Below are positions 1-64,000 of a DNA stretch of 64,000 nt, in pieces. The translations under genes were made by a program, and so were the position numbers. Each line of letters opens with the position of its first letter. Within the stretch, counting starts at the first letter, position 1. The DNA is from Betaproteobacteria bacterium (lineage in GTDB: Bacteria; Pseudomonadota; Gammaproteobacteria; Burkholderiales; Casimicrobiaceae). The notes below the pieces were generated by a model, which was given only the letters and a program-made list of their open reading frames with translations, had not been told where the DNA came from and did not search any database. Where the stretch lies: the NCBI GenBank assembly GCA_013298695.1, contig JAAFIS010000006.1:124001-188000 (forward strand). The letters run 5' to 3'.

Positions 1-374
1 ATGCCGATCCAGCCCGCGACGTTGAGTCGCTCTTTGAACACAATGACCGCGATCAACGCGCCCCAAATGGGAGTCGTGGAATTTCCAATCGCGCTATACG
101 CTGCGGGAATGTGGAGCGCTGCAAAACAATATAGGACGAACGGCCCCGCTGTGTTTACGGCGCCGATTGCCAGATAGCGCCGCCACTTTTCGCGCAACGG
201 GAACGTGAGGCGCATCGCAAAGACGACCGCAAGCATGATCGCACAGGCGATTCCGACGCGCGCGCCCGCAGTAGCAAACGTTCCAAACTCCGGCGCAGCA
301 ATCCGCAGAAACATGAACGCTGCGCCCCAGAGCGCGCCTAAGAGCAGCAGTTGTGCAAACGCTTTGACGTTCAT
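1..374 (-). CDS. EamA/DMT-family transporter, N-terminal part (cut by window edge)
   Basis: The first 124 codons of an inner-membrane drug/metabolite transporter are visible; the rest lies before base 1. The ATG is at 374. The N-terminus carries the usual EamA opening (GALWGAAFMFLRIA, about residues 13-26), followed by hydrophobic helices. The motif ending the first repeat (IGNSTTPIWGALIAVI, then FKERL) is at the window edge. Family members have two EamA repeats and about ten helices and export small metabolites; the substrate cannot be told. The gene at the other window end belongs to the same family but is a different gene, because both cover the end of the first repeat. Confidence 0.85.
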   Translation of the reverse strand, partial: MNVKAFAQLLLLGALWGAAFMFLRIAAPEFGTFATAGARVGIACAIMLAVVFAMRLTFPLREKWRRYLAIGAVNTAGPFVLYCFAALHIPAAYSAIGNSTTPIWGALIAVIVFKERLNVAGWIG

Positions 375-455
375 TTAGCGCTACGAAGTAAACGCCTATC
401 AAAGAGGGCGATGACGGCTTTTATTTGTTGTATCAACTCTAGATTAAATTCGACT

Positions 456-480
456 CTCCGCCCAATTCAATTGGGTGGAG
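456..480. repeat. palindrome with CGCCCAAT / ATTGGG arms
   Basis: A near-perfect 25-base inverted repeat lies between the EamA gene and the YHS gene, about 20 bases past the YHS stop. No clear T-run follows, so terminator function is uncertain. Its core resembles the ATCGCCCAAT/ATTGGGCGAT palindromes seen elsewhere in the window. Confidence 0.55.
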
Positions 481-499
481 AAGCTTGTAACTGAATCGC

Positions 500-1084
500 C
501 TATTTTTGTGCTTTTGCAACTTCCGCAGCGAGCTCAGCGCCGGTTTTGTAATGCGCCACTTTCGCAACCGTGGTGCGCTTCGTGCGATGCAACAGCGCGT
601 TGCTGCCGCTCACTTCGTCTTTCCAATATTTGTCAGCGAGTGCGACGTTTTTTTGCGGGTCGAGCATGAAAGCATCGCGCGAGCCTTTGCCACCAAAGAT
701 GTAGACCTTGCCGTTGATCACCTCAAATGAATCAGCATCGCCGCCCCAGGGAATGCTGTACACGATGCCATTGCTGCAATAGCCGCCATATTCCGGCAAA
801 TATTTAGCGGGTGATTGGTCAAACAAAGCTTTGTTTTGGGCTGACGAGAAATAAAACGTGATGTTTTCATAGGTCGACTTAATCGATGGGTTGCCCTGCG
901 CGTACGTTTTGTTGGTGAAGTACGACACCACATCGGCGCCCTTCAACATCACGCGGTCGTTGCCGTCGATGGAGTGCACATTAGCCGGAGAAATTTTCCC
1001 GCCCGGATTCTGCGTTACCAGAGGCGCGCAGGCCGCCAGCGAAAGTAATGCGGCGAGCGCAACGGTGATGGACAAACTCTTCAT
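500..1084 (-). CDS. YHS domain-containing lipoprotein
   Basis: 194 residues. The N-terminus is a lipoprotein signal with lipobox LAAC, so Cys19 should be lipidated and the protein envelope-anchored. Residues about 47-107 form a YHS domain (LKGADVVSYF, then an aromatic-rich strand, then YGGYCSNGI). YHS domains occur in metal-handling proteins and often in small secreted proteins of this length; the bound ligand is not known. The C-terminal about 80 residues are less conserved and Lys/Ala-rich at the end. The gene is divergent from the acylase at 1429 and has no operon partner. Confidence 0.8.
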   Translation of the reverse strand: MKSLSITVALAALLSLAACAPLVTQNPGGKISPANVHSIDGNDRVMLKGADVVSYFTNKTYAQGNPSIKSTYENITFYFSSAQNKALFDQSPAKYLPEYGGYCSNGIVYSIPWGGDADSFEVINGKVYIFGGKGSRDAFMLDPQKNVALADKYWKDEVSGSNALLHRTKRTTVAKVAHYKTGAELAAEVAKAQK

Positions 1085-1428
1085 GATGACTCCGTAAAGT
1101 TGATACTAATAATGTCTACCTTTCAACGCGACTGTGTCGTCAGGCGCTGCAACGTAGCGTGGGTGACAGGTGGAAGGAAATCATGCATTGCCACCAATAA
1201 GCAGGTCGTCGATCGGAGAGTGCATTGCAAACCGAGGATGGACGTGCGCGCAAAATCCAAGTGAATCTGCATGTACGCAGGAAACACCTTAATTGTAGTA
1301 GCCGTGGCGTGGCTAAACCTTACGCATAATCGGCGATAAAAGCGCTGTCGACGTATTCGTTTGGAATTTGCGCTGCAAACGGCAGCACCATCGTCGATAC
1401 TTTGGGCTGAATTTCCAGATACAGCTCA
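1085..1428. other. 344-base intergenic region between divergent genes
   Basis: The promoters for the YHS lipoprotein and the acylase should lie here. I see no convincing -35/-10 pair, repeat or RNA gene. A 38-codon minus-strand ORF (1320-1436) overlaps the acylase start but has no recognisable family. Confidence 0.5.
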
Positions 1429-3819
1429 ATGCTCATGCCAAATCCCCAAAAGTCGACGTTCGCTCACCGCCTTCGCGATACAAAACACATCTTTGCGTCC
1501 GCACTAATCGCGATTGCGATGTCGGGATGCGCTGCGCGGAACGTTAATTTGGCGAACGACGCGCGCGTCGCCACCATCGAGCGCACTTCATTTAATGTTC
1601 CCCACATCACGGCGTCAGACGCTGAGACGCTCGCATACGGCATTGCCTATGCCTTCGCCGAAGACAATATTTGTATGGCCGCCAACCACTTGGTCACCGT
1701 GCGCGGTCAGCGCGCTGCAATGTTCGGCGGCAGCGCGCAAGGTCTACTCGGCTTACGCGCGCTCAACAACGAGCAGATTGATCTCTTCGTTACTGCTCAT
1801 ATGAATGATGCAGCGCTGGCCGCACAATGGGGGCGCGCTTCGGCAGAAGCGCGTTCGCTTGCGGCCGGTTACGTGGCGGGCTACAACCGTTTCCTCGCCG
1901 ACAACAAAGAGCACTTGCCAAGCGCGTGTCGTGGCCGCGAGTGGGTGACGCCGATGACGATCGCCGACTACTACCGTGTCAACGAGTTGTCTGCCGTGCA
2001 AGCCGGTGTCGGCGCGTTTGCGGATGCGCTGTTGGCGGCGAAACCACCCGCAGCAAAGGTTTCATACGTACCCCTAGCGCCTACGCCTAACGCCCAAGAA
2101 ATCAGGGCGGCAATGAAGGAAATAGGCGTTATTGATTCTGAATTAGGCTCCAACGCCTGGGCGTTTGGTAAGGACGTTTCTGAGAATGCTAGCGGCGTAC
2201 TGCTTGGCAATCCCCACTTTCCGTGGGTCGGGCCCAATCGCTTCTACCTACTGCATTTGACGATACCGGGTGCGCTCGATGTGATGGGCGCGTCGCTCGC
2301 GTTTGGCAATGTGGTGCATATCGGTTTTAACCGCGACGTCGCGTGGTCACACACTGTATCCACGGGCAAGCGTTTCACCTTGTTTGAACTCACGCTCGAT
2401 GCCGCCAACCCAACGCGCTATGTCGTCGACGGCGTGAGCGAAGCGATGACGTCGCGCGTGGTCACGATTCGCTCGAAACAAGCCGACGGATCGGTAAAAG
2501 AGGTGACGCAAACGATTTGGTCGTCGCGGTGGGGGCCGATCATCGTGAGCCCGCGCGCCGGATTAAACTGGACGGAGGGCGTGGCCTACGCGATCAAAGA
2601 TGCCAACACCGGAAACGCACGCATGACCGACACGTGGCTTGCGATAGCTCGCGCAACGTCCGTTCAAGGCATACGCGCAGCCCTCGCAAATCTTGGCTTG
2701 CCTTGGGTCAATACGATTGCGGCGGATCGCAATGGTCAAGCGATGTATGCCGACTTAAGCGTCGTGCCCGATGTAGACGGCGAGCACTTGCAACGCTGCC
2801 GCGCAAGTGCGTCAGCGGTTGGGCTGTTCAACGCGGCGGGCATTGCGGTGCTAAACGGCGCACGAAGTGATTGTGATTGGCGGCGTGATGCCTCGTCTCC
2901 TTTTCCGGGGATTACACCTGCAACACGCATGCCGGTTGCTATTCGAAGCGATTGGGTTCACAACTCGAACGACAGTTTTTTCTATTCGCATCCCGCGCAG
3001 AAGTGGAACAACATTTCGCCGATGGTCGGCAATGACAGCGTCGCGCGCGCGCGAACGCGATCCGGTTTAATCGAAATACCGCAGATGCTTGCCAACGGGC
3101 CGGTGAATCTTGAGCGCGTTCAATCGCAGCTGTTTCAAAACCGTAATCTGGTGGCGCGAATGGTGTTGCCCGATTTGCTTGCAGCCTGCGCGGACGCACC
3201 GAATGAGCTGGCGCGAGATGCGTGTGCTGCGCTACGAGGTTGGAATCGAACCAATGACGCCGACGCGCGCGGCGCCATCTTGTTCCGCGAATTCTGGCGT
3301 CTCGCATCGTCGATTAAAGACGTGTATCGTGAACCGGCCGCAAAAGCTGAACCCGCCTTAACGCCACGCGGCCTTCGTATGAGCGATGCAGCGGTGGCCG
3401 CAAAAGTATGGGACGCGCTCGCCGCAGCCGCTAAAAAAGTGAGAGATGCCGGTTTTGCTCTCGACGCGCCGCTCGGATCTGTTCAACGCGCAGGTATTGT
3501 CGACGAGGCTATTGCGGTGCACGGCGGCGATGATCTCGAAGGCATCCTCAACAACGTTGGCGCACGTGGCAGCCCGGAGCTATCCGCCCGCGGAATTCGT
3601 ATTGACTACGGAACGAGCTATGTGCAGGCCGTAACGTTTGATAATCGCGGCCCGGTCGCGAACGCGATTTTGGTCTACGGCCAAAGCAGCGATCCCACAT
3701 CTGCGCATGCCGTCGATCAACTCAAACGTTATTCGCAGAAGCAGTGGATTGCGCTGCCGTTTCATCGAGACGACATCGTGCGTGAGCGAATTCGCGAACC
3801 GCTGCAACTCCAGCGATAG
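1429..3819 (+). CDS. penicillin acylase family N-terminal-nucleophile hydrolase (lipoprotein)
   Basis: 796 residues, the usual size of a penicillin/acyl-homoserine-lactone acylase precursor. The N-terminus (positively charged, hydrophobic, then MSGCAARN) looks like a lipoprotein signal, placing the enzyme on the periplasmic side of a membrane. The family is cut autocatalytically before a Ser that becomes the nucleophile: ELGSNAWAFG gives Gly240-Ser241, so an alpha chain of about 200 and a beta chain of about 555 residues are expected. GNPHFPW and the following His-rich strand agree with the beta-chain start. Substrates in the family include AHL signals, penicillins and other amides; the sequence does not decide among them. 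The next gene starts 27 bases downstream on the same strand. Confidence 0.85.
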   Translation: MLMPNPQKSTFAHRLRDTKHIFASALIAIAMSGCAARNVNLANDARVATIERTSFNVPHITASDAETLAYGIAYAFAEDNICMAANHLVTVRGQRAAMFGGSAQGLLGLRALNNEQIDLFVTAHMNDAALAAQWGRASAEARSLAAGYVAGYNRFLADNKEHLPSACRGREWVTPMTIADYYRVNELSAVQAGVGAFADALLAAKPPAAKVSYVPLAPTPNAQEIRAAMKEIGVIDSELGSNAWAFGKDVSENASGVLLGNPHFPWVGPNRFYLLHLTIPGALDVMGASLAFGNVVHIGFNRDVAWSHTVSTGKRFTLFELTLDAANPTRYVVDGVSEAMTSRVVTIRSKQADGSVKEVTQTIWSSRWGPIIVSPRAGLNWTEGVAYAIKDANTGNARMTDTWLAIARATSVQGIRAALANLGLPWVNTIAADRNGQAMYADLSVVPDVDGEHLQRCRASASAVGLFNAAGIAVLNGARSDCDWRRDASSPFPGITPATRMPVAIRSDWVHNSNDSFFYSHPAQKWNNISPMVGNDSVARARTRSGLIEIPQMLANGPVNLERVQSQLFQNRNLVARMVLPDLLAACADAPNELARDACAALRGWNRTNDADARGAILFREFWRLASSIKDVYREPAAKAEPALTPRGLRMSDAAVAAKVWDALAAAAKKVRDAGFALDAPLGSVQRAGIVDEAIAVHGGDDLEGILNNVGARGSPELSARGIRIDYGTSYVQAVTFDNRGPVANAILVYGQSSDPTSAHAVDQLKRYSQKQWIALPFHRDDIVRERIREPLQLQR

Positions 3820-3846
3820 TCGCCGCGACGCTGTACAGGAATATTT

Positions 3847-4455
3847 ATGCAGTTTCTTTTGTTTGATGTGAAGCCGTTCGCCAACGCCGTTGATCAATAC
3901 CTGAGCATCGCGGCGGCGCTTCGACCGGAGCTCGACGCGAGCGGCGGGTGTGAATTTATTGACCGCTTTCGCAGGCTTGGCGCGGCGGGATACGACTCAA
4001 ACTGGGTACTTTCATTTCAAATTTGGCGCGATGAGGAATCATTGGTGAAATGGCGCAACAACGCTATTCATCACAACGCGCAAGAAAGCGGACGTGAATC
4101 AGTGTTTGAAGACTATCGATTACGTGTCGGCCGCGTGATGCGCTCTTATACGCGCGGGCAGTCGGTCATGCGGCTCAGCGAAGCACCGGAGAACTCTCAG
4201 CTCGTGGTCATCGTCGAGACCAATACGCGCGATTACGATTTGAGCGCGCTCAACGAGCCACTTAAGTTCGAAAGCATCTATCGGCCCGGGGAACATCTCC
4301 ACGTTGGGCAATCACCGTCGCACAATACGGTCTACGACGCGTTTGACCTCGCGGTTCAAGATCGCCGTGTGAGTCATGCCGCGATGGGCTGCGTGGAGCG
4401 AACCTACGGCATGTATCAACGTGCAGAAGCGCCGCAGTATTTTCCCGAGCGCTAA
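3847..4455 (+). CDS. ABM-like (dimeric alpha/beta barrel) protein
   Basis: 202 residues, no signal peptide. Residues about 1-100 resemble the antibiotic-biosynthesis-monooxygenase fold: a beta strand (MQFLLFDVKP), a helix, then VLSFQIWRDEESLVKWRNN and a His pair. The C-terminal half (from about residue 105) may be a second, diverged copy of the same fold. Proteins of this type are small monooxygenases or ligand-binding barrels; no catalytic claim is made. A CAGGA ribosome site lies about 8 bases before the ATG, and the gene may be cotranscribed with the acylase 27 bases upstream. Confidence 0.6.
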   Translation: MQFLLFDVKPFANAVDQYLSIAAALRPELDASGGCEFIDRFRRLGAAGYDSNWVLSFQIWRDEESLVKWRNNAIHHNAQESGRESVFEDYRLRVGRVMRSYTRGQSVMRLSEAPENSQLVVIVETNTRDYDLSALNEPLKFESIYRPGEHLHVGQSPSHNTVYDAFDLAVQDRRVSHAAMGCVERTYGMYQRAEAPQYFPER

Positions 4456-4471
4456 CTCAATTCGCGAACCT

Positions 4472-5026
4472 TCAATTAGGCCAGTTATAAACCGACCAAC
4501 TGCAGTTGTTGCCTTCGTTTAACTCGTTGATAGCGCTTGCGCCATCGGCGCACACTTGAAAGCGAAGTCCTTGTTGCTGCAACGCTGGCACCGTTTTGAT
4601 GTTGAGGCTAAACGTGGTGAAGCCCGTTACTGCATCAAGGCCGCCCACGGGGACGTTCCATACGTTCGATCCTGCCTTGGTTGTTCCGGGCGGATTCACG
4701 ATACTCGGAATCACAACAAAGTGCGTGCCCTCTACGCAGCGCTCGGTCGGCGGTCCGGCCGTGTTGGTGTAGCACATCACCCGGGTCACCGAAGCGGGCG
4801 ACGCCGCGCTGCCAATGTTTCTCACGCGAAACAAAAATTGTGGGCCAGGGAGCTCGGCAACGAGGTCGGGCTTCTTTACGGCTTGTGGCGCGGGCGTCTG
4901 CCCAGGGCGCTGTGGCGTTGTGCCTTGCTGCTGCGCTGAGGGCGAGGCGTTCGAAACCGCTGCGAACATCGAAAAACAAGTAGCAAGCAGCGCGCAGTAG
5001 ACGCTGCGTTGGCGAAATTGATTCAT
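4472..5026 (-). CDS. secreted CARDB-like domain protein
   Basis: 184 residues from the ATG at 5026, which has GGAG 7 bases upstream; an ATG four codons earlier is the alternative. There is an N-terminal signal peptide, a Pro/Gln-rich spacer (about residues 30-50), then a single beta-sandwich with CARDB features: PDLVAELPG near the start, FLFRVRNIGSAASPASVT in the middle and the closing INELNEGNNC typical of this domain. CARDB domains occur in secreted or cell-surface proteins; a partner is not evident. It is convergent with the ABM-like gene, with 16 bases between the stops. Confidence 0.65.
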   Translation of the reverse strand: MNQFRQRSVYCALLATCFSMFAAVSNASPSAQQQGTTPQRPGQTPAPQAVKKPDLVAELPGPQFLFRVRNIGSAASPASVTRVMCYTNTAGPPTERCVEGTHFVVIPSIVNPPGTTKAGSNVWNVPVGGLDAVTGFTTFSLNIKTVPALQQQGLRFQVCADGASAINELNEGNNCSWSVYNWPN

Positions 5027-5126
5027 GGTGGGCTCCACTGAGATATAGGGTGCGTCAAACTGTTAATAACGACGGGCTGTAGGTAAAGACGGGAAATGGC
5101 GGATTTTTGGATCGCCACCAGTTCCG

Positions 5127-5462
5127 TTATTTCTTCGCGGCTTCGCGAACCTTTTGAATGGCAGGCAATAGCAGCCCGCTAGGCGCTTTTTGCGCGGGTT
5201 TCAATGTGTCAGCGGGCAGCGCTGGCGAGGCGCCGCGGCCATCACCGTTGACGTCTCCCGCCGAAGTGCGAACGCCACCAGAGCGAAGCGCCGATTTTGG
5301 CGTCACTTTCGAGGCGCCGGTCAAATCGCTTCCCGACGGCTCAGCGGCCCGGGTGGAGGCAGTTTTGCTGCCGTCAGCTGAATTTGGATCTAGCGGGGCA
5401 AGCGCGTGTGCGTTTGCGCTCGCGAAGACCACCATCGAACAAAAGGCAAGAAATGCTTTCAT
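5127..5462 (-). CDS. small secreted protein with prepilin-like C-terminal motif
   Basis: 111 residues. A signal peptide ends near ANAHA. The middle is low-complexity and rich in Ala/Ser/Gly, with a DVNGDGRG segment. The last residues (GLLLPAIQKVREAAKK) resemble the LLPAVQxxREAA motif found near the N-terminus of DUF1559 prepilin-like proteins, here at the C-terminus instead. Function unknown. It follows the CARDB-like gene on the same strand with a 100-base gap. Confidence 0.5.
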   Translation of the reverse strand: MKAFLAFCSMVVFASANAHALAPLDPNSADGSKTASTRAAEPSGSDLTGASKVTPKSALRSGGVRTSAGDVNGDGRGASPALPADTLKPAQKAPSGLLLPAIQKVREAAKK

Positions 5463-5757
5463 GAACGTCTTCCAAATAGAAGGCGGATCGTCCGCCTGAT
5501 GCTGGTGAGTCGAGCGGTTGATTGCAACGGTTCAATCGAGTCGCGGGTATATACCTTTTTACCTCGACGACCAATTTAAATGGGCAATAAAGCCGTTTAT
5601 GTATTAAATCTATTTAACAAAAAACAGATCCTGCCCCGATTAAACGGTGATGCTACGATAGAGTTGTTGAAATCACTAGGGGATTCACGACGCCGCGCCT
5701 CGCCGCCAATTTCAAGCTGCAAAATTCAGAATCGCGCGCAATGCTGAAGATCAATCG

Positions 5758-6465
5758 TTATGCAATCGCTTGATCCATCGCGTCAAGTAATGCCGCTGGA
5801 GGTTGTGCGCCCGATAGCGCGAGCTTTTGGTTGAACACAAAAAAAGGCACTCCGCTAATGCCTTGCGCGCGAACGCTCGCGTCCGCGCTTGCGATTCGAT
5901 CTAGCGCAAAAGCGTCGCGCAATGTCGATCGAGTTGTCACTGCGTTCATCCCGCAGCTTGCAGCGATATCAATCAATACTTCGATATCACCGATGAATCG
6001 ACCGTCAACGAAGTAGGCTTTAAACAACGCCTCCACAATCCGATCGGTAACCTCGGTGTCACTGCTAGCGTCGCCGTTGGCCTCGCTATGTTGATCGCCC
6101 GTTCTCGCGTCCGTTCTCTCGGCCTGCGCGAGCGCAATCAACGCGTGGGCCGCGAGCGTGTTCGGTTGCCTTTCAATCGCATCGAAATCAAGCGCAAGTC
6201 CTGCCACCGTTCCCGCTGCACCAACACGCGCATAGATTTCCTTCGCCCGCGCAGGCCCGCCAAACTTATCTTCAAGATACGAACGGCGATCAATGCCTTC
6301 ACTCGGCAAATCGGGATTTAATTGAAACGGGTGCCATCGCGTAGTGACGCTCAAATCAGCGTGCTTCTCGCGCAACATCACCAGCGCCGCCTCCAAATGC
6401 CGCTTACCGATGTAGCACCACGGGCACACCACGTCTGACACGATATCGATTTGAATCGAAGGCAC
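5758..6465 (-). CDS. DsbA-family FrnE-like thiol oxidoreductase
   Basis: 235 residues, start GTG at 6465 with a purine-rich ribosome site. No signal peptide, so cytoplasmic. The thioredoxin-fold active site is CPWC at residues 14-17 (VVCPWCYIGKRHLE), as in FrnE / 2-hydroxychromene-2-carboxylate-isomerase-like DsbA proteins. The cis-Pro loop GISGVPFFVFN lies near the C-terminus. Length is normal. An acidic spacer with many Asp/Glu/Thr (about residues 118-140) is longer than I expect for the family. The role is probably cytoplasmic disulfide chemistry or stress response. Confidence 0.85.
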   Translation of the reverse strand: MPSIQIDIVSDVVCPWCYIGKRHLEAALVMLREKHADLSVTTRWHPFQLNPDLPSEGIDRRSYLEDKFGGPARAKEIYARVGAAGTVAGLALDFDAIERQPNTLAAHALIALAQAERTDARTGDQHSEANGDASSDTEVTDRIVEALFKAYFVDGRFIGDIEVLIDIAASCGMNAVTTRSTLRDAFALDRIASADASVRAQGISGVPFFVFNQKLALSGAQPPAALLDAMDQAIA

Positions 6466-6521
6466 AAGCGGCTCTCTTTGCTGAATTCACACAAAATGAA
6501 GTGTCGCACGTTGTGATTTCT

Positions 6522-6805
6522 CGTTCGTAGTGATGCCGCGATCTTCGTCAAGCTCAGGACACGGAAGTAAACGCTGTCCGTACATCCTGAGCTCGTCGAA
6601 GGGTCACACTCACTGCCGTTCGTGGTGATCCCGCATTCATTCATCAAGCTCAGGACACGGGAGTAAACGCTGTCCGTTTATCCTGAGCTCGTCGAAGGGT
6701 CACACCCACATCCGTTCGTGGTGATCCCGTGTTCCTTCGTCAAGCTCAGGACACGGGAGTAAACGCTGCGCTCACACTCACATCCGTTCGTGGTGAGCTT
6801 GTCGA
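6522..6805. repeat. three tandem about 96-base units with internal hairpins
   Basis: Units start at 6522, 6617 and 6713, with periods of 95 and 96; the third is cut short and runs into the start of a fourth at 6785. Each full unit holds TTCGTCAAGCTCAGGA and its near-complement TCCTGAGCTCGTCGAA about 30 bases apart, so it can fold as a hairpin. A related inverted piece lies at 8779-8801. Nothing in it looks coding. It fills the gap between the FrnE-like gene and the Tat-exported protein gene. Confidence 0.85.
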
Positions 6806-6818
6806 ACCATGAACATCT

Positions 6819-7412
6819 TCACGCCACCCGCGTCCACTCCATGATCCAACCATCGTCCCACGTCTTCCCGCCGTCACGCGACACGCCTTGACGCCAGCGG
6901 CACGATTTCGGTGTGACGCGATCCCACACACCTCGATACTTCACCGACTTCCCCGCCTCTTCATCGTCAGAGATAAAAATGCCCGCGCCGTTTTCGAAGC
7001 TACCGGTCATCCCCGGCGTTGCGAGTACACCGCTTTTCGCGTTCACCCAAAAGTCGCTCCACACGCGTTTTTCCGCATCAAGCAAACGCAAACCCATGCC
7101 ACTGAAGTTGCGCGCCGGAATACGGAGCTCTTCCACGCTACCCACGCCACCAAGAATCGTCCAGCACGTCGCCTCGCCCGGAAATTCATCCCACTCTTTG
7201 CTATCGCCCGCCTTGCGTTTGCGATTGCTAATTTTCCACTCGCCCGCAAGAAAATTGAAGTCACCTGGCTTGCCGGGCGTGAGCGCTGTGCTCTTCGGCA
7301 CATCACTCGCCGCTGCAGAGTGAGACTGAGACGCAACCTGCGCAATTGCCACCGCCGCCGCAGACTGCAACAGCCGCCGCCGCCCATTCGCATCCGTTGA
7401 GTCGTTCGACAT
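6819..7412 (-). CDS. Tat-exported protein of unknown function (DUF1579-like)
   Basis: 197 residues. The N-terminus has a twin-arginine type signal (GRRRLLQSAAAVAIAQ) followed by an Ala-rich stretch. The mature part opens with FNFLAGEWKISNRKR, a pattern of calycin-like beta-barrel domains of the DUF1579 kind, and has many Trp/Gly beta-strand motifs. Likely periplasmic; ligand unknown. No operon partner. The tandem repeat patch begins just past its 3' end. Confidence 0.6.
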   Translation of the reverse strand: MSNDSTDANGRRRLLQSAAAVAIAQVASQSHSAAASDVPKSTALTPGKPGDFNFLAGEWKISNRKRKAGDSKEWDEFPGEATCWTILGGVGSVEELRIPARNFSGMGLRLLDAEKRVWSDFWVNAKSGVLATPGMTGSFENGAGIFISDDEEAGKSVKYRGVWDRVTPKSCRWRQGVSRDGGKTWDDGWIMEWTRVA

Positions 7413-7531
7413 GAAAATTCCTTCCTAACCGCGTAATGAAAACGCAATCATCATAGGAAGCTATACATGTCAGGGTGTGGCAGGATTTTGCGATGAATCG
7501 AAAATTTCGAACCGCCATCACGACGAGGAAC

Positions 7532-7750
7532 TCAATCGCTGTTTTTTCGTTCTTCTGTAGGGGTAGTGACTCGATAAACTCTGTGAAGTCTTTGTTCAGC
7601 AAGGGGCAAGGCCTCTAACACCGGACGCCGCAATTCTTCCACCGCGGCGATCCGTTCCGCCATTGGACGCGACAACCAATACGCCAAATCACGAGCGTCA
7701 TCGTTCGCTTCGTGGAGCGTGGTTTTGCGGATGACTTTGGCGATGGACGT
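7532..7750 (-). pseudogene. remnant of a small YWLSRP-type protein
   Basis: An open frame of 72 codons encodes DLAYWLSRPMAERIAAVEEL, which resembles a family of about 80-residue proteins that I recall as partners of nucleotidyltransferase-like genes. No ATG, GTG or TTG is found where the start should be: the frame runs from a stop into ACG TCC ATC, as if ATG had become ACG. No partner gene is nearby. I read it as a decayed gene; ACG initiation cannot be ruled out. Confidence 0.4.
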
Positions 7751-7914
7751 TCTCTATTTTCCCAGCGGCACGACGGTAAAGCAACCGCAATCGAGCAACG
7801 CAGAATCGAGCTATTCACTCATCAAGACAATTGACGTCTTAGCCCGAGTTCGTTGTATAGAGACTGCGTTCGCTGATAAAAGTAGTGAGTACTTTCCTTT
7901 GAGGTCAAAGAACG

Positions 7915-8640
7915 ATGAAAAATGCTGAACATTGGGTACTTAGCGAAGTCTCTAGGCTGCGTTTTGAGCCATACGCCAAGCCTTTGGTTGTCATCGAAGA
8001 ATCATTCAAGGAGCTCCGCGAAGTAGAACGCATATTTGTTTCTAGTTTGAATAATCAGCTCACAAAGCGTCAGGCGGTAGCGTTTGGTCTATTGGCACGA
8101 ACATTTCAACTCTCTATATCCTGTCTGACAAATCAGTTGCTTCAAAATTTTGCAGGATGGAATAGTTCTTATCGATCGCTGCTTGAAACTTTCATCACAC
8201 TCGATTGGATTTCTCAAGATCCACAACGCTGCGAAAGCTACTTTGAAGCAAACGATCCAGGCATAGGTCGCATAAAGTCCGCATGTCGATCACGACATCA
8301 AAGCCTTGTAGACAAGTACGATTCGGTCTCTGGCGTCGCGCACGTCGGAACTAGATCATTGCACCTCTGTCGCTCGAATGACGACGCCGGTGAGTCCGCG
8401 TTTCCATTTGCCGCATCAACCATGTCGATTGCGCCGTTAGAGCTTAGAACGATGATTTCTAGCTTCCGATCATTGTTTACCCAGTTGATAGCGAAGCATA
8501 AAGAAATGCTTCAGACTCGCTTTAACGAAACCAAGTGCGGTGAATTGCTTTGGGATGGCGGAAATGCGCACGAAAAATTCGGGTGTCTCGGGTTTACGCC
8601 TCGAACAGAAATCGCAACAGAGGAAATTCGACAAAGGTGA
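7915..8640 (+). CDS. DUF5677-like protein
   Basis: 241 residues, mostly helical, no signal or membrane segment. The pattern SYRSLLETFITLDWISQDP, following a helix rich in Leu/Ser/Asn, matches DUF5677-type proteins, which often occur in defence or accessory regions; their activity is unknown. It stands alone between a decayed small gene (7532-7750) and a toxin-antitoxin patch. Codon use is less GC-rich at third positions than in the surrounding housekeeping genes, in keeping with acquisition. Confidence 0.6.
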   Translation: MKNAEHWVLSEVSRLRFEPYAKPLVVIEESFKELREVERIFVSSLNNQLTKRQAVAFGLLARTFQLSISCLTNQLLQNFAGWNSSYRSLLETFITLDWISQDPQRCESYFEANDPGIGRIKSACRSRHQSLVDKYDSVSGVAHVGTRSLHLCRSNDDAGESAFPFAASTMSIAPLELRTMISSFRSLFTQLIAKHKEMLQTRFNETKCGELLWDGGNAHEKFGCLGFTPRTEIATEEIRQR

Positions 8641-8810
8641 ATGTTCCGTGCTCTTAATCAGGCTCGCTTCAACAGTCTTTGGGTCTGTCGCCCTGAGAAC
8701 CCGAATGTTGTTCACCGCACAGAAATTGTTAGTCAGACGATGCGAATCGCCGTATGAGTAGCGTTCCCGGTCGGTCATCGTTCGACAAGCTCACCACGAG
8801 CGTCGGACAA

Positions 8811-8929
8811 TCAATGACTCTCCCTCATCACCGGTGTCCCAGATTTTCCGACTAGGAAATCCAAATCCGCGCAGGTATCCGCACCGAGCACGTGGTCGAT
8901 GTAGAGTTTCCAGTAGTCGCGATCTATTG
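8811..8929 (-). pseudogene. duplicated 3' end of the IlvD/Edd dehydratase gene
   Basis: These 119 bases align without gaps to 9578-9696, the 3' end of the intact dehydratase gene, with about 15 mismatches by eye. Reading frame and stop are kept (DYWKLYIDHVLGAD at the start, GTPVMRESH at the end). It cannot be functional alone. With the intact copy it forms a direct repeat around the small toxin-antitoxin islet. Confidence 0.85.
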
Positions 8930-8943
8930 GAGATTCGCTGGCT

Positions 8944-9087
8944 TCAGCCGTCGATTGAATCAATCGCAACCACGCGTCTGATCGCGATGGCTTCAATTCC
9001 TTCAAGCAATCCTTCTTCCGCGAAGAAATCGTCAACGCTTGAACCAATGTGCGGATTCTCCTCCACAATTTTCGTTGGGAGAATCAC
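8944..9087 (-). pseudogene. truncated XRE-type antitoxin
   Basis: 47 codons from a GTG at 9087, 8 bases after the DUF2283 stop. The text NPHIGSSVDDFFAEEGLLEG and the following IEAIAIRRVVA match the N-terminus of small HTH antitoxins that normally read NPHIGSSFDDFLxEEG and go on for another 50 or so residues. Here the frame ends right after the first helix, a few bases before the duplicated dehydratase 3' end begins. It looks cut by the recombination that made that junction. Confidence 0.55.
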
Positions 9088-9095
9088 GCTCAGGT

Positions 9096-9284
9096 TTAGG
9101 CAGCGTGTCGCAAAGGAAGATTCGCGCCACGCTTACTGACGGACAAAACTTCAACGCCAACGAGATGTCCTTCAACGTCGTAATCGCCCATTACGCCAGG
9201 TTCGATTTCGCGAGTGACAACAATTTCTGCATTCGATATTTCGAAATACGCAGCATCGGCAACAGGGTCGAATTCGAGTTTCAT
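9096..9284 (-). CDS. DUF2283 protein (putative antitoxin)
   Basis: 62 residues. The opening MKLEFDPVADAAYFEISNAE and the later VEVLSVSKR are typical of DUF2283. Its ATG overlaps the stop of the DUF4258 gene by 4 bases (ATGA), so the two are translationally coupled. DUF4258-DUF2283 pairs are widely predicted as type II toxin-antitoxin modules, with DUF2283 as the likely antitoxin; this is inferred from gene order. Confidence 0.75.
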   Translation of the reverse strand: MKLEFDPVADAAYFEISNAEIVVTREIEPGVMGDYDVEGHLVGVEVLSVSKRGANLPLRHAA

Positions 9285-9529
9285 AAGTTCTTCACCTTGT
9301 CGTCGAAAAATGCAGTCACAATGGTAACGGGTTCGATAGCTTCGTTGTAGATCACTCTAAGGACACGAAACCCGCGCTCGGGAATCGAAATCAATGCGTG
9401 CGCAAGCGTTGGATCGTTTTCGTCGTTCTCCGTGATCGCCGATTCGGAAAGCGCCCGCGTGATCCACGCCACGTCGATGCCCCGCTGCTGCAACCGTTTT
9501 CTGGCATGTTCAGAGATGTTGAATTCCAT
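9281..9529 (-). CDS. DUF4258 protein (putative toxin)
   Basis: 82 residues. ISEHARKRLQQRGIDVAWI is the hallmark N-terminus of DUF4258 proteins, related in fold to RelE/BrnT-like RNases. The central RVLRVIYNEA and closing VTAFFDD segments fit as well. It is the first gene of a pair with DUF2283 and lies 48 bases past the dehydratase stop on the same strand, so it could be read from the dehydratase transcript or from its own promoter. Confidence 0.75.
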   Translation of the reverse strand: MEFNISEHARKRLQQRGIDVAWITRALSESAITENDENDPTLAHALISIPERGFRVLRVIYNEAIEPVTIVTAFFDDKVKNL

Positions 9530-9577
9530 CGACCATTCGGATTGCGTGCAGTTCCGGGATTTTAGGCTCTCACCCGT

Positions 9578-11311
9578 TCAATGACTCTCCCTCATCATCG
9601 GCGTCCCCGATTTGCCGACGAGGAAATCCAAATCGGCGCCTGTATCTGCGCCGAGTACGTGGTCGATGTAGAGCTTCCAGTAGCCGCGATCCATTGAGGG
9701 TTTGGGTGGTGTCCAGCCTTCTTTTCTGCGGGCTAAATCGGCATCACTGACTTCGAGTTTGAGGGCGCGGCCTTTTGTATCTAGCTCGATCATGTCGCCG
9801 GTTTTTACGAAGGCTAAGTTGCCACCTGCTGCGGCTTCGGGCGCAGCGTGGAGGACGACGGTGCCGTATGCGGTGCCGCTCATGCGCGCATCAGACACGC
9901 GAACCATGTCGGAGATGCCTTTGCGCAAGACCTTCGGCGGCAGCGGCATGTTGCCGACTTCGGCCATGCCGGGGTAGCCTTTGGGGCCGCAGTTTTTGAG
10001 CACCATTACGCTCGTTTCATCGATGTCGAGCGATTCATCGTTGATGCGTTCGTGCAGCTCTTCGATGGTCTCGAAGACTACGGCTTTGCCGCGATGTTGC
10101 AACAGATGCGGCGTGGCGGCGCTGGGTTTGATCACTGCGCCGTTCGGGGCGAGGTTGCCGCGCAAAATCGTGATGCCAGCATTGGCCATGAACGGGTTGT
10201 CGAGCGGGCGGATCACGCTTCGGTCGTAACACTCGGCGTCTTTCACGTTTTCGACGAGCGTTTTTCCGTTCGCGGTGATAGCGTCTGCGTGAAGTTCGTG
10301 CGAGATTTCTTTGAGCACCGCAGGCAGGCCACCTGCGTAATAGAAATCTTCCATCAAGTGTTTGCCGCTCGGTTGAATATCGAGCAAGTTTGGCATCGCG
10401 GAGCCAAGTTCGAAATCATTCAATTTCAAATCGACACCGATGCGCCCGGCAATGGCGAGTAGATGCACGACCGCGTTGGTCGATCCGCCAATCGCGGCGA
10501 GTGTTTTGATTGCGTTTTCGAAGGCGTGTCGCGTGAGAATTTTTGACAGGCGCAAATCTTCGTTCACCATTTCAACGATGCGCCGCCCGGTGAGTTGCGC
10601 GAGGCGATAGCGCTGCGCATCGACCGCCGGAATCGCTGCGTTACCGGGCAGAGAAACCCCGAGCGATTCCACCATGCTCGCCATCGTGCTCGCGGTGCCC
10701 ATCGTCATGCAATGGCCTTTGCTGCGATGCATGCCCGCTTCCGCATCCATGAATTCTTCGATCTTCATGAAGCCGCCGCGCACCTTTTCGCTCATCTGCC
10801 ACACACCGGTGCCGCTGCCCAATTCTTGCCCTTTGTAGCGGCCTTTGAGCATCGGGCCGCCCGATAAACCAATCGTCGGAATGTCGCACGACGATGCGCC
10901 CATGAGAAGCGAGGGCGTGGTTTTGTCGCAACCCATCAAGAGCACCACGCCATCGATTGGATTGCCGCGAATGCTTTCTTCCACATCCATGCTCACTAGA
11001 TTTCGATAGAGCATCGCGGTCGGGCGCATCAACACTTCACCCGTTGACATCACAGGAAATTCGAGTGGCCAGCCGCCCGCTTCCCACACACCTTTTTTCA
11101 CGAAATCTGCGATCTCACGAAAGTGCGCGTTGCAGGGATTCAATTCGCTCCACGTATTGCAGATGCCGATCACCGGGCGGCCGTCGAATAGGTCGTTCGG
11201 ATGGCCTTGGTTTTTCATCCACGAGCGATGCGCGAAGCCGTCTTTATCGAGCTTGCCGAACCATTGTTGTGAACGGCGGGTGAAGGATTTTTTATCGTCT
11301 CGGTTGTTCAT
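9578..11311 (-). CDS. IlvD/Edd-family dehydratase (sugar-acid type)
   Basis: 577 residues from the ATG at 11311. The Cys ligands of the [2Fe-2S] cluster are in the expected places: NTWSELNPCN, LMGCDKTTPS and GHCMTMGTAST. The opening (RRSQQWFGKLDKDGFAHRSW) and the GFAHRSWM to YRNLVSMDVEE region look more like pentonate/sugar-acid dehydratases (arabonate, xylonate) than like the isoleucine-valine pathway IlvD, so 2-keto-3-deoxy sugar acid formation is the likelier reaction. Dihydroxy-acid dehydratase activity remains possible. Its 3' end is duplicated at 8811-8929. A REP-like palindrome lies just before the start. Confidence 0.85.
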   Translation of the reverse strand: MNNRDDKKSFTRRSQQWFGKLDKDGFAHRSWMKNQGHPNDLFDGRPVIGICNTWSELNPCNAHFREIADFVKKGVWEAGGWPLEFPVMSTGEVLMRPTAMLYRNLVSMDVEESIRGNPIDGVVLLMGCDKTTPSLLMGASSCDIPTIGLSGGPMLKGRYKGQELGSGTGVWQMSEKVRGGFMKIEEFMDAEAGMHRSKGHCMTMGTASTMASMVESLGVSLPGNAAIPAVDAQRYRLAQLTGRRIVEMVNEDLRLSKILTRHAFENAIKTLAAIGGSTNAVVHLLAIAGRIGVDLKLNDFELGSAMPNLLDIQPSGKHLMEDFYYAGGLPAVLKEISHELHADAITANGKTLVENVKDAECYDRSVIRPLDNPFMANAGITILRGNLAPNGAVIKPSAATPHLLQHRGKAVVFETIEELHERINDESLDIDETSVMVLKNCGPKGYPGMAEVGNMPLPPKVLRKGISDMVRVSDARMSGTAYGTVVLHAAPEAAAGGNLAFVKTGDMIELDTKGRALKLEVSDADLARRKEGWTPPKPSMDRGYWKLYIDHVLGADTGADLDFLVGKSGTPMMRESH

Positions 11312-11324
11312 AGGATTCGTATGT

Positions 11325-11393
11325 GTAGGAGCGGCTCTGCCGTGATAGATCGTTGCGAAATGCAATCGCCTTTCGCGGCAGAGCCGCTCCTAC
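11325..11393. repeat. REP-like palindrome (GTAGGAGCGGCTCTGCCG type)
   Basis: A 69-base inverted repeat with arms GTAGGAGCGGCTCTGCCG and its complement, about 15 bases upstream of the dehydratase start. Related copies are at 33033-33137 and 63292-63362. Confidence 0.85.
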
Positions 11394-11547
11394 AAGGTGT
11401 GATGGTGTTGCTTTAAAGCCTATCAGTTAAACACGCACAACTACGCCCACGTCATACACTCTCGAAACTTCATCGCTCGCTTTATTGCGCACCACCGGAA
11501 ATTCGCCGTTGACCACGCTGAGCTACACCGAATCGATACTTGAACAG

Positions 11548-12771
11548 ATGCAGCTGCGCGCGGTGCGCGGAATCATCCTGGCGCTTGCGTTGTCGCTGCT
11601 ATTGCATTGGGCGATCACCTTGCTTCAACTAGGTGGCGATAGCTTTGGTTTTCGACCTGCGCGCCCAGAAAATACGGGCGAAGCGTTTCGTGCCCGATTG
11701 CAACCGAAGATCGAGAAACCCGTCCCGCCAGCGGCTCCGACGCCCGCACAACCACCGTCACGCGAACCGCCAACTCGAACCACTCCAACGGATCGCGCTA
11801 CGGTCACGCTCAATGCGCCGACGCCGATTGAGCCGACGCTCGTTACGCCCGTTGCGCCACTCACACCCGTCGAGCCGAGCAACACCGTAACGCTTCCAAC
11901 GCTGCCTACGGTTTCCTTGCCTTCGCCGGTGAAGGAGGCCGCGCCTACTGCGCCAACGCGCGTCGAAAAAGTTGCACCCGTTGCGGTGCCACAGCCGACG
12001 CCGGAGCCTGTGCGCGAAGTGACAAAAACGATTGACCCGGTCGAGATTACCCCCCCGAAGCGGGAAATGATCGAGCCCATCAAGCCGCTGGTTCCGGTCG
12101 CACCGCCAACGGCAATCGAGCCGCTGAAGCCACTACCTGAGCTTCCCAAAGCCGCCGCTGAACTGCCGAAGCAGGCTGAACCTGCGAAAGCAGCGGAGCT
12201 GCCGAAAGCCGCAGCTGCCGAGCCGCCGAAAGCAGCGCCCGCTCCCACGCAAGCGGCGCCTGCAACGCCGCAGCTCACCACCGCTGCCCCAGCGCCTGCG
12301 GCCGCCGCGCCCAGCGCTTCCGCAACAGCCGCGCCGAGTGCGGCTGCGCCATCGAACAGCGCGCCTGGTGCTGCAGGTAGCTCCGCAGCGCCTGCTGCAA
12401 CCACCGGCGCCGCGCCGCGCGGAGCAACGGTCACGCTGCCTGGACCACGCACCACGGACGGCGGAAGCGCGACCGGCAGCGCAGCGCCGAGCGGAGCAGC
12501 CTCGCCGCTGCGGCCCGGGTTGATCGACGGATTCGATCCAGCAGCGGCGCGGGCGGCTGCTGCGCGGGCAGCGGCGAAAGATTTGAATTCACGAAAGCCG
12601 CTGGTGCCGCAGTCGATTGCGCCTTCGCTAACTGAGCGCGAGCGGCTGGCAAAAAGTGTGGAAGATGCGGTGTTGCCGGATTGCTCAGAAACCGCGAAAG
12701 GGCTGGGGCTGCTGAACGCGCCGGTCATTGTTGCTGGGGTGCTGGTCGATAAAGGCTGTCGTCTTCGATAG
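11548..12771 (+). CDS. Pro/Ala-rich membrane-anchored protein (TonB-like layout)
   Basis: 407 residues from the ATG at 11548; the frame is open from 11485 (TTG), which would add 21 residues before the membrane helix. After a short basic N-terminus comes one transmembrane helix (IILALALSLLLHWAITLLQ), then about 300 residues made almost only of Pro, Ala, Glu, Lys, Thr and Ser, then a short conserved tail with two Cys (VLPDCSETAKGLGLL and VLVDKGCRLR). The layout is like TonB or other envelope-spanning proteins, but I see no TonB C-terminal domain. Function unknown. Confidence 0.6.
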   Translation: MQLRAVRGIILALALSLLLHWAITLLQLGGDSFGFRPARPENTGEAFRARLQPKIEKPVPPAAPTPAQPPSREPPTRTTPTDRATVTLNAPTPIEPTLVTPVAPLTPVEPSNTVTLPTLPTVSLPSPVKEAAPTAPTRVEKVAPVAVPQPTPEPVREVTKTIDPVEITPPKREMIEPIKPLVPVAPPTAIEPLKPLPELPKAAAELPKQAEPAKAAELPKAAAAEPPKAAPAPTQAAPATPQLTTAAPAPAAAAPSASATAAPSAAAPSNSAPGAAGSSAAPAATTGAAPRGATVTLPGPRTTDGGSATGSAAPSGAASPLRPGLIDGFDPAAARAAAARAAAKDLNSRKPLVPQSIAPSLTERERLAKSVEDAVLPDCSETAKGLGLLNAPVIVAGVLVDKGCRLR

Positions 12772-12810
12772 TTGCAGCGGATAAGCGACAAGTAGGTATA
12801 CCGTTGTACC

Positions 12811-12834
12811 AAAAGCCGCCATTTCGCGGCTGTC
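12811..12834. terminator. small hairpin after the Pro-rich protein gene
   Basis: AGCCGC-CATTTC-GCGGCT forms a 6-base stem about 45 bases after the stop at 12771. T-rich sequence is only on the minus-strand side, so its use as a terminator for the upstream gene is weakly supported. Confidence 0.3.
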
Positions 12835-12973
12835 AACGGTCATTTATCGACTAATCGCACCTTAGACGCTCGTACCTCTAGCCCCTATAGAAACAGGGGT
12901 TTCTATGCAAAGAGGCCACTCTACGTCGCGTTATCCCGCGGATTTTTAACGGTTTTTCGTGATCTAATTTCTG

Positions 12974-13125
12974 CAGATGAAGGGGAGTAGCTCCCGCGAT
13001 GGCATCGTCAATACGTGAAACGTGCGTAGCGCACGTGGATCCGGTGCCTCGGGTTGTCAGCCGACAATCTTGCAAGACCTTCGCTGACACGGCGCAACTG
13101 CGACCGCGAGGCGAAGGCACATTCC
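12974..13125 (+). promoter_or_regulatory. yybP-ykoY (Mn2+) riboswitch
   Basis: The 5' side has AAGGGGAGTAGC near 12980 and the 3' side has GCAAGACCTTCGC near 13070, the two conserved parts that meet to bind Mn2+ in the yybP-ykoY aptamer. Paired segments lie between them (ACGTGCGTAGCGCACGT and a GTCAGCCGAC arm). It sits 65 bases before a TerC-family gene, the standard target. Binding of Mn2+ is expected to raise expression of the exporters. The outer limits are approximate. Confidence 0.85.
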
Positions 13126-13188
13126 ACGTGAACCTTTCGTGTCGTGAACGCAGGCTGCGTTTCACGCAATCGATTACGGGGTTACCTG

Positions 13189-13878
13189 ATGGAAATTTTC
13201 TCAACCGCTTTTCTCACCGCGCTGCTCACGATCATCTTGATCGATCTCGTGCTAGCGGGCGACAACGCGCTGGTGATCGGATTGGCGGCGCGCAATGTGC
13301 CGAAGCACATGCAACGTCGCGTCATTTTTTGGGGCACGGGCGGCGCCATCGCAATTCGCATTGTGTTTACGCTGGGCATTGTGTGGTTGCTAAAAATACC
13401 GGGGCTGATGTTGGTCGGCGGCCTGTTGTTGCTACCTGTCGCCTACAAACTCATGTTTCCCAAGGAAGAGGCAGGTCATGGCACCGACGCCGCTAACGCG
13501 AGCTTTTGGGGTGCGATCAAAACCATTGTCGTTGCCGACGCACTGATGGGCGTAGATAACGTGCTGGGCGTTGCCGGTGCCGCGCAGGGTTCGATGTTGC
13601 TCGTCGTGCTGGGTCTTCTGATCAGCGTACCCATCATGGTTTGGGGCTCACAGCTAGTGTTGAAGCTCGTGGATCGCCATCCTTGGATCATCACCGTCGG
13701 CGCGGGTGTTTTGATTTGGACAGCATCACAGATGATTCTTGATGAAAAGCTGCTCGCACCTTATCTGCCAACCCATAACTGGTTTGATGAATTGATTGGT
13801 GCCGCCGCGACCTTCGTGATCATCGGCCTTCTGGCGCTGCGAAAAAAACGGCAAACCTCTGCGGCTGCTAACGCCTAA
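13189..13878 (+). CDS. TerC-family (YjbE-like) membrane protein, probable Mn2+ exporter
   Basis: 229 residues from the ATG at 13189; an earlier in-frame start (13144) would lie inside the leader. Seven or so membrane helices. The metal-site motif ILIDLVLAGDNALVIGLA near residue 15 and ADALMGVDNVLGVAGA in the middle are the paired acidic TerC signatures. TerC proteins export Mn2+ or help load metal into exported proteins. Control by the yybP-ykoY riboswitch directly upstream supports the Mn2+ role. A second, larger TerC protein follows 68 bases downstream. Confidence 0.9.
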   Translation: MEIFSTAFLTALLTIILIDLVLAGDNALVIGLAARNVPKHMQRRVIFWGTGGAIAIRIVFTLGIVWLLKIPGLMLVGGLLLLPVAYKLMFPKEEAGHGTDAANASFWGAIKTIVVADALMGVDNVLGVAGAAQGSMLLVVLGLLISVPIMVWGSQLVLKLVDRHPWIITVGAGVLIWTASQMILDEKLLAPYLPTHNWFDELIGAAATFVIIGLLALRKKRQTSAAANA

Positions 13879-13946
13879 CACTTAGCTTCTCTTTCTCGTT
13901 CTCAACTTTTGAATATGCGCCCAACGCGGCGCAGGGATTTCTGCAC

Positions 13947-14906
13947 ATGGAAACAATTGGAACCTGGTGGATGTGGGCGGGCTTCGCCGTCTTCGTTTTG
14001 ATCGCAATCGCAGTCGATTTACTGGTGATGGAAAAACAAGGTGCGCACAAAGTGACCACCAAAGAGGCGCTGACCTGGAGCGTAATTTGGTTCTCGCTCG
14101 CGTTCGTCTTCGTGGCGTTGTTGTGGTGGTATCTCAATGGGTCGCAGGGTCGTGAAACGGCCAACGAAGTGTCGATGCAGTTCATCACCGGTTATCTCGT
14201 TGAGAAAAGCTTATCGGTCGACAACATTTTTGTGTTTCTGATGATCTTTACGTATTTCGCGATTCCCGCTGAATTTCAGAAGCGTGCGCTCATCATCGGC
14301 ATCATCGGTGCGATCGTATTGCGCGCGATTTTGATTCTCGTCGGCGCGTGGTTGTTGGCGCAATTCCACTGGATTCTTTATGTATTCGGTGCGTTTCTAG
14401 TGCTCACGGGTGCAAAGATGTGGTTCGCTGCGGGCAAAGAACCTGACATTGAGAGCAATCCCGCGCTCAAAGTACTTCGCAAGTACATGAAAATCACCAC
14501 TGAATTCAACGGTGAAAAAATGACCAAGATGATCAATGGCGTGAAGCACTTCACACCCATTTTCGTCGTGCTCATTTTGATCGGTGTGACCGACATCATT
14601 TTTGCCGTGGATTCGATTCCTGCAATTTTTGCGATCACTAGCGATCCATTCATTGTGCTCACAGCGAATATCTTCGCGATTCTCGGTTTGCGCGCGCTTT
14701 ACTTCTTGCTCGCTGATCTTGCCGATCGCTTTCATTTGCTCGCCTACGGTTTGGCACTTGTTTTGGTGTTCATCGGAACCAAAATGCTGCTATTGGATGT
14801 CTACAAAATTCCAATCGGCATTGCGCTTGGCGTCACTGCGAGCATCATCGCGCTTTCGATGTTTGCCTCGCTGTGGAGCACGCGCAAAACTGCAACATCA
14901 AAGTGA
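13947..14906 (+). CDS. Alx-type TerC-family membrane protein
   Basis: 319 residues, about nine helices. It has the Alx-type motifs VEKSLSVDNIFVFLMIF and VTDIIFAVDSIPAIFAIT, each with the acidic pair expected to bind metal. Alx in E. coli is a Mn2+ exporter controlled by a yybP-ykoY riboswitch. Here the gene is probably cotranscribed with the shorter TerC gene, so one riboswitch would control two exporters of different subfamilies. The start ATG at 13947 follows 68 bases after the previous stop. The next gene begins 12 bases after this stop. Confidence 0.9.
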   Translation: METIGTWWMWAGFAVFVLIAIAVDLLVMEKQGAHKVTTKEALTWSVIWFSLAFVFVALLWWYLNGSQGRETANEVSMQFITGYLVEKSLSVDNIFVFLMIFTYFAIPAEFQKRALIIGIIGAIVLRAILILVGAWLLAQFHWILYVFGAFLVLTGAKMWFAAGKEPDIESNPALKVLRKYMKITTEFNGEKMTKMINGVKHFTPIFVVLILIGVTDIIFAVDSIPAIFAITSDPFIVLTANIFAILGLRALYFLLADLADRFHLLAYGLALVLVFIGTKMLLLDVYKIPIGIALGVTASIIALSMFASLWSTRKTATSK

Positions 14907-14918
14907 GATAGTTCGCGA

Positions 14919-15479
14919 GTGAACAAAAACTTCGGGCAACGTATCCGCGCCAAGCTCCGCTCGTTAGAGCCGCGCGTGCTTACCGAATTTGATCGCCCAG
15001 GTTTAGCGTGGGCAAAGCCTTGGCTCGACGGACACGATGTGTTTGCGTTCACTCGAAATCCGCTCGCGAGGGGCATCGCAATCGGGCTTTTTTGCGGGTT
15101 GATTCCAGGACCGTTGCAAATTCTGGCATCGATGCTGTTCTGCGTTTTGTGGCGCGGAAATATCATCGCCGCTGCTGTGGCAACGTTCTACACCAATCCA
15201 CTCACGATCGTCCCGCTGTATGCGTTAGCGTTCGAAATAGGAAGTTTTCTCATACCGGGGAAACAAAGCTTACCGCCCTGGAATGGTGACGTCAGCGCGC
15301 TAGAGGCGCTCGTTGAATGGGTGAAAGCCATGGGTTGGCCGCTCGTGATTGGACTGCCCGCGATGGGGCTGTTGTTTGCGTCGTGGGGTTACGCGATTAC
15401 ACAAATTCTCTGGCTCCGACCCGTTATCGTTCGGGCGAAGAGAATGCGCGATGCGCGCGCGGCAAAGGGTGCGAGCTAA
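14919..15479 (+). CDS. DUF2062 membrane protein, copy 1
   Basis: 186 residues, start GTG, 12 bases after the Alx stop and so likely in the same operon. The conserved opening LRSLEPRVLTEFDRPGLAWA is followed by three or four membrane helices, with GNIIAAAVATFYTNPLTIVP in the middle. Function unknown; in some bacteria DUF2062 is fused to glycosyltransferases. A more distant copy (about 40% identical by eye) is at 22923-23462, so the two flank the surface/tail-collar cluster. Confidence 0.85.
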   Translation: MNKNFGQRIRAKLRSLEPRVLTEFDRPGLAWAKPWLDGHDVFAFTRNPLARGIAIGLFCGLIPGPLQILASMLFCVLWRGNIIAAAVATFYTNPLTIVPLYALAFEIGSFLIPGKQSLPPWNGDVSALEALVEWVKAMGWPLVIGLPAMGLLFASWGYAITQILWLRPVIVRAKRMRDARAAKGAS

Positions 15480-15549
15480 CTACACCGCAATGGCGCAATG
15501 GTGCAATGGTGTGATTGACCGCGGTTGATCGCGCGACTCAGTACTGAAA

Positions 15550-15900
15550 CTAAGCGAGGTGCGAAATGCTCGCGCCGAGTTGCTTTCCGCTACCTTGCAA
15601 GAAAAGCTGGGCATCAGAAACGCCAGCGCTTTGCGAGCGAAGCGCGTAGACGCCTTCTTCAAGTGGCGCAGTGCTTTCAAACGAAACGTGCCATTGCTGC
15701 CACTGAGCATCCGAGACCAGCGCATCTACCCGTAACACGGTGAGGCGAGTGCCGTTGCCAACCGTGTAAGTTGCACCGACACATGCGGCAGGAGTTCTCA
15801 GCACGCATGATGGAAAGGCAAGAGAGGCAGCCGCAGCTACTCCGCTCATCGCGCCCACGCCCATCACTGTCGAAGCCGTTACAAAATCGCGTCGATTCAT
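15550..15900 (-). CDS. Tat-exported DUF6916-like protein
   Basis: 116 residues from the ATG at 15900. The signal MNRRDFVTASTVMGVGA has a twin-arginine, so export is in folded form. The mature part has the single-domain pattern seen in DUF6916 proteins: a long beta region, then LEEGVYAL near residue 85 and LFLQGSGK at the end, although the usual GxxYEAVFN ending is missing. The gene points away from the tail-collar genes across a 200-base gap. A second member is at 18460-18756. Function unknown; the family commonly sits beside tail-collar genes. Confidence 0.6.
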   Translation of the reverse strand: MNRRDFVTASTVMGVGAMSGVAAAASLAFPSCVLRTPAACVGATYTVGNGTRLTVLRVDALVSDAQWQQWHVSFESTAPLEEGVYALRSQSAGVSDAQLFLQGSGKQLGASISHLA

Positions 15901-16100
15901 GATTCCCTCTTCCACCTAATAATTTTGTGTTCGTAAAAACTACAACAGCAGTTTAACGTACCGATGCACTCTGACTCATGCGCAAAAAACCGCAACGGAC
16001 CCAAAGAAAAGGTTGCGCTTTTTTCGCAAGTGGATAAGATTAATCCAGATATTAGATCAACGCGGTCTGAGTTTCCATCGGCGCGATTTTCGGGGGCACA

Positions 16101-16631
16101 ATGAGCGAATTTTTCATCGGTCAAATCATGCTGACGGGCTTTAATTTTGCGCCGAGGCTTTGGGCGCAATGCAACGGTCAGCTGTTGCCCATCAATCAGA
16201 ACCAAGCGCTGTTTTCATTACTTGGCACCCAATACGGCGGCAACGGCACCACCAACTTCGCACTTCCGGATTTACGCAGCCGCACGCCGATCGGTTATGC
16301 GTCTTCCGTTGATCCTAGTTGGCAGCCACCTTCGGTGCAAATCGGTCAGGTTGCGGGCGTTGAAAACGTCACGCTCTTATCGACAAATCTTCCCGCACAC
16401 TCGCATTCTGTCAACGCAACAACGGCGGCGGGCACTACGCGCATTCCAGCAAATTCTTTGTTGGGGACGTCTACGTCGCCACTGGTTTATGCAATGCCCG
16501 GTGCGGGGGTGGCGCAATCACCGTCCAGCGTCGGTGCTGCAGGCGCGAATCAGCCGCATCCAAACATTCAGCCGTACAGCGTGCTAAATTTTTGTGTCGC
16601 CTTGAGCGGCATCTACCCGTCGCGCAACTGA
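16101..16631 (+). CDS. phage tail collar / MdpB-like protein, copy 1
   Basis: 176 residues. The tail-collar pattern is complete: FIGQIMLTGFNFAPRLW, CNGQLLPINQNQALFSLLG, YGGNGTTNFALPDLRSR, then a His-rich AHSHS and the C-terminal LNFCVALSGIYPS. Such proteins form trimeric fibre-like tips in phage; chromosomal groups like this are called microcystin-dependent protein homologues and their role is unclear. No signal peptide. It is the first of three tandem paralogues with gaps of 50 and 53 bases, presumably one operon. Confidence 0.85.
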   Translation: MSEFFIGQIMLTGFNFAPRLWAQCNGQLLPINQNQALFSLLGTQYGGNGTTNFALPDLRSRTPIGYASSVDPSWQPPSVQIGQVAGVENVTLLSTNLPAHSHSVNATTAAGTTRIPANSLLGTSTSPLVYAMPGAGVAQSPSSVGAAGANQPHPNIQPYSVLNFCVALSGIYPSRN

Positions 16632-16681
16632 TTGCGTTGCCGTAACTGTTCATAACAAATTTGAGGCCGGAGTCTTAACCT

Positions 16682-17218
16682 ATGTCTACCCAGTATGTCG
16701 GCGAGATTCGGATGTTTGCGTTTGGCACACGCGGTGCACCCAACGGCTGGCAGCTCTGCGATGGGAGTTTGCTACCAATCTCTGAGTACGACACGTTGTT
16801 CGCGTTAATCGGTACCACCTATGGCGGCGATGGCCAGACTACGTTCGCAGTGCCCAACCTTAGAGGCCGGTTGCCTATTCATCAAGGAACTGGCCCGGGT
16901 CTCTCAACTTATGTCCTCGGTCAAACTGCGGGCACCGAAACCGTTACCGTTCTCGCGAACCAGATGCCTGCACATACGCACACGATGGTGTTGACAACCG
17001 CTACCGCAACCGACAGCGGCCCTTCAAATACAGTCGTGCCGAGCGCTATCGTCGGCGATACGCTCTACACAAATACCACTGTTGGGCTCACGCCAACGGC
17101 GATGTCCGCATCGTCGATCAGTCAAGCGGGGGGCAGCCAGCCGCACGACAACACCATGCCTACGCTAACGGTAAGTTTTTGCATTGCGACACTGGGGATT
17201 TTCCCGTCACAAGCCTAA
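16682..17218 (+). CDS. phage tail collar / MdpB-like protein, copy 2
   Basis: 178 residues. Motifs match copy 1: GEIRMFAFGTRGAPNGW, CDGSLLPISEYDTLFALIG, YGGDGQTTFAVPNLRGR, AHTHT, and the end VSFCIATLGIFPS. It differs from copies 1 and 3 mainly in the middle, exposed region (about residues 100-150), as expected if the three form one fibre or bind different ligands. Confidence 0.85.
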   Translation: MSTQYVGEIRMFAFGTRGAPNGWQLCDGSLLPISEYDTLFALIGTTYGGDGQTTFAVPNLRGRLPIHQGTGPGLSTYVLGQTAGTETVTVLANQMPAHTHTMVLTTATATDSGPSNTVVPSAIVGDTLYTNTTVGLTPTAMSASSISQAGGSQPHDNTMPTLTVSFCIATLGIFPSQA

Positions 17219-17271
17219 GTGTGCGTGATTCGCACCAAACGACACAGAAGACTGTTTGAAGGACAAGCGAT

Positions 17272-17811
17272 ATGACTACGCCATACATCGGTGAAATCCA
17301 AACCTTTGGGTTCAACTTTAACCCTCGAGGTTGGGCGTTTTGTAACGGCGCGCTACTGCCGATTTCTCAAAACACGGCGCTGTTTTCGCTTCTTGGGGTC
17401 ACGTATGGGGGGAACGGGCAAACTACCTTTCAATTGCCTAACTTCGCCGGGCGCGCGGCCTGCAGCCAAGGTCAGAGTCCGGGGCTGTCACCGAGAGTTT
17501 TGGGGCAAACATTTGGTGTCAACACCGTCACGCTAAGCGCTTCGCAAATCCCGCAGCACAATCACTCGCTTAATGCATTCTCACAGCCAGACACGACGAA
17601 AAGAGTATCAGCGCCCGTAACTAATGGTGCTATCAGTGTGCCGGGGGCTCCGACCACTAAACCGTTCACTAACACGGCGCCCAACACCCAACTATCGCCT
17701 TCGATGTTGCAACCCAGTGCGGGCGGCGGGCAGCCGCACGAGAATCAGCAGCCTTATTTAGGCGTAAATTTCTGTATTGCTTTGCAAGGCGTCTACCCGA
17801 CATTCCCGTGA
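17272..17811 (+). CDS. phage tail collar / MdpB-like protein, copy 3
   Basis: 179 residues. Motifs: GEIQTFGFNFNPRGWAFCNG, YGGNGQTTFQLPNFAGR, QHNHS and the end VNFCIALQGVYPT. Closer to copy 1 than to copy 2. It is the last of the three; a GNAT-like frame follows 60 bases later. No other phage structural gene is nearby, so a prophage is unlikely. Confidence 0.85.
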   Translation: MTTPYIGEIQTFGFNFNPRGWAFCNGALLPISQNTALFSLLGVTYGGNGQTTFQLPNFAGRAACSQGQSPGLSPRVLGQTFGVNTVTLSASQIPQHNHSLNAFSQPDTTKRVSAPVTNGAISVPGAPTTKPFTNTAPNTQLSPSMLQPSAGGGQPHENQQPYLGVNFCIALQGVYPTFP

Positions 17812-18136
17812 GGCAAAACCTGCGTGCCGCGTTGTTAGTAGATTAATTTTCGCGCTGCGCCACGGGACCTAGATCGGTCAATCAGCCACCTTTCAAATTC
17901 TGCATCCGCTCAAGCATTTTCCGCCCGTCGCAACAAAGAGTGTCAGAGAGCTTGTTGTCGGTGAGTCGCGCTTCAATTTACGCGCGGCAACACATCTTGA
18001 CCTTCAGTGGCTCTCGGAGCTATACGCCGACTCTAGAGCAGAAGAAATCAATGGTCTGCCTTGGCCTGACGAAGCGAAACGCGCGTTCCTCGATAGCCAG
18101 TTCGCGCTACAGCATCACCACTTCGTCACGCACTTT

Positions 18137-18463
18137 GTGCACGCTGAGTTTCTTATCCTCGAATCGCAGCTGGGCGAGCGCATCGGTCGCTACTACGTGA
18201 CGACCCGCGAGCCAGTCACGGTAATCGATATCTGCCTTCTGCGCGCAAGGCGCGCAAACGGCATCGGCACAGCACTCATCACGCAAACGCTTTCAAATGC
18301 AAGTGCAGCCGGTCGCGACGTGCATTTGCATGTCCTGCAAACCAATATCGCGGCGCGCAAGCTCTATGAACGATTGGGCTTTATCGTCGAAGCGGCCGAC
18401 GCAGAACAAAGCGCTCATTTCAAAATGAGTTGGCATCCCGCGAACCCGTCTAAATCTCGCTAG
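18137..18463 (+). CDS. GNAT-family acetyltransferase with unclear start
   Basis: From the first usable start (GTG 18137) the product is 108 residues and holds the acetyl-CoA loop (RARRANGIGTALI) and the GNAT C-terminal KLYERLGF. The homologous frame is open upstream to 17873 and reads on-family text there (FNLRAATHLDLQWLSELYA, then LPWPDEAKRAFLDSQF), so about 70 more N-terminal residues are expected. No ATG, GTG or TTG is in frame in that part. The gene may have lost its start, be frameshifted near 17940 (a GTG lies there in another frame) or use ATT/CTG near 17897. Small GNATs of this kind often accompany tail-collar genes. Confidence 0.7.
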   Translation: MHAEFLILESQLGERIGRYYVTTREPVTVIDICLLRARRANGIGTALITQTLSNASAAGRDVHLHVLQTNIAARKLYERLGFIVEAADAEQSAHFKMSWHPANPSKSR

Positions 18464-18756
18464 TTAAATACAGCTTGATAAAGAAAGCCTTTAGTTTCTC
18501 GGGCGATAGGCACTAGAAACAAGGCGAATTGACCTAGCGCAGAATGCGTCACTTGATACGTCTGCTGTGGGAACAAGAGTGGTGCGTCGTTTCGAAACAG
18601 CAACGAAAAAGGCGCACGCCAGCCCTGTGGTGCCGTAGGAGGCATCGGTAACGGCCGCGCCTCAACCAAGAGAAACGAAATCTCTCCGTCGACCAACGCC
18701 GCCGTGAACGTTTCGTTTACGTGCGGCGCGAAGTGCTCTAGCGTCAATAACTCCAT
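18460..18756 (-). CDS. DUF6916-family protein
   Basis: 98 residues from the ATG at 18756 (MELLTLEHFAPHVNETF). The pattern of a short N-terminal helix, FTAALVDGEISFLLVEAR, FSLLFRNDAPLLFPQQTYQV and the closing FLVPIARETKGFLYQAVFN is the full DUF6916 signature. It follows the 1281-residue protein on the same strand after 23 bases, so the two are probably cotranscribed. Its 3' end overlaps that of the GNAT frame by a few bases. Function unknown. Confidence 0.75.
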   Translation of the reverse strand: MELLTLEHFAPHVNETFTAALVDGEISFLLVEARPLPMPPTAPQGWRAPFSLLFRNDAPLLFPQQTYQVTHSALGQFALFLVPIARETKGFLYQAVFN

Positions 18757-18779
18757 CCGAGAGGTGGCCGTAACTTCTT

Positions 18780-21700
18780 TTAGTGCCGGTGCTGCGCTCT
18801 GCGCGCACCACCCACAGCGACGAGCGAGGCCAACAAGAGCCAAGCCCAGCCCGGCATCGGCACTGGCGCTGCAGGCGGAACACCCGGGCCGCCTTGGTCA
18901 ACGATCGTGCCGTTCGCGGTTAAGTCATCATCGCCCAGTCCGCCATCCGCTATGGTGAACGTCGCTGTATTGCCACTTATCGAAGCTGGCATCACATACC
19001 ATGAAGCTACAGGATTTCCGGGCGTTGGGCCGTATTTCCAGTACTGCGCCGTGGTCGGCAGTGCGTTCGGATACGTAATAGTGAGCGTGATCGACGCGCC
19101 CGGCGTGCAACCACTCGTCACAAAGTTGAACAATCCTTGCGGGAACGTAAATCCCGACGGCGCTGTTCCGGCGGGCGGACTTGCCGGGTGTCCCGTGAGC
19201 GGAATGAATTCATTCGTGGTGTAAGAACACGCTGCACCGCCGCCAGTGAAGCTAGCGGTGATGTTGCCAGTGCCCGTCGCGGACGGACCGCTGAAGGTGC
19301 GGAACGACGGCGTCACCGCGACTACCGCCGAGGCGGGTCCGGCACCTGCGGAATTATTCGCGACAACGCTACAGTCGTAGGTCGTTCCGTTGGTCAAGCC
19401 ACTTACGGTAATCGGCGATGCCGCTCCGGTGTTGGTCAAGGTGGTGGCTCCGCCGACGCAGCTTGCGGTGTAGCCAGTGATGTTCACGCCACCTGTAAAC
19501 GTTGGCGCGGTGAACGCGATCGTCGCTTGCATGTTGCCCGGCGTGCCCGTGCCGATCGTCGGTGCGCCCGCGACAACCGCGTTGATCACCACGTTTGCAC
19601 TAGCGGACGCGCTCGCGTAGTTCGCGTCGCCCGGCTGCGTCGCTGTGAGCGCGCAAGTACCGACACCCACAATCGTGAGCTGGTTGCCCGCTACGGTGCA
19701 GATCGTAGCCGCAGACGTTGTGGTGAACGTAAATGCGGTTAAGCCGCTTGTCGTGGTCGCGGTCAACGTCACTGGAGGCGCCGCGAAGTTCACGGGCGAA
19801 GCCGGAGCAAACGTCACCGTTTGCGTGCCTTGATTAATCACGACGTTCGCGTTCGCCGAGGCGGCAGCGTAGTTCGCATTGCCCGGCTGTGTCGCCGTGA
19901 GCGCACAGGTGCCAACACCCACAATCGTGAGCTGGTTGCCAGCGACGGTGCAGATCGTGTTCGCCGAGCTGGTGCTGAAGGTGAACGCAGTCAAGCCGCT
20001 CGACGCCGTTGCCGTGAGCGTGATCGGTGTGACACCGACCGCTACGGGTGTTGCCGGTGCGAAGGTCACTGTTTGCGTGCCTTGAGCCACGACAATCGAA
20101 TAAGCTCGATTTCCAGTAAACGGCCCGGGTGCCGGGCTGGTGTCGGTGGCAGTCACAGTGAAATTGAATGTGCCCACCGCATTCGGCGAGCCGGTAAGCG
20201 CACCACCGCCCGACAGCGAGAGCCCGCCGGGTAGCGCGCCAGCAGTAACGGCAAAGGTGTACGGGGCTGCGCCGCCGCTAGCGCTAAGCGATTGGCTGTA
20301 CGCCACGCCCACGGTTCCGCCCGGAACTGAGACTGGGTTGACAGTGACGGGCACGTCATCGTTCGAAATGGTGGCCATGCCTTGGTTGTCTGCGATCGTT
20401 GCGTTAGTCGCACCGCTTAAATTTACAAAGAGGGTTTCGTTTGCCTCCGGCACGGTTTCGCCGACGATTGGAACGGTGATGGTGCGGGTCGTTTGTCCAG
20501 GTGTGAACGTCAACGTGCCACTGACGGCGGTGTAGTCGGCGGGTTGGATCGCGGTGCCGTCGGCGCTTGCGTAATTGACAGTTACGGTTTGGCCGCTCGC
20601 TGCGCTGAGCGAAACTGTGAACACTGCATTGGCCGTACCGCTGTTGCCTTCGACGACGGTCACGTCGTCAATTGCCAAGCTCGGCAATGGGTCGTCGTTA
20701 GTAATCGTTCCCACGCCTTGACCATCGGCGACAGTAGCGCCGGTCACGTTGGTCACATTGACGAAGAACGTTTCGGTAGGCTCGTTAAGCGTGTCGCCGT
20801 TGACCTGTACCGTGAATGTGTAAGTACTGCTACCGGCTGGGATCGTTTGACCCGTTAAGCTGTTAGCGACGTAGTCAACGGCCGCAGTTGCAGAACCATT
20901 CGCGGTAGCGATGTCAAAGGTGACGCCGCCCGCGCCAGCAGGCGCGCTCAAGCTGACCGTGAACGTGAAATTGGTCGTACCCGCGTTACCCTCGTTGAGC
21001 GTCACGTCATTGATCGTGAGGCTCAATAGATCGTCATTGAGAATCGTACCGGTCGCGCTGTTTGGTGCGCCAATTGTGTAGCCTGTGCCTGCGGCGAGGG
21101 TCAGGATGACAGTCTCATCGAGCTCGATCGTGGCGTCGGCGGTTGGGTTAACCGTGATGGTGCCGGTCGTGTTACCCGCAGGGATGACAAGCGGCGAGGC
21201 AATGGTTGCGTAGTCGGTGCCGTTGGTGGCGGTGCCGCCGACCGTGAAATTAACACTAGTTGCCACTGACGCGGCCTGATTCAAAGTCACCGTAAACACG
21301 ATATTTGCCGCGCCATCCTCTGCCACTGATGCAGGAGATACGCTGATGGTTGCGGTCGGCACGTCGTCATTGAGGATCGTACCCGTTGCACTGGCTGGCG
21401 ACCCAACGGTGTAGCCCGTGCCAGCCGCGACGGTCAACGTCACAGTTTCGTCGGGTTCGACGAGGCCATCGACGGTTGGATTGATCGTAATCGTCGCCGT
21501 TGTAGTGCCGGCCGGAATGACGACGGTGGCAACGCCGCCGGTGTAATCGACCCCGGAAGTCGCTGTGCCGCTTGTAGTGATGTTGACCGTGGTGGGCGAC
21601 GCCAAATTCAGGCTGCGGGTCACGGTGTAAGTCAAATTGGTTGCGCCGTCTTCGCTCACGCTGGCTGGATTTACCGCGATGGAAACTGTCGGCAACGCGT

Positions 21701-22625
21701 TGGTGACCGTCATTGGCACCGTTACGAACGCAAAGAAGTCAACTCCAGGTTGCGCAGGATCTGTGGTGCTGTCGTTCACCAACACGCGCGCGTTGGCTGT
21801 TGCCCCGAGCGTTGTGGGAGTGCCAGTAAGTAGACCCGTCGTAGACACCGACAATCCCGGAGGCAAAATCACGCTTATGTCAGCCGGAAAGGTATACGGT
21901 GCCGTGCCGCCGCCTGCATTTAACTGTAACGATGCGGCGACGCCTTGCAAAAGTGTGATTGGAGACGGCGAGACCGTAAATATGGGATTGTCAATCGTGC
22001 CGCCGTACGTCTTTTGCGTGAACGCGCCAAGCGAATCTTGCGCGCGAACCGTAAAGCTGAAACCACTGCGGATCGTAGGCGTTCCACTGATCAGCCCTTG
22101 CGATGTCATCGATAGCCCAGTGGGAAGCGCACCGCCCACAATAGAGTAGGCGTACGGTGCTGTGCCACCGGTCGCAGAAAGCTGCTGACTAAACGCGAGT
22201 CCTGCGCGGAGAGACACCGAAGCCGGCGATACAACAATCGCTGAAGTAGGCGGTGAAATCGTTATCGTGAATCGAATACGATTCAAGTCAAGATCTTCTA
22301 TTTCGAACACGTCAGACGTCGCTGAATTACCGCTATGCGTATAAATCAAGACTGACTTCGCGGTGCTCGGTGGAACAAAATCCTGCCGCAATATTGGCGA
22401 ACCGTGTAGCGGGGCTAGCAAAATGACCGGCGTACCGTTGCCAAACCCGATGTTGTACGGGTCGCAGGCGGTGATATCGATCTCCACCGATCCGCCATTT
22501 GCCACGGTTCCAGTCTGCGCCGGGCAAGCGATGCTTGTGTGCGCTGCAAACGCCGCAGGCAATATGATTGACGTGACGAAGAGCGTTGCGATCAACGCGT
22601 AGATACGCTTGAAAAATGCCGACAT
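18780..22625 (-). CDS. large secreted Calx-beta / Ig-like repeat protein, choice-of-anchor U
   Basis: 1281 residues. A signal peptide (about 1-28) is followed by a short unique region, two or three putative-Ig (He_PIG) domains (pattern GGTAPYxYSI, ALPTGLSM), four Calx-beta modules (NEGNAGTTNFTFTVSLSAPA, VEGNSGTANAVFTVSLSA and similar), another He_PIG, two nearly identical 84-residue modules, a fibronectin-III-like segment and a choice-of-anchor U domain. The tail VPMPGWAWLLLASLVAVGG plus basic residues resembles IPTL-CTERM or PEP-CTERM sorting signals, but is a variant of both. Calx-beta acidic motifs suggest Ca2+ binding. It should be a cell-surface or extracellular-matrix protein. Codon use is even along its length. 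Confidence 0.85.
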   Translation of the reverse strand: MSAFFKRIYALIATLFVTSIILPAAFAAHTSIACPAQTGTVANGGSVEIDITACDPYNIGFGNGTPVILLAPLHGSPILRQDFVPPSTAKSVLIYTHSGNSATSDVFEIEDLDLNRIRFTITISPPTSAIVVSPASVSLRAGLAFSQQLSATGGTAPYAYSIVGGALPTGLSMTSQGLISGTPTIRSGFSFTVRAQDSLGAFTQKTYGGTIDNPIFTVSPSPITLLQGVAASLQLNAGGGTAPYTFPADISVILPPGLSVSTTGLLTGTPTTLGATANARVLVNDSTTDPAQPGVDFFAFVTVPMTVTNALPTVSIAVNPASVSEDGATNLTYTVTRSLNLASPTTVNITTSGTATSGVDYTGGVATVVIPAGTTTATITINPTVDGLVEPDETVTLTVAAGTGYTVGSPASATGTILNDDVPTATISVSPASVAEDGAANIVFTVTLNQAASVATSVNFTVGGTATNGTDYATIASPLVIPAGNTTGTITVNPTADATIELDETVILTLAAGTGYTIGAPNSATGTILNDDLLSLTINDVTLNEGNAGTTNFTFTVSLSAPAGAGGVTFDIATANGSATAAVDYVANSLTGQTIPAGSSTYTFTVQVNGDTLNEPTETFFVNVTNVTGATVADGQGVGTITNDDPLPSLAIDDVTVVEGNSGTANAVFTVSLSAASGQTVTVNYASADGTAIQPADYTAVSGTLTFTPGQTTRTITVPIVGETVPEANETLFVNLSGATNATIADNQGMATISNDDVPVTVNPVSVPGGTVGVAYSQSLSASGGAAPYTFAVTAGALPGGLSLSGGGALTGSPNAVGTFNFTVTATDTSPAPGPFTGNRAYSIVVAQGTQTVTFAPATPVAVGVTPITLTATASSGLTAFTFSTSSANTICTVAGNQLTIVGVGTCALTATQPGNANYAAASANANVVINQGTQTVTFAPASPVNFAAPPVTLTATTTSGLTAFTFTTTSAATICTVAGNQLTIVGVGTCALTATQPGDANYASASASANVVINAVVAGAPTIGTGTPGNMQATIAFTAPTFTGGVNITGYTASCVGGATTLTNTGAASPITVSGLTNGTTYDCSVVANNSAGAGPASAVVAVTPSFRTFSGPSATGTGNITASFTGGGAACSYTTNEFIPLTGHPASPPAGTAPSGFTFPQGLFNFVTSGCTPGASITLTITYPNALPTTAQYWKYGPTPGNPVASWYVMPASISGNTATFTIADGGLGDDDLTANGTIVDQGGPGVPPAAPVPMPGWAWLLLASLVAVGGARRAQHRH
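19581..20084. repeat. two tandem 252-base units inside the large surface protein gene
   Basis: Units 19581-19832 and 19833-20084 each encode 84 residues beginning QGTQTVTFAP and ending NVVIN. The middle parts (VAGNQLTIVGVGTCALTATQ) are identical in both. Such a pair can expand or shrink by recombination, so the protein length may vary between strains. Confidence 0.85.
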
Positions 22626-22922
22626 GTGACCCCCGATAACTAGAAAGTCAGGAACTTTCTTAACTCGACCAGTATAGCCAGACCTGCTGAAAATGTGTCG
22701 CGCGCGAACGACAAGTTTTGATAGGTTTTGTGAAAAATACTAATGCACCACGCTATCCCTGATCAGTTTTTTACGTTTTTCAAACACGCCGCACCGTAGA
22801 TGCCATGTTGCGACGCAGAAAATTGGGTTGCAATCACATCCGTTTTATGCGAATCGACGGGTTGTTGATTTTCGGCGATGTCGCTATTTTTACAAATTAG
22901 CGAATCACGCTAAAAATCCGCT
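22626..22922. other. 297-base intergenic region
   Basis: AT-richer than its flanks, between the divergent large surface protein gene and DUF2062 copy 2. Only a small inverted repeat (TTAGCG-aatca-CGCTAA, about 22897-22913) was noticed, just before the DUF2062 start. No gene or known element was recognised. Confidence 0.5.
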
Positions 22923-23462
22923 ATGAAACTCCGCCGATGGCTCGCGTCCATTGAACCGCGCGTGCTCCGAGAATTTGATCGACCCTGGCTTTCATGGATG
23001 AAGCCGTGGATTGATTCGCATGAATTGCTTTCATTTCGCCGATACCCGTTGGCGATCGGTGTTGCGATTGGTGTAGCACTCGGCGTCATTCCAACGCAGC
23101 TTGAAGTGTTTCTCGTTTTCTTTTTATGTGTATTGTTTCGCGGCAACATCGTCGCGGCGACGGTAGTGGGTTGGTACAACAACGCGTTCACGATGGTGCC
23201 GCTCTTCGCTGCCGCGTATTACATCGGCGATGCGATTCTCCCCGGCACACGCACGATGCCGGAGCTTAAGAATCCGAATGGCGATTGGTGGGGCGCGTTT
23301 CATGCGTGGGTGGAAGCACTTGGTATGCCGCTGCTCATGGGGCTGCCCATCATCGGCGTCACGCTCGGTGCGTTGAGCTATCTCGCGGTGCATTATTTTT
23401 GGTTGCGGCCCGTGTGGGCACGGGCGAAGCGGATGCGCTCGAGAGCGACGGCGAAAGACTAG
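22923..23462 (+). CDS. DUF2062 membrane protein, copy 2
   Basis: 179 residues. It opens with SIEPRVLREFDRPWLSWMKP, matching copy 1 (14919-15479), with GNIVAATVVGWYNNAFTMVP in the middle and a WLRPVWARAKRMRSR tail. Three or four membrane helices. By eye about 40% identical to copy 1, so an old duplication. It stands alone and is convergent with the SDR gene, the stops overlapping by 4 bases. Confidence 0.85.
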   Translation: MKLRRWLASIEPRVLREFDRPWLSWMKPWIDSHELLSFRRYPLAIGVAIGVALGVIPTQLEVFLVFFLCVLFRGNIVAATVVGWYNNAFTMVPLFAAAYYIGDAILPGTRTMPELKNPNGDWWGAFHAWVEALGMPLLMGLPIIGVTLGALSYLAVHYFWLRPVWARAKRMRSRATAKD

Positions 23463-24268
23463 TGTTTCGTCGCTAAGGCTTTGCGCGCGAGATTGTCGAC
23501 AACACTAGGTGCGATCAATTTGAGCCAGCGCCCGAGTTTGCCTTTGGCGCTCATGACGACCTCGCGTTTGCGCTGCGCCATCGCATTCACGATGAGCGAC
23601 GCGCATGCTTCAACGCTCATCGCGCCTTCTTCAGCCAACCCCGATACGCCCGCGGTTTCGCCTTTCGCATTCCAGCCGTTACGACGAATCTCGGTGGCGA
23701 CGACACCCGGATACACAACGCACACGTTCACACCTTGCGGCTCGATCTCAACGCGCAACGCCTCAAAAAATCCCGTCTGCGCGAATTTTGTCGCGCAATA
23801 GGTTGTGCGCGCAGGCACACCCACGAGCCCCGCGAGCGAGGCGACCGCAATCACCTGACCTTGCGAGCGCTTCAGATGCGAAAGCGCCGCATGCGTCGGC
23901 CATATGCTGCCCATCAGGTTGATTCGCATCAAACTTTCGTACACGTCAGTGCTTTCGATATCTTCAAAATTCGCGTGCATTGAAACGCCCGCGTTGTTCA
24001 CAAGCATGTCAATCGCGCCAAACTGCACAGCGCTCTTTTCAATCAATGCACGACATTCAGATTCAACCGCAACATCAGTCGGCACGACGAAAGTTTGAGC
24101 GCCCTTTGCTTCGCAATCTTTCGCGACGAGCTCAAGTGCGTCACCACGTCGCGCAGCGAGCACGAGCTTGGGCTTGAACGGCGCGAGTTGCCGCGCGAGT
24201 TCTGCGCCGATGCCGTCAGATGCGCCCGTGATCACAATAACTTTGTCTTGGAAAACTGCGGTGCTCAT
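23459..24268 (-). CDS. SDR-family NAD(P)-dependent oxidoreductase
   Basis: 269 residues from the ATG at 24268. The cofactor loop TGASDGIGAELARQL, the NNAGVSMH strand and the catalytic YCATKFAQ (Tyr and Lys four apart) with an upstream Ser (VIAVASLAGL) are all present. It resembles classical short-chain dehydrogenases of the DltE type; the substrate cannot be told. The C-terminal end is basic (GKLGRWLKLIAPS) and may touch the membrane. No operon partner. Confidence 0.9.
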   Translation of the reverse strand: MSTAVFQDKVIVITGASDGIGAELARQLAPFKPKLVLAARRGDALELVAKDCEAKGAQTFVVPTDVAVESECRALIEKSAVQFGAIDMLVNNAGVSMHANFEDIESTDVYESLMRINLMGSIWPTHAALSHLKRSQGQVIAVASLAGLVGVPARTTYCATKFAQTGFFEALRVEIEPQGVNVCVVYPGVVATEIRRNGWNAKGETAGVSGLAEEGAMSVEACASLIVNAMAQRKREVVMSAKGKLGRWLKLIAPSVVDNLARKALATKH

Positions 24269-24606
24269 CGTTCGATTCACTCACTATTCAAAATTAGCTA
24301 TTACTATAAAGCGCCTATTCGACTGGGCTTATAGGTCTTTAATTTTTACTCTTGATACATACGATAACTATGCATTTCGCCCAACGCTATCGACCGTTTA
24401 CCGAAAAACCTATATCACACCGCGAATGAAAAAGTGATGGATAGCACTGTATCCACACGCAACACCGGCTGCATCATACAAAAGAAAAAACCCGCACGAG
24501 GCGGGTCAAACAGTCTGCGATTTCCAAGGAGGAGGAATGAAATCGCAGTTTCGTTTCAGCGAGCGGCGAATCTAGGAATCGCTACTCGCTGCACAAAAGT
24601 GTGTGG
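24269..24606. other. 338-base intergenic region with terminator and palindromes
   Basis: It holds the amt terminator (24484-24513), a second inverted repeat CTGCGATTTC / GAAATCGCAG (24513-24548), and an AT-rich stretch with half-palindromes related to the GGGCGAT element (near 24322 and 24376). No gene was seen. Confidence 0.55.
24484..24513 (-). terminator. rho-independent terminator of the amt operon
   Basis: Read on the minus strand, GACCCGCCTCGTGCGGG is a GC-rich stem followed at once by TTTTTTC. It lies about 95 bases past the amt stop and fits as the end of the porin-glnK-amt transcript. Confidence 0.8.
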
Positions 24607-26151
24607 TTATCGGTTGTAAGCCGTTTCGCCGTGGCTCACGATATCGAGACCTTCGCGTTGTTCGTCATCTGTCACGCGCAGACCGACGATGAGATCGGCG
24701 ATCTTGAACGCGATAAACGCAACAACTGCGGTCCACACGACAGTGAGGGCGACGCCTTTGAATTGAATCCACACTTGCGACGCAATTGAGAAGTCAGCCG
24801 CTTTGATCACGCCTGCGGTCACCCAATCAGACACGTAGCCTGGGCCGCCCAAGTTCGGCGCGTTGAACACGCCGGTGAGCAATGCACCCAAAACGCCGCC
24901 AACCGCGTGCACACCGAATACATCAAGCGCGTCGTCTGCGCCAAGCATTTTCTTGAGACCCGTCACGCCCCAGAAGCAGACGATGCCTGCGAGCAAGCCG
25001 ATGATGAGCGCGCCCATCAAGCCGACATTGCCAGCCGCTGGCGTGATCGCAACGAGACCAGCGACTGCGCCCGATGCTGCACCCAGCATTGATGGTTTGC
25101 CTTTAAAGAACCACTCGGCAGAAATCCACGACAACACTGCGGCCGCAGTAGCGATAAACGTGTTGAAGAATGCAAGACCTGCAGTGTTGTTCGCCTCAAG
25201 CGCAGAGCCTGCGTTGAAACCGAACCAACCCACCCACAGCAGTGACGCACCAATCATCGTAAGCACCAGGCTGTGTGGTGGAAACGCTTCTTTGCCATAG
25301 CCCAAACGCTTGCCGACCAAATACGCGCCAACTAAGCCTGCGACACCTGCATTGATGTGGACCACGGTGCCGCCTGCGAAATCAAGCGCGCCCCATTGCC
25401 AAATTTTTCCAGCGGTTGCGTTCAATCCGTCAACCAATTTCGCATCGGTATAGGCATCGGGACCTGGCCAGAACCACACCATGTGCGCAATCGGCACATA
25501 GCTGAAGGTGAACCAAATCACCGTGAAGATGAGCACTGCAGAGAACTTCATGCGCTCCGCAAACGCGCCAACGATCAGCGCACAGGTGATGCCAGCAAAT
25601 GTTGCTTGGAAGGCCGCGAAGACGATTTCAGGAATCACGATGCCTTTGCTAAAGGTGGCCGCCATCGCGAAGGTTCCGGTGGCTGCATCGAACAAGCCTT
25701 TACCAAACAAGCGATCCGTGCCACCGAAATATGCATTGCCTGCGGTGAACGCGAAGCTGTAGCCGTAAATCAACCAGAGTACGGACACCAGCGAAAACAC
25801 CACCATCACTTGCATAAGCACGGACAACACGTTTTTTGAGCGAACCAAGCCGCCGTAGAAAAGCGCGAGTCCTGGCACGGCCATCATCAACACGAGTAAT
25901 GTTGAAACCATCATCCACGCGGTGTCGCCCTTGTTGGGTTCAGGCGCTTTCGCAGCGGGCGCTGCGGCGGGTGCTGCCGCTGCAGCGGCGGCTGGTGCGG
26001 CCTCGGCAGGCTTGGCGGCTTCTGCAGGTTTTGCTTCTGCGGCTGGCGCAGTTGCCGCAGGTGCTGCAGCAGGCGCTTGCGCCGTTGCCACGGGTGCCAA
26101 CGCGATGGTGAATGCGGCTGAAAGGGCCGCGAGATAAGTACGCAATTTCAT
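24607..26151 (-). CDS. amt: ammonium transporter Amt
   Basis: 514 residues from the ATG at 26151. A signal peptide is followed by an unusual low-complexity Ala/Pro/Glu stretch (about residues 25-75), then the Amt body with eleven helices: LALFYGGLVRSKNVLS, the His-containing GGTVVHINAGVAGLVGAYLV, WVGWFGFNAGSALEAN and DVFGVHAVGGVLGALLTGVF (second pore His). It moves ammonium across the inner membrane and is gated by GlnK. glnK lies 16 bases upstream and the porin gene before that; a sigma-54 promoter precedes all three. Confidence 0.95.
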   Translation of the reverse strand: MKLRTYLAALSAAFTIALAPVATAQAPAAAPAATAPAAEAKPAEAAKPAEAAPAAAAAAAPAAAPAAKAPEPNKGDTAWMMVSTLLVLMMAVPGLALFYGGLVRSKNVLSVLMQVMVVFSLVSVLWLIYGYSFAFTAGNAYFGGTDRLFGKGLFDAATGTFAMAATFSKGIVIPEIVFAAFQATFAGITCALIVGAFAERMKFSAVLIFTVIWFTFSYVPIAHMVWFWPGPDAYTDAKLVDGLNATAGKIWQWGALDFAGGTVVHINAGVAGLVGAYLVGKRLGYGKEAFPPHSLVLTMIGASLLWVGWFGFNAGSALEANNTAGLAFFNTFIATAAAVLSWISAEWFFKGKPSMLGAASGAVAGLVAITPAAGNVGLMGALIIGLLAGIVCFWGVTGLKKMLGADDALDVFGVHAVGGVLGALLTGVFNAPNLGGPGYVSDWVTAGVIKAADFSIASQVWIQFKGVALTVVWTAVVAFIAFKIADLIVGLRVTDDEQREGLDIVSHGETAYNR

Positions 26152-26167
26152 ATGTGCTTCCCCGTGT

Positions 26168-26530
<363 letters not shown>

Positions 26531-27331
26531 TTAGAACGTTTTGCTGTATTTGAGCAACAGGTACGGCGTTGTTTTGCCGATGAATTTTTTGCCGAGCGGT
26601 GTGTAGAAATCTTTTTCGGCATCGGTGCCGGTAACGCCGCCTTCAATGGTCGCGCCGTTGCCGAAGTCGTAGGTCAGTGCGATCTTGCCGTCGGTGTAGC
26701 TGCCGACGCTCTTCAACGGACCCTTGATGCCTTGGTAGCCGACGTGCGCCGTAAGCGTTACGTTGTCGACGACCGGGAACGTTCCGGTAAGGTCAACGTA
26801 GTACGAATTTTTCGAATCGAAGTTACCGAATGCGTTAGACAGCGCATGCGAATACTTCAAGGTGAACATCTTGTACGTTCCAGCGAGATAGATCTCGTTG
26901 GTGTCAGGATTGGTCGCGCCCGGGGTCGTTGAACCGCTGTATTCGTAGCGCAGGAAACCTACGTCGTAGGTGAAATCACCAACCGCGTTTTTGAAGCCGA
27001 AATACAAATCGGTTTCAACTTTGCCGCTGGAAATGCCAAAGTCTTTAAGCCATTTGATGTTCGAGGCCCAGACGCCTGCGTAAACACCGCTCGAATGCGA
27101 GAAATCAAATCCGCCCTGAACCGCTGGTTTGAAATCAGATTGATTCAAGCCGCGAAACACGTAGGAGGACGCGACGCCAATGTTGCCGGACACCGTGAAG
27201 TCAGGCGCTGGCGCGGGCGCTGGAGCGGGTGCCGGCGCGGTTTGCGCAGCCACAGGAGCGATCAGGCCAACAGCAGTGATGCTCGCGATCGCGAGACTTA
27301 GAAGCGTGGGACGTGTGCGAAGGTGTGCCAT
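26531..27331 (-). CDS. TorF-family putative porin
   Basis: 266 residues from the ATG at 27331. The signal peptide ends near VAAQ, followed by an Ala-Pro repeat spacer and an outer-membrane beta-barrel with alternating strands. SGNIGVASSYVFRGLNQSD is the typical start of this family (TIGR02001), and the C-terminal Phe (YLLLKYSKTF) suits BAM insertion. In betaproteobacteria this gene often precedes glnK-amt, suggesting a role in outer-membrane uptake of a nitrogen compound; that is inferred from gene order. Confidence 0.85.
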   Translation of the reverse strand: MAHLRTRPTLLSLAIASITAVGLIAPVAAQTAPAPAPAPAPAPDFTVSGNIGVASSYVFRGLNQSDFKPAVQGGFDFSHSSGVYAGVWASNIKWLKDFGISSGKVETDLYFGFKNAVGDFTYDVGFLRYEYSGSTTPGATNPDTNEIYLAGTYKMFTLKYSHALSNAFGNFDSKNSYYVDLTGTFPVVDNVTLTAHVGYQGIKGPLKSVGSYTDGKIALTYDFGNGATIEGGVTGTDAEKDFYTPLGKKFIGKTTPYLLLKYSKTF

Positions 27332-27390
27332 ATAAAACCCCGAGAAGATTGACGATGAGACTGAGAGAGAGACATAACTCAGGTCGGTTA

Positions 27391-27408
27391 TCGCAACTGT
27401 CGTGCCAC
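27391..27408 (-). promoter_or_regulatory. sigma-54 promoter of the porin-glnK-amt operon
   Basis: Read on the minus strand, TGGCACGACAGTTGCG matches the -24/-12 consensus TGGCACG-N4-TTGC. The -12 box is about 60 bases before the porin ATG, giving a leader of roughly 50 bases. This agrees with control of glnK-amt by NtrC and RpoN. Confidence 0.85.
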
Positions 27409-27436
27409 GACGACTGACGGGCGATCTTGCGAATTT

Positions 27437-27453
27437 CGCACGTTTCCGGTGCA
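27437..27453. promoter_or_regulatory. NtrC-binding site
   Basis: CGCACGTTTCCGGTGCA is 17 bases with the GCAC / GGTGCA arms and spacing of the NtrC consensus (TGCACCA-N3-TGGTGCA). It lies about 45 bases upstream of the -24 element. A further half-site, TTGGTGCAAA, lies at 27487-27496 and may be a second site. Confidence 0.7.
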
Positions 27454-27640
27454 AAATTACGTCCGCACCGCTAGTTTTTCCTTAATTTGGTGCAAATTAG
27501 GGCGCGCTGACCGGAAACACTCGCCTTGGTAAGGCGGCGTAGTCATACGCCGCTTAACGGTGCGTCGCAGCGCTCGACGCCGACACAACTGCGAGCACCC
27601 GGCACCCGCACTAGCCCAGCGCGAACGCTAAACTTCAGTT

Positions 27641-27865
27641 ATGACTCTCGACGAACTCGCCGCCCAACTCAAAGAAGCCATGTCAGCCAATGCTGGCGCA
27701 GATTTGCAAAAGAACATCCGCGCTACGCTCACCGCGGGCTTGAGCAAACTCGACGTCGTCACCCGCCAAGAATTCGAAATTCAGCGCGAAATGCTCGACA
27801 TCTTGCGAAAGCAAATCGATGAGCTCACGGCGCAGGTAGAAACGCTGGAAAAAGCGAAAAGATAG
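27641..27865 (+). CDS. ubiK: ubiquinone biosynthesis accessory factor UbiK (BMFP/YqiC)
   Basis: 74 residues. An N-terminal amphipathic helix (LDELAAQLKEAM) and a C-terminal coiled coil (LRKQIDELTAQVETLEKAK) joined by VVTRQEFEIQREML, the conserved UbiK centre. UbiK works with UbiJ in the cytosolic ubiquinone complex under aerobic conditions. Divergent from the porin operon, with 309 bases between that also hold the sigma-54 promoter and NtrC sites. Confidence 0.9.
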   Translation: MTLDELAAQLKEAMSANAGADLQKNIRATLTAGLSKLDVVTRQEFEIQREMLDILRKQIDELTAQVETLEKAKR

Positions 27866-28176
27866 GCGCTGGCTTTATTCGTTATCGACCGAATTAATTG
27901 GGCGATACGGCGTAAAAGGCGCTATTTCAATGTATTGTTTTTCTTAGCTCATCGCCCAGCGTAATAGGCCAAAGACGTCGAAATCTTATAACCTACAAGT
28001 GTTGGTAAGCGCGGGCTTGACCGCGCTCACACCTAACCGTCCCCGCGCAACGAGCGTCGGCGTCTACGCTAGCAACCCAACCCACGGCGATACAAGGAGA
28101 TTGCGTTACGGCAAACACGCCACGCCGTGCGTCGCCTCAATCCATTGCAGGATTTGTTTTGCGTTGCGCGCGTTCG
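27866..28176. other. 311-base intergenic region with palindromic elements
   Basis: It contains an inverted pair TTGGGCGAT / ATCGCCCAG (27897-27961, loop about 45 bases) and a GCGCGGGCTTGACCGCGCT palindrome (28005-28027), also found at 60869-60951. It separates ubiK from the convergent delta-60 repeat gene. No gene was seen. Confidence 0.6.
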
Positions 28177-29715
28177 TCAAGGGATTTGCAACCCACATTG
28201 CGCCGCTAAGTAATCGCGAATCGATTGCCAGTCTGTGCGCTGTGCCGCTTGCGGAAACGTGATTCCTTGGAGCGCTTCGACACCAGTGAACCCGAGTGCC
28301 ACCCGAGTTTGTATCAATGCATCGATCGAGGCTAAAGTTCGTCCGTCGCCGTCGATGTCCATCGAGCAGTTTCGCGCTGCCGTAGAACCGCCTTCCAACA
28401 TGCTCGCGCAAAAGTAGTACTGACCCGATTCTGAAGCACCAGCGTTACCAGTGTATATCGTGCCGTTACGCGCTACGCCAACACCAGCGCCGCCACATTG
28501 CGCTTCTCCACCGAGCGGTGTTCGTGTGATTTCACCTTTGAAAACTCCGGGTGAATTATCCGCGCCGAACTCTGTGTCCAACGAACCGTCGGCGTTGAAT
28601 CTTGAGAGACTAAAACTGACGCTAGACTCCCGACACTGCGTCGCGACCAAGAGTTTGCCATCGTTTTGCAAAATGGCTCCGTTGTTGCCGACCGACACGC
28701 GTTGGCAAGGCCGCGCCAGCAAAGTGCCCGGCGCGGCCGCATTGCCACGGTTAAAGCGCAAGTCTGGCAACCCGGTTTCGTTTAGTCTTGCTACGCAGAC
28801 GACGCTGTTTTGTGCTTCAGGGCATTCGCCCACTAACAAAAGTTTTCCATCCGGCTGCGGGACAGCGGCTTTGACCATGTCATCGCCTGCAGTAATCGCC
28901 ACTGTCGATATTCCACCCGTTCCAAAAGTCGCATCAAATGCACCTGACGCGTCGAGCTGCACAGCGCAGAATGACTTTTTTGTTCCGAACGTACACGTAC
29001 CACTCAAAATGAATTTTCGATTCGCACGAATTGCGACCGCTGATACTTCGATGTCTTCTGCGGTCAACGGCAGGGGCAATACTCGCACTCCACGAGGCAC
29101 GTTTGCCGCATTGACTCCGGGCGCGACGTATGAAAACGCATCGTCAGTCATTCCATCTATATTGAGTCGTTCGACACATATAAAGACAGTGTTTTCGACG
29201 ATGCATCTGCTCGCGACGACCAATTTACCGTCATGCTGACTACCGATAGCACGCGGCGCGACTTTTGGCTGCACTCTTCCGGTGACCGCGCCCGAGGCGT
29301 TAAAGCTCGCGTCTACTGAGCCATTGGTATTGAGACGAACAACGCACTGCCCGAAACCTGAGCAGTTTCCTGCGAACGCAATCTTGCCATCTATCGTTTC
29401 GATAGCAGCGTTGACAGCTACCATCGCAACAGACTGAAGCGAGTGGCCATCAAACCCAACGTTTCCGCCGCCGGAATCAAGCTGACGACCGAATATGCAA
29501 GTGACGGTGTCGCAAACGCCATACGTCACGAATGTGTTCCGCGACGTTAGGAGCGTGCCGCTAGCGCGCGCATAACCGAAAGCGTCGGTGAATATCTGAC
29601 CCTGCCAATCCCCAGGCGCAGCGAATGCCGGAGACGTGCCGAGCAAAACTCCCGTGACAAGCGAAGCAAGTTGTTTACTAAAGGCGAACCAAGTTGGGCG
29701 TTGTTTCGAGTTCAA
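28177..29715 (-). CDS. secreted delta-60 repeat protein with EF-hand-like C-terminal domain
   Basis: 512 residues with a signal peptide (cleavage near AFAAPG). The body has at least four delta-60 repeats of about 55 residues, each with xxxGxxDxxF plus a PDGKLLLVG-type strand (for example NTNGSVDASFNASGAV, DASGAFDATFGTGGI). They should fold as a beta-propeller. The C-terminus has CSMDIDGDGRTLASIDALI, an EF-hand or dockerin-like Ca2+ loop, and ends with a Cys that can pair with the first. Likely extracellular or periplasmic; role unknown. Confidence 0.75.
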   Translation of the reverse strand: MNSKQRPTWFAFSKQLASLVTGVLLGTSPAFAAPGDWQGQIFTDAFGYARASGTLLTSRNTFVTYGVCDTVTCIFGRQLDSGGGNVGFDGHSLQSVAMVAVNAAIETIDGKIAFAGNCSGFGQCVVRLNTNGSVDASFNASGAVTGRVQPKVAPRAIGSQHDGKLVVASRCIVENTVFICVERLNIDGMTDDAFSYVAPGVNAANVPRGVRVLPLPLTAEDIEVSAVAIRANRKFILSGTCTFGTKKSFCAVQLDASGAFDATFGTGGISTVAITAGDDMVKAAVPQPDGKLLLVGECPEAQNSVVCVARLNETGLPDLRFNRGNAAAPGTLLARPCQRVSVGNNGAILQNDGKLLVATQCRESSVSFSLSRFNADGSLDTEFGADNSPGVFKGEITRTPLGGEAQCGGAGVGVARNGTIYTGNAGASESGQYYFCASMLEGGSTAARNCSMDIDGDGRTLASIDALIQTRVALGFTGVEALQGITFPQAAQRTDWQSIRDYLAAQCGLQIP

Positions 29716-29786
29716 GTTAGCCTTAGAGTTTTGTTACATGTCGTTGGTGTCAACACAAGTACCAGCAATATCCGTCTGCGTTAGCG

Positions 29787-30665
29787 CTATTTCAACAACC
29801 CCTTCAACAATTTCCCCATCTCCGCAGGATTGCGCGTAATCGTGAATCCACACTCTTCCATGATGGCGAGTTTGGCGTCTGCGGTGTCGGCACCGCCGGA
29901 GATGAGCGCGCCTGCGTGGCCCATGCGTTTGCCTGGGGGCGCGGTGACGCCTGCGATGAAGCCGACGACGGGTTTTTTCATGTTGGCTTTGACCCACATC
30001 GCGGCTTCGGCTTCATCGGGGCCGCCGATTTCGCCGATCATGATGACCGCATCCGTTTCAGGATCATCGTTGAACATGCGCATCACGTCGATGTGTTTCA
30101 AGCCGTTGATTGGGTCGCCGCCGATGCCGACGGCGCTCGATTGGCCGAGGCCGAGTTCGGTGAGTTGACCGACCGCTTCATAGGTGAGCGTGCCAGAGCG
30201 GGAGACCACGCCGATGCGGCCTTTTTTATGAATGTGACCGGGCATGATGCCGATTTTGATTTCGTCTGGTGTGATGAGGCCAGGGCAGTTCGGGCCGAGC
30301 AAGAGCGTTTTTTTGCCCAGCATTTTGTAGCGCGTCTTCATCATGTCGAGCACCGGAATGCCTTCGGTGATGCAGATGACCAAATCGAGTTCGGCATCGA
30401 CCGCTTCGTCAATCGCTGCCGCTGCGCCCGAGGGCGGCACGTAGATCACGCTAACCGTTGCGCCAGTTTGCGCTTTCGCTTCTTTCACACTCGCGTAAAT
30501 CGGAATGCCTTCGAAATTTTCGCCCGCTTTTTTCGGGTTCACACCCGCGACGAACGCATTCTTTCCATTCGCATACGCGGCGCAGCCATGGGTGTGGAAT
30601 TGCCCGGTTTTTCCGGTGATGCCTTGGGTGATGACTTTGGTGTCTTTATTGATGAGGATGCTCAT
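29787..30665 (-). CDS. sucD: succinyl-CoA synthetase alpha subunit
   Basis: 292 residues, normal length. It binds CoA through its N-terminal Rossmann domain ([18 protein letters not shown]). The phosphohistidine is in the [15 protein letters not shown] loop near residue 248. [11 protein letters not shown] and [10 protein letters not shown] are conserved. With SucC it makes ATP (or GTP) from succinyl-CoA in the TCA cycle. Normally sucD follows sucC directly; here a GIY-YIG nuclease gene and palindromes (381 bases in all) lie between. Confidence 0.97.
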
Positions 30666-30680
30666 TTTTTGCCTCTCACC

Positions 30681-30704
30681 GTCATTCCCGCGAAGGCGGG
30701 AATC
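30681..30704. repeat. palindrome GTCATTCCCGCGAAGGCGGGAA
   Basis: Short, very GC-rich hairpin of a widespread type, 16 bases upstream of sucD. A related copy in the other orientation (31015-31038) lies on the far side of the GIY-YIG gene; another is at 45484-45506. Confidence 0.85.
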
Positions 30705-30719
30705 TATGGTGATTTAAAT

Positions 30720-31010
30720 TCAAATTAGATTTTGGTAACGATCTGACCAATCAGGATTTTCAGACTCAATCAATCGAATCTTCCAATCCCGTTTCCACTT
30801 CTTGAGTTGCTTTTCTCGATAAATTGCTTCGCCCATTTCGTCGTGCACTTCAAACCAAACGAGCCGTTTCACATCGTACTTCGAAGTGAAGCCTTTATGC
30901 ACTTCTTCGCGATGTTTCCATACGCGCCCAACAAGATCAGAGGTAACGCCGATGTAGAGCGTGCCGTAGGGTTTAGAGGCGAGTATGTAGACATATCCTT
31001 GTTTAGTCAC
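30720..31010 (-). CDS. GIY-YIG nuclease family protein
   Basis: 96 residues from a GTG at 31010; the frame is open upstream but that part is the palindrome. The GIY-YIG signature GYVYILASKPYGTLYIGVT is followed by RVWKHREE, with a Glu (AIYREKQLKKWKRDWK) later, as in the small COG2827/UPF0213-type proteins. These are probably DNA-end or repair nucleases and are common next to GC-rich palindromes. The gene sits between sucC and sucD, with such palindromes on both sides. Confidence 0.9.
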   Translation of the reverse strand: MTKQGYVYILASKPYGTLYIGVTSDLVGRVWKHREEVHKGFTSKYDVKRLVWFEVHDEMGEAIYREKQLKKWKRDWKIRLIESENPDWSDRYQNLI

Positions 31011-31014
31011 GATG

Positions 31015-31038
31015 GTTTCCTGCCTTCGCAGGAATGAC
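31015..31038. repeat. palindrome TTTCCTGCCTTCGCAGGAAT
   Basis: Copy of the GTCATTCC(C/T)GCGAAGG element in reverse orientation to 30681-30704. It lies between the fused sucC stop at 31049 and the GIY-YIG start. Confidence 0.85.
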
Positions 31039-31048
31039 ACCGGTTTGG

Positions 31049-32995
31049 CTACAGCGCGTTAAATTCAACACGACGATTGCGTTGCTTGTTGGCATCGCTG
31101 TCGTTGGGTGCGAGCGGTTTCGCATCGCCGTAACCCTTCGCGGCGAGCGCTTCTTTTGGCACGCCTTTCGCGATGAGATACGCAACTACAGATTCAGCGC
31201 GCGCTTGCGAGAGTTTTTGATTTGACGCGGCGTCACCAACGTTATCGGTATGGCCTGCGATTTCGCCTTTGGTTTTGCCGTCTTTAATCAGCTCAGAAAG
31301 CTCATTCAAATCTTTCACGGCTTCGCCGCGAATCTTCGCGCTGCCGGTGTCGAATTCGACGTCGAGCTTGAACGACTTCGCGCCAGCTTTAAACGCTTCG
31401 GCGGCGCTCATCGCGGGAGCACCTGCCGCTGGCGCTGGGGCAGTCGCTGCGGCAGTGCTCGGCGTCGCAGGCAACACCTGCGGCGCGGCGACAGCCGCAG
31501 TCGGCGCGGTAACTGCCGCTTTCGGTGCGACGGGTTTGGCCATTTCCTTTTGTTGCCCGCACTGTCGCAACAAAAGCGCGGCGACGATAGCGCTCACGAT
31601 CAACGCAAGCCATTTCATCCACCCAGCGATGGGCGCGGAAGGCTCAAGCGCACGCGCGACGCTACCGGTGGCTGACGTGGCGCTCGCAAGCGCTGCGCCC
31701 TTCGCGGCTTCGGCTGCGGCTGCAGCAGCAGCGTCACCCGCGCCCGCAGCTAGCGCGGCCGACGGAATTGCGCCGACAACTGCCGCCGAGCTTGCAGCCG
31801 CTGCCCCAATAGCAGTGGCGGCCACCGGCGAATAAGCCTTTGCCGCGGCTACCACTTTTTCAGCCGCTTCGCCCATATTATTTGCGGTGATGATCGGCAA
31901 ACCTGATTCGGCGAGAATTTTCTTGCCGAGCTCTTCGTTGGTGCCCTTCATGCGTACGACGAGTGGCACTTTGAGACCCACCGCTTTCGACGCGGCAACC
32001 ACGCCTTCGGCAATGGTGTCGCATTTCATAATGCCGCCGAAGATGTTCACCAGAATCGCTTTAAGATTCGGGTTTTTCAACATGATTTTGAAGGCTTCGG
32101 TGACCTTCTCAGTCGTCGCGCCACCGCCGACGTCTAAGAAGTTTGCAGGCTCGCCGCCGTAGAGCTTGATGGTGTCCATCGTGCTCATCGCGAGGCCCGC
32201 GCCGTTCACCAAGCAACCGATGTCGCCATCGAGCGAGATGTAGGCCAAGTCAAACTTCGAGGCTTCGATTTCAGCCGGATCTTCTTCATCCAAATCGCGC
32301 ATGGCAACGATGTCAGGATGGCGGAAGAGCGCGTTCGCATCGAAATTGAATTTCGCATCGAGCGCGATCACTTTGCCGTCGCCCGAAACGATCAACGGAT
32401 TGATTTCAGCGAGTGACGCGTCTTTTTCGATGAACGCTTTGTAGAGACCCTGCAAGCATTTACGCGCTTCGCCGAACGATGCCGCAGGAATGCCAATCGC
32501 ACCGGAAATATCGTCGCACTCCGCGTCGGTCAAGCCCTTGCCCGGATCGATGAAGATCTTCTTGATTGCATCAGGATTTTTGTGCGCGACTTCTTCGATA
32601 TCCATGCCGCCTTCGGAGGACGCAAGCAGCGCAATGCGTTGCGAGCCGCGATCAACGACCATCGACACGTAGAGCTCTTTGGCGATGTTCGCGCCCTCTT
32701 CGATGAAGAGGCGACGCACCTTCTGACCCTCGGCGCTTGTTTGATGCGTAATGAGCTGCATGCCGAGAATTTGCGACGCTTTTTCGCGCACATCTTCTAT
32801 CGATTTCGCAACCTTCACGCCGCCGCCTTTGCCGCGACCGCCCGCATGAATCTGCGCTTTAACGACCCACACGGAGCCGCCCAATTCTTCTGCGGCTTTA
32901 ACCGCTTCATCAACGCTAAATGCCGGAATGCCGCGCGGCACAGGAACGCCGAATTCGCGCAAGATTTGTTTGCCTTGGTACTCGTGGATTTTCAC
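31049..32995 (-). CDS. sucC: SucC-OmpA fusion: succinyl-CoA synthetase beta subunit with membrane helix and peptidoglycan-binding domain
   Basis: 648 residues from a GTG at 32995 with AAAGGGG about 12 bases before. Residues 1-388 are a complete SucC, numbered as in E. coli: ATP-grasp loop at 46-60 (Lys46, GGRGKGGG), [18 protein letters not shown]-like metal site and [18 protein letters not shown]. coli SucC ends at 388; here the frame runs on through an Ala-rich linker (about 389-455), one membrane helix (about 459-479, [18 protein letters not shown]), a Pro/Ala linker and an OmpA C-terminal domain (about 535-648). GHTDNVG gives Asp584 and LSQARAES gives Arg599, the pair that holds diaminopimelate. 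SucC in the cytosol and OmpA in the periplasm fit the single helix. DUF2889 upstream and sucD downstream show this is the native locus. Confidence 0.9.
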
Positions 32996-33032
32996 GTGAG
33001 GGACCCCTTTAATTTCAAGCTGAAAAGTGACT

Positions 33033-33137
33033 GTAGGAGCGGCTCCGCGAACCAACTCCCTCCCCTTCAAGGGGAGGGTTGGGGTGGGGATGGGGTTAGC
33101 GTATCGAACGCAACCATCGCGGCAGAGCCGCTCCTAC
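33033..33137. repeat. REP-like palindrome with a second element inside its loop
   Basis: Outer arms GTAGGAGCGGCT and AGAGCCGCTCCTAC (ends 33033 and 33137) match the element at 11325-11393. The loop (about 33056-33098) holds a different dispersed type, CCCTCCCCTTCAAGGGGAGG followed by a G-rich stretch. It lies upstream of sucC, in its probable leader or promoter region. Confidence 0.8.
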
Positions 33138-33147
33138 AAAACCTTTG

Positions 33148-33705
33148 TTACGCGACTGTCGTCTCCTTACCCACGTACCATTTTGGATAGTAGAGCCGCG
33201 CGGCTTCGCCGTGCGTATCCAGCGCATGACAGGCATCCAGCTGAAACGGCTTTTTGTCGCCCCAGCCTTCGGTTTCTCGTTTGAGGCCGGCAAAAGTTTG
33301 CACGGCAGCGGTGGGCAAATAACCGAGCAATTCGGAGAGATGCGTGCAGCCTTTCACGCCACCCATGTGTTCGGCAATCGCTTTACGAAAGCCGCGCATC
33401 AAGTTGGCGCCGATCAGTTTTTTGTACTCAGGGCCAATAGTGTCGCAGTGGCCGGGATACGGCATGTGTTCGGTGATCGCTTCGATTTCAATCACGTTGA
33501 AGGCGCGATCAATCGTTACGCGAATGTGCATTTCGTGCACGGGAATGTCTTTGCTGCGCGTACCCATCGCGAGCGGATAGTCGCGATCTTTGCTGTCGCG
33601 CAAATGCGCGTCAATGTCAAAAAGCCCGTCCTCGCGTTGAAAGCCTTCGTAACTTACTTCACGCAAGTGCAATCTTTCACGCGGTTGTGGGGAAGGCAAA
33701 GGCAT
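33148..33705 (-). CDS. DUF2889 protein
   Basis: 185 residues, no signal peptide. Conserved strings HLREVSYEGFQREDGLFDID, a metal-site-like PVHEMHIRVTID, and GCTHLSELLGYLPTAAVQT near residue 120 fit DUF2889. Function unknown, but betaproteobacteria often keep it just upstream of sucCD, as here. The stop is 153 bases before the sucC start, with a REP-like palindrome between. Confidence 0.85.
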   Translation of the reverse strand: MPLPSPQPRERLHLREVSYEGFQREDGLFDIDAHLRDSKDRDYPLAMGTRSKDIPVHEMHIRVTIDRAFNVIEIEAITEHMPYPGHCDTIGPEYKKLIGANLMRGFRKAIAEHMGGVKGCTHLSELLGYLPTAAVQTFAGLKRETEGWGDKKPFQLDACHALDTHGEAARLYYPKWYVGKETTVA

Positions 33706-33866
33706 GTGCGGGCGGGTGCGGCTGACGTTGATTCAACCGATAGAGTGGGCTGCGATTTGCAACGCCTGTAGGGCGCTGTAGACTCGTCAAAAGAGCCCGA
33801 ATTCTACTGGTTTCGGCTGACAAATGATGCGCCGCAACACTGCGCCCGAAGTCTTCTCACTTATCC

Positions 33867-35438
33867 ATGACTACTGCCGCGAAATACGTACTCGCCCTAG
33901 ATCAAGGCACCACGAGCTCCCGCGCAATCCTGTTCGATCACTCGGGAAACATCGTTTCTTCCGCCCAAAAAGAGTTCAAGCAACACTTCCCGCAACCGGG
34001 TTGGGTGGAGCATGACGCGGCTGAAATATGGTCGACTCAGCGTGAAGTCATGCGCCTCGCCCAATTAAACAGGGCGATAGACGCGAGAGCCATCGCAGCA
34101 ATTGGTATCACTAATCAACGCGAAACGACTGTTTTATGGGATCGCGCGACCGGCGCGCCGCTTCATCGCGCAATTGTTTGGCAGGATCGGCGCACGGCAG
34201 GTTTTTGCGATGAATTGAAAGCGCAAGGCAAGGCGGCGCTCATTCAACAAAAAACCGGACTCGTGCTCGATGCCTATTTTTCGGGCACCAAACTCAAATG
34301 GTTGCTCGACAACGTGCCCGGCGCGCGGGCGAAAGCAGCAAAAGGCGAACTCGCGTTTGGCACGATCGATTCTTGGTTGATTTGGAATTTAACGAGCACG
34401 AATCACACGAAAGCGGTTCACGCTACCGACCCCTCCAACGCGAGTCGCACCTTGCTGTTCAACATTCACACGAATGGTTGGGACGATGAATTGCTCACGC
34501 TGTTCGACATTCCGCGCAGCGTGTTGCCCGAGGTGCGTGCATCGTCGGGGGATTTTGGTGTTGCCGAAATTGACGGGGTGAACGTGCCGATCACCGGTGT
34601 TGCGGGCGATCAACAAGCGGCGCTATTTGGCCAAGCCTGTCACTCGCCCGGTATGGCGAAAAACACCTATGGCACGGGTTGTTTTTTGCTGCTCAACACT
34701 GGCTCGGAAGCCGTGGCCTCGAAGAATAATTTGCTCACCACGACGGCGTGGCAATTGGGATCGCCTGTCCCTCTGGGGAAGGCCGCGCTAGGCGCGGGTG
34801 AGGGAAACTCGCCCCCCGTCGCTCGTCACTCTTCACTCAATTACGCCCTCGAAGGCTCTGTCTTCATTGGCGGCGCAGTCGTGCAATGGTTACGCGATGG
34901 CTTACGCGCGATCAAAACCGCTGCTGACGTCGAAGCGCTCGCCGCAGAGGTACCCGACTCCGGCGGCGTATATCTTGTCCCCGCATTCGCCGGGCTCGGC
35001 GCGCCGCATTGGGATCAATACGCGCGCGGCGCGATGTTCGGTTTAACGCGCGGCAGCAACATCGCGCACATTGCGCGCGCTGCGTTGGAATCTATTGCAT
35101 TTCAATCTGCAGAATTGTTAATTGCGATGGAAAAGGATGCAAATATCAAACTCACCGAATTGCGCGTTGATGGCGGCGCCACATCGAACAATTTGCTCAT
35201 GCAAATTCAGGCAGATTTGTTGGGCGTGCCAGTCGTTCGCCCCAAGGTATTGGAAACTACCGCGCTCGGTGCGGCGTATCTCGCGGGGCTCGCGGTCGGT
35301 TATTGGAACGACATCAGCGACATCAAATCCAACTGGCAAGTGGATCGTGTGTTCTCGCCAACGCTGTCACGTGAACGCGCAGCGGAGATGATGACGGGAT
35401 GGTCGAAGGCGGTTGAGCGGAGTAAGAATTGGGGTTAG
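33867..35438 (+). CDS. glpK: glycerol kinase
   Basis: 523 residues, about 20 longer than usual. The FGGY-kinase motifs are present: [20 protein letters not shown] at the start, [30 protein letters not shown], and [12 protein letters not shown]. It phosphorylates glycerol to glycerol-3-phosphate in the cytosol. Two oddities: a palindromic TCGCCC-n-GGGCGA element (34057-34077) inside the codons for AQLNRAID, and about 22 extra residues ([20 protein letters not shown] and onward, codons near 34765-34836) just before the conserved [12 protein letters not shown]. The frame stays open. No glpF or glpD is in the window. Confidence 0.95.
34765..34836. repeat. in-frame repeat-like insertion inside glpK
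   Basis: About 70 bases with a CCGCGC-TA-GGCGCGG inverted core and GGGTGAGGGAAACTCGCC, text that resembles dispersed intergenic palindromes rather than kinase coding sequence. It replaces the short loop between TTTAWQ and NYALEGS in glycerol kinase. It adds about 22 residues without breaking the frame. Confidence 0.6.
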
Positions 35439-35444
35439 TTGTAC

Positions 35445-35494
35445 GCCATATTTGACGTATACAATACATTTTGTAACTGTTTAAGCCATATTTG
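35445..35494. promoter_or_regulatory. probable HipB operator (direct repeat)
   Basis: GCCATATTTG occurs at 35445-35454 and again at 35485-35494, 40 bases apart, in the AT-rich space just before hipB. The first lies in a TACG-n-CGTA inverted repeat. Autorepression by HipB is normal for hipBA; the exact sites are inferred. Confidence 0.45.
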
Positions 35495-35517
35495 TCACTT
35501 TCATGCGATAATTTCAC

Positions 35518-35778
35518 ATGAATTCCGCATTTGATCTGGCCACCCAACTTCGTGACGCGCGCAAAGCCGCAGGACTCACGCTCGCGCAGATGTCCGCGCG
35601 CACCGGCATTCCCACGCGAAGTCTCTTGCGCATGGAAGCGGGTGATTCAAGCGCGCCGATTGGTCGCATCATGCTCGTCTTCGCAACGCTCGGCTACGAA
35701 TTGAACATCAAGCCCACGTCGAGACCAACGCTTGATGCATTGCAATCGATTTACGTTGACGACAACAACGCGCCATGA
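35518..35778 (+). CDS. hipB: HipB-type XRE antitoxin
   Basis: 86 residues. A helix-turn-helix of the XRE class (LRDARKAAGLTLAQMSARTG, IPTRSLLRMEAGDSSAPIGR) takes up most of the protein. It should bind the operator upstream and neutralise HipA. Its stop overlaps the hipA ATG by 4 bases, so the two are coupled. Confidence 0.85.
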   Translation: MNSAFDLATQLRDARKAAGLTLAQMSARTGIPTRSLLRMEAGDSSAPIGRIMLVFATLGYELNIKPTSRPTLDALQSIYVDDNNAP

Positions 35779-36959
35779 AGCGAATCGAGCGGCTCTACAT
35801 TCACACACCGCAGCAATGCTCCGGGCAACTGGAGCATCACGGTCGACACGTATTCGCCTACGATCCCACGCTGCTGCAAACGCCGAGCGCCGCGATTTCG
35901 CTCACGATGCCAATGCGTTTGGCGAGCTACGAACACACGCTCATGCTGCCCGCGTTGCAAACCTTCATACCAGAGGGCTTCATCGCTGATCGATTGCGCG
36001 AACGCTTCGGCAAAACATTCAAGATGAACGACATGGCGCTGCTCGCGCTATCGAGTGGAGACGCCATTGGTCGATTACGCGTGAACGTCGAGCGCGATGC
36101 ACCAACGACCACGTCCACTGTCGCGCTTCGAGAATTGTTAGCGGATCAAGGCAATCGTGCTTTATTTGACGATCTGTGCGAACGCTTTTTGTTCTCCTCC
36201 GCAATCGCAGGTGTTCAACCGAAAGTGTTGGTCAACGCGACCGAAGACATCGCAAAATCTGCGAAGAAAAGCACGAACAAGCTCAGCCTCGAGGCGCAAG
36301 CGGCGGTGAAAACCAACCAGTACATCGTGAAAGCGGGTGAGAGCAGTTTGCCAAATCTTGCCGCAAATGAATTTCACTGCCTCTCCATCGCACGAGCAGC
36401 AGGTATGGATGTGCCGGAGTTCTGGCTTTCTGAAGATGAAAAGCGATTGGTGATTGCGCGCTTTGATCGCATTGACGGCGCACATCTCGGCTTCGAAGAC
36501 ATGGTGAGTTTGCAAGGCAAGCAAAACGGTGACAAATATGATGGCAGCTACGAAGGCGTTGCGAAAGCGATTGTGCTCAACGCTTCCCCGGCACATATGG
36601 CCAGCTCACTCGCTGCGTTGTTTAATTTAGTTGCGCTCTCCGTATTGCTTCGCAACGGCGACGCTCACCTGAAAAATTTCGGCCTGCTCTACACCGATCC
36701 CACGAGTGACGATTGCCGCCTTGCGCCGACGTACGATATCGTCACCACCACACTCTATCTCCCAAACGACCGCATGGCACTCAACCTCGCCCGAGATCGC
36801 GCGTGGCCGACCCTGCAAACCTTGGCGAAATTTGGACGCGAAATCTGTCGTTTGAAGCAACCGAGCGTTAACATCGAACGCATCCAACAAGCGATCGCCG
36901 ATTACCGGCCAGAACAAGCAAAAACGGTTTGGAAAATGCAGCGGGCTGCGCTCACGTAG
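35775..36959 (+). CDS. hipA: HipA-type serine/threonine kinase toxin
   Basis: 394 residues. Key parts: the N-terminal couple_hipA region, GVQPKVLV (ATP loop), YIVKAGESSLPNLAANEFHC, a catalytic RNGDAHLKNFGLLY (Asp296) and LAPTYDIVTTTLY (metal-binding Asp). HipA phosphorylates glutamyl-tRNA synthetase in E. coli and slows growth. Length is a little short of the E. coli protein (440). The active-site residues I can see are intact, so the toxin is probably functional. Cotranscribed with hipB. Confidence 0.9.
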   Translation: MKRIERLYIHTPQQCSGQLEHHGRHVFAYDPTLLQTPSAAISLTMPMRLASYEHTLMLPALQTFIPEGFIADRLRERFGKTFKMNDMALLALSSGDAIGRLRVNVERDAPTTTSTVALRELLADQGNRALFDDLCERFLFSSAIAGVQPKVLVNATEDIAKSAKKSTNKLSLEAQAAVKTNQYIVKAGESSLPNLAANEFHCLSIARAAGMDVPEFWLSEDEKRLVIARFDRIDGAHLGFEDMVSLQGKQNGDKYDGSYEGVAKAIVLNASPAHMASSLAALFNLVALSVLLRNGDAHLKNFGLLYTDPTSDDCRLAPTYDIVTTTLYLPNDRMALNLARDRAWPTLQTLAKFGREICRLKQPSVNIERIQQAIADYRPEQAKTVWKMQRAALT

Positions 36960-37016
36960 GAGCGCGACACTGTGAAAAGAATGCTTGTGAATTTGATCAA
37001 ACAACCGCGTGTTTCC

Positions 37017-37865
37017 ATGAAGAATTTTTTCGTTGCGTTCATTTTCTTCCTCGCTATCGCACCGTTAAATACTTTTGCGGCGCCCATACCGATCTTCGAT
37101 GCTCACATGCACTACAACATCGAGGCGCGCGCCGAATATCCGCCAGAAAAAGTGCTGGAAATTTTTAAGCGCAACAATGTGCGCGGCATTCTCGCGAATT
37201 CACGACCAAACGAAGGCTCTGAATTGCTCGCGAAACTCGCCGCGAGCAAATCGCCCGACCTAAACATTGCGCCATTCATTCGCGTGTACCGTGATCGCGC
37301 CGACTACGGTACGTGGCATAAAAATCCTGAAATCGTTGCAATGATCGAGCGCGAATTCGCGAGCGGCTTTTTCAAAGACAAAGTGCGCGGCATCGGCGAG
37401 TTTCACATCTACGGCGATGAAGCGAAATCGAAAGAGTTCGCACAGATTGTTGAGTTCGCAAAGAAAAACGAACTTTGGCTGCATGCGCATTGCGATGAAG
37501 CTGCGCTCGCAATCATCTTTCAACTGAATCCGAACGCAAAAGTGATTTGGGCGCACACCGGATTTAGCGTTGCGACCGAAAAAGTTGCAGTGCTCATGAA
37601 ACAGCACAAAGGTTTAATGGGCGAGCTTTCTTATCGCAACGACATTACGGACGGCGGCAAACTTTCAAAACAATGGCGCGCGCTGTTCATGGCGCACGCT
37701 GATCGTTTTCTACTTGGTTCGGATTGCTGGGTGACGGAGCGGTGGGCTCAGTACGACGAGTTGATGAGTTACTACAGGAAATGGTTGGCAGAGTTGCCAG
37801 CGGCGCAAGCCCAGATGATTGCGTTCGGCAACGGTGAACGTATCTTCTCTTCGAAATCGAAATAG
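37017..37865 (+). CDS. secreted amidohydrolase-family protein
   Basis: 282 residues from the ATG at 37017 (a signal peptide then reads MKNFFVAFIFFLAIAPLNTFA); the frame is open from 36972. The mature part is a TIM barrel with the metal motif FDAHMHYN at its first strand, a second His in LWLHAHCDEAA, IWAHTGFSVA and a final FLLGSDCW with the metal Asp. This is the amidohydrolase-2 type. Export to the periplasm is unusual for the group. Substrate unknown. Confidence 0.75.
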   Translation: MKNFFVAFIFFLAIAPLNTFAAPIPIFDAHMHYNIEARAEYPPEKVLEIFKRNNVRGILANSRPNEGSELLAKLAASKSPDLNIAPFIRVYRDRADYGTWHKNPEIVAMIEREFASGFFKDKVRGIGEFHIYGDEAKSKEFAQIVEFAKKNELWLHAHCDEAALAIIFQLNPNAKVIWAHTGFSVATEKVAVLMKQHKGLMGELSYRNDITDGGKLSKQWRALFMAHADRFLLGSDCWVTERWAQYDELMSYYRKWLAELPAAQAQMIAFGNGERIFSSKSK

Positions 37866-37931
37866 TTACCCTCATCTCTAGCGTTCGAGCGACTTTTCGG
37901 TCGGCACAGGTCACTGGTTACTCAGCCATCA

Positions 37932-37955
37932 CTCCTGACACAATGCTGTCAGGAG
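37932..37955. repeat. perfect inverted repeat upstream of the VOC gene
   Basis: CTCCTGACA-CAATGC-TGTCAGGAG: two 9-base arms with a 6-base loop, 50 bases before the VOC start. It could be a regulator site or a weak terminator of the amidohydrolase gene; no T-run follows. Confidence 0.7.
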
Positions 37956-38004
37956 CACCTGACAACAATAGCGACCTGTTCAACACGAATGAAGGAAAAC
38001 GATT

Positions 38005-38373
38005 ATGTCTGGCAACGCAACTTGGTTTGAAATTCCCAGCGCAGATTTCAATCGCGCAGTGAAGTTTTATGAAACAGTATTTCAGCTCGCGCTCAAGCGA
38101 GAAAATATCGGCGGTGATTTAGCGGTCTTTCCTGGCGATCAGTCATCAACGAACGGTGCAATCGTTGCGCCCCAGCCCGGCTACGCGCCATCGCTGACGG
38201 GGGCCGCGATTTACCTCAACGCAGGTAACGATTTGCAACCCTTGCTCGACCGCGCCGCCGCGAATGGCGGCAAGGTGCTTCTGCCGAAAACCGCGCTGCC
38301 GCCTGGCATGGGCTTCTTCGCGCATATGCAAGACAGCGAAGGCAATCGCGTCGGTTTGCATTCGATGGGTTGA
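38005..38373 (+). CDS. VOC-family (glyoxalase-like) protein
   Basis: 122 residues, two beta-alpha-beta-beta-beta modules. WFEIPSADFNRAVKFYETVF is the usual opening, and FAHMQDSEGNRVGLHSM the usual close with a conserved Glu and His. Members are small metal enzymes or binding proteins; the reaction is not known. A good ribosome site (AAGGAAAA) is upstream. The WYL regulator follows after 23 bases on the same strand and may control it. Confidence 0.85.
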   Translation: MSGNATWFEIPSADFNRAVKFYETVFQLALKRENIGGDLAVFPGDQSSTNGAIVAPQPGYAPSLTGAAIYLNAGNDLQPLLDRAAANGGKVLLPKTALPPGMGFFAHMQDSEGNRVGLHSMG

Positions 38374-38396
38374 GCGCGCCGTAAAAAACGCAAACG

Positions 38397-39092
38397 ATGC
38401 GCCGCGCTGATCGCTTGTTTCGTATCGTGCAGTATTTGCGCGGTCGCCGCTTAACCACGGCGCTGCAACTCGCGAACTGGTTGCAAGTGAGTGAGCGCAC
38501 GATCTATCGCGATATTCGTGATCTCGCAACGACGGGCACGCCGATTGAGGGCGAGGCGGGTGTCGGCTATCGGTTGCGCGGCGGTATGGATCTGCCGCCG
38601 ATGCAGTTTGAACTCGAAGAGATTGAAGCTATTGTGCTGGGCGCGCGTATGGTCGAGGCATGGAGCGGTCCGCAGCTGGGTGCGGCCGCCGCGTCGGCGC
38701 TTGCGAAGATCGCGAGCGCGTTGCCACCGGAGAGACGGCGCTGGATCGACGAATCGCGTGCGTATGTCCCGCAAATGCACATTCCGAAGCAGATTGGCGA
38801 GCGTTTTGAAAAATTGCGGGCGGCGATTCGCGAGCAACGCGTCATCGACTTCGTCTATGCAGACGAAAAGAAGGCGCTGACACATCGAAGCGTGCGTCCA
38901 TTGTCGCTCTACTTCTGGGGCGAGCATTGGACGCTCGGCGCGTGGTGCGAATTGCGCAACGACTTTCGCAGCTTTCGTATTGATCGATTGCTGCGACTCA
39001 ACGTAAGTGATCGCAAGTATCTAGATGAAACAGGGAAGCGTCTGACCGATTTTCTACGTGCGCAGGGCGCTAGCACTTTGCTTCGTGATTGA
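38397..39092 (+). CDS. YafY-type HTH-WYL transcriptional regulator
   Basis: 231 residues. An HTH_11 domain (MRRADRLFRIVQYLRGRR, then QVSERTIYRDIRDLATTGTP) is followed by a WYL sensory domain (about residues 140-210; RVIDFVYADEKKALTHRSVR and WTLGAWCELRNDFRSFRIDR). Such proteins bind nucleotide-like or other ligands and repress or activate neighbours. The VOC gene just upstream is the likely target. Confidence 0.9.
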   Translation: MRRADRLFRIVQYLRGRRLTTALQLANWLQVSERTIYRDIRDLATTGTPIEGEAGVGYRLRGGMDLPPMQFELEEIEAIVLGARMVEAWSGPQLGAAAASALAKIASALPPERRRWIDESRAYVPQMHIPKQIGERFEKLRAAIREQRVIDFVYADEKKALTHRSVRPLSLYFWGEHWTLGAWCELRNDFRSFRIDRLLRLNVSDRKYLDETGKRLTDFLRAQGASTLLRD

Positions 39093-39257
39093 TGGTCATC
39101 TAATCACTGTTGCGCCCTATTTATGCGGGCGAATAAGTATTTCAACAACTTAGTTGCGTTTGCAAGTTTTGAGGCTTATCGCCCAATGCATCCACGCTTT
39201 CGTAGCGAATGCTGTACATTGAATTGACGGGCGGAACCGCGATTTCCAATCGCCCGA

Positions 39258-40004
39258 CTATCGCTTAAATGAGATGCGATCCACCGCATCGGTAATCACG
39301 CTGTCGACGCCCCATGACCACAGCCGCTCTGCATCCGCGAGTTCATTGCAGGTGTAACAGGCGACACGCAAGCCGTTGTTGTGCGCGAGTTTCACCACGT
39401 CTACGTTCAGCGATTTCCAATTCGTATCTACCGCGATTGCGCCAACTTGTTTGCATCGGCCTAACCAATCGGCGGGTAACGGGTCTTGGAACAAGTGCGC
39501 GCGCGGCAATGAATCAACTGCCTCTTTCGCCGCCAACAACGCATCAGTTGAAAATGACGAAAGCAACGGCGGCACCTTCGCATTCACACACAAGCTTGCG
39601 CATTCGACCGCAACCGCTGCGCCCGTCTCACGCTCACGCGCCGGGCTCGGCTTGATTTCCACATTCATCGCAACACCATTCGCATTGCAATAGGCGATCA
39701 CGCTAGCGAACGTGGGGATTGGCTCACCCGCGAAGGCGCTCGAATGCCAAGCGCCCGCGTCCAATTTAGACAGCTCAGTCCAATCACAACTTGCGACTGC
39801 ACCGGTTCCGTTCGACGTGCGATCCAAATCCGAATCGTGCATCAGGAGCAACACGTTATCGCGTGATAGTTTCACATCAAATTCGCACGCACGATAACCG
39901 AACGAAACGCCATAGCGAATCGCCGCAAGCGTGTTCTCAGGCGCAAGTTTTCCTGCGCCACGGTGGGCAATTGTTTTTGGGTATGGCCAGGGCGCGCGGT
40001 TCAT
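39258..40004 (-). CDS. ugpQ: glycerophosphodiester phosphodiesterase
   Basis: 248 residues, no signal peptide, so cytosolic (UgpQ type). Catalytic motifs are at the start: IAHRGAGKLAPENTLAAI, then CEFDVKLSRDNVLLLMHDSD with the metal Glu/Asp and second His. It cuts glycerophosphodiesters to an alcohol and glycerol-3-phosphate. glpK lies 4 kb away but in another transcription unit. No neighbour in an operon. Confidence 0.9.
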   Translation of the reverse strand: MNRAPWPYPKTIAHRGAGKLAPENTLAAIRYGVSFGYRACEFDVKLSRDNVLLLMHDSDLDRTSNGTGAVASCDWTELSKLDAGAWHSSAFAGEPIPTFASVIAYCNANGVAMNVEIKPSPARERETGAAVAVECASLCVNAKVPPLLSSFSTDALLAAKEAVDSLPRAHLFQDPLPADWLGRCKQVGAIAVDTNWKSLNVDVVKLAHNNGLRVACYTCNELADAERLWSWGVDSVITDAVDRISFKR

Positions 40005-40259
40005 AAGTGAAGTTTAGCGCCGCGACGAATACAAACACTGAAGCGAACCGCGCACAGGACGACCCGCCTGAAAGGCGCTAGGAAGGCTGCCATTCGGCCT
40101 AGGACGTCGCTCCCGCTGATCGCTATGACGCAAGGCTCCAAAAATCAACGCGGCGATCAAGCAGCCATGCGTGCAAGCTTTGCGTCTTAGCGCGTAACGC
40201 GTCGTCATAACGAGCGTAGCGAGTGTCATCGTAGCGAAGCGTCGTCCTGTTCGAAGCGC

Positions 40260-41783
40260 TTACACGTCGAACCGAATCCCTTGAGCGAGTGGTAATTGTG
40301 ATCCGTAATTCACGGTATTCGTGGCGCGGCGCATGTACGCTTTCCAAGAATCACTGCCTGATTCGCGTCCGCCGCCGGTTTCTTTTTCGCCGCCGAATGC
40401 GCCACCGATTTCAGCGCCACTCGTGCCAATGTTCACGTTTGCGATGCCGCAATCGCTGCCTGCGGGGCCGACAAATTTCTCCATCTCACGCATGTCGTTG
40501 GTGAACACGGCGGAAGACAAGCCATGCACTGTTGCATTATTGAGTGCAATCGCGTTTTCGATGTCGCCATCGTATTTCACGATGTAGAGAATCGGCGCGA
40601 AAGTTTCGCGGCACACGACGTCGCTCTGCGCGGGCATTTCCGCAATCGCGGGCTGCACGTAGAACGCATCGTTGCCCAATTCTTCACGCACTCGCTCGCC
40701 GCCTTGCACATTGCCGCCCGCAGCGCGCGCATCCGCAAGCGCTTTATGCATGCCATCGAATGCGAGTTTGTCGATCAACGGGCCGACGAGCGTTCCGGTC
40801 TCCGTGGGATTGCCGATGCGCAACTTGCCGTAAATCGCTTTGAGTTTCGGCACGAGTGCGTCGTACACACTCGTGTGAACAATCAATCGGCGTAGCGTGG
40901 TGCAACGCTGTCCCGCCGTTCCGACTGCAGAAAATACCGCAGCGCGTTCAACCATTTCAAGATTGGCTGATGGCGCGACGATGGCGGCGTTATTGCCGCC
41001 CAATTCAAGTATCGATTTCGCAAAACGCTTTGCACACGCCTCACCGACGGCGCGACCCATACGCGTAGAGCCAGTTGCCGATACGAGCGGAAATCGCGAA
41101 TCGTTCACGAGTTGCGCGCCCGTTTCCGCGCGACCGAGCGCGACGAATGACAAACCGTTTGGCGCAACGTTGCCCGCATCGCGATAGCGTTTCACTGCGC
41201 GCTCGAAGATCGCTTGCGTTGCGAGTGCGGTCAGCGGGGTTTTCTCAGAAGGTTTCCAAATCGTACTGTTGCCGCAGACAATCGCGAGTGCAGAATTCCA
41301 TGCCCACACGGCTACCGGGAAATTGAACGCACTAATGATGAGCGTGGGGCCAAGCGGATGCCAGGTTTCCATCATGCGGTGATCGGCGCGCTCGGAGGCG
41401 ATCGTTAAACCATAGAGCTGACGCGAGAGACCGACTGAAAAATCGCAGATGTCGATCATCTCCTGCACTTCGCCCAAGCCTTCTTGCAGAATCTTTCCGG
41501 CTTCGATGGAGACGAGCTCACCTAGTGCGTCTTTGTTTGCGCGCAATTCTTCGCCAAGGATGCGAACGAGTTCACCGCGTTTTGGTGCCGGAATCGTTCG
41601 CCATGCGAGAAATGCCTCACGGCTCTTTGCGATCATTGCATCCACTTCGCTGGTCGATGTCACCGCGAGCTTTGCGATCACTTCGCCTGTGATCGGCGTG
41701 CGGGCGGGGATCGCGAGCGCGTCGTTGCTGGTGGCGAGTTGAACGCCAAGTTTTGATAAGAGTTCGAGCGCGCGTCTTTTCAT
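40260..41783 (-). CDS. ALDH7-like aldehyde dehydrogenase (probable aminoadipate semialdehyde dehydrogenase)
   Basis: 507 residues from the ATG at 41783. The catalytic Cys is C294 in GTAGQRCTTLRRL; the ELGGNNAAIVA loop carries the general-base Glu. PLGPTLIISAFNFPVAVW is typical of the ALDH7 (antiquitin) group, which oxidises alpha-aminoadipate semialdehyde to 2-aminoadipate. A saccharopine-dehydrogenase-like gene upstream supports a lysine-degradation role. A terminator lies between the two, so this gene probably has its own promoter. Confidence 0.85.
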   Translation of the reverse strand: MKRRALELLSKLGVQLATSNDALAIPARTPITGEVIAKLAVTSTSEVDAMIAKSREAFLAWRTIPAPKRGELVRILGEELRANKDALGELVSIEAGKILQEGLGEVQEMIDICDFSVGLSRQLYGLTIASERADHRMMETWHPLGPTLIISAFNFPVAVWAWNSALAIVCGNSTIWKPSEKTPLTALATQAIFERAVKRYRDAGNVAPNGLSFVALGRAETGAQLVNDSRFPLVSATGSTRMGRAVGEACAKRFAKSILELGGNNAAIVAPSANLEMVERAAVFSAVGTAGQRCTTLRRLIVHTSVYDALVPKLKAIYGKLRIGNPTETGTLVGPLIDKLAFDGMHKALADARAAGGNVQGGERVREELGNDAFYVQPAIAEMPAQSDVVCRETFAPILYIVKYDGDIENAIALNNATVHGLSSAVFTNDMREMEKFVGPAGSDCGIANVNIGTSGAEIGGAFGGEKETGGGRESGSDSWKAYMRRATNTVNYGSQLPLAQGIRFDV

Positions 41784-41880
41784 AAGGGTGGTTTTTTTGT
41801 TGCAGATGATGCGGGTTTCGCAGATTAACGCAGATTTATTTTCTTCGGTCACTGCGAACGTAAGCATGTAATGACAATGT

Positions 41881-41924
41881 CAAAAAATCCCCGCCGCTGG
41901 GAGGAGATTTCCAGCGGCGGGTAG
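41881..41924 (-). terminator. strong rho-independent terminator
   Basis: Minus strand: CCCGCCGCTGG and CCAGCGGCGGG pair around a short loop, followed by GATTTTTTGAC. It lies 32 bases past the stop of the saccharopine-dehydrogenase-like gene. Confidence 0.85.
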
Positions 41925-41955
41925 CGTGACATCGCCCAAAACTTTTAATACAAAA

Positions 41956-43056
41956 CTACGAGATCGATTCGATACGTCGCGACTGCTCGTAGGCGATACC
42001 GAAACGGTTGGCAAGGAAATCGGGCAGCGCCACTTCTTCTTGACGAATGAAGCCCTGCTGCGGCAGCTTCTTTTCGCGGAACAAATCAACTGCAGCGCAG
42101 ATTCCAGCAGCGGTCGTAATTTGAATGGCGGAAAGCGGCGCGTCTTTAGCAGAAGCGCGTTGCGCGAAAATTTTTCGTGCGAACACTTCTTGCACGTACG
42201 CCCCTGCTCGCATACCACTCACTGTCACGAACACGAGCACCACGTCTTGCATCGTCGTCGGCACGGACTTTCGCATGATGTCTTTCAGTGCTTCCTGATT
42301 GCTCGACAAACGAAGATCGGAGAGAAGGAACATCATCAAATCGCGATGCCCCGGATAGCGCACGCTTTTGTAATCCAAGTTGCGCACTTTGCCACTCAGC
42401 GTTTCGCAGAGCGTGCCCAAACCGCCGGACGTGTTGAAGGCCTCGTATTCCACGCCGTCGAGCGAGAAATGCTCCAAGCCTTCGAGCGGCAACATCGCAG
42501 TCTTTACGCCACCGTAAATCGCTTCGCAGGGATGGCAGTACTCGTTGATCAACCCATCAACGCTCCAAGTCAAGTTGTACTTGAGCGCATTGGTGGGAAA
42601 AGCAGGGAGCGCGCCTACACGCATCTTGATCTCGTCGAGTGAATCGAAGCATTTCGCTAGATGGTGCGCAACGATACCGATGAAACCTGGTGCAAGGCCA
42701 CATTGCGGCATGAACGCGTTCGGTGCGCCTTTCGCAAGCTCCATGATGGCTTTGGTTGCGGCGACGTCTTCTGTTAAATCGAAATAATGGCAGCCCACGG
42801 TTTTCGCGACTTGCGCGACCTTCACTGCGAGGTGATAGGGCAGCGCATTGATCACTGCGTCATGCCCTTTGATGATCGCCTCAATGCCACCTACGCGATC
42901 GGTGTCGATCAACACGCGGTTGACCTTGAGCGCGCCGAGCTTATCGAGCGAGGCCTGTGATTGATCGGCGACGGTCACGGTGTAATCGCCCGAGTTCACG
43001 AGCAGGTGGGAAATGGTGTGACCGATGTGGCCTGCGCCGAGCAATGCGATTTTCAT
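41956..43056 (-). CDS. saccharopine dehydrogenase family protein (lysine 6-dehydrogenase-like)
   Basis: 366 residues. A Rossmann N-terminus (IALLGAGHIGHTISHLLVNS) binds NAD(P); VINALPYHLAVKVAQVAKTV and FDLTEDVAATKAI follow; the C-terminal catalytic domain includes MPQCGLAPGFIGIVAHHLAK. This layout fits L-lysine 6-dehydrogenase and its relatives better than true saccharopine dehydrogenase. It would turn lysine into allysine, the substrate for the aldehyde dehydrogenase downstream. The Lrp gene is divergent across a 134-base region with inverted repeats. Confidence 0.8.
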   Translation of the reverse strand: MKIALLGAGHIGHTISHLLVNSGDYTVTVADQSQASLDKLGALKVNRVLIDTDRVGGIEAIIKGHDAVINALPYHLAVKVAQVAKTVGCHYFDLTEDVAATKAIMELAKGAPNAFMPQCGLAPGFIGIVAHHLAKCFDSLDEIKMRVGALPAFPTNALKYNLTWSVDGLINEYCHPCEAIYGGVKTAMLPLEGLEHFSLDGVEYEAFNTSGGLGTLCETLSGKVRNLDYKSVRYPGHRDLMMFLLSDLRLSSNQEALKDIMRKSVPTTMQDVVLVFVTVSGMRAGAYVQEVFARKIFAQRASAKDAPLSAIQITTAAGICAAVDLFREKKLPQQGFIRQEEVALPDFLANRFGIAYEQSRRIESIS

Positions 43057-43061
43057 GATTC

Positions 43062-43188
43062 TTGTTGTTCAAACAGTAAATTGAGCAACAAAAATTCTAG
43101 GGAATAGCGATGACGAAATAAACAACAAAAACGTCGTAACGTAGCGCTAGATGCGATAATTTGGCTATTGTTTATGACGTTTTGTTTG
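43062..43188. promoter_or_regulatory. divergent control region with probable Lrp sites
   Basis: Two inverted repeats: TTGTTGTTCAA / TTGAGCAACAA (43062-43091), and AACAACAAAAACGTCGTAA (from 43121) facing TTATGACGTTTTGTTTG (43172-43188). They lie between the lysine-dehydrogenase-like gene and the divergent Lrp gene, the place where an Lrp/AsnC regulator would act on both. Confidence 0.6.
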
Positions 43189-43190
43189 AA

Positions 43191-43667
43191 ATGAGCACAT
43201 CGCGAAGAAAGGTCACCGCTCTAGCGCCTGCCGCCACGCTCGATAAACTTGATCGTGAATTGCTTGCGCTACTGCAGGCGAACGCGCGCGAAAGCGTGAC
43301 GACGCTCGGCAAAAAATTGGGCGTTGCGCGCACGACCGTACTCGCGCGTATGGCGCGACTGGAAACAACGGGCGTGATCACCGGCTACAGCGTGCGGCTC
43401 GATCAAACCGCACTAGAGCGCAGCTTGCAAGCCTTCGTTGGGCTATCCGTGGAACCTAAAGCCGGACGCGACGTATTGAAACGTCTCGCGAAAATGCCCG
43501 AGATCAAACTTGTGTGCAGCGTGAGCGGGGAGTTTGATTACGTCGCGTGGCTACGTGCAGAATCGCCTCATGTTCTCGACGGCTTACTTGATGAAATAGG
43601 CGATATTGAGGGCGTTACAAAAACGCATACCTCCGTTGTTTTAGCGGAGCGGATTAGCCGCGGCTAA
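43191..43667 (+). CDS. Lrp/AsnC-family regulator
   Basis: 158 residues from the ATG at 43191. The HTH reads LDRELLALLQANARESVTTL with GKKLGVARTTVLARMARLE; the RAM ligand domain follows (VGLSVEPKAGRDVLKRLAKM, VCSVSGEFDYVAWL). Members sense amino acids; position suggests lysine or a breakdown product. Its stop overlaps that of the convergent serine hydrolase gene by 4 bases. Confidence 0.9.
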   Translation: MSTSRRKVTALAPAATLDKLDRELLALLQANARESVTTLGKKLGVARTTVLARMARLETTGVITGYSVRLDQTALERSLQAFVGLSVEPKAGRDVLKRLAKMPEIKLVCSVSGEFDYVAWLRAESPHVLDGLLDEIGDIEGVTKTHTSVVLAERISRG

Positions 43668-44770
43668 AGGCGTAATTCCTTGATTATTGGCGAGTCGAAC
43701 GCCGCGCTTACTTGCTGCATGAATTCAGCTGCATTCGACGAATCAATCCAGCGCACCGCGATCACCGCATGATGGGCGGGTTCGATCCAGGTGTAATGCC
43801 CGCCCGCGCCGATCATGAAGCTCGCGTCTTTTGATGCGACGGGAAATTGTGTTCCATCAGGATTAAGCCACATGAGCCAGCCGTAAAACGGCGCGATGTA
43901 GCACGGCTCGCGCATGCGTTTCGCCCAAGTTGTGGGAATGAGTTGCGCGCCGTTGTGTGCGCCATCGTTCAATAGCAATTGCCCAATCCGCGCTTGATCG
44001 CGCGCACTGATCGACACACCGCCGCCCCAATGTGTGCCGCCGGGAACGCTTTGCATCTTTCGCTTCACACCGTCGCGATCAACGATCTCCATCCACCCGT
44101 CGTCATAGCCGCGCCACGCGAAGTTTTCGCCCGCATTTAACGGCCTCAAAATCGCATCACGAAACACCTCAGGCAGTGGCTCGCGAAACAAATGCAAGAG
44201 CGCAAGGGAGAGTTGATTGATGCGGACATCGTTGTATTCCCAATACGTGCCCGGCGTTTGCAGCGGTCGCGCATCGCCTTTCTTTCCCGCAGGCGGACGC
44301 GGATCGTGCGAAACCGTGCGATAGCGATCCACGGTGTCCGGCAAACCGAAGCACGCGCCTTCCCACTCGCTCGTTTGCTCCAGCAACTGCCGCCACGTGA
44401 TGCGACGATTGTGCGCCGAATCAAAACCGATATTCGGCACACGCGTGAAGACCGGTTCACCAACATCAGGCAACAAGCCTCGCGCCTGCGCAACGCCCGC
44501 AAGCAACGCGAGATACGTTTTCGCCACGCTAAAGGTTAAATCCGCACGATCCGGCTCGCCCCACGCGGCAACCTCCACGCCCTGTTGCAAGATCACACCC
44601 GACACGCCACCGCGCGCGTGCACCGGCCCGCGCAACACATTCCACGGCGCAGGATCGTTGTGATGCACGCCAAACGGCTGCTGCCCCGGCGCAGGCAAAG
44701 CACGCGGATCGCGCGGCCAGGGCACTTCGTGCGAGAGTGAGAAATCGATGGCGGTTTGAAAGCGGTTCAT
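43664..44770 (-). CDS. serine hydrolase (beta-lactamase/class C-like)
   Basis: 368 residues, no clear signal peptide. SxxK is in LTFSVAKTYLALLAG; a Tyr-containing motif WEYNDVRINQLSL gives YxN; the GAGGHYTWIEP segment stands for the K/HTG motif. So the fold is that of class-C beta-lactamases, esterases and D-Ala-D-Ala peptidases. Its first about 110 codons, with some upstream bases, are repeated in decayed form at 46530-46911. Confidence 0.85.
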   Translation of the reverse strand: MNRFQTAIDFSLSHEVPWPRDPRALPAPGQQPFGVHHNDPAPWNVLRGPVHARGGVSGVILQQGVEVAAWGEPDRADLTFSVAKTYLALLAGVAQARGLLPDVGEPVFTRVPNIGFDSAHNRRITWRQLLEQTSEWEGACFGLPDTVDRYRTVSHDPRPPAGKKGDARPLQTPGTYWEYNDVRINQLSLALLHLFREPLPEVFRDAILRPLNAGENFAWRGYDDGWMEIVDRDGVKRKMQSVPGGTHWGGGVSISARDQARIGQLLLNDGAHNGAQLIPTTWAKRMREPCYIAPFYGWLMWLNPDGTQFPVASKDASFMIGAGGHYTWIEPAHHAVIAVRWIDSSNAAEFMQQVSAAFDSPIIKELRL

Positions 44771-44899
44771 GCTGAGATTCTCGTTGTTCGCTGACTCAAC
44801 ATAACCGAATCATCTCGTATTCTCAATGCTGTCATCCACGCGAAGGGTGTGCAACAGGAATAAACTACGGCTAATTCATCGTTCCTCGGAACCCACCAA

Positions 44900-45124
44900 A
44901 TGGACTATCGCAAATTCATCACTTACGAGCCCGGAAAACGTGGGGGCAAGCCCTGCATTCGTGGGCTGCGCATTACGGTGTACGACGTCCTAGATTACCT
45001 CGCCTCCGGCATGACGCCCGAGCAAATCGTTGCTGATTTTGATTACCTCACGCTGGACGACATTCGCGCGTGCCTCGCCTACGCTGCGGATCGCGAACGC
45101 CAGCAAATCGTACTCGCCGCGTGA
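44900..45124 (+). CDS. DUF433 protein (putative antitoxin)
   Basis: 74 residues. GGKPCIRGLRITVYDVLDYL and GMTPEQIVADFDYLTLDDIR are the hallmark DUF433 strings, a winged-helix-like fold. The stop overlaps the start of the DUF5615 gene (GTGA), the standard arrangement of this toxin-antitoxin pair. Lies inside the stretch bounded by the serine hydrolase gene and its decayed copy. Confidence 0.9.
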   Translation: MDYRKFITYEPGKRGGKPCIRGLRITVYDVLDYLASGMTPEQIVADFDYLTLDDIRACLAYAADRERQQIVLAA

Positions 45125-45453
45125 AACTACTTTTCGACGAAAACCTTTCGCCGAAACTTGTCGCTCGGCTCGCTTCCGAGTTTCCCGATTCCCTACATGT
45201 TTCGCGCGCTGAGCTCGATCAAGCCGACGATGCAACGGTTTGGAAATACGCTGAGCGCGAATCGTTCACCATTGTCACCAAGGACGCCGACTTTCAAGAA
45301 ATTAGTTTGCGGCTTGGCGCGCCGCCAAAAGTGATCTGGCTTCGGCGTGGGAATTGCAGCGTTGACGATACCGTGGCGATGTTGCGCGACAACGTAGATG
45401 CAGCCCGCGCATTCTTTGGTGACGCAAGAAGCTCGGTGCTGGTGATTACGTAG
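45121..45453 (+). CDS. DUF5615 PIN-like protein (putative toxin)
   Basis: 110 residues from a GTG at 45121. It opens with MKLLFDENLSPKLVARL (the DEN metal motif) and has TIVTKDADFQEISLRLGAPP with a second acidic pair, as in Mut7-C/PIN-like RNases. Translationally coupled with the DUF433 antitoxin. The acidic residues I can see are in place, so an active RNase is likely. Confidence 0.9.
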   Translation: MKLLFDENLSPKLVARLASEFPDSLHVSRAELDQADDATVWKYAERESFTIVTKDADFQEISLRLGAPPKVIWLRRGNCSVDDTVAMLRDNVDAARAFFGDARSSVLVIT

Positions 45454-45483
45454 CTCGGTGCATGCGCGACGCACAAACCTGTT

Positions 45484-45506
45484 GTCCCCGCCTTCGCGGG
45501 GGTGAC
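45484..45506. repeat. palindrome GTCCCCGCCTTCGCGGGGGT
   Basis: Member of the GCGAAGGCGGG family also seen around the GIY-YIG gene. It follows the DUF5615 gene by 30 bases and could end its transcript. Confidence 0.75.
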
Positions 45507-45632
45507 AGGCAATTGAGTACGTCTCTTAAAGGGCGCCGCAGTACCGCCACACGCATGAATTGCGCCGTAACCCAGCAAACTAGGTCGCGAGACCGAATCT
45601 CTAACCTCAATTCTTCGCTAGAGCTATTAGTG

Positions 45633-46496
45633 TCATTTTGTCGGCGCACAAAACACAATTGCTTCACCTGTCCAAACACCCGAACGCACCCATTCTGCGT
45701 ACGCAGTAACGTGAGGTGTATATCGGTGAGTTGGGGCGAGCGGTATGCCACTTCGAAATGCTCGATAAATAGGCTGAGTTGAAAAAGGGCACGTACCGTA
45801 CTCTGGCGCCACGGCTCGAAACGCAATTCCCTCATTTGACCAGCCTGGGAGCGTCGCGAGTAACGCTATTTCTTGCTCATTCATCGTATAGAAGTAGGCT
45901 CGAATAAATTGACTTGCGTACTTCAAGCGAACTACTGGTTTAGCGATCGAAGGAGCGTTACCTACAGATGGCCACGCCAGAAAAGTAGAGTCAGCCTCTG
46001 GTGGCGATCCGCCTCCCAACAAAGCCTCCGCGCTTGCGCGGTCAGTCGCAAGCACAAACGTTAAGGAACCATTTTCCGAGTAAGTTTTGATCGGGATCCG
46101 ATTCTGCGCGGCGTTTACGACCAAACGTCGCGAGTCAACGATCGTACCGAATGCGTCACGCAAGTTAAGCGTGTAGTCTCCTGCAGAGAAACCTGGCAAG
46201 GTAAGGTTCGATAGTTCAGGTGGGGGAGGCGTGGGGAAAGCTAGTGCGCCGAGTCCATAACTGACGCTAACGTTGATTTCCTGGCGTCCCGTAACCGAGT
46301 TAGTTTCTACCCATACGCGTTCGAGCAAAGGCGAGTAACTCAGAATCGACAACCTTGAAGCGTCATACTCAACAACAACAACCGTCGGCGGAACATCTGG
46401 AGAAAACCTAAGTGCGTCCGTAGCATAGGCGCGAGCGCCAAGAGCGCAAGCAGCCAGCAGCGCGGCGATCCAGACAAATGTTTTTTGGCAAACCAT
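45633..46496 (-). CDS. secreted protein of unknown function
   Basis: 287 residues from the ATG at 46496 (MVCQKTFVWIAALLAACALG, a signal peptide ending near ARAYA). The mature protein is rich in beta strands and Pro, with a segment like a carboxypeptidase-regulatory or Ig fold (LPGFSAGDYTLNLRDAFGTI). Three Cys (one after signal cleavage would leave two). No family recognised. Lies in the islet between the DUF433/DUF5615 pair and the decayed serine hydrolase copy; codon use is a little less GC-rich than in the neighbours. Confidence 0.6.
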   Translation of the reverse strand: MVCQKTFVWIAALLAACALGARAYATDALRFSPDVPPTVVVVEYDASRLSILSYSPLLERVWVETNSVTGRQEINVSVSYGLGALAFPTPPPPELSNLTLPGFSAGDYTLNLRDAFGTIVDSRRLVVNAAQNRIPIKTYSENGSLTFVLATDRASAEALLGGGSPPEADSTFLAWPSVGNAPSIAKPVVRLKYASQFIRAYFYTMNEQEIALLATLPGWSNEGIAFRAVAPEYGTCPFSTQPIYRAFRSGIPLAPTHRYTPHVTAYAEWVRSGVWTGEAIVFCAPTK

Positions 46497-46529
46497 ACGT
46501 ACGTTCCTATTTGCATCTATTAGAGAGAC

Positions 46530-46911
46530 GCGACGAAAAGGTCGCGCAATATCAACCCACGGTGTCCGCCAACCGAACCACGCGCGCCGCGACCGGTTCA
46601 TCAACATCAGGCAACAGGCCTCGCGCCTGCGCAACGCCCGCAAGCAACGCGAGATACGTTTTCGCCACGCTAAAGGTTAAATCCGCACGATCCGGCTCGC
46701 CCCACGCGGCAGCCTCCACGCCGCGCTGCAAGATCACACCCGACACCCCGCCGCGCGCGTGCACCGGCCCGCGCAACACATTCCACGGTGCTGGATCGTT
46801 GTGATGCACGCCAAACGGCTGCTGCCCGGACGCAGGCAAAGCATACGGATCGCGTGGCCAGGGCACTTCGTGTGCGAGAGAGAAATCGATGGCGGATTGG
46901 AAGCGGGTCAT
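46530..46911 (-). pseudogene. decayed 5' copy of the serine hydrolase gene
   Basis: From 46594 to 46911 it matches 44452-44770 at about 94% by eye, including the SVAKTYLALLAG site, and keeps the original ATG plus about 30 bases upstream. A block of about 90 bases present in the intact gene (near 44358-44446) is missing; a more diverged remnant continues to about 46530. The frame is broken after about 115 codons and the rest of the gene is absent. Confidence 0.85.
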
Positions 46912-47044
46912 GGAGAGATTGTCGTTGTTCGCTGACTCAACATGACGAAGTCAAATTTAATCGCGTCGCGATAAGAACCTCTGTAGGCCAAGTTGAAAGC
47001 CCAGCAAGCGATTTGGCCCTGCTGAGTTTCGTGCGTTTACCGCG

Positions 47045-47899
47045 CTAACTAGCGGGCGCCTGGGGCTTAGCGAGTCTTCGGAGCTGCTCCTCGACAGGAG
47101 CAATTTCAAGCTTTAACGCGAGCGGCAGGAGAAGTGTTTCGAGTCGCTCCATCAATTTTTCTCGGTCGGATCCGAGAAATAACTCTGCGGATCGCAAGTA
47201 ACGTCTACCCATCTCGCCGACTGCGTACGCAGAGAATCGCAAGTATTGATCTACCTGCTCTCGTGAAACGCGTCCAAACGGGGTCAAAACATCGGTTTCG
47301 ACGTGCGAGCCGTGTTTCGCGAGAATCGCACCGGGACGATTGTGCGCGTCTAGGCACAGCCACTTGTAAATGACCGCGCCGAGGCTGCCAATATTGCCTC
47401 CGCTTTCAGGCTCCTTCGCTTCGTTCGAAAAGTCGGGAGGCAGTCCGAGCAAATCTTTCAGTTCTACACACTCTCGCATGCGCGCAGTTGTCGAGAAAAG
47501 GCGGCGCTGCTTTTGAGCCGTGTCGATAGCCACTAATTGCTTCATTTCTTGGTTCAAACCGGCAAACAACGCTCGTTCTTTCTGCTCGATACAGTAAACA
47601 AATCGCGTTGCAAGCTGAAATAACTCGCGGGTAAGCATCGCAACACCTTCCGTGCTGTCAGCTCTAACTAGTAGATGGATTGAGCGGCAAGTGGCGACCG
47701 CGGTAGCGCCAAGGGATGCAAAATAGTTTTGCCAATGCGGGCGATCTAGTACAAGCTCCCATTGATCTAATTCACCAAGAAAGTTGGCTAGCTTTTCGAA
47801 TGGTTCCATCAAGCTGGCCGTCAAAGTTGATGGCGCGGACATCGCGAAGCTCGGAGGAATCACCATCCTGACTGCCTTGCCAGTCGCTCTCGCCCCCAT
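47045..47899 (-). CDS. DUF5677-like protein next to MoxR
   Basis: 284 residues or fewer: the first ATG (47899) is 2 bases past the MoxR stop, and later in-frame Met codons could be used. Mostly helical; the VAMLTRELFQLATRFVYCIE helix resembles the central helix of DUF5677 proteins such as the one at 7915-8640, but the match is weak. The C-terminal half is rich in Arg/Leu/Glu. Probably cotranscribed with MoxR. Function unknown. Confidence 0.5.
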   Translation of the reverse strand: MGARATGKAVRMVIPPSFAMSAPSTLTASLMEPFEKLANFLGELDQWELVLDRPHWQNYFASLGATAVATCRSIHLLVRADSTEGVAMLTRELFQLATRFVYCIEQKERALFAGLNQEMKQLVAIDTAQKQRRLFSTTARMRECVELKDLLGLPPDFSNEAKEPESGGNIGSLGAVIYKWLCLDAHNRPGAILAKHGSHVETDVLTPFGRVSREQVDQYLRFSAYAVGEMGRRYLRSAELFLGSDREKLMERLETLLLPLALKLEIAPVEEQLRRLAKPQAPAS

Positions 47900-47901
47900 A
47901 A

Positions 47902-48747
47902 CTACCCGCGCCGCGCCATAAACAAAAGCTTCTGAAACAGCTCTGTGTCCTGTTCATTTTTAAGCACTGCACCATACAACGGCGCAAGCACTTTCCGCTG
48001 ATCCTTCTCTCGCAACACCGCAGGATCAACATCCTCTGCGAGCAACAACTTAATCCAGTCAATCAACTCACTCGTTGAGGGCTTTTTCTTCAGCCCCGGC
48101 ATTTCGCGTAAATCAAAAAACGCTTCGAGTGCGGCACTCACGAGTTCTTGTTTGATGCCCGGATAGTGCACATCAACGATTTGTTGCATCGTTTCTTTGC
48201 TGGGGAATTTGATGTAGTGGAAAAAACAGCGACGCAGGAAGGCGTCGGGCAAATCTTTTTCGTTGTTGCTGGTGATGATGAACAGCGGGCGATGTTTTGC
48301 GGTAACGGTTTCATGTGTTTCGTACACATCGAAACTCATACGATCTAGCTCACGAAGCAGATCATTCGGAAACTCAATATCGGCTTTATCGATTTCATCG
48401 ATCAACACGACCGTCGGCACATCGCTGGAAAACGCCTCCCACAACACGCCGTGCTTGATGTAGTTTTTAATCTCGCGCACTTTTTCTTCGCCAAGTTGCG
48501 AATCGCGCAAGCGGCTCACGGCGTCGTACTCATACAAACCTTGCTGCGCTTTGGTGGTGCTCTTAATGTGCCACTGCAACAGCGGCCATTTGAGCGCTCG
48601 CGCTACCTCTTCCGCGAGCAGCGTTTTGCCCGTGCCTGGTTCGCCTTTGATGAGAAGCGGGCGTTTAAGCGTAATCGCCGCGTTCACTGCAAGTAGCAAA
48701 TCGGGGGTGGCGATGTAGGAATCGGTGCCTTGGAATTTATTTGTCAT
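47902..48747 (-). CDS. MoxR-family AAA+ ATPase
   Basis: 281 residues. Walker A is GEPGTGKTLLAEEVARAL, Walker B is TVVLIDEIDKADIEFPN, sensor I is LFIITSNNEKDLPDAFLRR, and the AAA lid with KKKPSTSELIDWIKLLLAED follows. MoxR ATPases normally act with a VWA (CoxE-like) protein encoded next door, to insert metals or remodel partners. Here the gene just downstream is not a VWA protein but a DUF5677-like one. A small ORF overlaps its start. Confidence 0.9.
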   Translation of the reverse strand: MTNKFQGTDSYIATPDLLLAVNAAITLKRPLLIKGEPGTGKTLLAEEVARALKWPLLQWHIKSTTKAQQGLYEYDAVSRLRDSQLGEEKVREIKNYIKHGVLWEAFSSDVPTVVLIDEIDKADIEFPNDLLRELDRMSFDVYETHETVTAKHRPLFIITSNNEKDLPDAFLRRCFFHYIKFPSKETMQQIVDVHYPGIKQELVSAALEAFFDLREMPGLKKKPSTSELIDWIKLLLAEDVDPAVLREKDQRKVLAPLYGAVLKNEQDTELFQKLLFMARRG

Positions 48748-48907
48748 TTGTCAGATTCAGGTCGTGGTCAGTGTTGTTTTGGCGCAATTTCCACGCTCGT
48801 ACACGATCACCGAAAGTGCCGTGTACTTCCACCCAACGGCGATGCGCTTCTAGCGCGGTCGCGTTGACTACTTGCCAAGTTAAATTGGGGGATTCCGGGG
48901 ATTCCAT
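48737..48907 (-). CDS. small hypothetical protein
   Basis: 56 residues, start ATG 48907, stop inside the first codons of MoxR (overlap 11 bases), so possible translational coupling. Composition is ordinary (LTWQVVNATALEAHRRWVEV) and the codon use is that of a real gene, but I know no family. It may be a spurious ORF in the divergent space with pdxH, 39 bases away. Confidence 0.35.
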   Translation of the reverse strand: MESPESPNLTWQVVNATALEAHRRWVEVHGTFGDRVRAWKLRQNNTDHDLNLTNDK

Positions 48908-48946
48908 GTTTTTATGAGCTCGCGGTGACGAGTATATTCTCGCCCT

Positions 48947-49582
48947 ATGAACTCCATCGCCGACCTCCGCAAAGACTACAAACTCGCCGCATTGGGCAAA
49001 CGCGATCTCGCCGCCGATCCGTTTACGCAATTCCAGAAATGGCTCGACGACGCGATCAAAGCCGAAGTGCCGGAGCCGACCGCGATGAATCTCGCGACCG
49101 TGGGCGCGAACGCCCGACCTTCCTCACGTATCGTGCTGCTCAAAGGTGTCGACGAAAAAGGCTTCGTGTTTTTCACGAACTACGAAAGTCGTAAAGGTCG
49201 CGAGCTTGCTGAATCGCAGTGGGCGGCGCTCACGTTTCATTGGGTGGAGTTAGAGCGACAAGTGCGTATCGAAGGCCACGTCGAGAAGGTTGACGCGAAA
49301 GTGTCTGACGACTATTTCAATTCGCGCCCAGTGAAATCGCGCATCGGCGCAATTGCTTCCGCGCAAAGCGAAAAGGTAGACAGTCGCGAGGCGCTAGAAA
49401 AATCGTTCGCCGATATCGAAGCGAAGTACGGCGATAACCCGCCGCGCCCAGCGCATTGGGGTGGCTACGTGATCGTGCCCGAGATGGTCGAATTTTGGCA
49501 AGGCCGTCGCTCGCGCTTACACGATCGACTCGTATTTCAACGCCAATTTGGCGGTTGGCATATTGAGCGGTTGGCGCCCTAG
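48947..49582 (+). CDS. pdxH: pyridoxamine 5'-phosphate oxidase
   Basis: 211 residues, the usual length. The FMN-binding split-barrel motifs are all there: [51 protein letters not shown], and the closing [15 protein letters not shown]. It oxidises pyridoxine and pyridoxamine phosphates to pyridoxal phosphate. Single gene; convergent with the Bug gene with about 50 bases between. Confidence 0.97.
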
Positions 49583-49633
49583 CGAATTCGCACAGGCGAG
49601 TGCGCCTATTCGCAGGCGCGCTGGCACGAACAG

Positions 49634-50602
49634 CTAGTCGAGCTTCACGCCCGCTTGCTTCACGAGCTTCGCGTACTTCTCCATTTCGCTGACGAAAAAT
49701 GACGCGGTGATTTCCGGCGCCTGCACGTTAATCGTGTTGCCTTGTTTAGCCATTGCTTCTTTCACATCGGGCGAATTAAAAGCGGCAACAAACGCTGCTT
49801 GGATTCGCTTCGTTTCTGGTGCTGACATTCCTTTCGGACCGATCACCGCGAACCAGCCATCAGCGATGTAGTTTGGGAATCCTTGCTCTGCAAACGTCGG
49901 AATTTCCGGCGCAGCAGGATTGCGCTCTTTTGATGCCACACCGATTGCTTTCAGTGCGCCGCTTTTCAAATGCGGTTGCACCGCTTGCAGCGCGAGCACG
50001 CCGAATTCAACTTGACCACCGAGTAAATCAGTCATCATTGGGCCAGCACCTTTGTACGGGACGTGTTTCGCTTTCACGTTGGCTTCCGACAAAAACATTT
50101 CTGCTGCGAGATGCAAAATCGTGCCGTTGCCAGAGGAGGCAAAGTTATACGCGTCCGGTTTCGCTTTGAGCAATGCAGCGAGCGATTTCGCATCGCTCAC
50201 GCCCGTTTTCGGATTGACGACCAAAATCATCGACGATTGACCGATCACCGCAATTGGCGTGATGTCTTTGATTGGATCAAACGGCAGCGATTTGTAAACG
50301 CTTGGATTGATCACGTGATTGTTTGAAACGACGCCTAATGTGAAGCCGTCAGGTGCGGCTTTGCTGATGGCTTGCGTGCCGACGATGCCGCCCGCGCCCG
50401 GCTGATTTTCTACAACAACCGCAGTGCCGAGCGATGTTTCCAACGCTTTGCTCGCAGAGCGCACGATCACATCCACGCCCGAACCCGCGCCAACAGGTAA
50501 TATGAGTTTCGTGATTTTTTGTTGCGCAAACAGGTTTGACGCTAAGCTAGCTGTGACAAGGATCGCCCCAATACATTGGGCGATACGGCTAATTTTGTTC
50601 AT
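49634..50602 (-). CDS. Bug-family (TctC-type) periplasmic solute-binding protein
   Basis: 322 residues. A signal peptide ends near LFAQQK; its coding sequence holds a GGGCGAT palindrome (50562-50584). KLILPVGAGSGVDVIVRSAS and VENQPGAGGIVGTQAIS are the Bug hallmark. It should bind a carboxylate for a TctAB-type transporter, which is not in the window. Cotranscribed with the CoA transferase and HMG-CoA lyase-like genes, so the ligand may be a dicarboxylic acid such as itaconate or methylglutarate (inferred). Confidence 0.9.
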   Translation of the reverse strand: MNKISRIAQCIGAILVTASLASNLFAQQKITKLILPVGAGSGVDVIVRSASKALETSLGTAVVVENQPGAGGIVGTQAISKAAPDGFTLGVVSNNHVINPSVYKSLPFDPIKDITPIAVIGQSSMILVVNPKTGVSDAKSLAALLKAKPDAYNFASSGNGTILHLAAEMFLSEANVKAKHVPYKGAGPMMTDLLGGQVEFGVLALQAVQPHLKSGALKAIGVASKERNPAAPEIPTFAEQGFPNYIADGWFAVIGPKGMSAPETKRIQAAFVAAFNSPDVKEAMAKQGNTINVQAPEITASFFVSEMEKYAKLVKQAGVKLD

Positions 50603-50633
50603 TTTCGAATCCTCCTATTATTTAATTCATCGC

Positions 50634-51836
50634 CTAAGCAACGATGCGCTTTTCTATGAGTTGCTGAATAGCATTTTCGCAATAGCCAAGCCGCGTTAAA
50701 AGCGCGACCGTTCCGTCGCCCAACGGCGGCGGATCATGTCGAACGCCAAGCATCTCGCCATTCATCGTTAGCGGCAAAAGCGTTGTTTTTATGGTTGCGC
50801 CTGCGTTCGCGCCGTCAGGCAATTTAATGTCGGCCAGCGCGCCCGTTGCGAGCAGATGCGGATCGTCGAGCAATTCATGCGGCGCACGAATCGGCGCGTA
50901 AGGCAACCCGACGCGCTCGAAGAGTTCACTTAATTCTTTTGCGGATTGATTCGCGAGATGCTCGCGCAAGGTCGCGAGTAATTGCGGGCGATGTTCAACG
51001 CGTTTGTTGTTGTCTGCATATTCCGGCAGGTGTTGAAGATGTTGCAAATGAAGCGCTTCACAAAATGTTTTCCACTGCGCATCGGACACTGCACACAGAA
51101 AAATTTGTTCCCCGTCTTTTACGGTGAACACGTCATACACGCCCCACGCACTAATGCGGTTGGGCATCGGCTCCGCTACTTTTCCGGTGATCGCGTATTG
51201 CAGCATGTGTTGACCGACGAGAAAAATATTGTTCTCGAACAACGCCGACTGAATCTCTTGACCTTTGCCCGTGACGCCGCGCTGAATCAACGCGCCCAGA
51301 GCGCCAATCGCACCGAACATGCCGCCCATGATGTCGTTCACGCTCGTGCCTGCGCGCAACGGATCGCCCGGTCGACCTGTCATATAGGCAAGGCCGCCCA
51401 TCATTTGCACGACCTCATCCAGCGCAGTGCGATGCTCGTACGGTCCAGGCAGAAAACCTTTGCAGGTGACGTAAATCACGCGCTCGTTTTCTTTGGACAA
51501 GCTCGCGTAATCAAGTCCGTACTTTTTCATGGTGCCCGGTTTGAAATTCTCGGCAACCACATCCGCCGTGAGCGCGAGTTTTCGCGCGATCGCTGCGCCT
51601 TCGGGTTGATGCAAATTAATCCCGATCGAAGTTTTGTTGCGATTGAACATCGGAAAAAAACCTGCGCCGGAACCCAGCAAATGCCGCGTGCGATCACCGT
51701 CAACGGGTTCAACTTTGATCACCTCTGCGCCCATATCCGCGAGCACCATGCCACACGTTGGACCCATTACCATGTGCGTGAATTCAACGACGCGTAGGCC
51801 ATCGAGAGGAAGCGATTTTTTGGCGGGGCTCATCAT
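50634..51836 (-). CDS. CaiB/BaiF (family III) CoA transferase
   Basis: 400 residues from the ATG at 51836 (or the next codon, 51833). The opening LDGLRVVEFTHMVMGPTCG and MGAEVIKVEPVDGDRTR are conserved, and the catalytic Asp is in ALDEVVQMMGGLAYMTG. It moves CoA between acyl groups by a covalent Asp-CoA intermediate. It lies between the HMG-CoA lyase-like gene (5 bases upstream) and the Bug gene (31 bases downstream), suggesting activation of the acid whose CoA form is then split by the lyase. Confidence 0.9.
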   Translation of the reverse strand: MMSPAKKSLPLDGLRVVEFTHMVMGPTCGMVLADMGAEVIKVEPVDGDRTRHLLGSGAGFFPMFNRNKTSIGINLHQPEGAAIARKLALTADVVAENFKPGTMKKYGLDYASLSKENERVIYVTCKGFLPGPYEHRTALDEVVQMMGGLAYMTGRPGDPLRAGTSVNDIMGGMFGAIGALGALIQRGVTGKGQEIQSALFENNIFLVGQHMLQYAITGKVAEPMPNRISAWGVYDVFTVKDGEQIFLCAVSDAQWKTFCEALHLQHLQHLPEYADNNKRVEHRPQLLATLREHLANQSAKELSELFERVGLPYAPIRAPHELLDDPHLLATGALADIKLPDGANAGATIKTTLLPLTMNGEMLGVRHDPPPLGDGTVALLTRLGYCENAIQQLIEKRIVA

Positions 51837-51841
51837 CGGGT

Positions 51842-52762
51842 TTATGCAAAGACAGACGAGGATTTTGGAACACCCGCGCGCCAGATGCTTCCATTGAATT
51901 GTTCGCCAGAAAGCCACTCGGCCACTTTTTTTCTCAACGCAAGCAGTTGCGAAAGATCAATTCCCGTTTCAAAACCCATTCGATCCAGCAGGTACACCAC
52001 ATCTTCCGTAGACACATTGCCGCTCGCGCCCGGCGCATGCGGACAACCGCCAATGCCGCCGAGTGACGCATCGAAATATCGAATGCCGACATCCAATGCG
52101 GCAACGGTGTTGGCGAGCGCGAGCCCGCGCGTATCGTGAAAATGCCCAGTGCGACAGCGCGCGCCAACCGCGTCCTGTACCTTTGAAATCAGGCGCTTGA
52201 CCTGCGCGGGATCCGCATAGCCAACGGTATCCGCTAAACCAATTTCGTCAGCGCCTGCGGCAACGGCCGCTTTGGCGATACGAACCACTTCGCTCTCTGG
52301 CACATCGCCCTGAATCGTGCAGCCGAACGCTGTGCTGATGCCGATATCGATGGTGATTTTTGATCCTGCGGCGCTGCGTGCTGTGGCAATCGCTGCGACC
52401 GTTTCCAACATTTGATCGGGCGTTTTCTTCACGTTCGCGGCGCTGTGTTCGGCGCTTGCAGAGATCGGAAGCAAGAGCGCATTCGCACCTGATTCAATCG
52501 CGCGTTCCGCGCCTTTCAAATTCGGCACCAGCACTGTGGTTTGCAGATGTTCGTGGCGCTTCGCATGCACGACCACGTCCCACGTGTCGGCGAGTTGCGG
52601 CATCAAGTGCGCGGGCACAAACGAGCCTACTTCCATTTGGTGAACGCCTGCGGCATACGCCGCATCAATCCATTCGAATTTTCGCGCTGTCGGCAGAATC
52701 GATGGGATGCTTTGCAAGCCGTCTCGCAGGCCAACGTCGCGGAGGGTGACAAACGAATTCAC
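51842..52762 (-). CDS. HMG-CoA lyase-like protein
   Basis: 306 residues, HMGL-like TIM barrel. RDVGLRDGLQSIPSI starts the barrel with the metal Asp; ADTVGYADP lies in the middle; the catalytic Cys is C240 in GGIGGCPHAPGASGNVSTED. It cleaves a 3-hydroxy-acyl-CoA to acetyl-CoA or pyruvate plus a keto acid. With the CoA transferase it may act on 3-methylglutaconate/HMG or citramalyl-CoA-type compounds. First gene of the operon, divergent from the LysR regulator. Confidence 0.9.
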   Translation of the reverse strand: MNSFVTLRDVGLRDGLQSIPSILPTARKFEWIDAAYAAGVHQMEVGSFVPAHLMPQLADTWDVVVHAKRHEHLQTTVLVPNLKGAERAIESGANALLLPISASAEHSAANVKKTPDQMLETVAAIATARSAAGSKITIDIGISTAFGCTIQGDVPESEVVRIAKAAVAAGADEIGLADTVGYADPAQVKRLISKVQDAVGARCRTGHFHDTRGLALANTVAALDVGIRYFDASLGGIGGCPHAPGASGNVSTEDVVYLLDRMGFETGIDLSQLLALRKKVAEWLSGEQFNGSIWRAGVPKSSSVFA

Positions 52763-52870
52763 GAAATGTCGCAGTGCTTAATGAAAAATACTTCACTATT
52801 GTAAAGTTGCTTTTCAGTAACAAATTGACAGATAATCGTTTGTAAGTTTCCAAAACGGAACATTAGAAAC

Positions 52871-53812
52871 GTGCGCGATCTTGACTTAACGAGCCTTCGT
52901 TTATTCGTTGCCGTGTGCGAAGAAGGCAACATGGCGCGCGCGGCGGATCGACTCGCGCTGGTGCCATCGGCGGAGAGCAAACGGCTGGCACATTTGGCGT
53001 CACAACTGGGGGTTAACCTGCTCTCGCGTTTTCGCTGGGGCGTGCGCCCCACGGCAGCCGGGCAAACCTTGCTCGAACACGCGCGCGACATGCTTGCGGC
53101 ACAAGCGCGCATCGAGCGAGCGATGAGCGGCTATGCGGCGGGCGTATCCGGCGAAGTGAGATTGTTTGCTACTGCGTCGGTGCTCGCCGAATCCTTGGCC
53201 GACGATGTCGCAGAATTTCTCACCTCACCCGCGCATGCAAACATTCGGGTGTCCATCGACGAGCGCGTTTCGCCCGATGTGGTGCGCGGCGTTCGCGATG
53301 GCAACGCAGCGCTCGGCATTTGTTGGGACATTGCGGCGTTTGGGGATTTGGCGGCACACGCGTATCGATCAGATCGTCTCGTCGTTATCACGCATCCTTC
53401 GCATCCACTGGCGAAGAAATCTCGCGTGTCGTTCACGGATACGCTTGATCACGAACAAGTCAGCATGCCGCCAAACAGCACGGTGCAAATCGTATTGGCC
53501 CGTGCGGCAGCGGCCATTGATCGTCACGTGCAGCATAGAGTCGTTGTGTCAAACTTCGAAGCTGCGCTACGCGCCGTTCGCGCGAACCTAGCGCTGTCTG
53601 TAGTGCCGCAGCAAGTGGCTGAACCTTACTTATCAACGTGGGCGCTGCGAGTCATTACATTGGCGGAGCCATGGGCAGAACGTCGATTCGCGATTTGTCA
53701 CCGCACTGACGCGCTCACTCCCGCTGCGACCGTGTTGCGCGATCACTTAATCGAAAACGCTAGAAATGCGGCGTCTGTGGCAGATCGCTCTCGCAAAAAG
53801 AACGGTGCATGA
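52871..53812 (+). CDS. LysR-family regulator
   Basis: 313 residues, start [26 protein letters not shown] with [19 protein letters not shown]; the effector-binding domain follows from about residue 90. It lies divergent from the HMG-CoA lyase/CoA transferase/Bug operon across about 108 bases, the usual place of its regulator. The YkgJ gene overlaps its stop by 4 bases. Confidence 0.9.
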
Positions 53813-54093
53813 GTGAGAGTGCAGGCTGCCGCCCCGGCTGCGGCGCGTGCTGCATCGCGCCTTCCATTTCGTCGCCGATTCCCGGAATGCCGAACGGCAA
53901 ACCTGCGGGGGTGCGTTGCGCTCAATTGAGTGAAGGCAATCAGTGTTTGATCTTTGGCGACCCGCAACGGCCTGCGGTTTGCTCGGGATTGAAAGCGTCA
54001 GCAGAGATGTGTGGTCTTGATGCGAATGTAGAGCGTACGCGCGTCCATGCAATCAAATTTCTGGATGCGCTTGAGCGCGCAACGCGTTCGTGA
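53809..54093 (+). CDS. YkgJ-family cysteine-cluster protein
   Basis: 94 residues. The metal-binding Cys cluster is CRPGCGACC near the start, with further Cys in [19 protein letters not shown] and AVCSGL. Family members bind Zn2+ or an iron-sulfur cluster and their job is unknown. The ATG overlaps the LysR stop (ATGA), so the two are cotranscribed, though a functional link is not obvious. Confidence 0.85.
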
Positions 54094-54132
54094 AGTGGGC
54101 AACTCAGCCACATTCTTCGCAGGCGACGTCAC

Positions 54133-57093
54133 TCACAAGTAACGAGACATCACAGCACGCCCTTTGGCATACACGCCGAACGCGGCTTGCGCGCTTTGAT
54201 AGCCAAGCTCACGATAGGACTCGAACTGGGTTTCGCTAAACCACTGATCTGCGGTGGTTTGCTGCGGAAAGCTGCCACTTTTCTGTTGAAATTCGCCCAG
54301 CGCCACGCCGCTGCGCGCAGTGAGTGTTGGCTTAATGATGATCAGTTTGCCTTGACGAATGTGATTGTTTTCGTGACTGGGGTCGTCGCGATAAGCAATA
54401 TCGGCGACGACGAAATGCGCCGTGCTGCGTCCGTTTGCATCGGGTTTAAGGGGTGCAAGATTAACGTCGATTGTGTGACCCAGATCGATTTGCGCGAGTC
54501 GAATCAAGTGCGCGACGTCGGCAAATTCGTAGCGCGGATCGGCACCGCAATCACTCATCACAATCAACGGTAAACGGCGTTTAATCAGTTCGTACGCAGC
54601 AGTGTTTTCAAAGTGACCGCCATCGCTCAAGTAAACGAACGATGAGTCGCTTCTGATGATTCCGAAAAGTTCGCGCAGTAAATGCAGCAAGCCGAACGCT
54701 GGTGATTCGAACAACCATGAATTTTGGCCGTTGCGCGGGTTGCCGAACCACGCGCCTAGTCGCACGTTAAATACTGTGAGCAACAGCGCCATCGCAGGCG
54801 AGCTGTGATAGCCCATTGCCGGGCTAGCCGCCGCGCCAGAGGTTGCCATTGCAAGTCCAAGTGAAGCGCCCCGATTCCACCTTCGGCGTTGTTGCAAGAA
54901 ACGCCGCTCGTAGAGCGCGAAAAGTCGAGTGCGGCGATACCAGCTCTTTCCGCCAGTTGCGCCCTCTGCGTAGCCCGCAAACAGCGCCGAGAACGTGAAG
55001 TTAGCCGATTTTCGCTCCTGCGTTCGAAGCTCGCCACCGCTGCCTCGATTGATCGCGGCGTTGATCAAATGCAGCGGTCGTTGGGTGCTGGTATCACTGC
55101 CGCTCCCCTTGCGCAACGCGGACAACGGCAAATCATCCGCGTAGGACAGCGTTGTGAAAAGATTGGTACGGCGTGGTTCATGATGTCCGTTTGCGCGTTG
55201 CGACGCACCCAGATAGCAGCGCGTCAACCGATTGCGGTAGAACATTTGAAACGAAAACAAATTGATGTCTATTCGCCAGGCTAGCAACAATACGAACAAC
55301 AACACGGTCGCTGCCGCCGCAAGGTGTTGCCGCCACGGATACGCCATCACCGCGAGCGGCAAAGTGAGCGCGCGATTAATTCCGGTGCACGGTGACACGG
55401 GCATTGCAGCCGCTGCCGATGTGATCGAACCCGCAGGCGCGGGCACTGGCGCGCAGTAGCGCTCGATCGAATTCGTAGCGTTGCGCGGAGGCGTTTCGTA
55501 TTTGCCGTCAACTATTGCTGCGGTGCTGATCGCGATGGCCACGAGGAGGCCAAAGACAAATACATACGGGGTCAGCATCAGTAGTTTTTCAAGTCGCGGG
55601 CGTTTCGGGACTTCACTTCCGGTTGCGGCGCTACGACCGAGCAGGATACCGACTAGCGTTTGTATCGTCCAGGCGGCCACGGCAGAGCCCGCGAGCCACG
55701 ACGCGATGCCAGAGGCTTGCCACCAGACCCACAAGCCTGGGCCAACCGCGACGATCAACGAGACGATGGTTAGCGCGACCGCATACACATACAACATGCC
55801 ACCCAGTCTGCCTAGCCATTCGCGATCAGATTCGCTCATTGCGCGACTGGCCATTCCGATCTGTAGCGCGATACTTAAGGAAAACACCGCGACGACAATG
55901 AACATGCCAACCGAGAGGTGAAAAGCACCTTGAATATGTCGCACCAACAGATCGGCGTAGCTCGCGATGCTGACTTCATTGATGAGCCACGCACGCAGGC
56001 CGTCGTCGCTCAAAAATACGGCGAGCATTCCTCGTGAGAATGAGTCGGCATACAGGTAGAGCAAGTATCCGGCGAGCGCACCAGCGGATGTCGTCGCGAG
56101 TAAAAAAGAGAGCGCGTTTTTGAAGCTAGGTATTGAGCGGAGAATTTCATCGAAGTACGCTCGCAGCGTTCGCTCTTTGCGGTGTCGATGCGCTCGATCA
56201 AGCAGGCGGACAGCGCCACTGGCTATCCACATCAACGTATTGAGAAGTGCGAACCCTGCAATCCAAGTGCGAAGCAAGAAGGTGCCTCTACATTCGTCAT
56301 TCGCTGAGACTCCCGCCACGGCGCAAGCGCTGCTAATCTGTTCGGCGTACGACTGCAAAGCGATGCTTGCCAACCACGCGGATACAAAAATTGGCACCAC
56401 CGCACCTAAGGGCACCCACCAGCGAGCTCGAGCGCGCTCCGGCAAACTTTGTCGATCAACATTCATGCCGATGGTGACGCTCACGACCGCAAGCAGGGCA
56501 CCCGCGACAGCGGCAAGGCTGCCGTGTGCGACGTTTCGTAGCGAGCCGGCAACGGCGTAGATTGTGTGCAGCAGCAGCACCGAGGCCACAGCTAATCCGA
56601 TCAGGATCGTCAAATTAAGGAGCAGATTGCGCAAATAAATCGCAATTGACGTCCAGGTGTCAATCGACAACGCACCGAGTTTCGGTGTCAAGTAATTACT
56701 GTACTGACGCAAGAACTGAACTTCTTCCGCGTCGTCACGCACTGAGCGCGCGAGCACGTCTTCAGCCATTGCGAGTTTTTGCGCGTAACTCGGCGAGTCG
56801 CTTTCGCGGTCTTGCTGAGAGTCGCGCCGACTTCGATGGATCAACGCAGTGAGCCAGCTGCCAATATAGCCACCGCCAGACACCGTCGACAAGTAATCGA
56901 AGCGCTTGAGCAAGCGAAGCTCTGCCAGCGCTTGCAACACGCCAAGGTTAAACGTCGCGCTGCGAATGCCCCCGCCTGAGAACGCGAGGCCAATCAATGG
57001 TTTGTCGCGGTCTCGCGGTTCGCGCGCGAGGCGAATTGCCGCAGCTTCGTCGCGAAAGACTTGCTGCTCGTCGATGGGTTGACTGCGTTTCAT
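54133..57093 (-). CDS. membrane patatin-like phospholipase
   Basis: 986 residues. The patatin core is split: oxyanion loop GLAFSGGGIRSATFN (residues 35-49) and the nucleophile Ser72 in STVSGGGYIGS are at the N-terminus, and the catalytic Asp824 in YLSDGGHFEN is far down the chain. In between are about ten hydrophobic helices (roughly residues 150-610) and a basic region. The enzyme is thus built into the membrane. Lipid acyl hydrolysis is expected; substrate unknown. Single gene. Ends 40 bases from the YkgJ gene in convergent order. Confidence 0.85.
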   Translation of the reverse strand: MKRSQPIDEQQVFRDEAAAIRLAREPRDRDKPLIGLAFSGGGIRSATFNLGVLQALAELRLLKRFDYLSTVSGGGYIGSWLTALIHRSRRDSQQDRESDSPSYAQKLAMAEDVLARSVRDDAEEVQFLRQYSNYLTPKLGALSIDTWTSIAIYLRNLLLNLTILIGLAVASVLLLHTIYAVAGSLRNVAHGSLAAVAGALLAVVSVTIGMNVDRQSLPERARARWWVPLGAVVPIFVSAWLASIALQSYAEQISSACAVAGVSANDECRGTFLLRTWIAGFALLNTLMWIASGAVRLLDRAHRHRKERTLRAYFDEILRSIPSFKNALSFLLATTSAGALAGYLLYLYADSFSRGMLAVFLSDDGLRAWLINEVSIASYADLLVRHIQGAFHLSVGMFIVVAVFSLSIALQIGMASRAMSESDREWLGRLGGMLYVYAVALTIVSLIVAVGPGLWVWWQASGIASWLAGSAVAAWTIQTLVGILLGRSAATGSEVPKRPRLEKLLMLTPYVFVFGLLVAIAISTAAIVDGKYETPPRNATNSIERYCAPVPAPAGSITSAAAAMPVSPCTGINRALTLPLAVMAYPWRQHLAAAATVLLFVLLLAWRIDINLFSFQMFYRNRLTRCYLGASQRANGHHEPRRTNLFTTLSYADDLPLSALRKGSGSDTSTQRPLHLINAAINRGSGGELRTQERKSANFTFSALFAGYAEGATGGKSWYRRTRLFALYERRFLQQRRRWNRGASLGLAMATSGAAASPAMGYHSSPAMALLLTVFNVRLGAWFGNPRNGQNSWLFESPAFGLLHLLRELFGIIRSDSSFVYLSDGGHFENTAAYELIKRRLPLIVMSDCGADPRYEFADVAHLIRLAQIDLGHTIDVNLAPLKPDANGRSTAHFVVADIAYRDDPSHENNHIRQGKLIIIKPTLTARSGVALGEFQQKSGSFPQQTTADQWFSETQFESYRELGYQSAQAAFGVYAKGRAVMSRYL

Positions 57094-57496
57094 GCGGCAC
57101 CTCTGAGCAGCAAGTGTGAGGGCAACAGTGAGTGCGCGTCAACCGATCGTCACGCCCGTGTGCGGTCATGAACCACTGTTCTAATTCCTAGGAGCAACTT
57201 CAGGTGACCAGGACTATACACAATATCTATATAAACCTTATTTTTACGGGGTTGCATCTTGTTTTTATAATATTTCAATAGTTAAGACAAACAACTTGCT
57301 TGCCCAATAAAATTTGCGTTATAGGTATACTTTTGTTAGCGATATCTGTTATCTCAAATCTTGCTGTTCGCCCCGGGAAGTTTGCAAAGCGCCTTGCTAC
57401 ACGCAGCTACAAACGCCCCTAGCAACATGCGACACTTGCGTTTTGCGCAACAGCGCGAAATTCCGCCTACCCTCTTCACACAGCTCCAATTTCCGC
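57094..57496. other. 403-base AT-rich intergenic region
   Basis: Between the divergent patatin and fbp genes. It is much AT-richer than the window (poly-T stretches near 57240-57270, and TATAGGTATAC near 57320) and should hold both promoters. No repeat, RNA gene or CDS recognised. The fbp frame is open upstream from 57314, but homology starts only at 57497. Confidence 0.5.
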
Positions 57497-58504
57497 ATGC
57501 GCCGCACGACTCTCACGCAATTTCTCGTCGAACAACAACGCTCAGCACGAGCGATCAAACCCGAGCTTCGCCTGTTGATAGAAGTCGTCGGGCGGGCATG
57601 TAAAGCCATCGCGGTAAACGTTGGCAAGGGCGCGCTGGCGAACATGCTCGGCAGCGCGGGCACTGAGAATGTGCAAGGCGAGGTACAGAAAAAACTCGAC
57701 GTCATCTCCAATGAAATTTTGATGGAAGCCAACGAGTGGGGCGGCCATCTTGCGGGCATGGCCAGTGAGGAAATGGAGACGATTCACGAAATTCCGAATC
57801 GCTACCCAAAGGGCGAATATCTACTTTTGTTTGATCCGCTCGATGGTTCTTCAAACATTGATGTGAACGTATCGATTGGTACGATTTTTTCAGTGCTCAA
57901 ATCAGGTGACGAGCTCGGTCAAGTCACTGAGAAATCGTTTCTTCTGCCCGGCACGTCGCAAGTCGCAGCCGGCTACGCGGTGTACGGGCCGACCACTCTA
58001 CTGGTGCTTACGGTCGGCACGGGCGTGTATTGCTTCACGCTGGATCGCGAAATGGGCTCCTGGGTGCTCACGCAATCAAACATGAAAATTCCCCACGACA
58101 CACAAGAATTCGCTATCAACATGAGCAACATGCGGCACTGGGAGTCGCCGGTTCGCAAATACGTCGATGAATTACTGCTGGGTGAAACCGGGCCACGTGA
58201 AAAAAACTTCAACATGCGTTGGGTGGCGTCAATGGTCGCCGACGTGCATCGCATTCTGACTCGCGGTGGAATCTTTATGTATCCACGCGACGCACGTACG
58301 CCGGATGTGCCCGGAAAGCTTCGATTGATGTATGAGGCGAATCCGATGAGTTTCATTGTTGAACAGGCGGGCGGTGCGGCCACCAACGGGCATGAACGTA
58401 TTCTCGAAGTGCGTCCGCATAAACTGCATGAGCGCATCAGCGTGATCCTAGGCAGCAAGAACGAAGTAGAGCGCGTGACTTCATATCACCGCGCAGCGCT
58501 GTAA
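57497..58504 (+). CDS. fbp: fructose-1,6-bisphosphatase, class I
   Basis: 335 residues from the ATG at 57497, where the family homology begins ([13 protein letters not shown]). The metal and active site motif is [20 protein letters not shown], with [16 protein letters not shown] later. It removes the 1-phosphate from fructose-1,6-bisphosphate in gluconeogenesis. Single gene. Confidence 0.97.
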
Positions 58505-58558
58505 CGGGCGGCGAGTATTCTTTTGTGCGTCATTCGCAGGTGACCAAATCAACGTCTT

Positions 58559-59314
58559 ATGAGTAACCGACGCACGGATTCAAACGGTCGCGACATCCCG
58601 TTTCTCGTATCGCACGACCGCGCGACGAATGCGGCGATCGGCTCGCTCACCGGAATCACACGAGAAGACATTGAGCAAGACGCATCCCGCAGAGCGCTCG
58701 CGGCAAAGGGCGACGAAGCAGGCTTGTGGACTGATGCGCAATTGCGCGATTCACTCGACGCTACGCTGCGAAATTGGAACGGCGAAGACGACGTTTACGT
58801 GTTTGGCTACGGCTCACTGGTTTGGAACCCGTGCATGCAACACCACGGTCGCATCGCGGGCACGGTGCGCGGATTTCATCGCCGATTTTGCATGTGGAGC
58901 CACATCTATCGCGGCACCGCGGAGCTTCCTGGACTCGTACTCGCACTCGACCGAGGCGGCGCGGTGCGCGGCATGCTCTATCGGCTTGCAGCTGAACGCG
59001 CGCGCCACGAGCTCGAATTGCTTTGGCGTCGCGAAATGATAGGCGGCAGCTACGTGCCGAAGTGGCTTCGAGCGCAAACCGAGGACGGCGAAGTTCCTGC
59101 GATTGGCTTCGTGATTAATCATCGTTCAGATCAGTACGCAGGGAAACTCTCCGACGAGCGCGTTGTTGAAATACTCGCTCACGCTCGAGGGCGCTACGGT
59201 ACTGGTGCCGACTATTTGGTGCAAACCGCCGAGGCGCTTCGAGCTGCCGGTTTGGGCGACGCCTACCTCGACCATTTATGCAGACTGCTTTCTGCGAACA
59301 GATTTAGTGCGTAA
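58559..59314 (+). CDS. ChaC-type gamma-glutamylcyclotransferase
   Basis: 251 residues. The fold motif VYVFGYGSLVWNP is at about residue 80, after an unusual N-terminal extension, and the conserved MWSHIYRGTAELPGLVLAL and RGMLYRL follow. ChaC breaks glutathione to 5-oxoproline and Cys-Gly. Expected to be cytosolic. The gene follows fbp by 55 bases but the products have no obvious link. Confidence 0.9.
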   Translation: MSNRRTDSNGRDIPFLVSHDRATNAAIGSLTGITREDIEQDASRRALAAKGDEAGLWTDAQLRDSLDATLRNWNGEDDVYVFGYGSLVWNPCMQHHGRIAGTVRGFHRRFCMWSHIYRGTAELPGLVLALDRGGAVRGMLYRLAAERARHELELLWRREMIGGSYVPKWLRAQTEDGEVPAIGFVINHRSDQYAGKLSDERVVEILAHARGRYGTGADYLVQTAEALRAAGLGDAYLDHLCRLLSANRFSA

Positions 59315-59412
59315 GCGCATCAGTTAAGAAGAATCTCAATAGCATTCTCACCGGTGCTATGGTAGCTTTCGCGCTCAGTTTCGGCACGTCAAAAATTAGA
59401 GGAGTGTGCATC

Positions 59413-59955
59413 ATGAGTTTGCTTAATTCAGTACTTGGCGCTGTGCTTTCAAAGGGCATGGGCGGTGGCGGTGGTCAACAAGATATCGTGAGTAGCGTGC
59501 TGGGCGGGCTGCTACAGCAAGGCGGTGGCGCGGGCGGCTTGCTCGATGCGTTTCGTAAAGCCGGTTTCGGTCAACATGCCGATTCGTGGCAGGGCACGGG
59601 ACAGAACATGCCGATTGACGGCGCTGACATTATGAAAGTGCTCGGCGGGATGATCGGCGGCGGCGCAGCGGCACCCCAGCAAGGTGGTGGCGGTTTGGGC
59701 GGCATGCTCGGTGGTTTGCTCGGCGGCGGTGCAGCGCAGCAAGCGCAAGGCGCGGCAGGTGCGATGGGCGGCATGGGCGGATTGGAGCAAATCCTCGCAC
59801 AAACAGGGATGAGCCAAGATCAGCTCGGCGGCTTGCTCTCAAAAGCACTGCCCGACGTGTTGAGCGGCATGACACCGAACGGGCAGGTTGAAAATCACTC
59901 CGATGACATGATGCAAAACGTACTCGGTAGCATTCTCGGTAAGCTCGGTAAATAA
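59413..59955 (+). CDS. YidB-like (DUF937) glycine-rich protein
   Basis: 180 residues from the ATG at 59413 with AGAGGAG upstream; an earlier in-frame start exists. MSLLNSVLGAVLSKGMGGG and LLDAFRKAGFGQHADSWQG are the YidB signatures; a Gly/Gln/Ala-rich linker (about residues 80-120) separates a second helical part (QILAQTGMSQDQLGGLLSKA). Function unknown. A terminator follows the gene. Confidence 0.85.
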   Translation: MSLLNSVLGAVLSKGMGGGGGQQDIVSSVLGGLLQQGGGAGGLLDAFRKAGFGQHADSWQGTGQNMPIDGADIMKVLGGMIGGGAAAPQQGGGGLGGMLGGLLGGGAAQQAQGAAGAMGGMGGLEQILAQTGMSQDQLGGLLSKALPDVLSGMTPNGQVENHSDDMMQNVLGSILGKLGK

Positions 59956-59981
59956 ACTGCGTAAGCGCGCACCGTAAAATC

Positions 59982-60013
59982 AAAAGGCGACTCCGGTCGC
60001 CTTTTATTTTTTC
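59982..60013 (+). terminator. rho-independent terminator
   Basis: AAAAGGCGA-CTCCGG-TCGCCTTTT forms a stem followed by ATTTTTTCT, 27 bases after the YidB stop. It separates that gene from uppP. Confidence 0.9.
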
Positions 60014-60024
60014 TGGGGCTGGGT

Positions 60025-60861
60025 TTGAATTTATTTGACGCAACGATTCTTGGCATCGTCGAAGGCATTACCGAATTTCTGCCAATTTCTTCGACCGGAC
60101 ATCTGATCGTTGCCGCATCCTTGCTAGGGGTACATGCTGAAGCGAAAGTGAAAACGTTCGAAATCGCGATTCAAATCGGCGCGATTTTCGCGGTCATTTG
60201 GGCGTATCGCGTTCGCTTCAACGGAGCGATCAAAGGTGTAACTCGCGTTGATAACGCACAGCGACTGTTTATTAATCTATTCGTCGCGTTCCTACCGATC
60301 GCGATATTGGGTTTGCTCTTTTCGAAGCAGATCAAGTTCTATCTGTTCAACGCGTACGGCGTCGCCGCCGCTTCGATCATTGGTGCGCTGGTTATTTTCT
60401 GGGTTGAGCGACCTTCGCGCCGGGTGGACCGCGCGGTGGACGCTCGTGTGCGCGACGTCGACAATATGACCACACTGGATGCGCTCAAAGTGGGCTTTGC
60501 GCAATGCTTCGGTTTGATCCCCGGAATGTCACGCTCGGGCTCGGCGCTCATCGGTGGCATGTTATTCGGACTATCGCGAAACGTTGCCACTGAGTTTTCG
60601 TTTTTTCTAGGCGTCCCGACGCTTGCAGCGGCAAGCCTTTATTCGCTTTGGAAAGATCGCGGGTTGTTGTCGATCAACGACGTCCCGCACTTCGCAATCG
60701 GGCTCATAGTTTCATTTGTTGTCGCGCTTGTGGTAATTCGATGGTTGATTCGATTTGTCGCGACAAACACGCTGGTTGTGTTTGCGTGGTATCGCGTCGC
60801 GTTTGGCGCGTTCATACTTGCGAGTGGATATTTTGGTTGGATCAACTGGTCGCCCGCGTAA
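60025..60861 (+). CDS. uppP: undecaprenyl-diphosphatase
   Basis: 278 residues, start TTG at 60025 (no ATG fits). About eight helices. The two active-site motifs are IVEGITEFLPISSTGH and CFGLIPGMSRSGSALIGG. It recycles undecaprenyl pyrophosphate, the lipid carrier for cell-wall synthesis. Length normal. The TTG start suggests low translation; the ribosome site (GGGG about 10 bases upstream) is plausible. Confidence 0.95.
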   Translation: MNLFDATILGIVEGITEFLPISSTGHLIVAASLLGVHAEAKVKTFEIAIQIGAIFAVIWAYRVRFNGAIKGVTRVDNAQRLFINLFVAFLPIAILGLLFSKQIKFYLFNAYGVAAASIIGALVIFWVERPSRRVDRAVDARVRDVDNMTTLDALKVGFAQCFGLIPGMSRSGSALIGGMLFGLSRNVATEFSFFLGVPTLAAASLYSLWKDRGLLSINDVPHFAIGLIVSFVVALVVIRWLIRFVATNTLVVFAWYRVAFGAFILASGYFGWINWSPA

Positions 60862-60868
60862 TCGCTAT

Positions 60869-60951
60869 GTAGGCGCGGGCTTGACCGCGCTTCGGCGTGA
60901 TGGAGTTATGGCGCTTCGACGCTAGGTGTGCGCGGTCAAGCCCGCGCCCAC
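60869..60951. repeat. REP-like palindrome (GCGGGCTTGACCGCG type)
   Basis: Arms GTAGGCGCGGGCTTGACCGC and its complement enclose about 40 bases, between the convergent uppP and chrA genes. A half copy is at 28005-28027. It may also end transcripts from both sides. Confidence 0.85.
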
Positions 60952-60983
60952 AACTCCGCGCGTTCGCTATAAAAATCTGCGGT

Positions 60984-62324
60984 TCAAGCTCCCGCAAATT
61001 TCGCAACGACGCCAATCACCGCACACACCGCAATCGTTTCAATCACGCCGCGCTTGAACTTTACAAGCGCAATAAGCGCTACAGTCGCGAGTACTACAGC
61101 AAACACATCGAGGCGTTCGTTCATGCCTTTTGGCCAAAACGTGTGTTGCGCGAAGAACACCGCGAGTGAAGCGATCACGCCGACCACTGCCGCCGTAATT
61201 CCGGTGAGCGGCGTTTGCAGTTTGAGCGATTGGCGCGTGCTCTCAATGAACGGTGCGCCTGCAAAAATCATCATGAAGCTCGGCAAGAACGTATAGAACG
61301 TAACGACACTTGCTGCAAGCAATCCGCTCGCGAGTGCGGAACTTGCGACCGCCTCTTTCACGCCGCCAAGGTAGCCGACGAACGTCAAAATCAAAATGAG
61401 CGGCCCGGGCGTTGTTTCGCCGAGCGCGAGTCCGTCCATCATTTGTGCGGTGGTGAGCCATTGAAATTTTTCAACGCTCGCTTGCGTCACGTAAGGCAAC
61501 ACGGCGTACGCACCGCCGAATGTGACAAGCGCCGCTTGCGAGAAAAATTGCGCCATATTTTTGAGCGCATCGTTCGGCAGTGCGAGATACACGAGCAGCG
61601 CAACCGCAAGGAATACAGCGATTAATGCGAGGGAACGCGGCAGCGAAAACTTCGCGTGCGCTGGCGTTGGCGTGTCATCGTCGATCATCGCCTTGGCATG
61701 CTCGCTCGTTTTCGCGCTTGGGTGTCCGCCCGCAATCCAATCGGGATGTAATTTGCCAACGACCCAACCCGCAACCGCTGCACCGAGGACCACCCACGGA
61801 AAACCAATTTTCAACACCGCCACCGCGATGAATGCAGCGACTGCAATCACCCACCACAGCGCATGATGAAGTGATTTGCTCGCTATGCGATACACCGCGA
61901 AGGCGACGATGGCGACAACCGCGGGCTTGATGCCCCACAATATCGATTGCATGAAAGTCGAGTTTCCAAACGTGACATACACCCACGCTAGCGCCATCAT
62001 CAGGAGCGCGCCGGGCAACACGAAGAGCGCGCCCGCAATGAAGCCGCCGATTTTTTTGTGCATCAACCAACCGATGTAGGTGGCAAGTTGCTGCGCTTCG
62101 GGGCCAGGCAGCAGCATGCAATAGTTAAGCGCATGCAAAAAGCGTTTCTCTGAAATCCAGCGGCGGCGCTCCACGAGCTCTTGTCGCATGATCGCGATTT
62201 GTCCTGCGGGGCCACCAAAGGAAATCAATCCAAGTTTGAACCAAAAACGCGTCGCATCGCCCAATAATATTGGGCGATCACCAATTTTTTCTATATTTTC
62301 GATATGATCAATTTTATCAATCAT
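60984..62324 (-). CDS. chrA: chromate transporter ChrA (long form)
   Basis: 446 residues, two CHR domains in tandem, about twelve helices. KLGLISFGGPAGQIAIM (first CHR) and VTFGGAYAVLPYV (second) are the paired FGG motifs; the PGP in CMLLPGPEAQQLATYIG and in LGETTPGPLIL are conserved. It exports chromate. Its start overlaps the chrB-like stop by 4 bases. The N-terminal residues (DRPILLGDA) come from a perfect GGGCGAT palindrome (62256-62278). Confidence 0.95.
   Translation of the reverse strand: MIDKIDHIENIEKIGDRPILLGDATRFWFKLGLISFGGPAGQIAIMRQELVERRRWISEKRFLHALNYCMLLPGPEAQQLATYIGWLMHKKIGGFIAGALFVLPGALLMMALAWVYVTFGNSTFMQSILWGIKPAVVAIVAFAVYRIASKSLHHALWWVIAVAAFIAVAVLKIGFPWVVLGAAVAGWVVGKLHPDWIAGGHPSAKTSEHAKAMIDDDTPTPAHAKFSLPRSLALIAVFLAVALLVYLALPNDALKNMAQFFSQAALVTFGGAYAVLPYVTQASVEKFQWLTTAQMMDGLALGETTPGPLILILTFVGYLGGVKEAVASSALASGLLAASVVTFYTFLPSFMMIFAGAPFIESTRQSLKLQTPLTGITAAVVGVIASLAVFFAQHTFWPKGMNERLDVFAVVLATVALIALVKFKRGVIETIAVCAVIGVVAKFAGA
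62256..62278. repeat. perfect palindrome with ATCGCCCAAT arms inside chrA
   Basis: Arms of 11 bases around one central base, inside the coding sequence for chrA residues about 16-23. A second copy of the element (TTGCCCAA-n-TTGGGCGA, 62324-62344) lies 46 bases away at the end of the chrB-like gene. Confidence 0.85.
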
Positions 62325-63169
62325 TGCCCAATATCCTTGGGCGACCAGTTATGGCGTTCGACACTTTTATTTTCCACAGAAATCGCCCATTCGTAGAGCA
62401 CATCATAGACGGGCATCATCGCGTCGAGCATCGCGTGATCGTCAGCAATCATGCGCGAATAGCCGAGCGAAATCGCGAGTAATCCCGCAGCGTGCGGCGA
62501 TTGTTCGAGCGTGTCGGTATCCGCAGCGCGTACGATGTTTGCAATGCGATTGAGCGCTGGCGAATCGATCTCAAACGCCTTTATGAACGCATCGAATGAA
62601 CAACGCGCCTCATCATGTTCGAGCGGTGCGCCCGGAATGTCATACGCCACCGCATTGTTCGCTGTCGCGATCGCAAACACGTCCGCTTTCGGCACATAGA
62701 AAAACTGCGCGCGCGGATCGATGAAGCGACGGATCAACCACGGGCAGGCAATGCGATCAATCTTCGGACGTTCGCGCGTAACCCAACGCGACACACGCTC
62801 GCCATCAACGCCGAGATCCGGGCGTTTTTTAACGAGCGGCAAACCCGCTGCTTGCCAATCGCGCAAACCGCCTTCGAGATACGCTGCGTTAATGTTGGCG
62901 TTCTCACTCGCGAGTAAACCTGCGCCGTTGATGCCGACCTCTGCGCCCTTCACACAGTAGGCGACCGCGCGCGTGGCCTGCGCGAGCTCTGCAGGTTTCG
63001 GCGCACCGGACACATAGTCCCAGCGAATCGCGCCGGGCAACAAGTAATCGCTTTCGGCAAAGGCTTCGGCTTTACGAACGTCAACGAGCAGCGGCGCAGC
63101 GCGCGTGCCCACGGTTGCAGCGAGTGCGGCAGGAGAAATAGAAGCAACAGGAGAAGTAACGGTGTCCAT
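62321..63169 (-). CDS. chrB: rhodanese-ChrB fusion, chromate resistance regulator/sensor
   Basis: 282 residues. Residues about 15-115 are a rhodanese domain with Cys in AVAYCVKGAEVG; residues about 130-275 are the ChrB C-terminal domain (KIDRIACPWLIRRFIDPRAQ, then FVPKADVFAIA). ChrB proteins sense chromate or control chrA. Here the N-terminal regulatory half of classical ChrB is replaced by rhodanese. Translationally coupled with chrA. Confidence 0.85.
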   Translation of the reverse strand: MDTVTSPVASISPAALAATVGTRAAPLLVDVRKAEAFAESDYLLPGAIRWDYVSGAPKPAELAQATRAVAYCVKGAEVGINGAGLLASENANINAAYLEGGLRDWQAAGLPLVKKRPDLGVDGERVSRWVTRERPKIDRIACPWLIRRFIDPRAQFFYVPKADVFAIATANNAVAYDIPGAPLEHDEARCSFDAFIKAFEIDSPALNRIANIVRAADTDTLEQSPHAAGLLAISLGYSRMIADDHAMLDAMMPVYDVLYEWAISVENKSVERHNWSPKDIGQ

Positions 63170-63291
63170 AGGAACCTTTCAAATGAAAGTGTTGCAGATT
63201 GGACGAGACACCGTCAGAACGACACGGGCGTTGCCGCATCGTTAGTGGGTTCTGCTAACGACCCACGAGTGGATCATACATTAACTAATTT

Positions 63292-63362
63292 GCAGGAGCG
63301 GCTCTGCCGCGAAAAAACGTTTGCTTCTATGTAACGATTGATCGCGGGAGAGCCGCCCCCAC
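63292..63362. repeat. REP-like palindrome (GAGCGGCTCTGCCGCG type)
   Basis: Imperfect inverted repeat of the same kind as at 11325-11393, between chrB and the EamA gene. Just before it a short inverted repeat GTGGGT / ACCCAC (63244-63265) was also seen. Confidence 0.8.
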
Positions 63363-63368
63363 AACAGG

Positions 63369-64000
63369 TTAGCGAGCTGCGCCTACGGCAGTCGCGGTTG
63401 ACTGCGACGTCGGCGTGACGCTTTTCACCCCAAACACAATCCCCACCGTTGCGAGAATCAATCCGACAATGAGATTCCAATGCAGCGGCTCCCCCAGAAA
63501 CGCCACTGCACCGATTGCGGAAAGTGGCGGTGTGACTGAGGTAATCATCGTTGAGCGAACAGGGCCGAAGTGTTCCACCATCTTCACGAACGTGATGCCT
63601 GAAATCACTACCGAGAGAATCCCTTGCAGGAAACCTTGCAACAGAATTTCGCTCCACGGCGCGGCGAAGAGTTGAGTGTGGATCGTGCGCGTGAAGGCGA
63701 GCACGCCATACACGGGCACGTAAGTGACGAGCGCAAACACCGAGACCGCAATCGTTGCTTGAATAGCGCCGAGCGCGTATTTGCGAGCGAGCATCGTGTA
63801 CGTGCCCCAGCAAAAACTTGCGCATAGAAAGAGCACGTCGCCTTTCCACGTGTCACCTGTACCCAAGCTTTTTGCAACGCTCATGCCGCCAACGAGAAGT
63901 GCAGCGCAGGCGATCAATGCGAGGCCAACGCCACGCCTGGGTGTGATCGGCGTGTTCAAAAAGATGAACGCAAGCATCGCCGTCCAAAGCGGAAGCATGC
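63369..64000 (-). CDS. EamA/DMT-family transporter, C-terminal part (cut by window edge)
   Basis: About 210 residues are visible; the start lies beyond base 64000. It begins near PLWTAMLAFIFLNTPITPRR (end of the first EamA repeat) and runs through the second repeat (GVLAFTRTIHTQLFAAPWSE, AIGAVAFLGEPLHWNLIVGL) to a short Thr/Ser tail. Five or more helices. Substrate unknown. Not the same gene as the partial EamA gene at the left end. Confidence 0.9.
   Translation of the reverse strand, partial: MLPLWTAMLAFIFLNTPITPRRGVGLALIACAALLVGGMSVAKSLGTGDTWKGDVLFLCASFCWGTYTMLARKYALGAIQATIAVSVFALVTYVPVYGVLAFTRTIHTQLFAAPWSEILLQGFLQGILSVVISGITFVKMVEHFGPVRSTMITSVTPPLSAIGAVAFLGEPLHWNLIVGLILATVGIVFGVKSVTPTSQSTATAVGAAR

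Follow-up and report, generated by a model that had tools for sequence, protein, structure and literature searches.

The beta subunit of succinyl-CoA synthetase, SucC, is known as a soluble enzyme, and the locus described here raises the question of how it came to share one reading frame with a membrane helix and a peptidoglycan-binding domain, and what such a protein would do. In the window, by which we mean the whole stretch of 64,000 nucleotides that was analysed, the minus strand from 31049 to 32995 is a single open frame of 648 codons, with a GTG start at 32995 and a stop codon at 31049-31051, that encodes in order a complete SucC, an Ala-rich linker, one hydrophobic helix and an OmpA domain (Table 1). 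This unbroken arrangement had been proposed in a first-pass annotation of the DNA, and the Pfam and NCBIfam domains are indeed in place. Specifically, Pfam identifies ATP-grasp_2 at residues 2-202 (1.4e-75), Ligase_CoA at 262-382 (5.6e-32) and OmpA at 548-641 (1.5e-21; 77 bits against a gathering score of 27.2). The annotation's claim that the N-terminus is a full SucC is equally well founded, as the NCBIfam SucC equivalog NF001913 scores 581 bits (cut-off 370) and the alignment to PDB 1jkj_B, an E. coli-type SucC of 388 residues, runs end to end from 2 to 386. Whereas the known enzyme stops there, the fusion adds 260 further residues with the helix and OmpA, giving a calculated mass of 66.4 kDa rather than the roughly 68 kDa first estimated. 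The SucC part lies beside sucD and keeps the expected catalytic and binding sites: residues 46, 53, 54, 99, 107, 197, 199, 213, 264, 265 and 321, which we take to be catalytic or nucleotide/CoA-binding positions in E. coli numbering, are invariant in all 13 complete genes of the genus. The source genome is 99.47% complete, and the fusion gene is its sole SucC match at E ≤ 1e-30.

With respect to the extension, hydropathy peaks at residues 458-476 (KD 2.03, against a maximum of only 1.36 inside SucC), and AlphaFold2 places a helix at 457-478 in what is a poor model of the whole fusion (13 rows, mean pLDDT 47.9); both agree with the helix at about 459-479 suggested earlier. The charges flanking the helix give no clear orientation signal, and by eye no export signal is apparent on SucC. 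A lipoprotein reading, raised by the sequence LLLRQC, was rejected, as the Cys is absent in G007, G005, G018, G020 and G014 and no usual lipobox is visible by eye. In the OmpA domain, Asp584 and Arg599, previously singled out as the peptidoglycan pair, are found at exactly those positions; together with Asn592 and Leu595 they occupy the places of Asp486, Asn494, Leu497 and Arg501, which line the DAP site of TagL according to PMC8253398. All seven SucC-borne OmpA copies in the genus retain these D, N, L and R residues.

Table 1. Features of the fusion gene and its neighbours, in window positions
Feature	Position	Strand	Basis
SucC enzyme part, residues 1-386, ATP-grasp and CoA-ligase domains, GTG start	31838..32995	-	Pfam, NCBIfam, 1jkj_B alignment
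Ala-rich linker, residues 387-449, predicted cytoplasmic	31649..31837	-	comparison of 13 genomes
Anchor: conserved motif and predicted transmembrane helix, residues 450-478	31562..31648	-	conservation, hydropathy, AlphaFold2
Ala/Pro-rich spacer, residues 479-541, predicted periplasmic; BON-like segment here in five relatives	31373..31561	-	
Peptidoglycan-binding domain of the OmpA/Pal/MotB type (residues 542-648), with the stop codon	31049..31372	-	Pfam, DAP-pocket residues
sucD, succinyl-CoA synthetase alpha subunit, 292 aa, downstream	29787..30665	-	
DUF2889 gene, upstream	33148..33705	-	
GIY-YIG gene, 106 aa, between sucC and sucD	30720-31040	-	Pfam, E 6.5e-15

The surroundings are those of a native sucCD locus, as the annotation had held: both SucD and the DUF2889 gene are confirmed, and by eye the complete genome G005 has a similar DUF2889 gene at the same place. 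The GIY-YIG gene, on which the annotation had been silent, looks like a small mobile cassette. DNA similar to this insert begins at the same site in G009 and G006, and sucD lies directly behind sucC in the remaining 10 of the 13 complete genes of the genus. By eye, a short palindrome stands on either side of the gene, TTCCTGCGAAGGCAGGAA and TTCCCGCCTTCGCGGGAA; the repeat finder, at its settings, reported none. On the far side of sucD, the window encodes a 512-residue DUF5122 protein (28106-29715, minus strand). Two DUF5122-like proteins next to sucD in G005 end in ...WIESTHGVACLP, and since an ending of the WIESTHGVACLP type is coded in the window by a different frame (28106-28411) that overlaps the 512-residue frame, itself stopping at 28177, the DUF5122 gene may have undergone a frame change near its end.

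The whole-fusion protein was searched against 64 genomes of the family and matched at E ≤ 1e-30 in 54. The genus comprises 17 genomes, with a complete sucC in 13 (G000, which is the source genome, G005-G011, G014, G015, G017, G018 and G020); the gene is cut at contig ends in G013 and G016, and the search gave no match in G012 or G019. All 13 complete genes continue past SucC without a stop, for a total of 500-734 residues. All 13 also carry the anchor, in which the motif PSAP-x-[AS]-GW-[ML]-x-W is followed by a hydrophobic helix (KD19 of 1.85-2.68), residues L, P, S, A, P, G, W, W and A being invariant; the linker ahead of it is 25-64 residues long. Beyond the helix, three states are found: OmpA alone in two genomes (the source genome and G007), about 100 extra BON-like residues followed by OmpA in five (G006, G009, G011, G015 and G017), and an Ala/Pro-rich tail of 58-102 residues in six (G005, G008, G010, G014, G018 and G020). 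A Pfam scan of all 13 proteins called OmpA in seven, whereas the six tails yielded no OmpA call. Pfam recognizes BON in the extra segment of G015 (E 3.1e-7) and G017 (3.4e-6) and gives no BON call at E 0.1 in that of G006, G009 or G011, for which the BON-like assignment thus rests on the alignment of the five segments (mean column identity 86%). With the anchor in 13 of 13 genes and OmpA in 7, the anchor is the shared character and OmpA the variable one; judged from these sequences, what the genus invented and conserved is the membrane anchor, to which wall binding was added variably.

Selection was gauged by dN/dS from simple Nei-Gojobori counts in 10 genome pairs, with synonymous sites near saturation in several short regions. 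For the source genome and G007 the ratio was lowest in SucC (0.028) and OmpA (0.035), with 0.081 for the anchor region and 0.36 for the linker; SucC and OmpA gave 0.031 and 0.066 in G006/G009, and 0.034 and 0.058 in G015/G017. Across the seven pairs in which both members carry OmpA, its ratio was 0.032-0.10, and the anchor region gave 0.043-0.148 in 7 of the 10 pairs, the other three yielding no ratio as their synonymous sites were saturated. Purifying selection therefore acts on both the anchor and OmpA in the SucC frame. In the related genomes, where the annotation had proposed to look for the same fusion, architecture and frame thus recur under such selection, which excludes chance as their origin.

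Outside the genus, anchored SucC was not encountered among the genes read and the matches listed. A match was obtained in 39 other genomes of the family, and in the 18 whose sucC was read (loci L122-L138 and L190) the product is always 388-392 residues long. From a scan of named genomes, covering at least 589 relatives, 80 loci were retained; a start could be recognised in 79 of them, each of which encodes 386-392 residues. The fusion profile was also run on samples of 399 genomes of the order (379 matched) and 398 of the phylum (368 matched), a search in which a sequence-unrelated extension is visible solely through the length of the open frame. Among the matches listed, none outside the genus passes model position 400 without a stop except G164, G327 and G348, whose SucC proteins of 433, 460 and 516 residues have basic Lys/Pro/Ala tails and no hydrophobic helix; G408, from another family and with a long open frame, has an ordinary SucC of 389 residues. 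The tails in G164, G327 and G348 (L186, L187 and L188, from other families of the order) measure 45-128 residues and are histone H1-like in look. The idea that the fusion is widespread elsewhere was accordingly set aside, as it was not found among the matches listed in the order and phylum samples. A profile of the anchor gave strong matches in the genus only to the sucC gene (13 of 17 genomes), and in the 399 genomes of the order six strong matches, all from the genus itself, the other eight being at E 1.4e-4 or weaker; across both sets, no other protein was strongly matched. As far as seen in these sequences, anchored SucC appears confined to the genus.

How the extension was assembled can be approached from the SucC part, for which a midpoint-rooted protein tree of 13 genus rows and 10 rows from elsewhere in the family was built. 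The genus forms a clade (100/100). The first lineages to diverge in it, ahead of the OmpA carriers, are G020, G014, G018 and G005, each with an anchor plus a tail; support is 97/97 for the node above G020 and G014 and 83/80 for the union of G011 with the rest, and the OmpA-less G010 and G008 nest inside the carriers. The annotation had supposed that loss of the sucC stop codon ran the gene into an ompA-like gene downstream of it. We rejected this scenario, given that in the protein tree the deepest branches of the genus carry linker and helix without OmpA and that sucD follows close behind sucC in the 10 insert-free genes of the 13; for the same reasons, it is more likely, on sequence evidence, that OmpA arrived on a SucC that was already anchored. 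The likely order of gain, and the simplest story, is that the anchor was present in the common ancestor, BON-OmpA was gained once, OmpA was lost at least twice, and the BON segment was lost in the line of G007 and the source genome. The placement of the OmpA gain is tentative, because G011 moves close to the tail forms, with weak support (39), when a tree of the 13 genus rows is built from DNA. On both placements the anchor, rather than OmpA, stays the common character, and loss of a stop ahead of a resident ompA gene does not fit. A stand-alone TM-BON-OmpA protein of 261 residues is encoded at L195:7202-7987 (minus strand). It is 32% identical to the G015 SucC tail over 201 positions, and thus appears to be a distant relative of that tail and a candidate donor only.

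Taken together, these observations lead us to favour, with somewhat better than even confidence, the view that this gene encodes one inner-membrane protein that would tether succinyl-CoA synthetase, its OmpA domain gripping the wall in this species and six relatives. From the sequences we infer enzyme activity, an N-in/C-out topology, wall binding, co-localisation and a benefit, as follows. An active SucC would face the cytoplasm, a single helix would span the membrane, and the C-terminus would be periplasmic; this orientation, which by analogy would be that of TssL, is expected because SucC is without an export signal and must meet SucD in the cytoplasm. Soluble SucD, the product of the neighbouring gene, would pair with SucC in the ordinary way, and the synthetase as such would become membrane-tethered. 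In the source species and its six OmpA-bearing relatives, OmpA would grip peptidoglycan diaminopimelate and hold the enzyme still, a function that would not be generally needed, since OmpA is absent from 6 of the 13 proteins. On this reading SucCD would be held at the inner membrane, probably near respiratory enzymes, and the benefit would probably be that succinate and ATP are made beside membrane-bound partners, succinate dehydrogenase first. A pairing of these two enzymes is without strong precedent, given that SCS was not recovered together with complex II from rat heart (PMC3742469). Nor is the citric acid cycle as a whole anchored likewise, because both E2 genes for 2-oxoacid dehydrogenases in the source genome (frames of 489 and 431 residues) show no sign of such an extension.

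Other readings of the same gene have to be set against this one. Membrane tethering might be all that matters, with OmpA or the Ala/Pro tail merely filling the periplasmic side, and the presence of the anchor in 13 of 13 proteins against 7 for OmpA, as well as the nesting of the OmpA-less G008 and G010 among carriers, fits such a role. The strong purifying selection on OmpA (0.032-0.10 in seven pairs) and the intact DAP-pocket residues in all seven copies nonetheless make OmpA as mere decoration rather unlikely. The long, Ala-rich linker, faster-evolving at 0.36 in the source genome and G007, would be within reach of proteases, and cleavage of a precursor near the helix would leave SucC soluble and the wall-binding protein by itself in the membrane, so that the fusion would couple synthesis only; however, the PSAP-GW motif ahead of the helix is conserved and six species retain the anchor with a tail that has no known domain to release, and we consider such processing improbable.

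The Met of GWMKW, encoded by ATG in 12 of the 13 genes, could in principle serve as an internal start for a separate helix-OmpA protein, read-through SucC then being a minor product. Against this, G014 has a CTC Leu codon at that place, the residues ahead of the Met are conserved as protein, and no stop separates SucC from the helix in any of the 13 genes, which together render it very improbable. As for an assembly or sequencing artefact that joined two genes, we found no point in its support and give it a negligible chance: independent genomes show the same architecture, with anchored SucC in 13, including the single-contig G005, and SucC-OmpA in 7, and the near-complete source assembly also speaks against it. 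A tethered synthetase thus remains the reading that we prefer.

A close parallel to a wall-gripping, tethered SucC comes from type VI secretion, in the shape of the specialized (long) TssL, in which a peptidoglycan-binding domain is fused to TssL (PMC8253398). Like the fusion, long TssL comprises a cytoplasmic domain, one transmembrane segment and a C-terminal peptidoglycan-binding domain, and TssL lacking the last of these is described in PMC3426401 as having a single C-terminal segment that is inserted by YidC. The cytoplasmic part of long TssL, however, is a secretion scaffold and not a metabolic enzyme; the N-terminus of our protein is SucC rather than DotU/TssL, and TIGR03350 scores 70 against a cut-off of 139.8, over residues 547-645 only. 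Searched by fold, the helix-BON-OmpA part of G015 (AlphaFold2 model from 5 rows, pLDDT 55.8) has ArfA/OmpATb Rv0899 (PDB 2l26) as its best match, which is a hint only, as the fit is poor (TM-scores 0.27 and 0.32, rmsd 15.9). Rv0899, whose own order is TM, BON, OmpA, has no enzyme attached. The OmpA part of the fusion is also matched (E 1.3e-15) by residues 711-862 of a PDB 7f4v chain that bears the annotation of photosystem I apoprotein A2, which we take to come from Gloeobacter; that protein is an integral membrane photosystem and not a soluble enzyme given an anchor. Each part is known, and the order of cytoplasmic domain, helix and OmpA is known from TssL. A citric acid cycle enzyme so arranged was not seen: among the open-licence papers listed on SucC-OmpA, membrane-anchored SucC and an SCS-SDH metabolon, none describes a fusion of this kind.

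Relatives of a kind do exist within the genus itself. The source genome has ten OmpA matches, one of them in a cytochrome c oxidase subunit II, CoxB, that has COX2, cytochrome c and C-terminal OmpA domains (L194:7291-8889; C16:209290-210885 plus stop in the source genome) and that by eye adjoins CoxA-like and CoxC-like genes. CoxB-OmpA is matched to its end in 14 of the 17 genus genomes, G005 and G014 stopping short, in none of the 30 other family genomes with a match, and in three genomes outside the genus (G154, G180 and G191) among the 92 matched of 150 in an order sample. In G020 (C33:24159-25725) it is split into two pieces that overlap and are read in different frames, which may reflect decay or sequencing error. 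The membrane pyrophosphatase HppA likewise has a C-terminal OmpA (1.2e-11) behind H_PPase (9e-265; L206:2636-5212, minus strand, on C12 of the source genome). It is matched to the end in 15 of the 17 genus genomes; in G013 the match is broken into two pieces within one frame, and in G016 a contig end cuts it off. Of the 37 genomes outside the genus with a match, G061 is matched to the end and G051 in two pieces. The match in G014 (C126:84797-85666), counted as reaching the end, has two internal TGA codons, which again may stem from decay or sequencing error.

As in SucC, these C-terminal OmpA domains on energy proteins retain D, N, L and R. Unlike SucC, CoxB and HppA are already membrane proteins, and by eye their OmpA domains are of a different sequence type. 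That CoxB and HppA of the same genome also end in OmpA suggests, at the level of sequence, that placing such domains on energy proteins is a wider habit of the genus, among which SucC is the odd one for being otherwise soluble. More speculatively, and we consider it rather doubtful, SucCD, CoxB and HppA could each have been given OmpA so as to be fixed in shared inner-membrane patches, forming a peptidoglycan-pinned energy platform. If true, the citric acid cycle and the respiratory membrane would be linked in a metabolon that is specified covalently.

Membrane-bound clusters of citric acid cycle enzymes, or metabolons, have long been argued over, because the contacts involved are weak. Here, evolution has apparently written the attachment of an enzyme into the polypeptide. 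The genus and its surroundings provide a natural comparison set of SucC with the anchor alone, with anchor and OmpA or, outside the genus, with neither, and this set is suited to asking how flux depends on placing SucCD at the membrane and whether attachment to the wall brings anything further.
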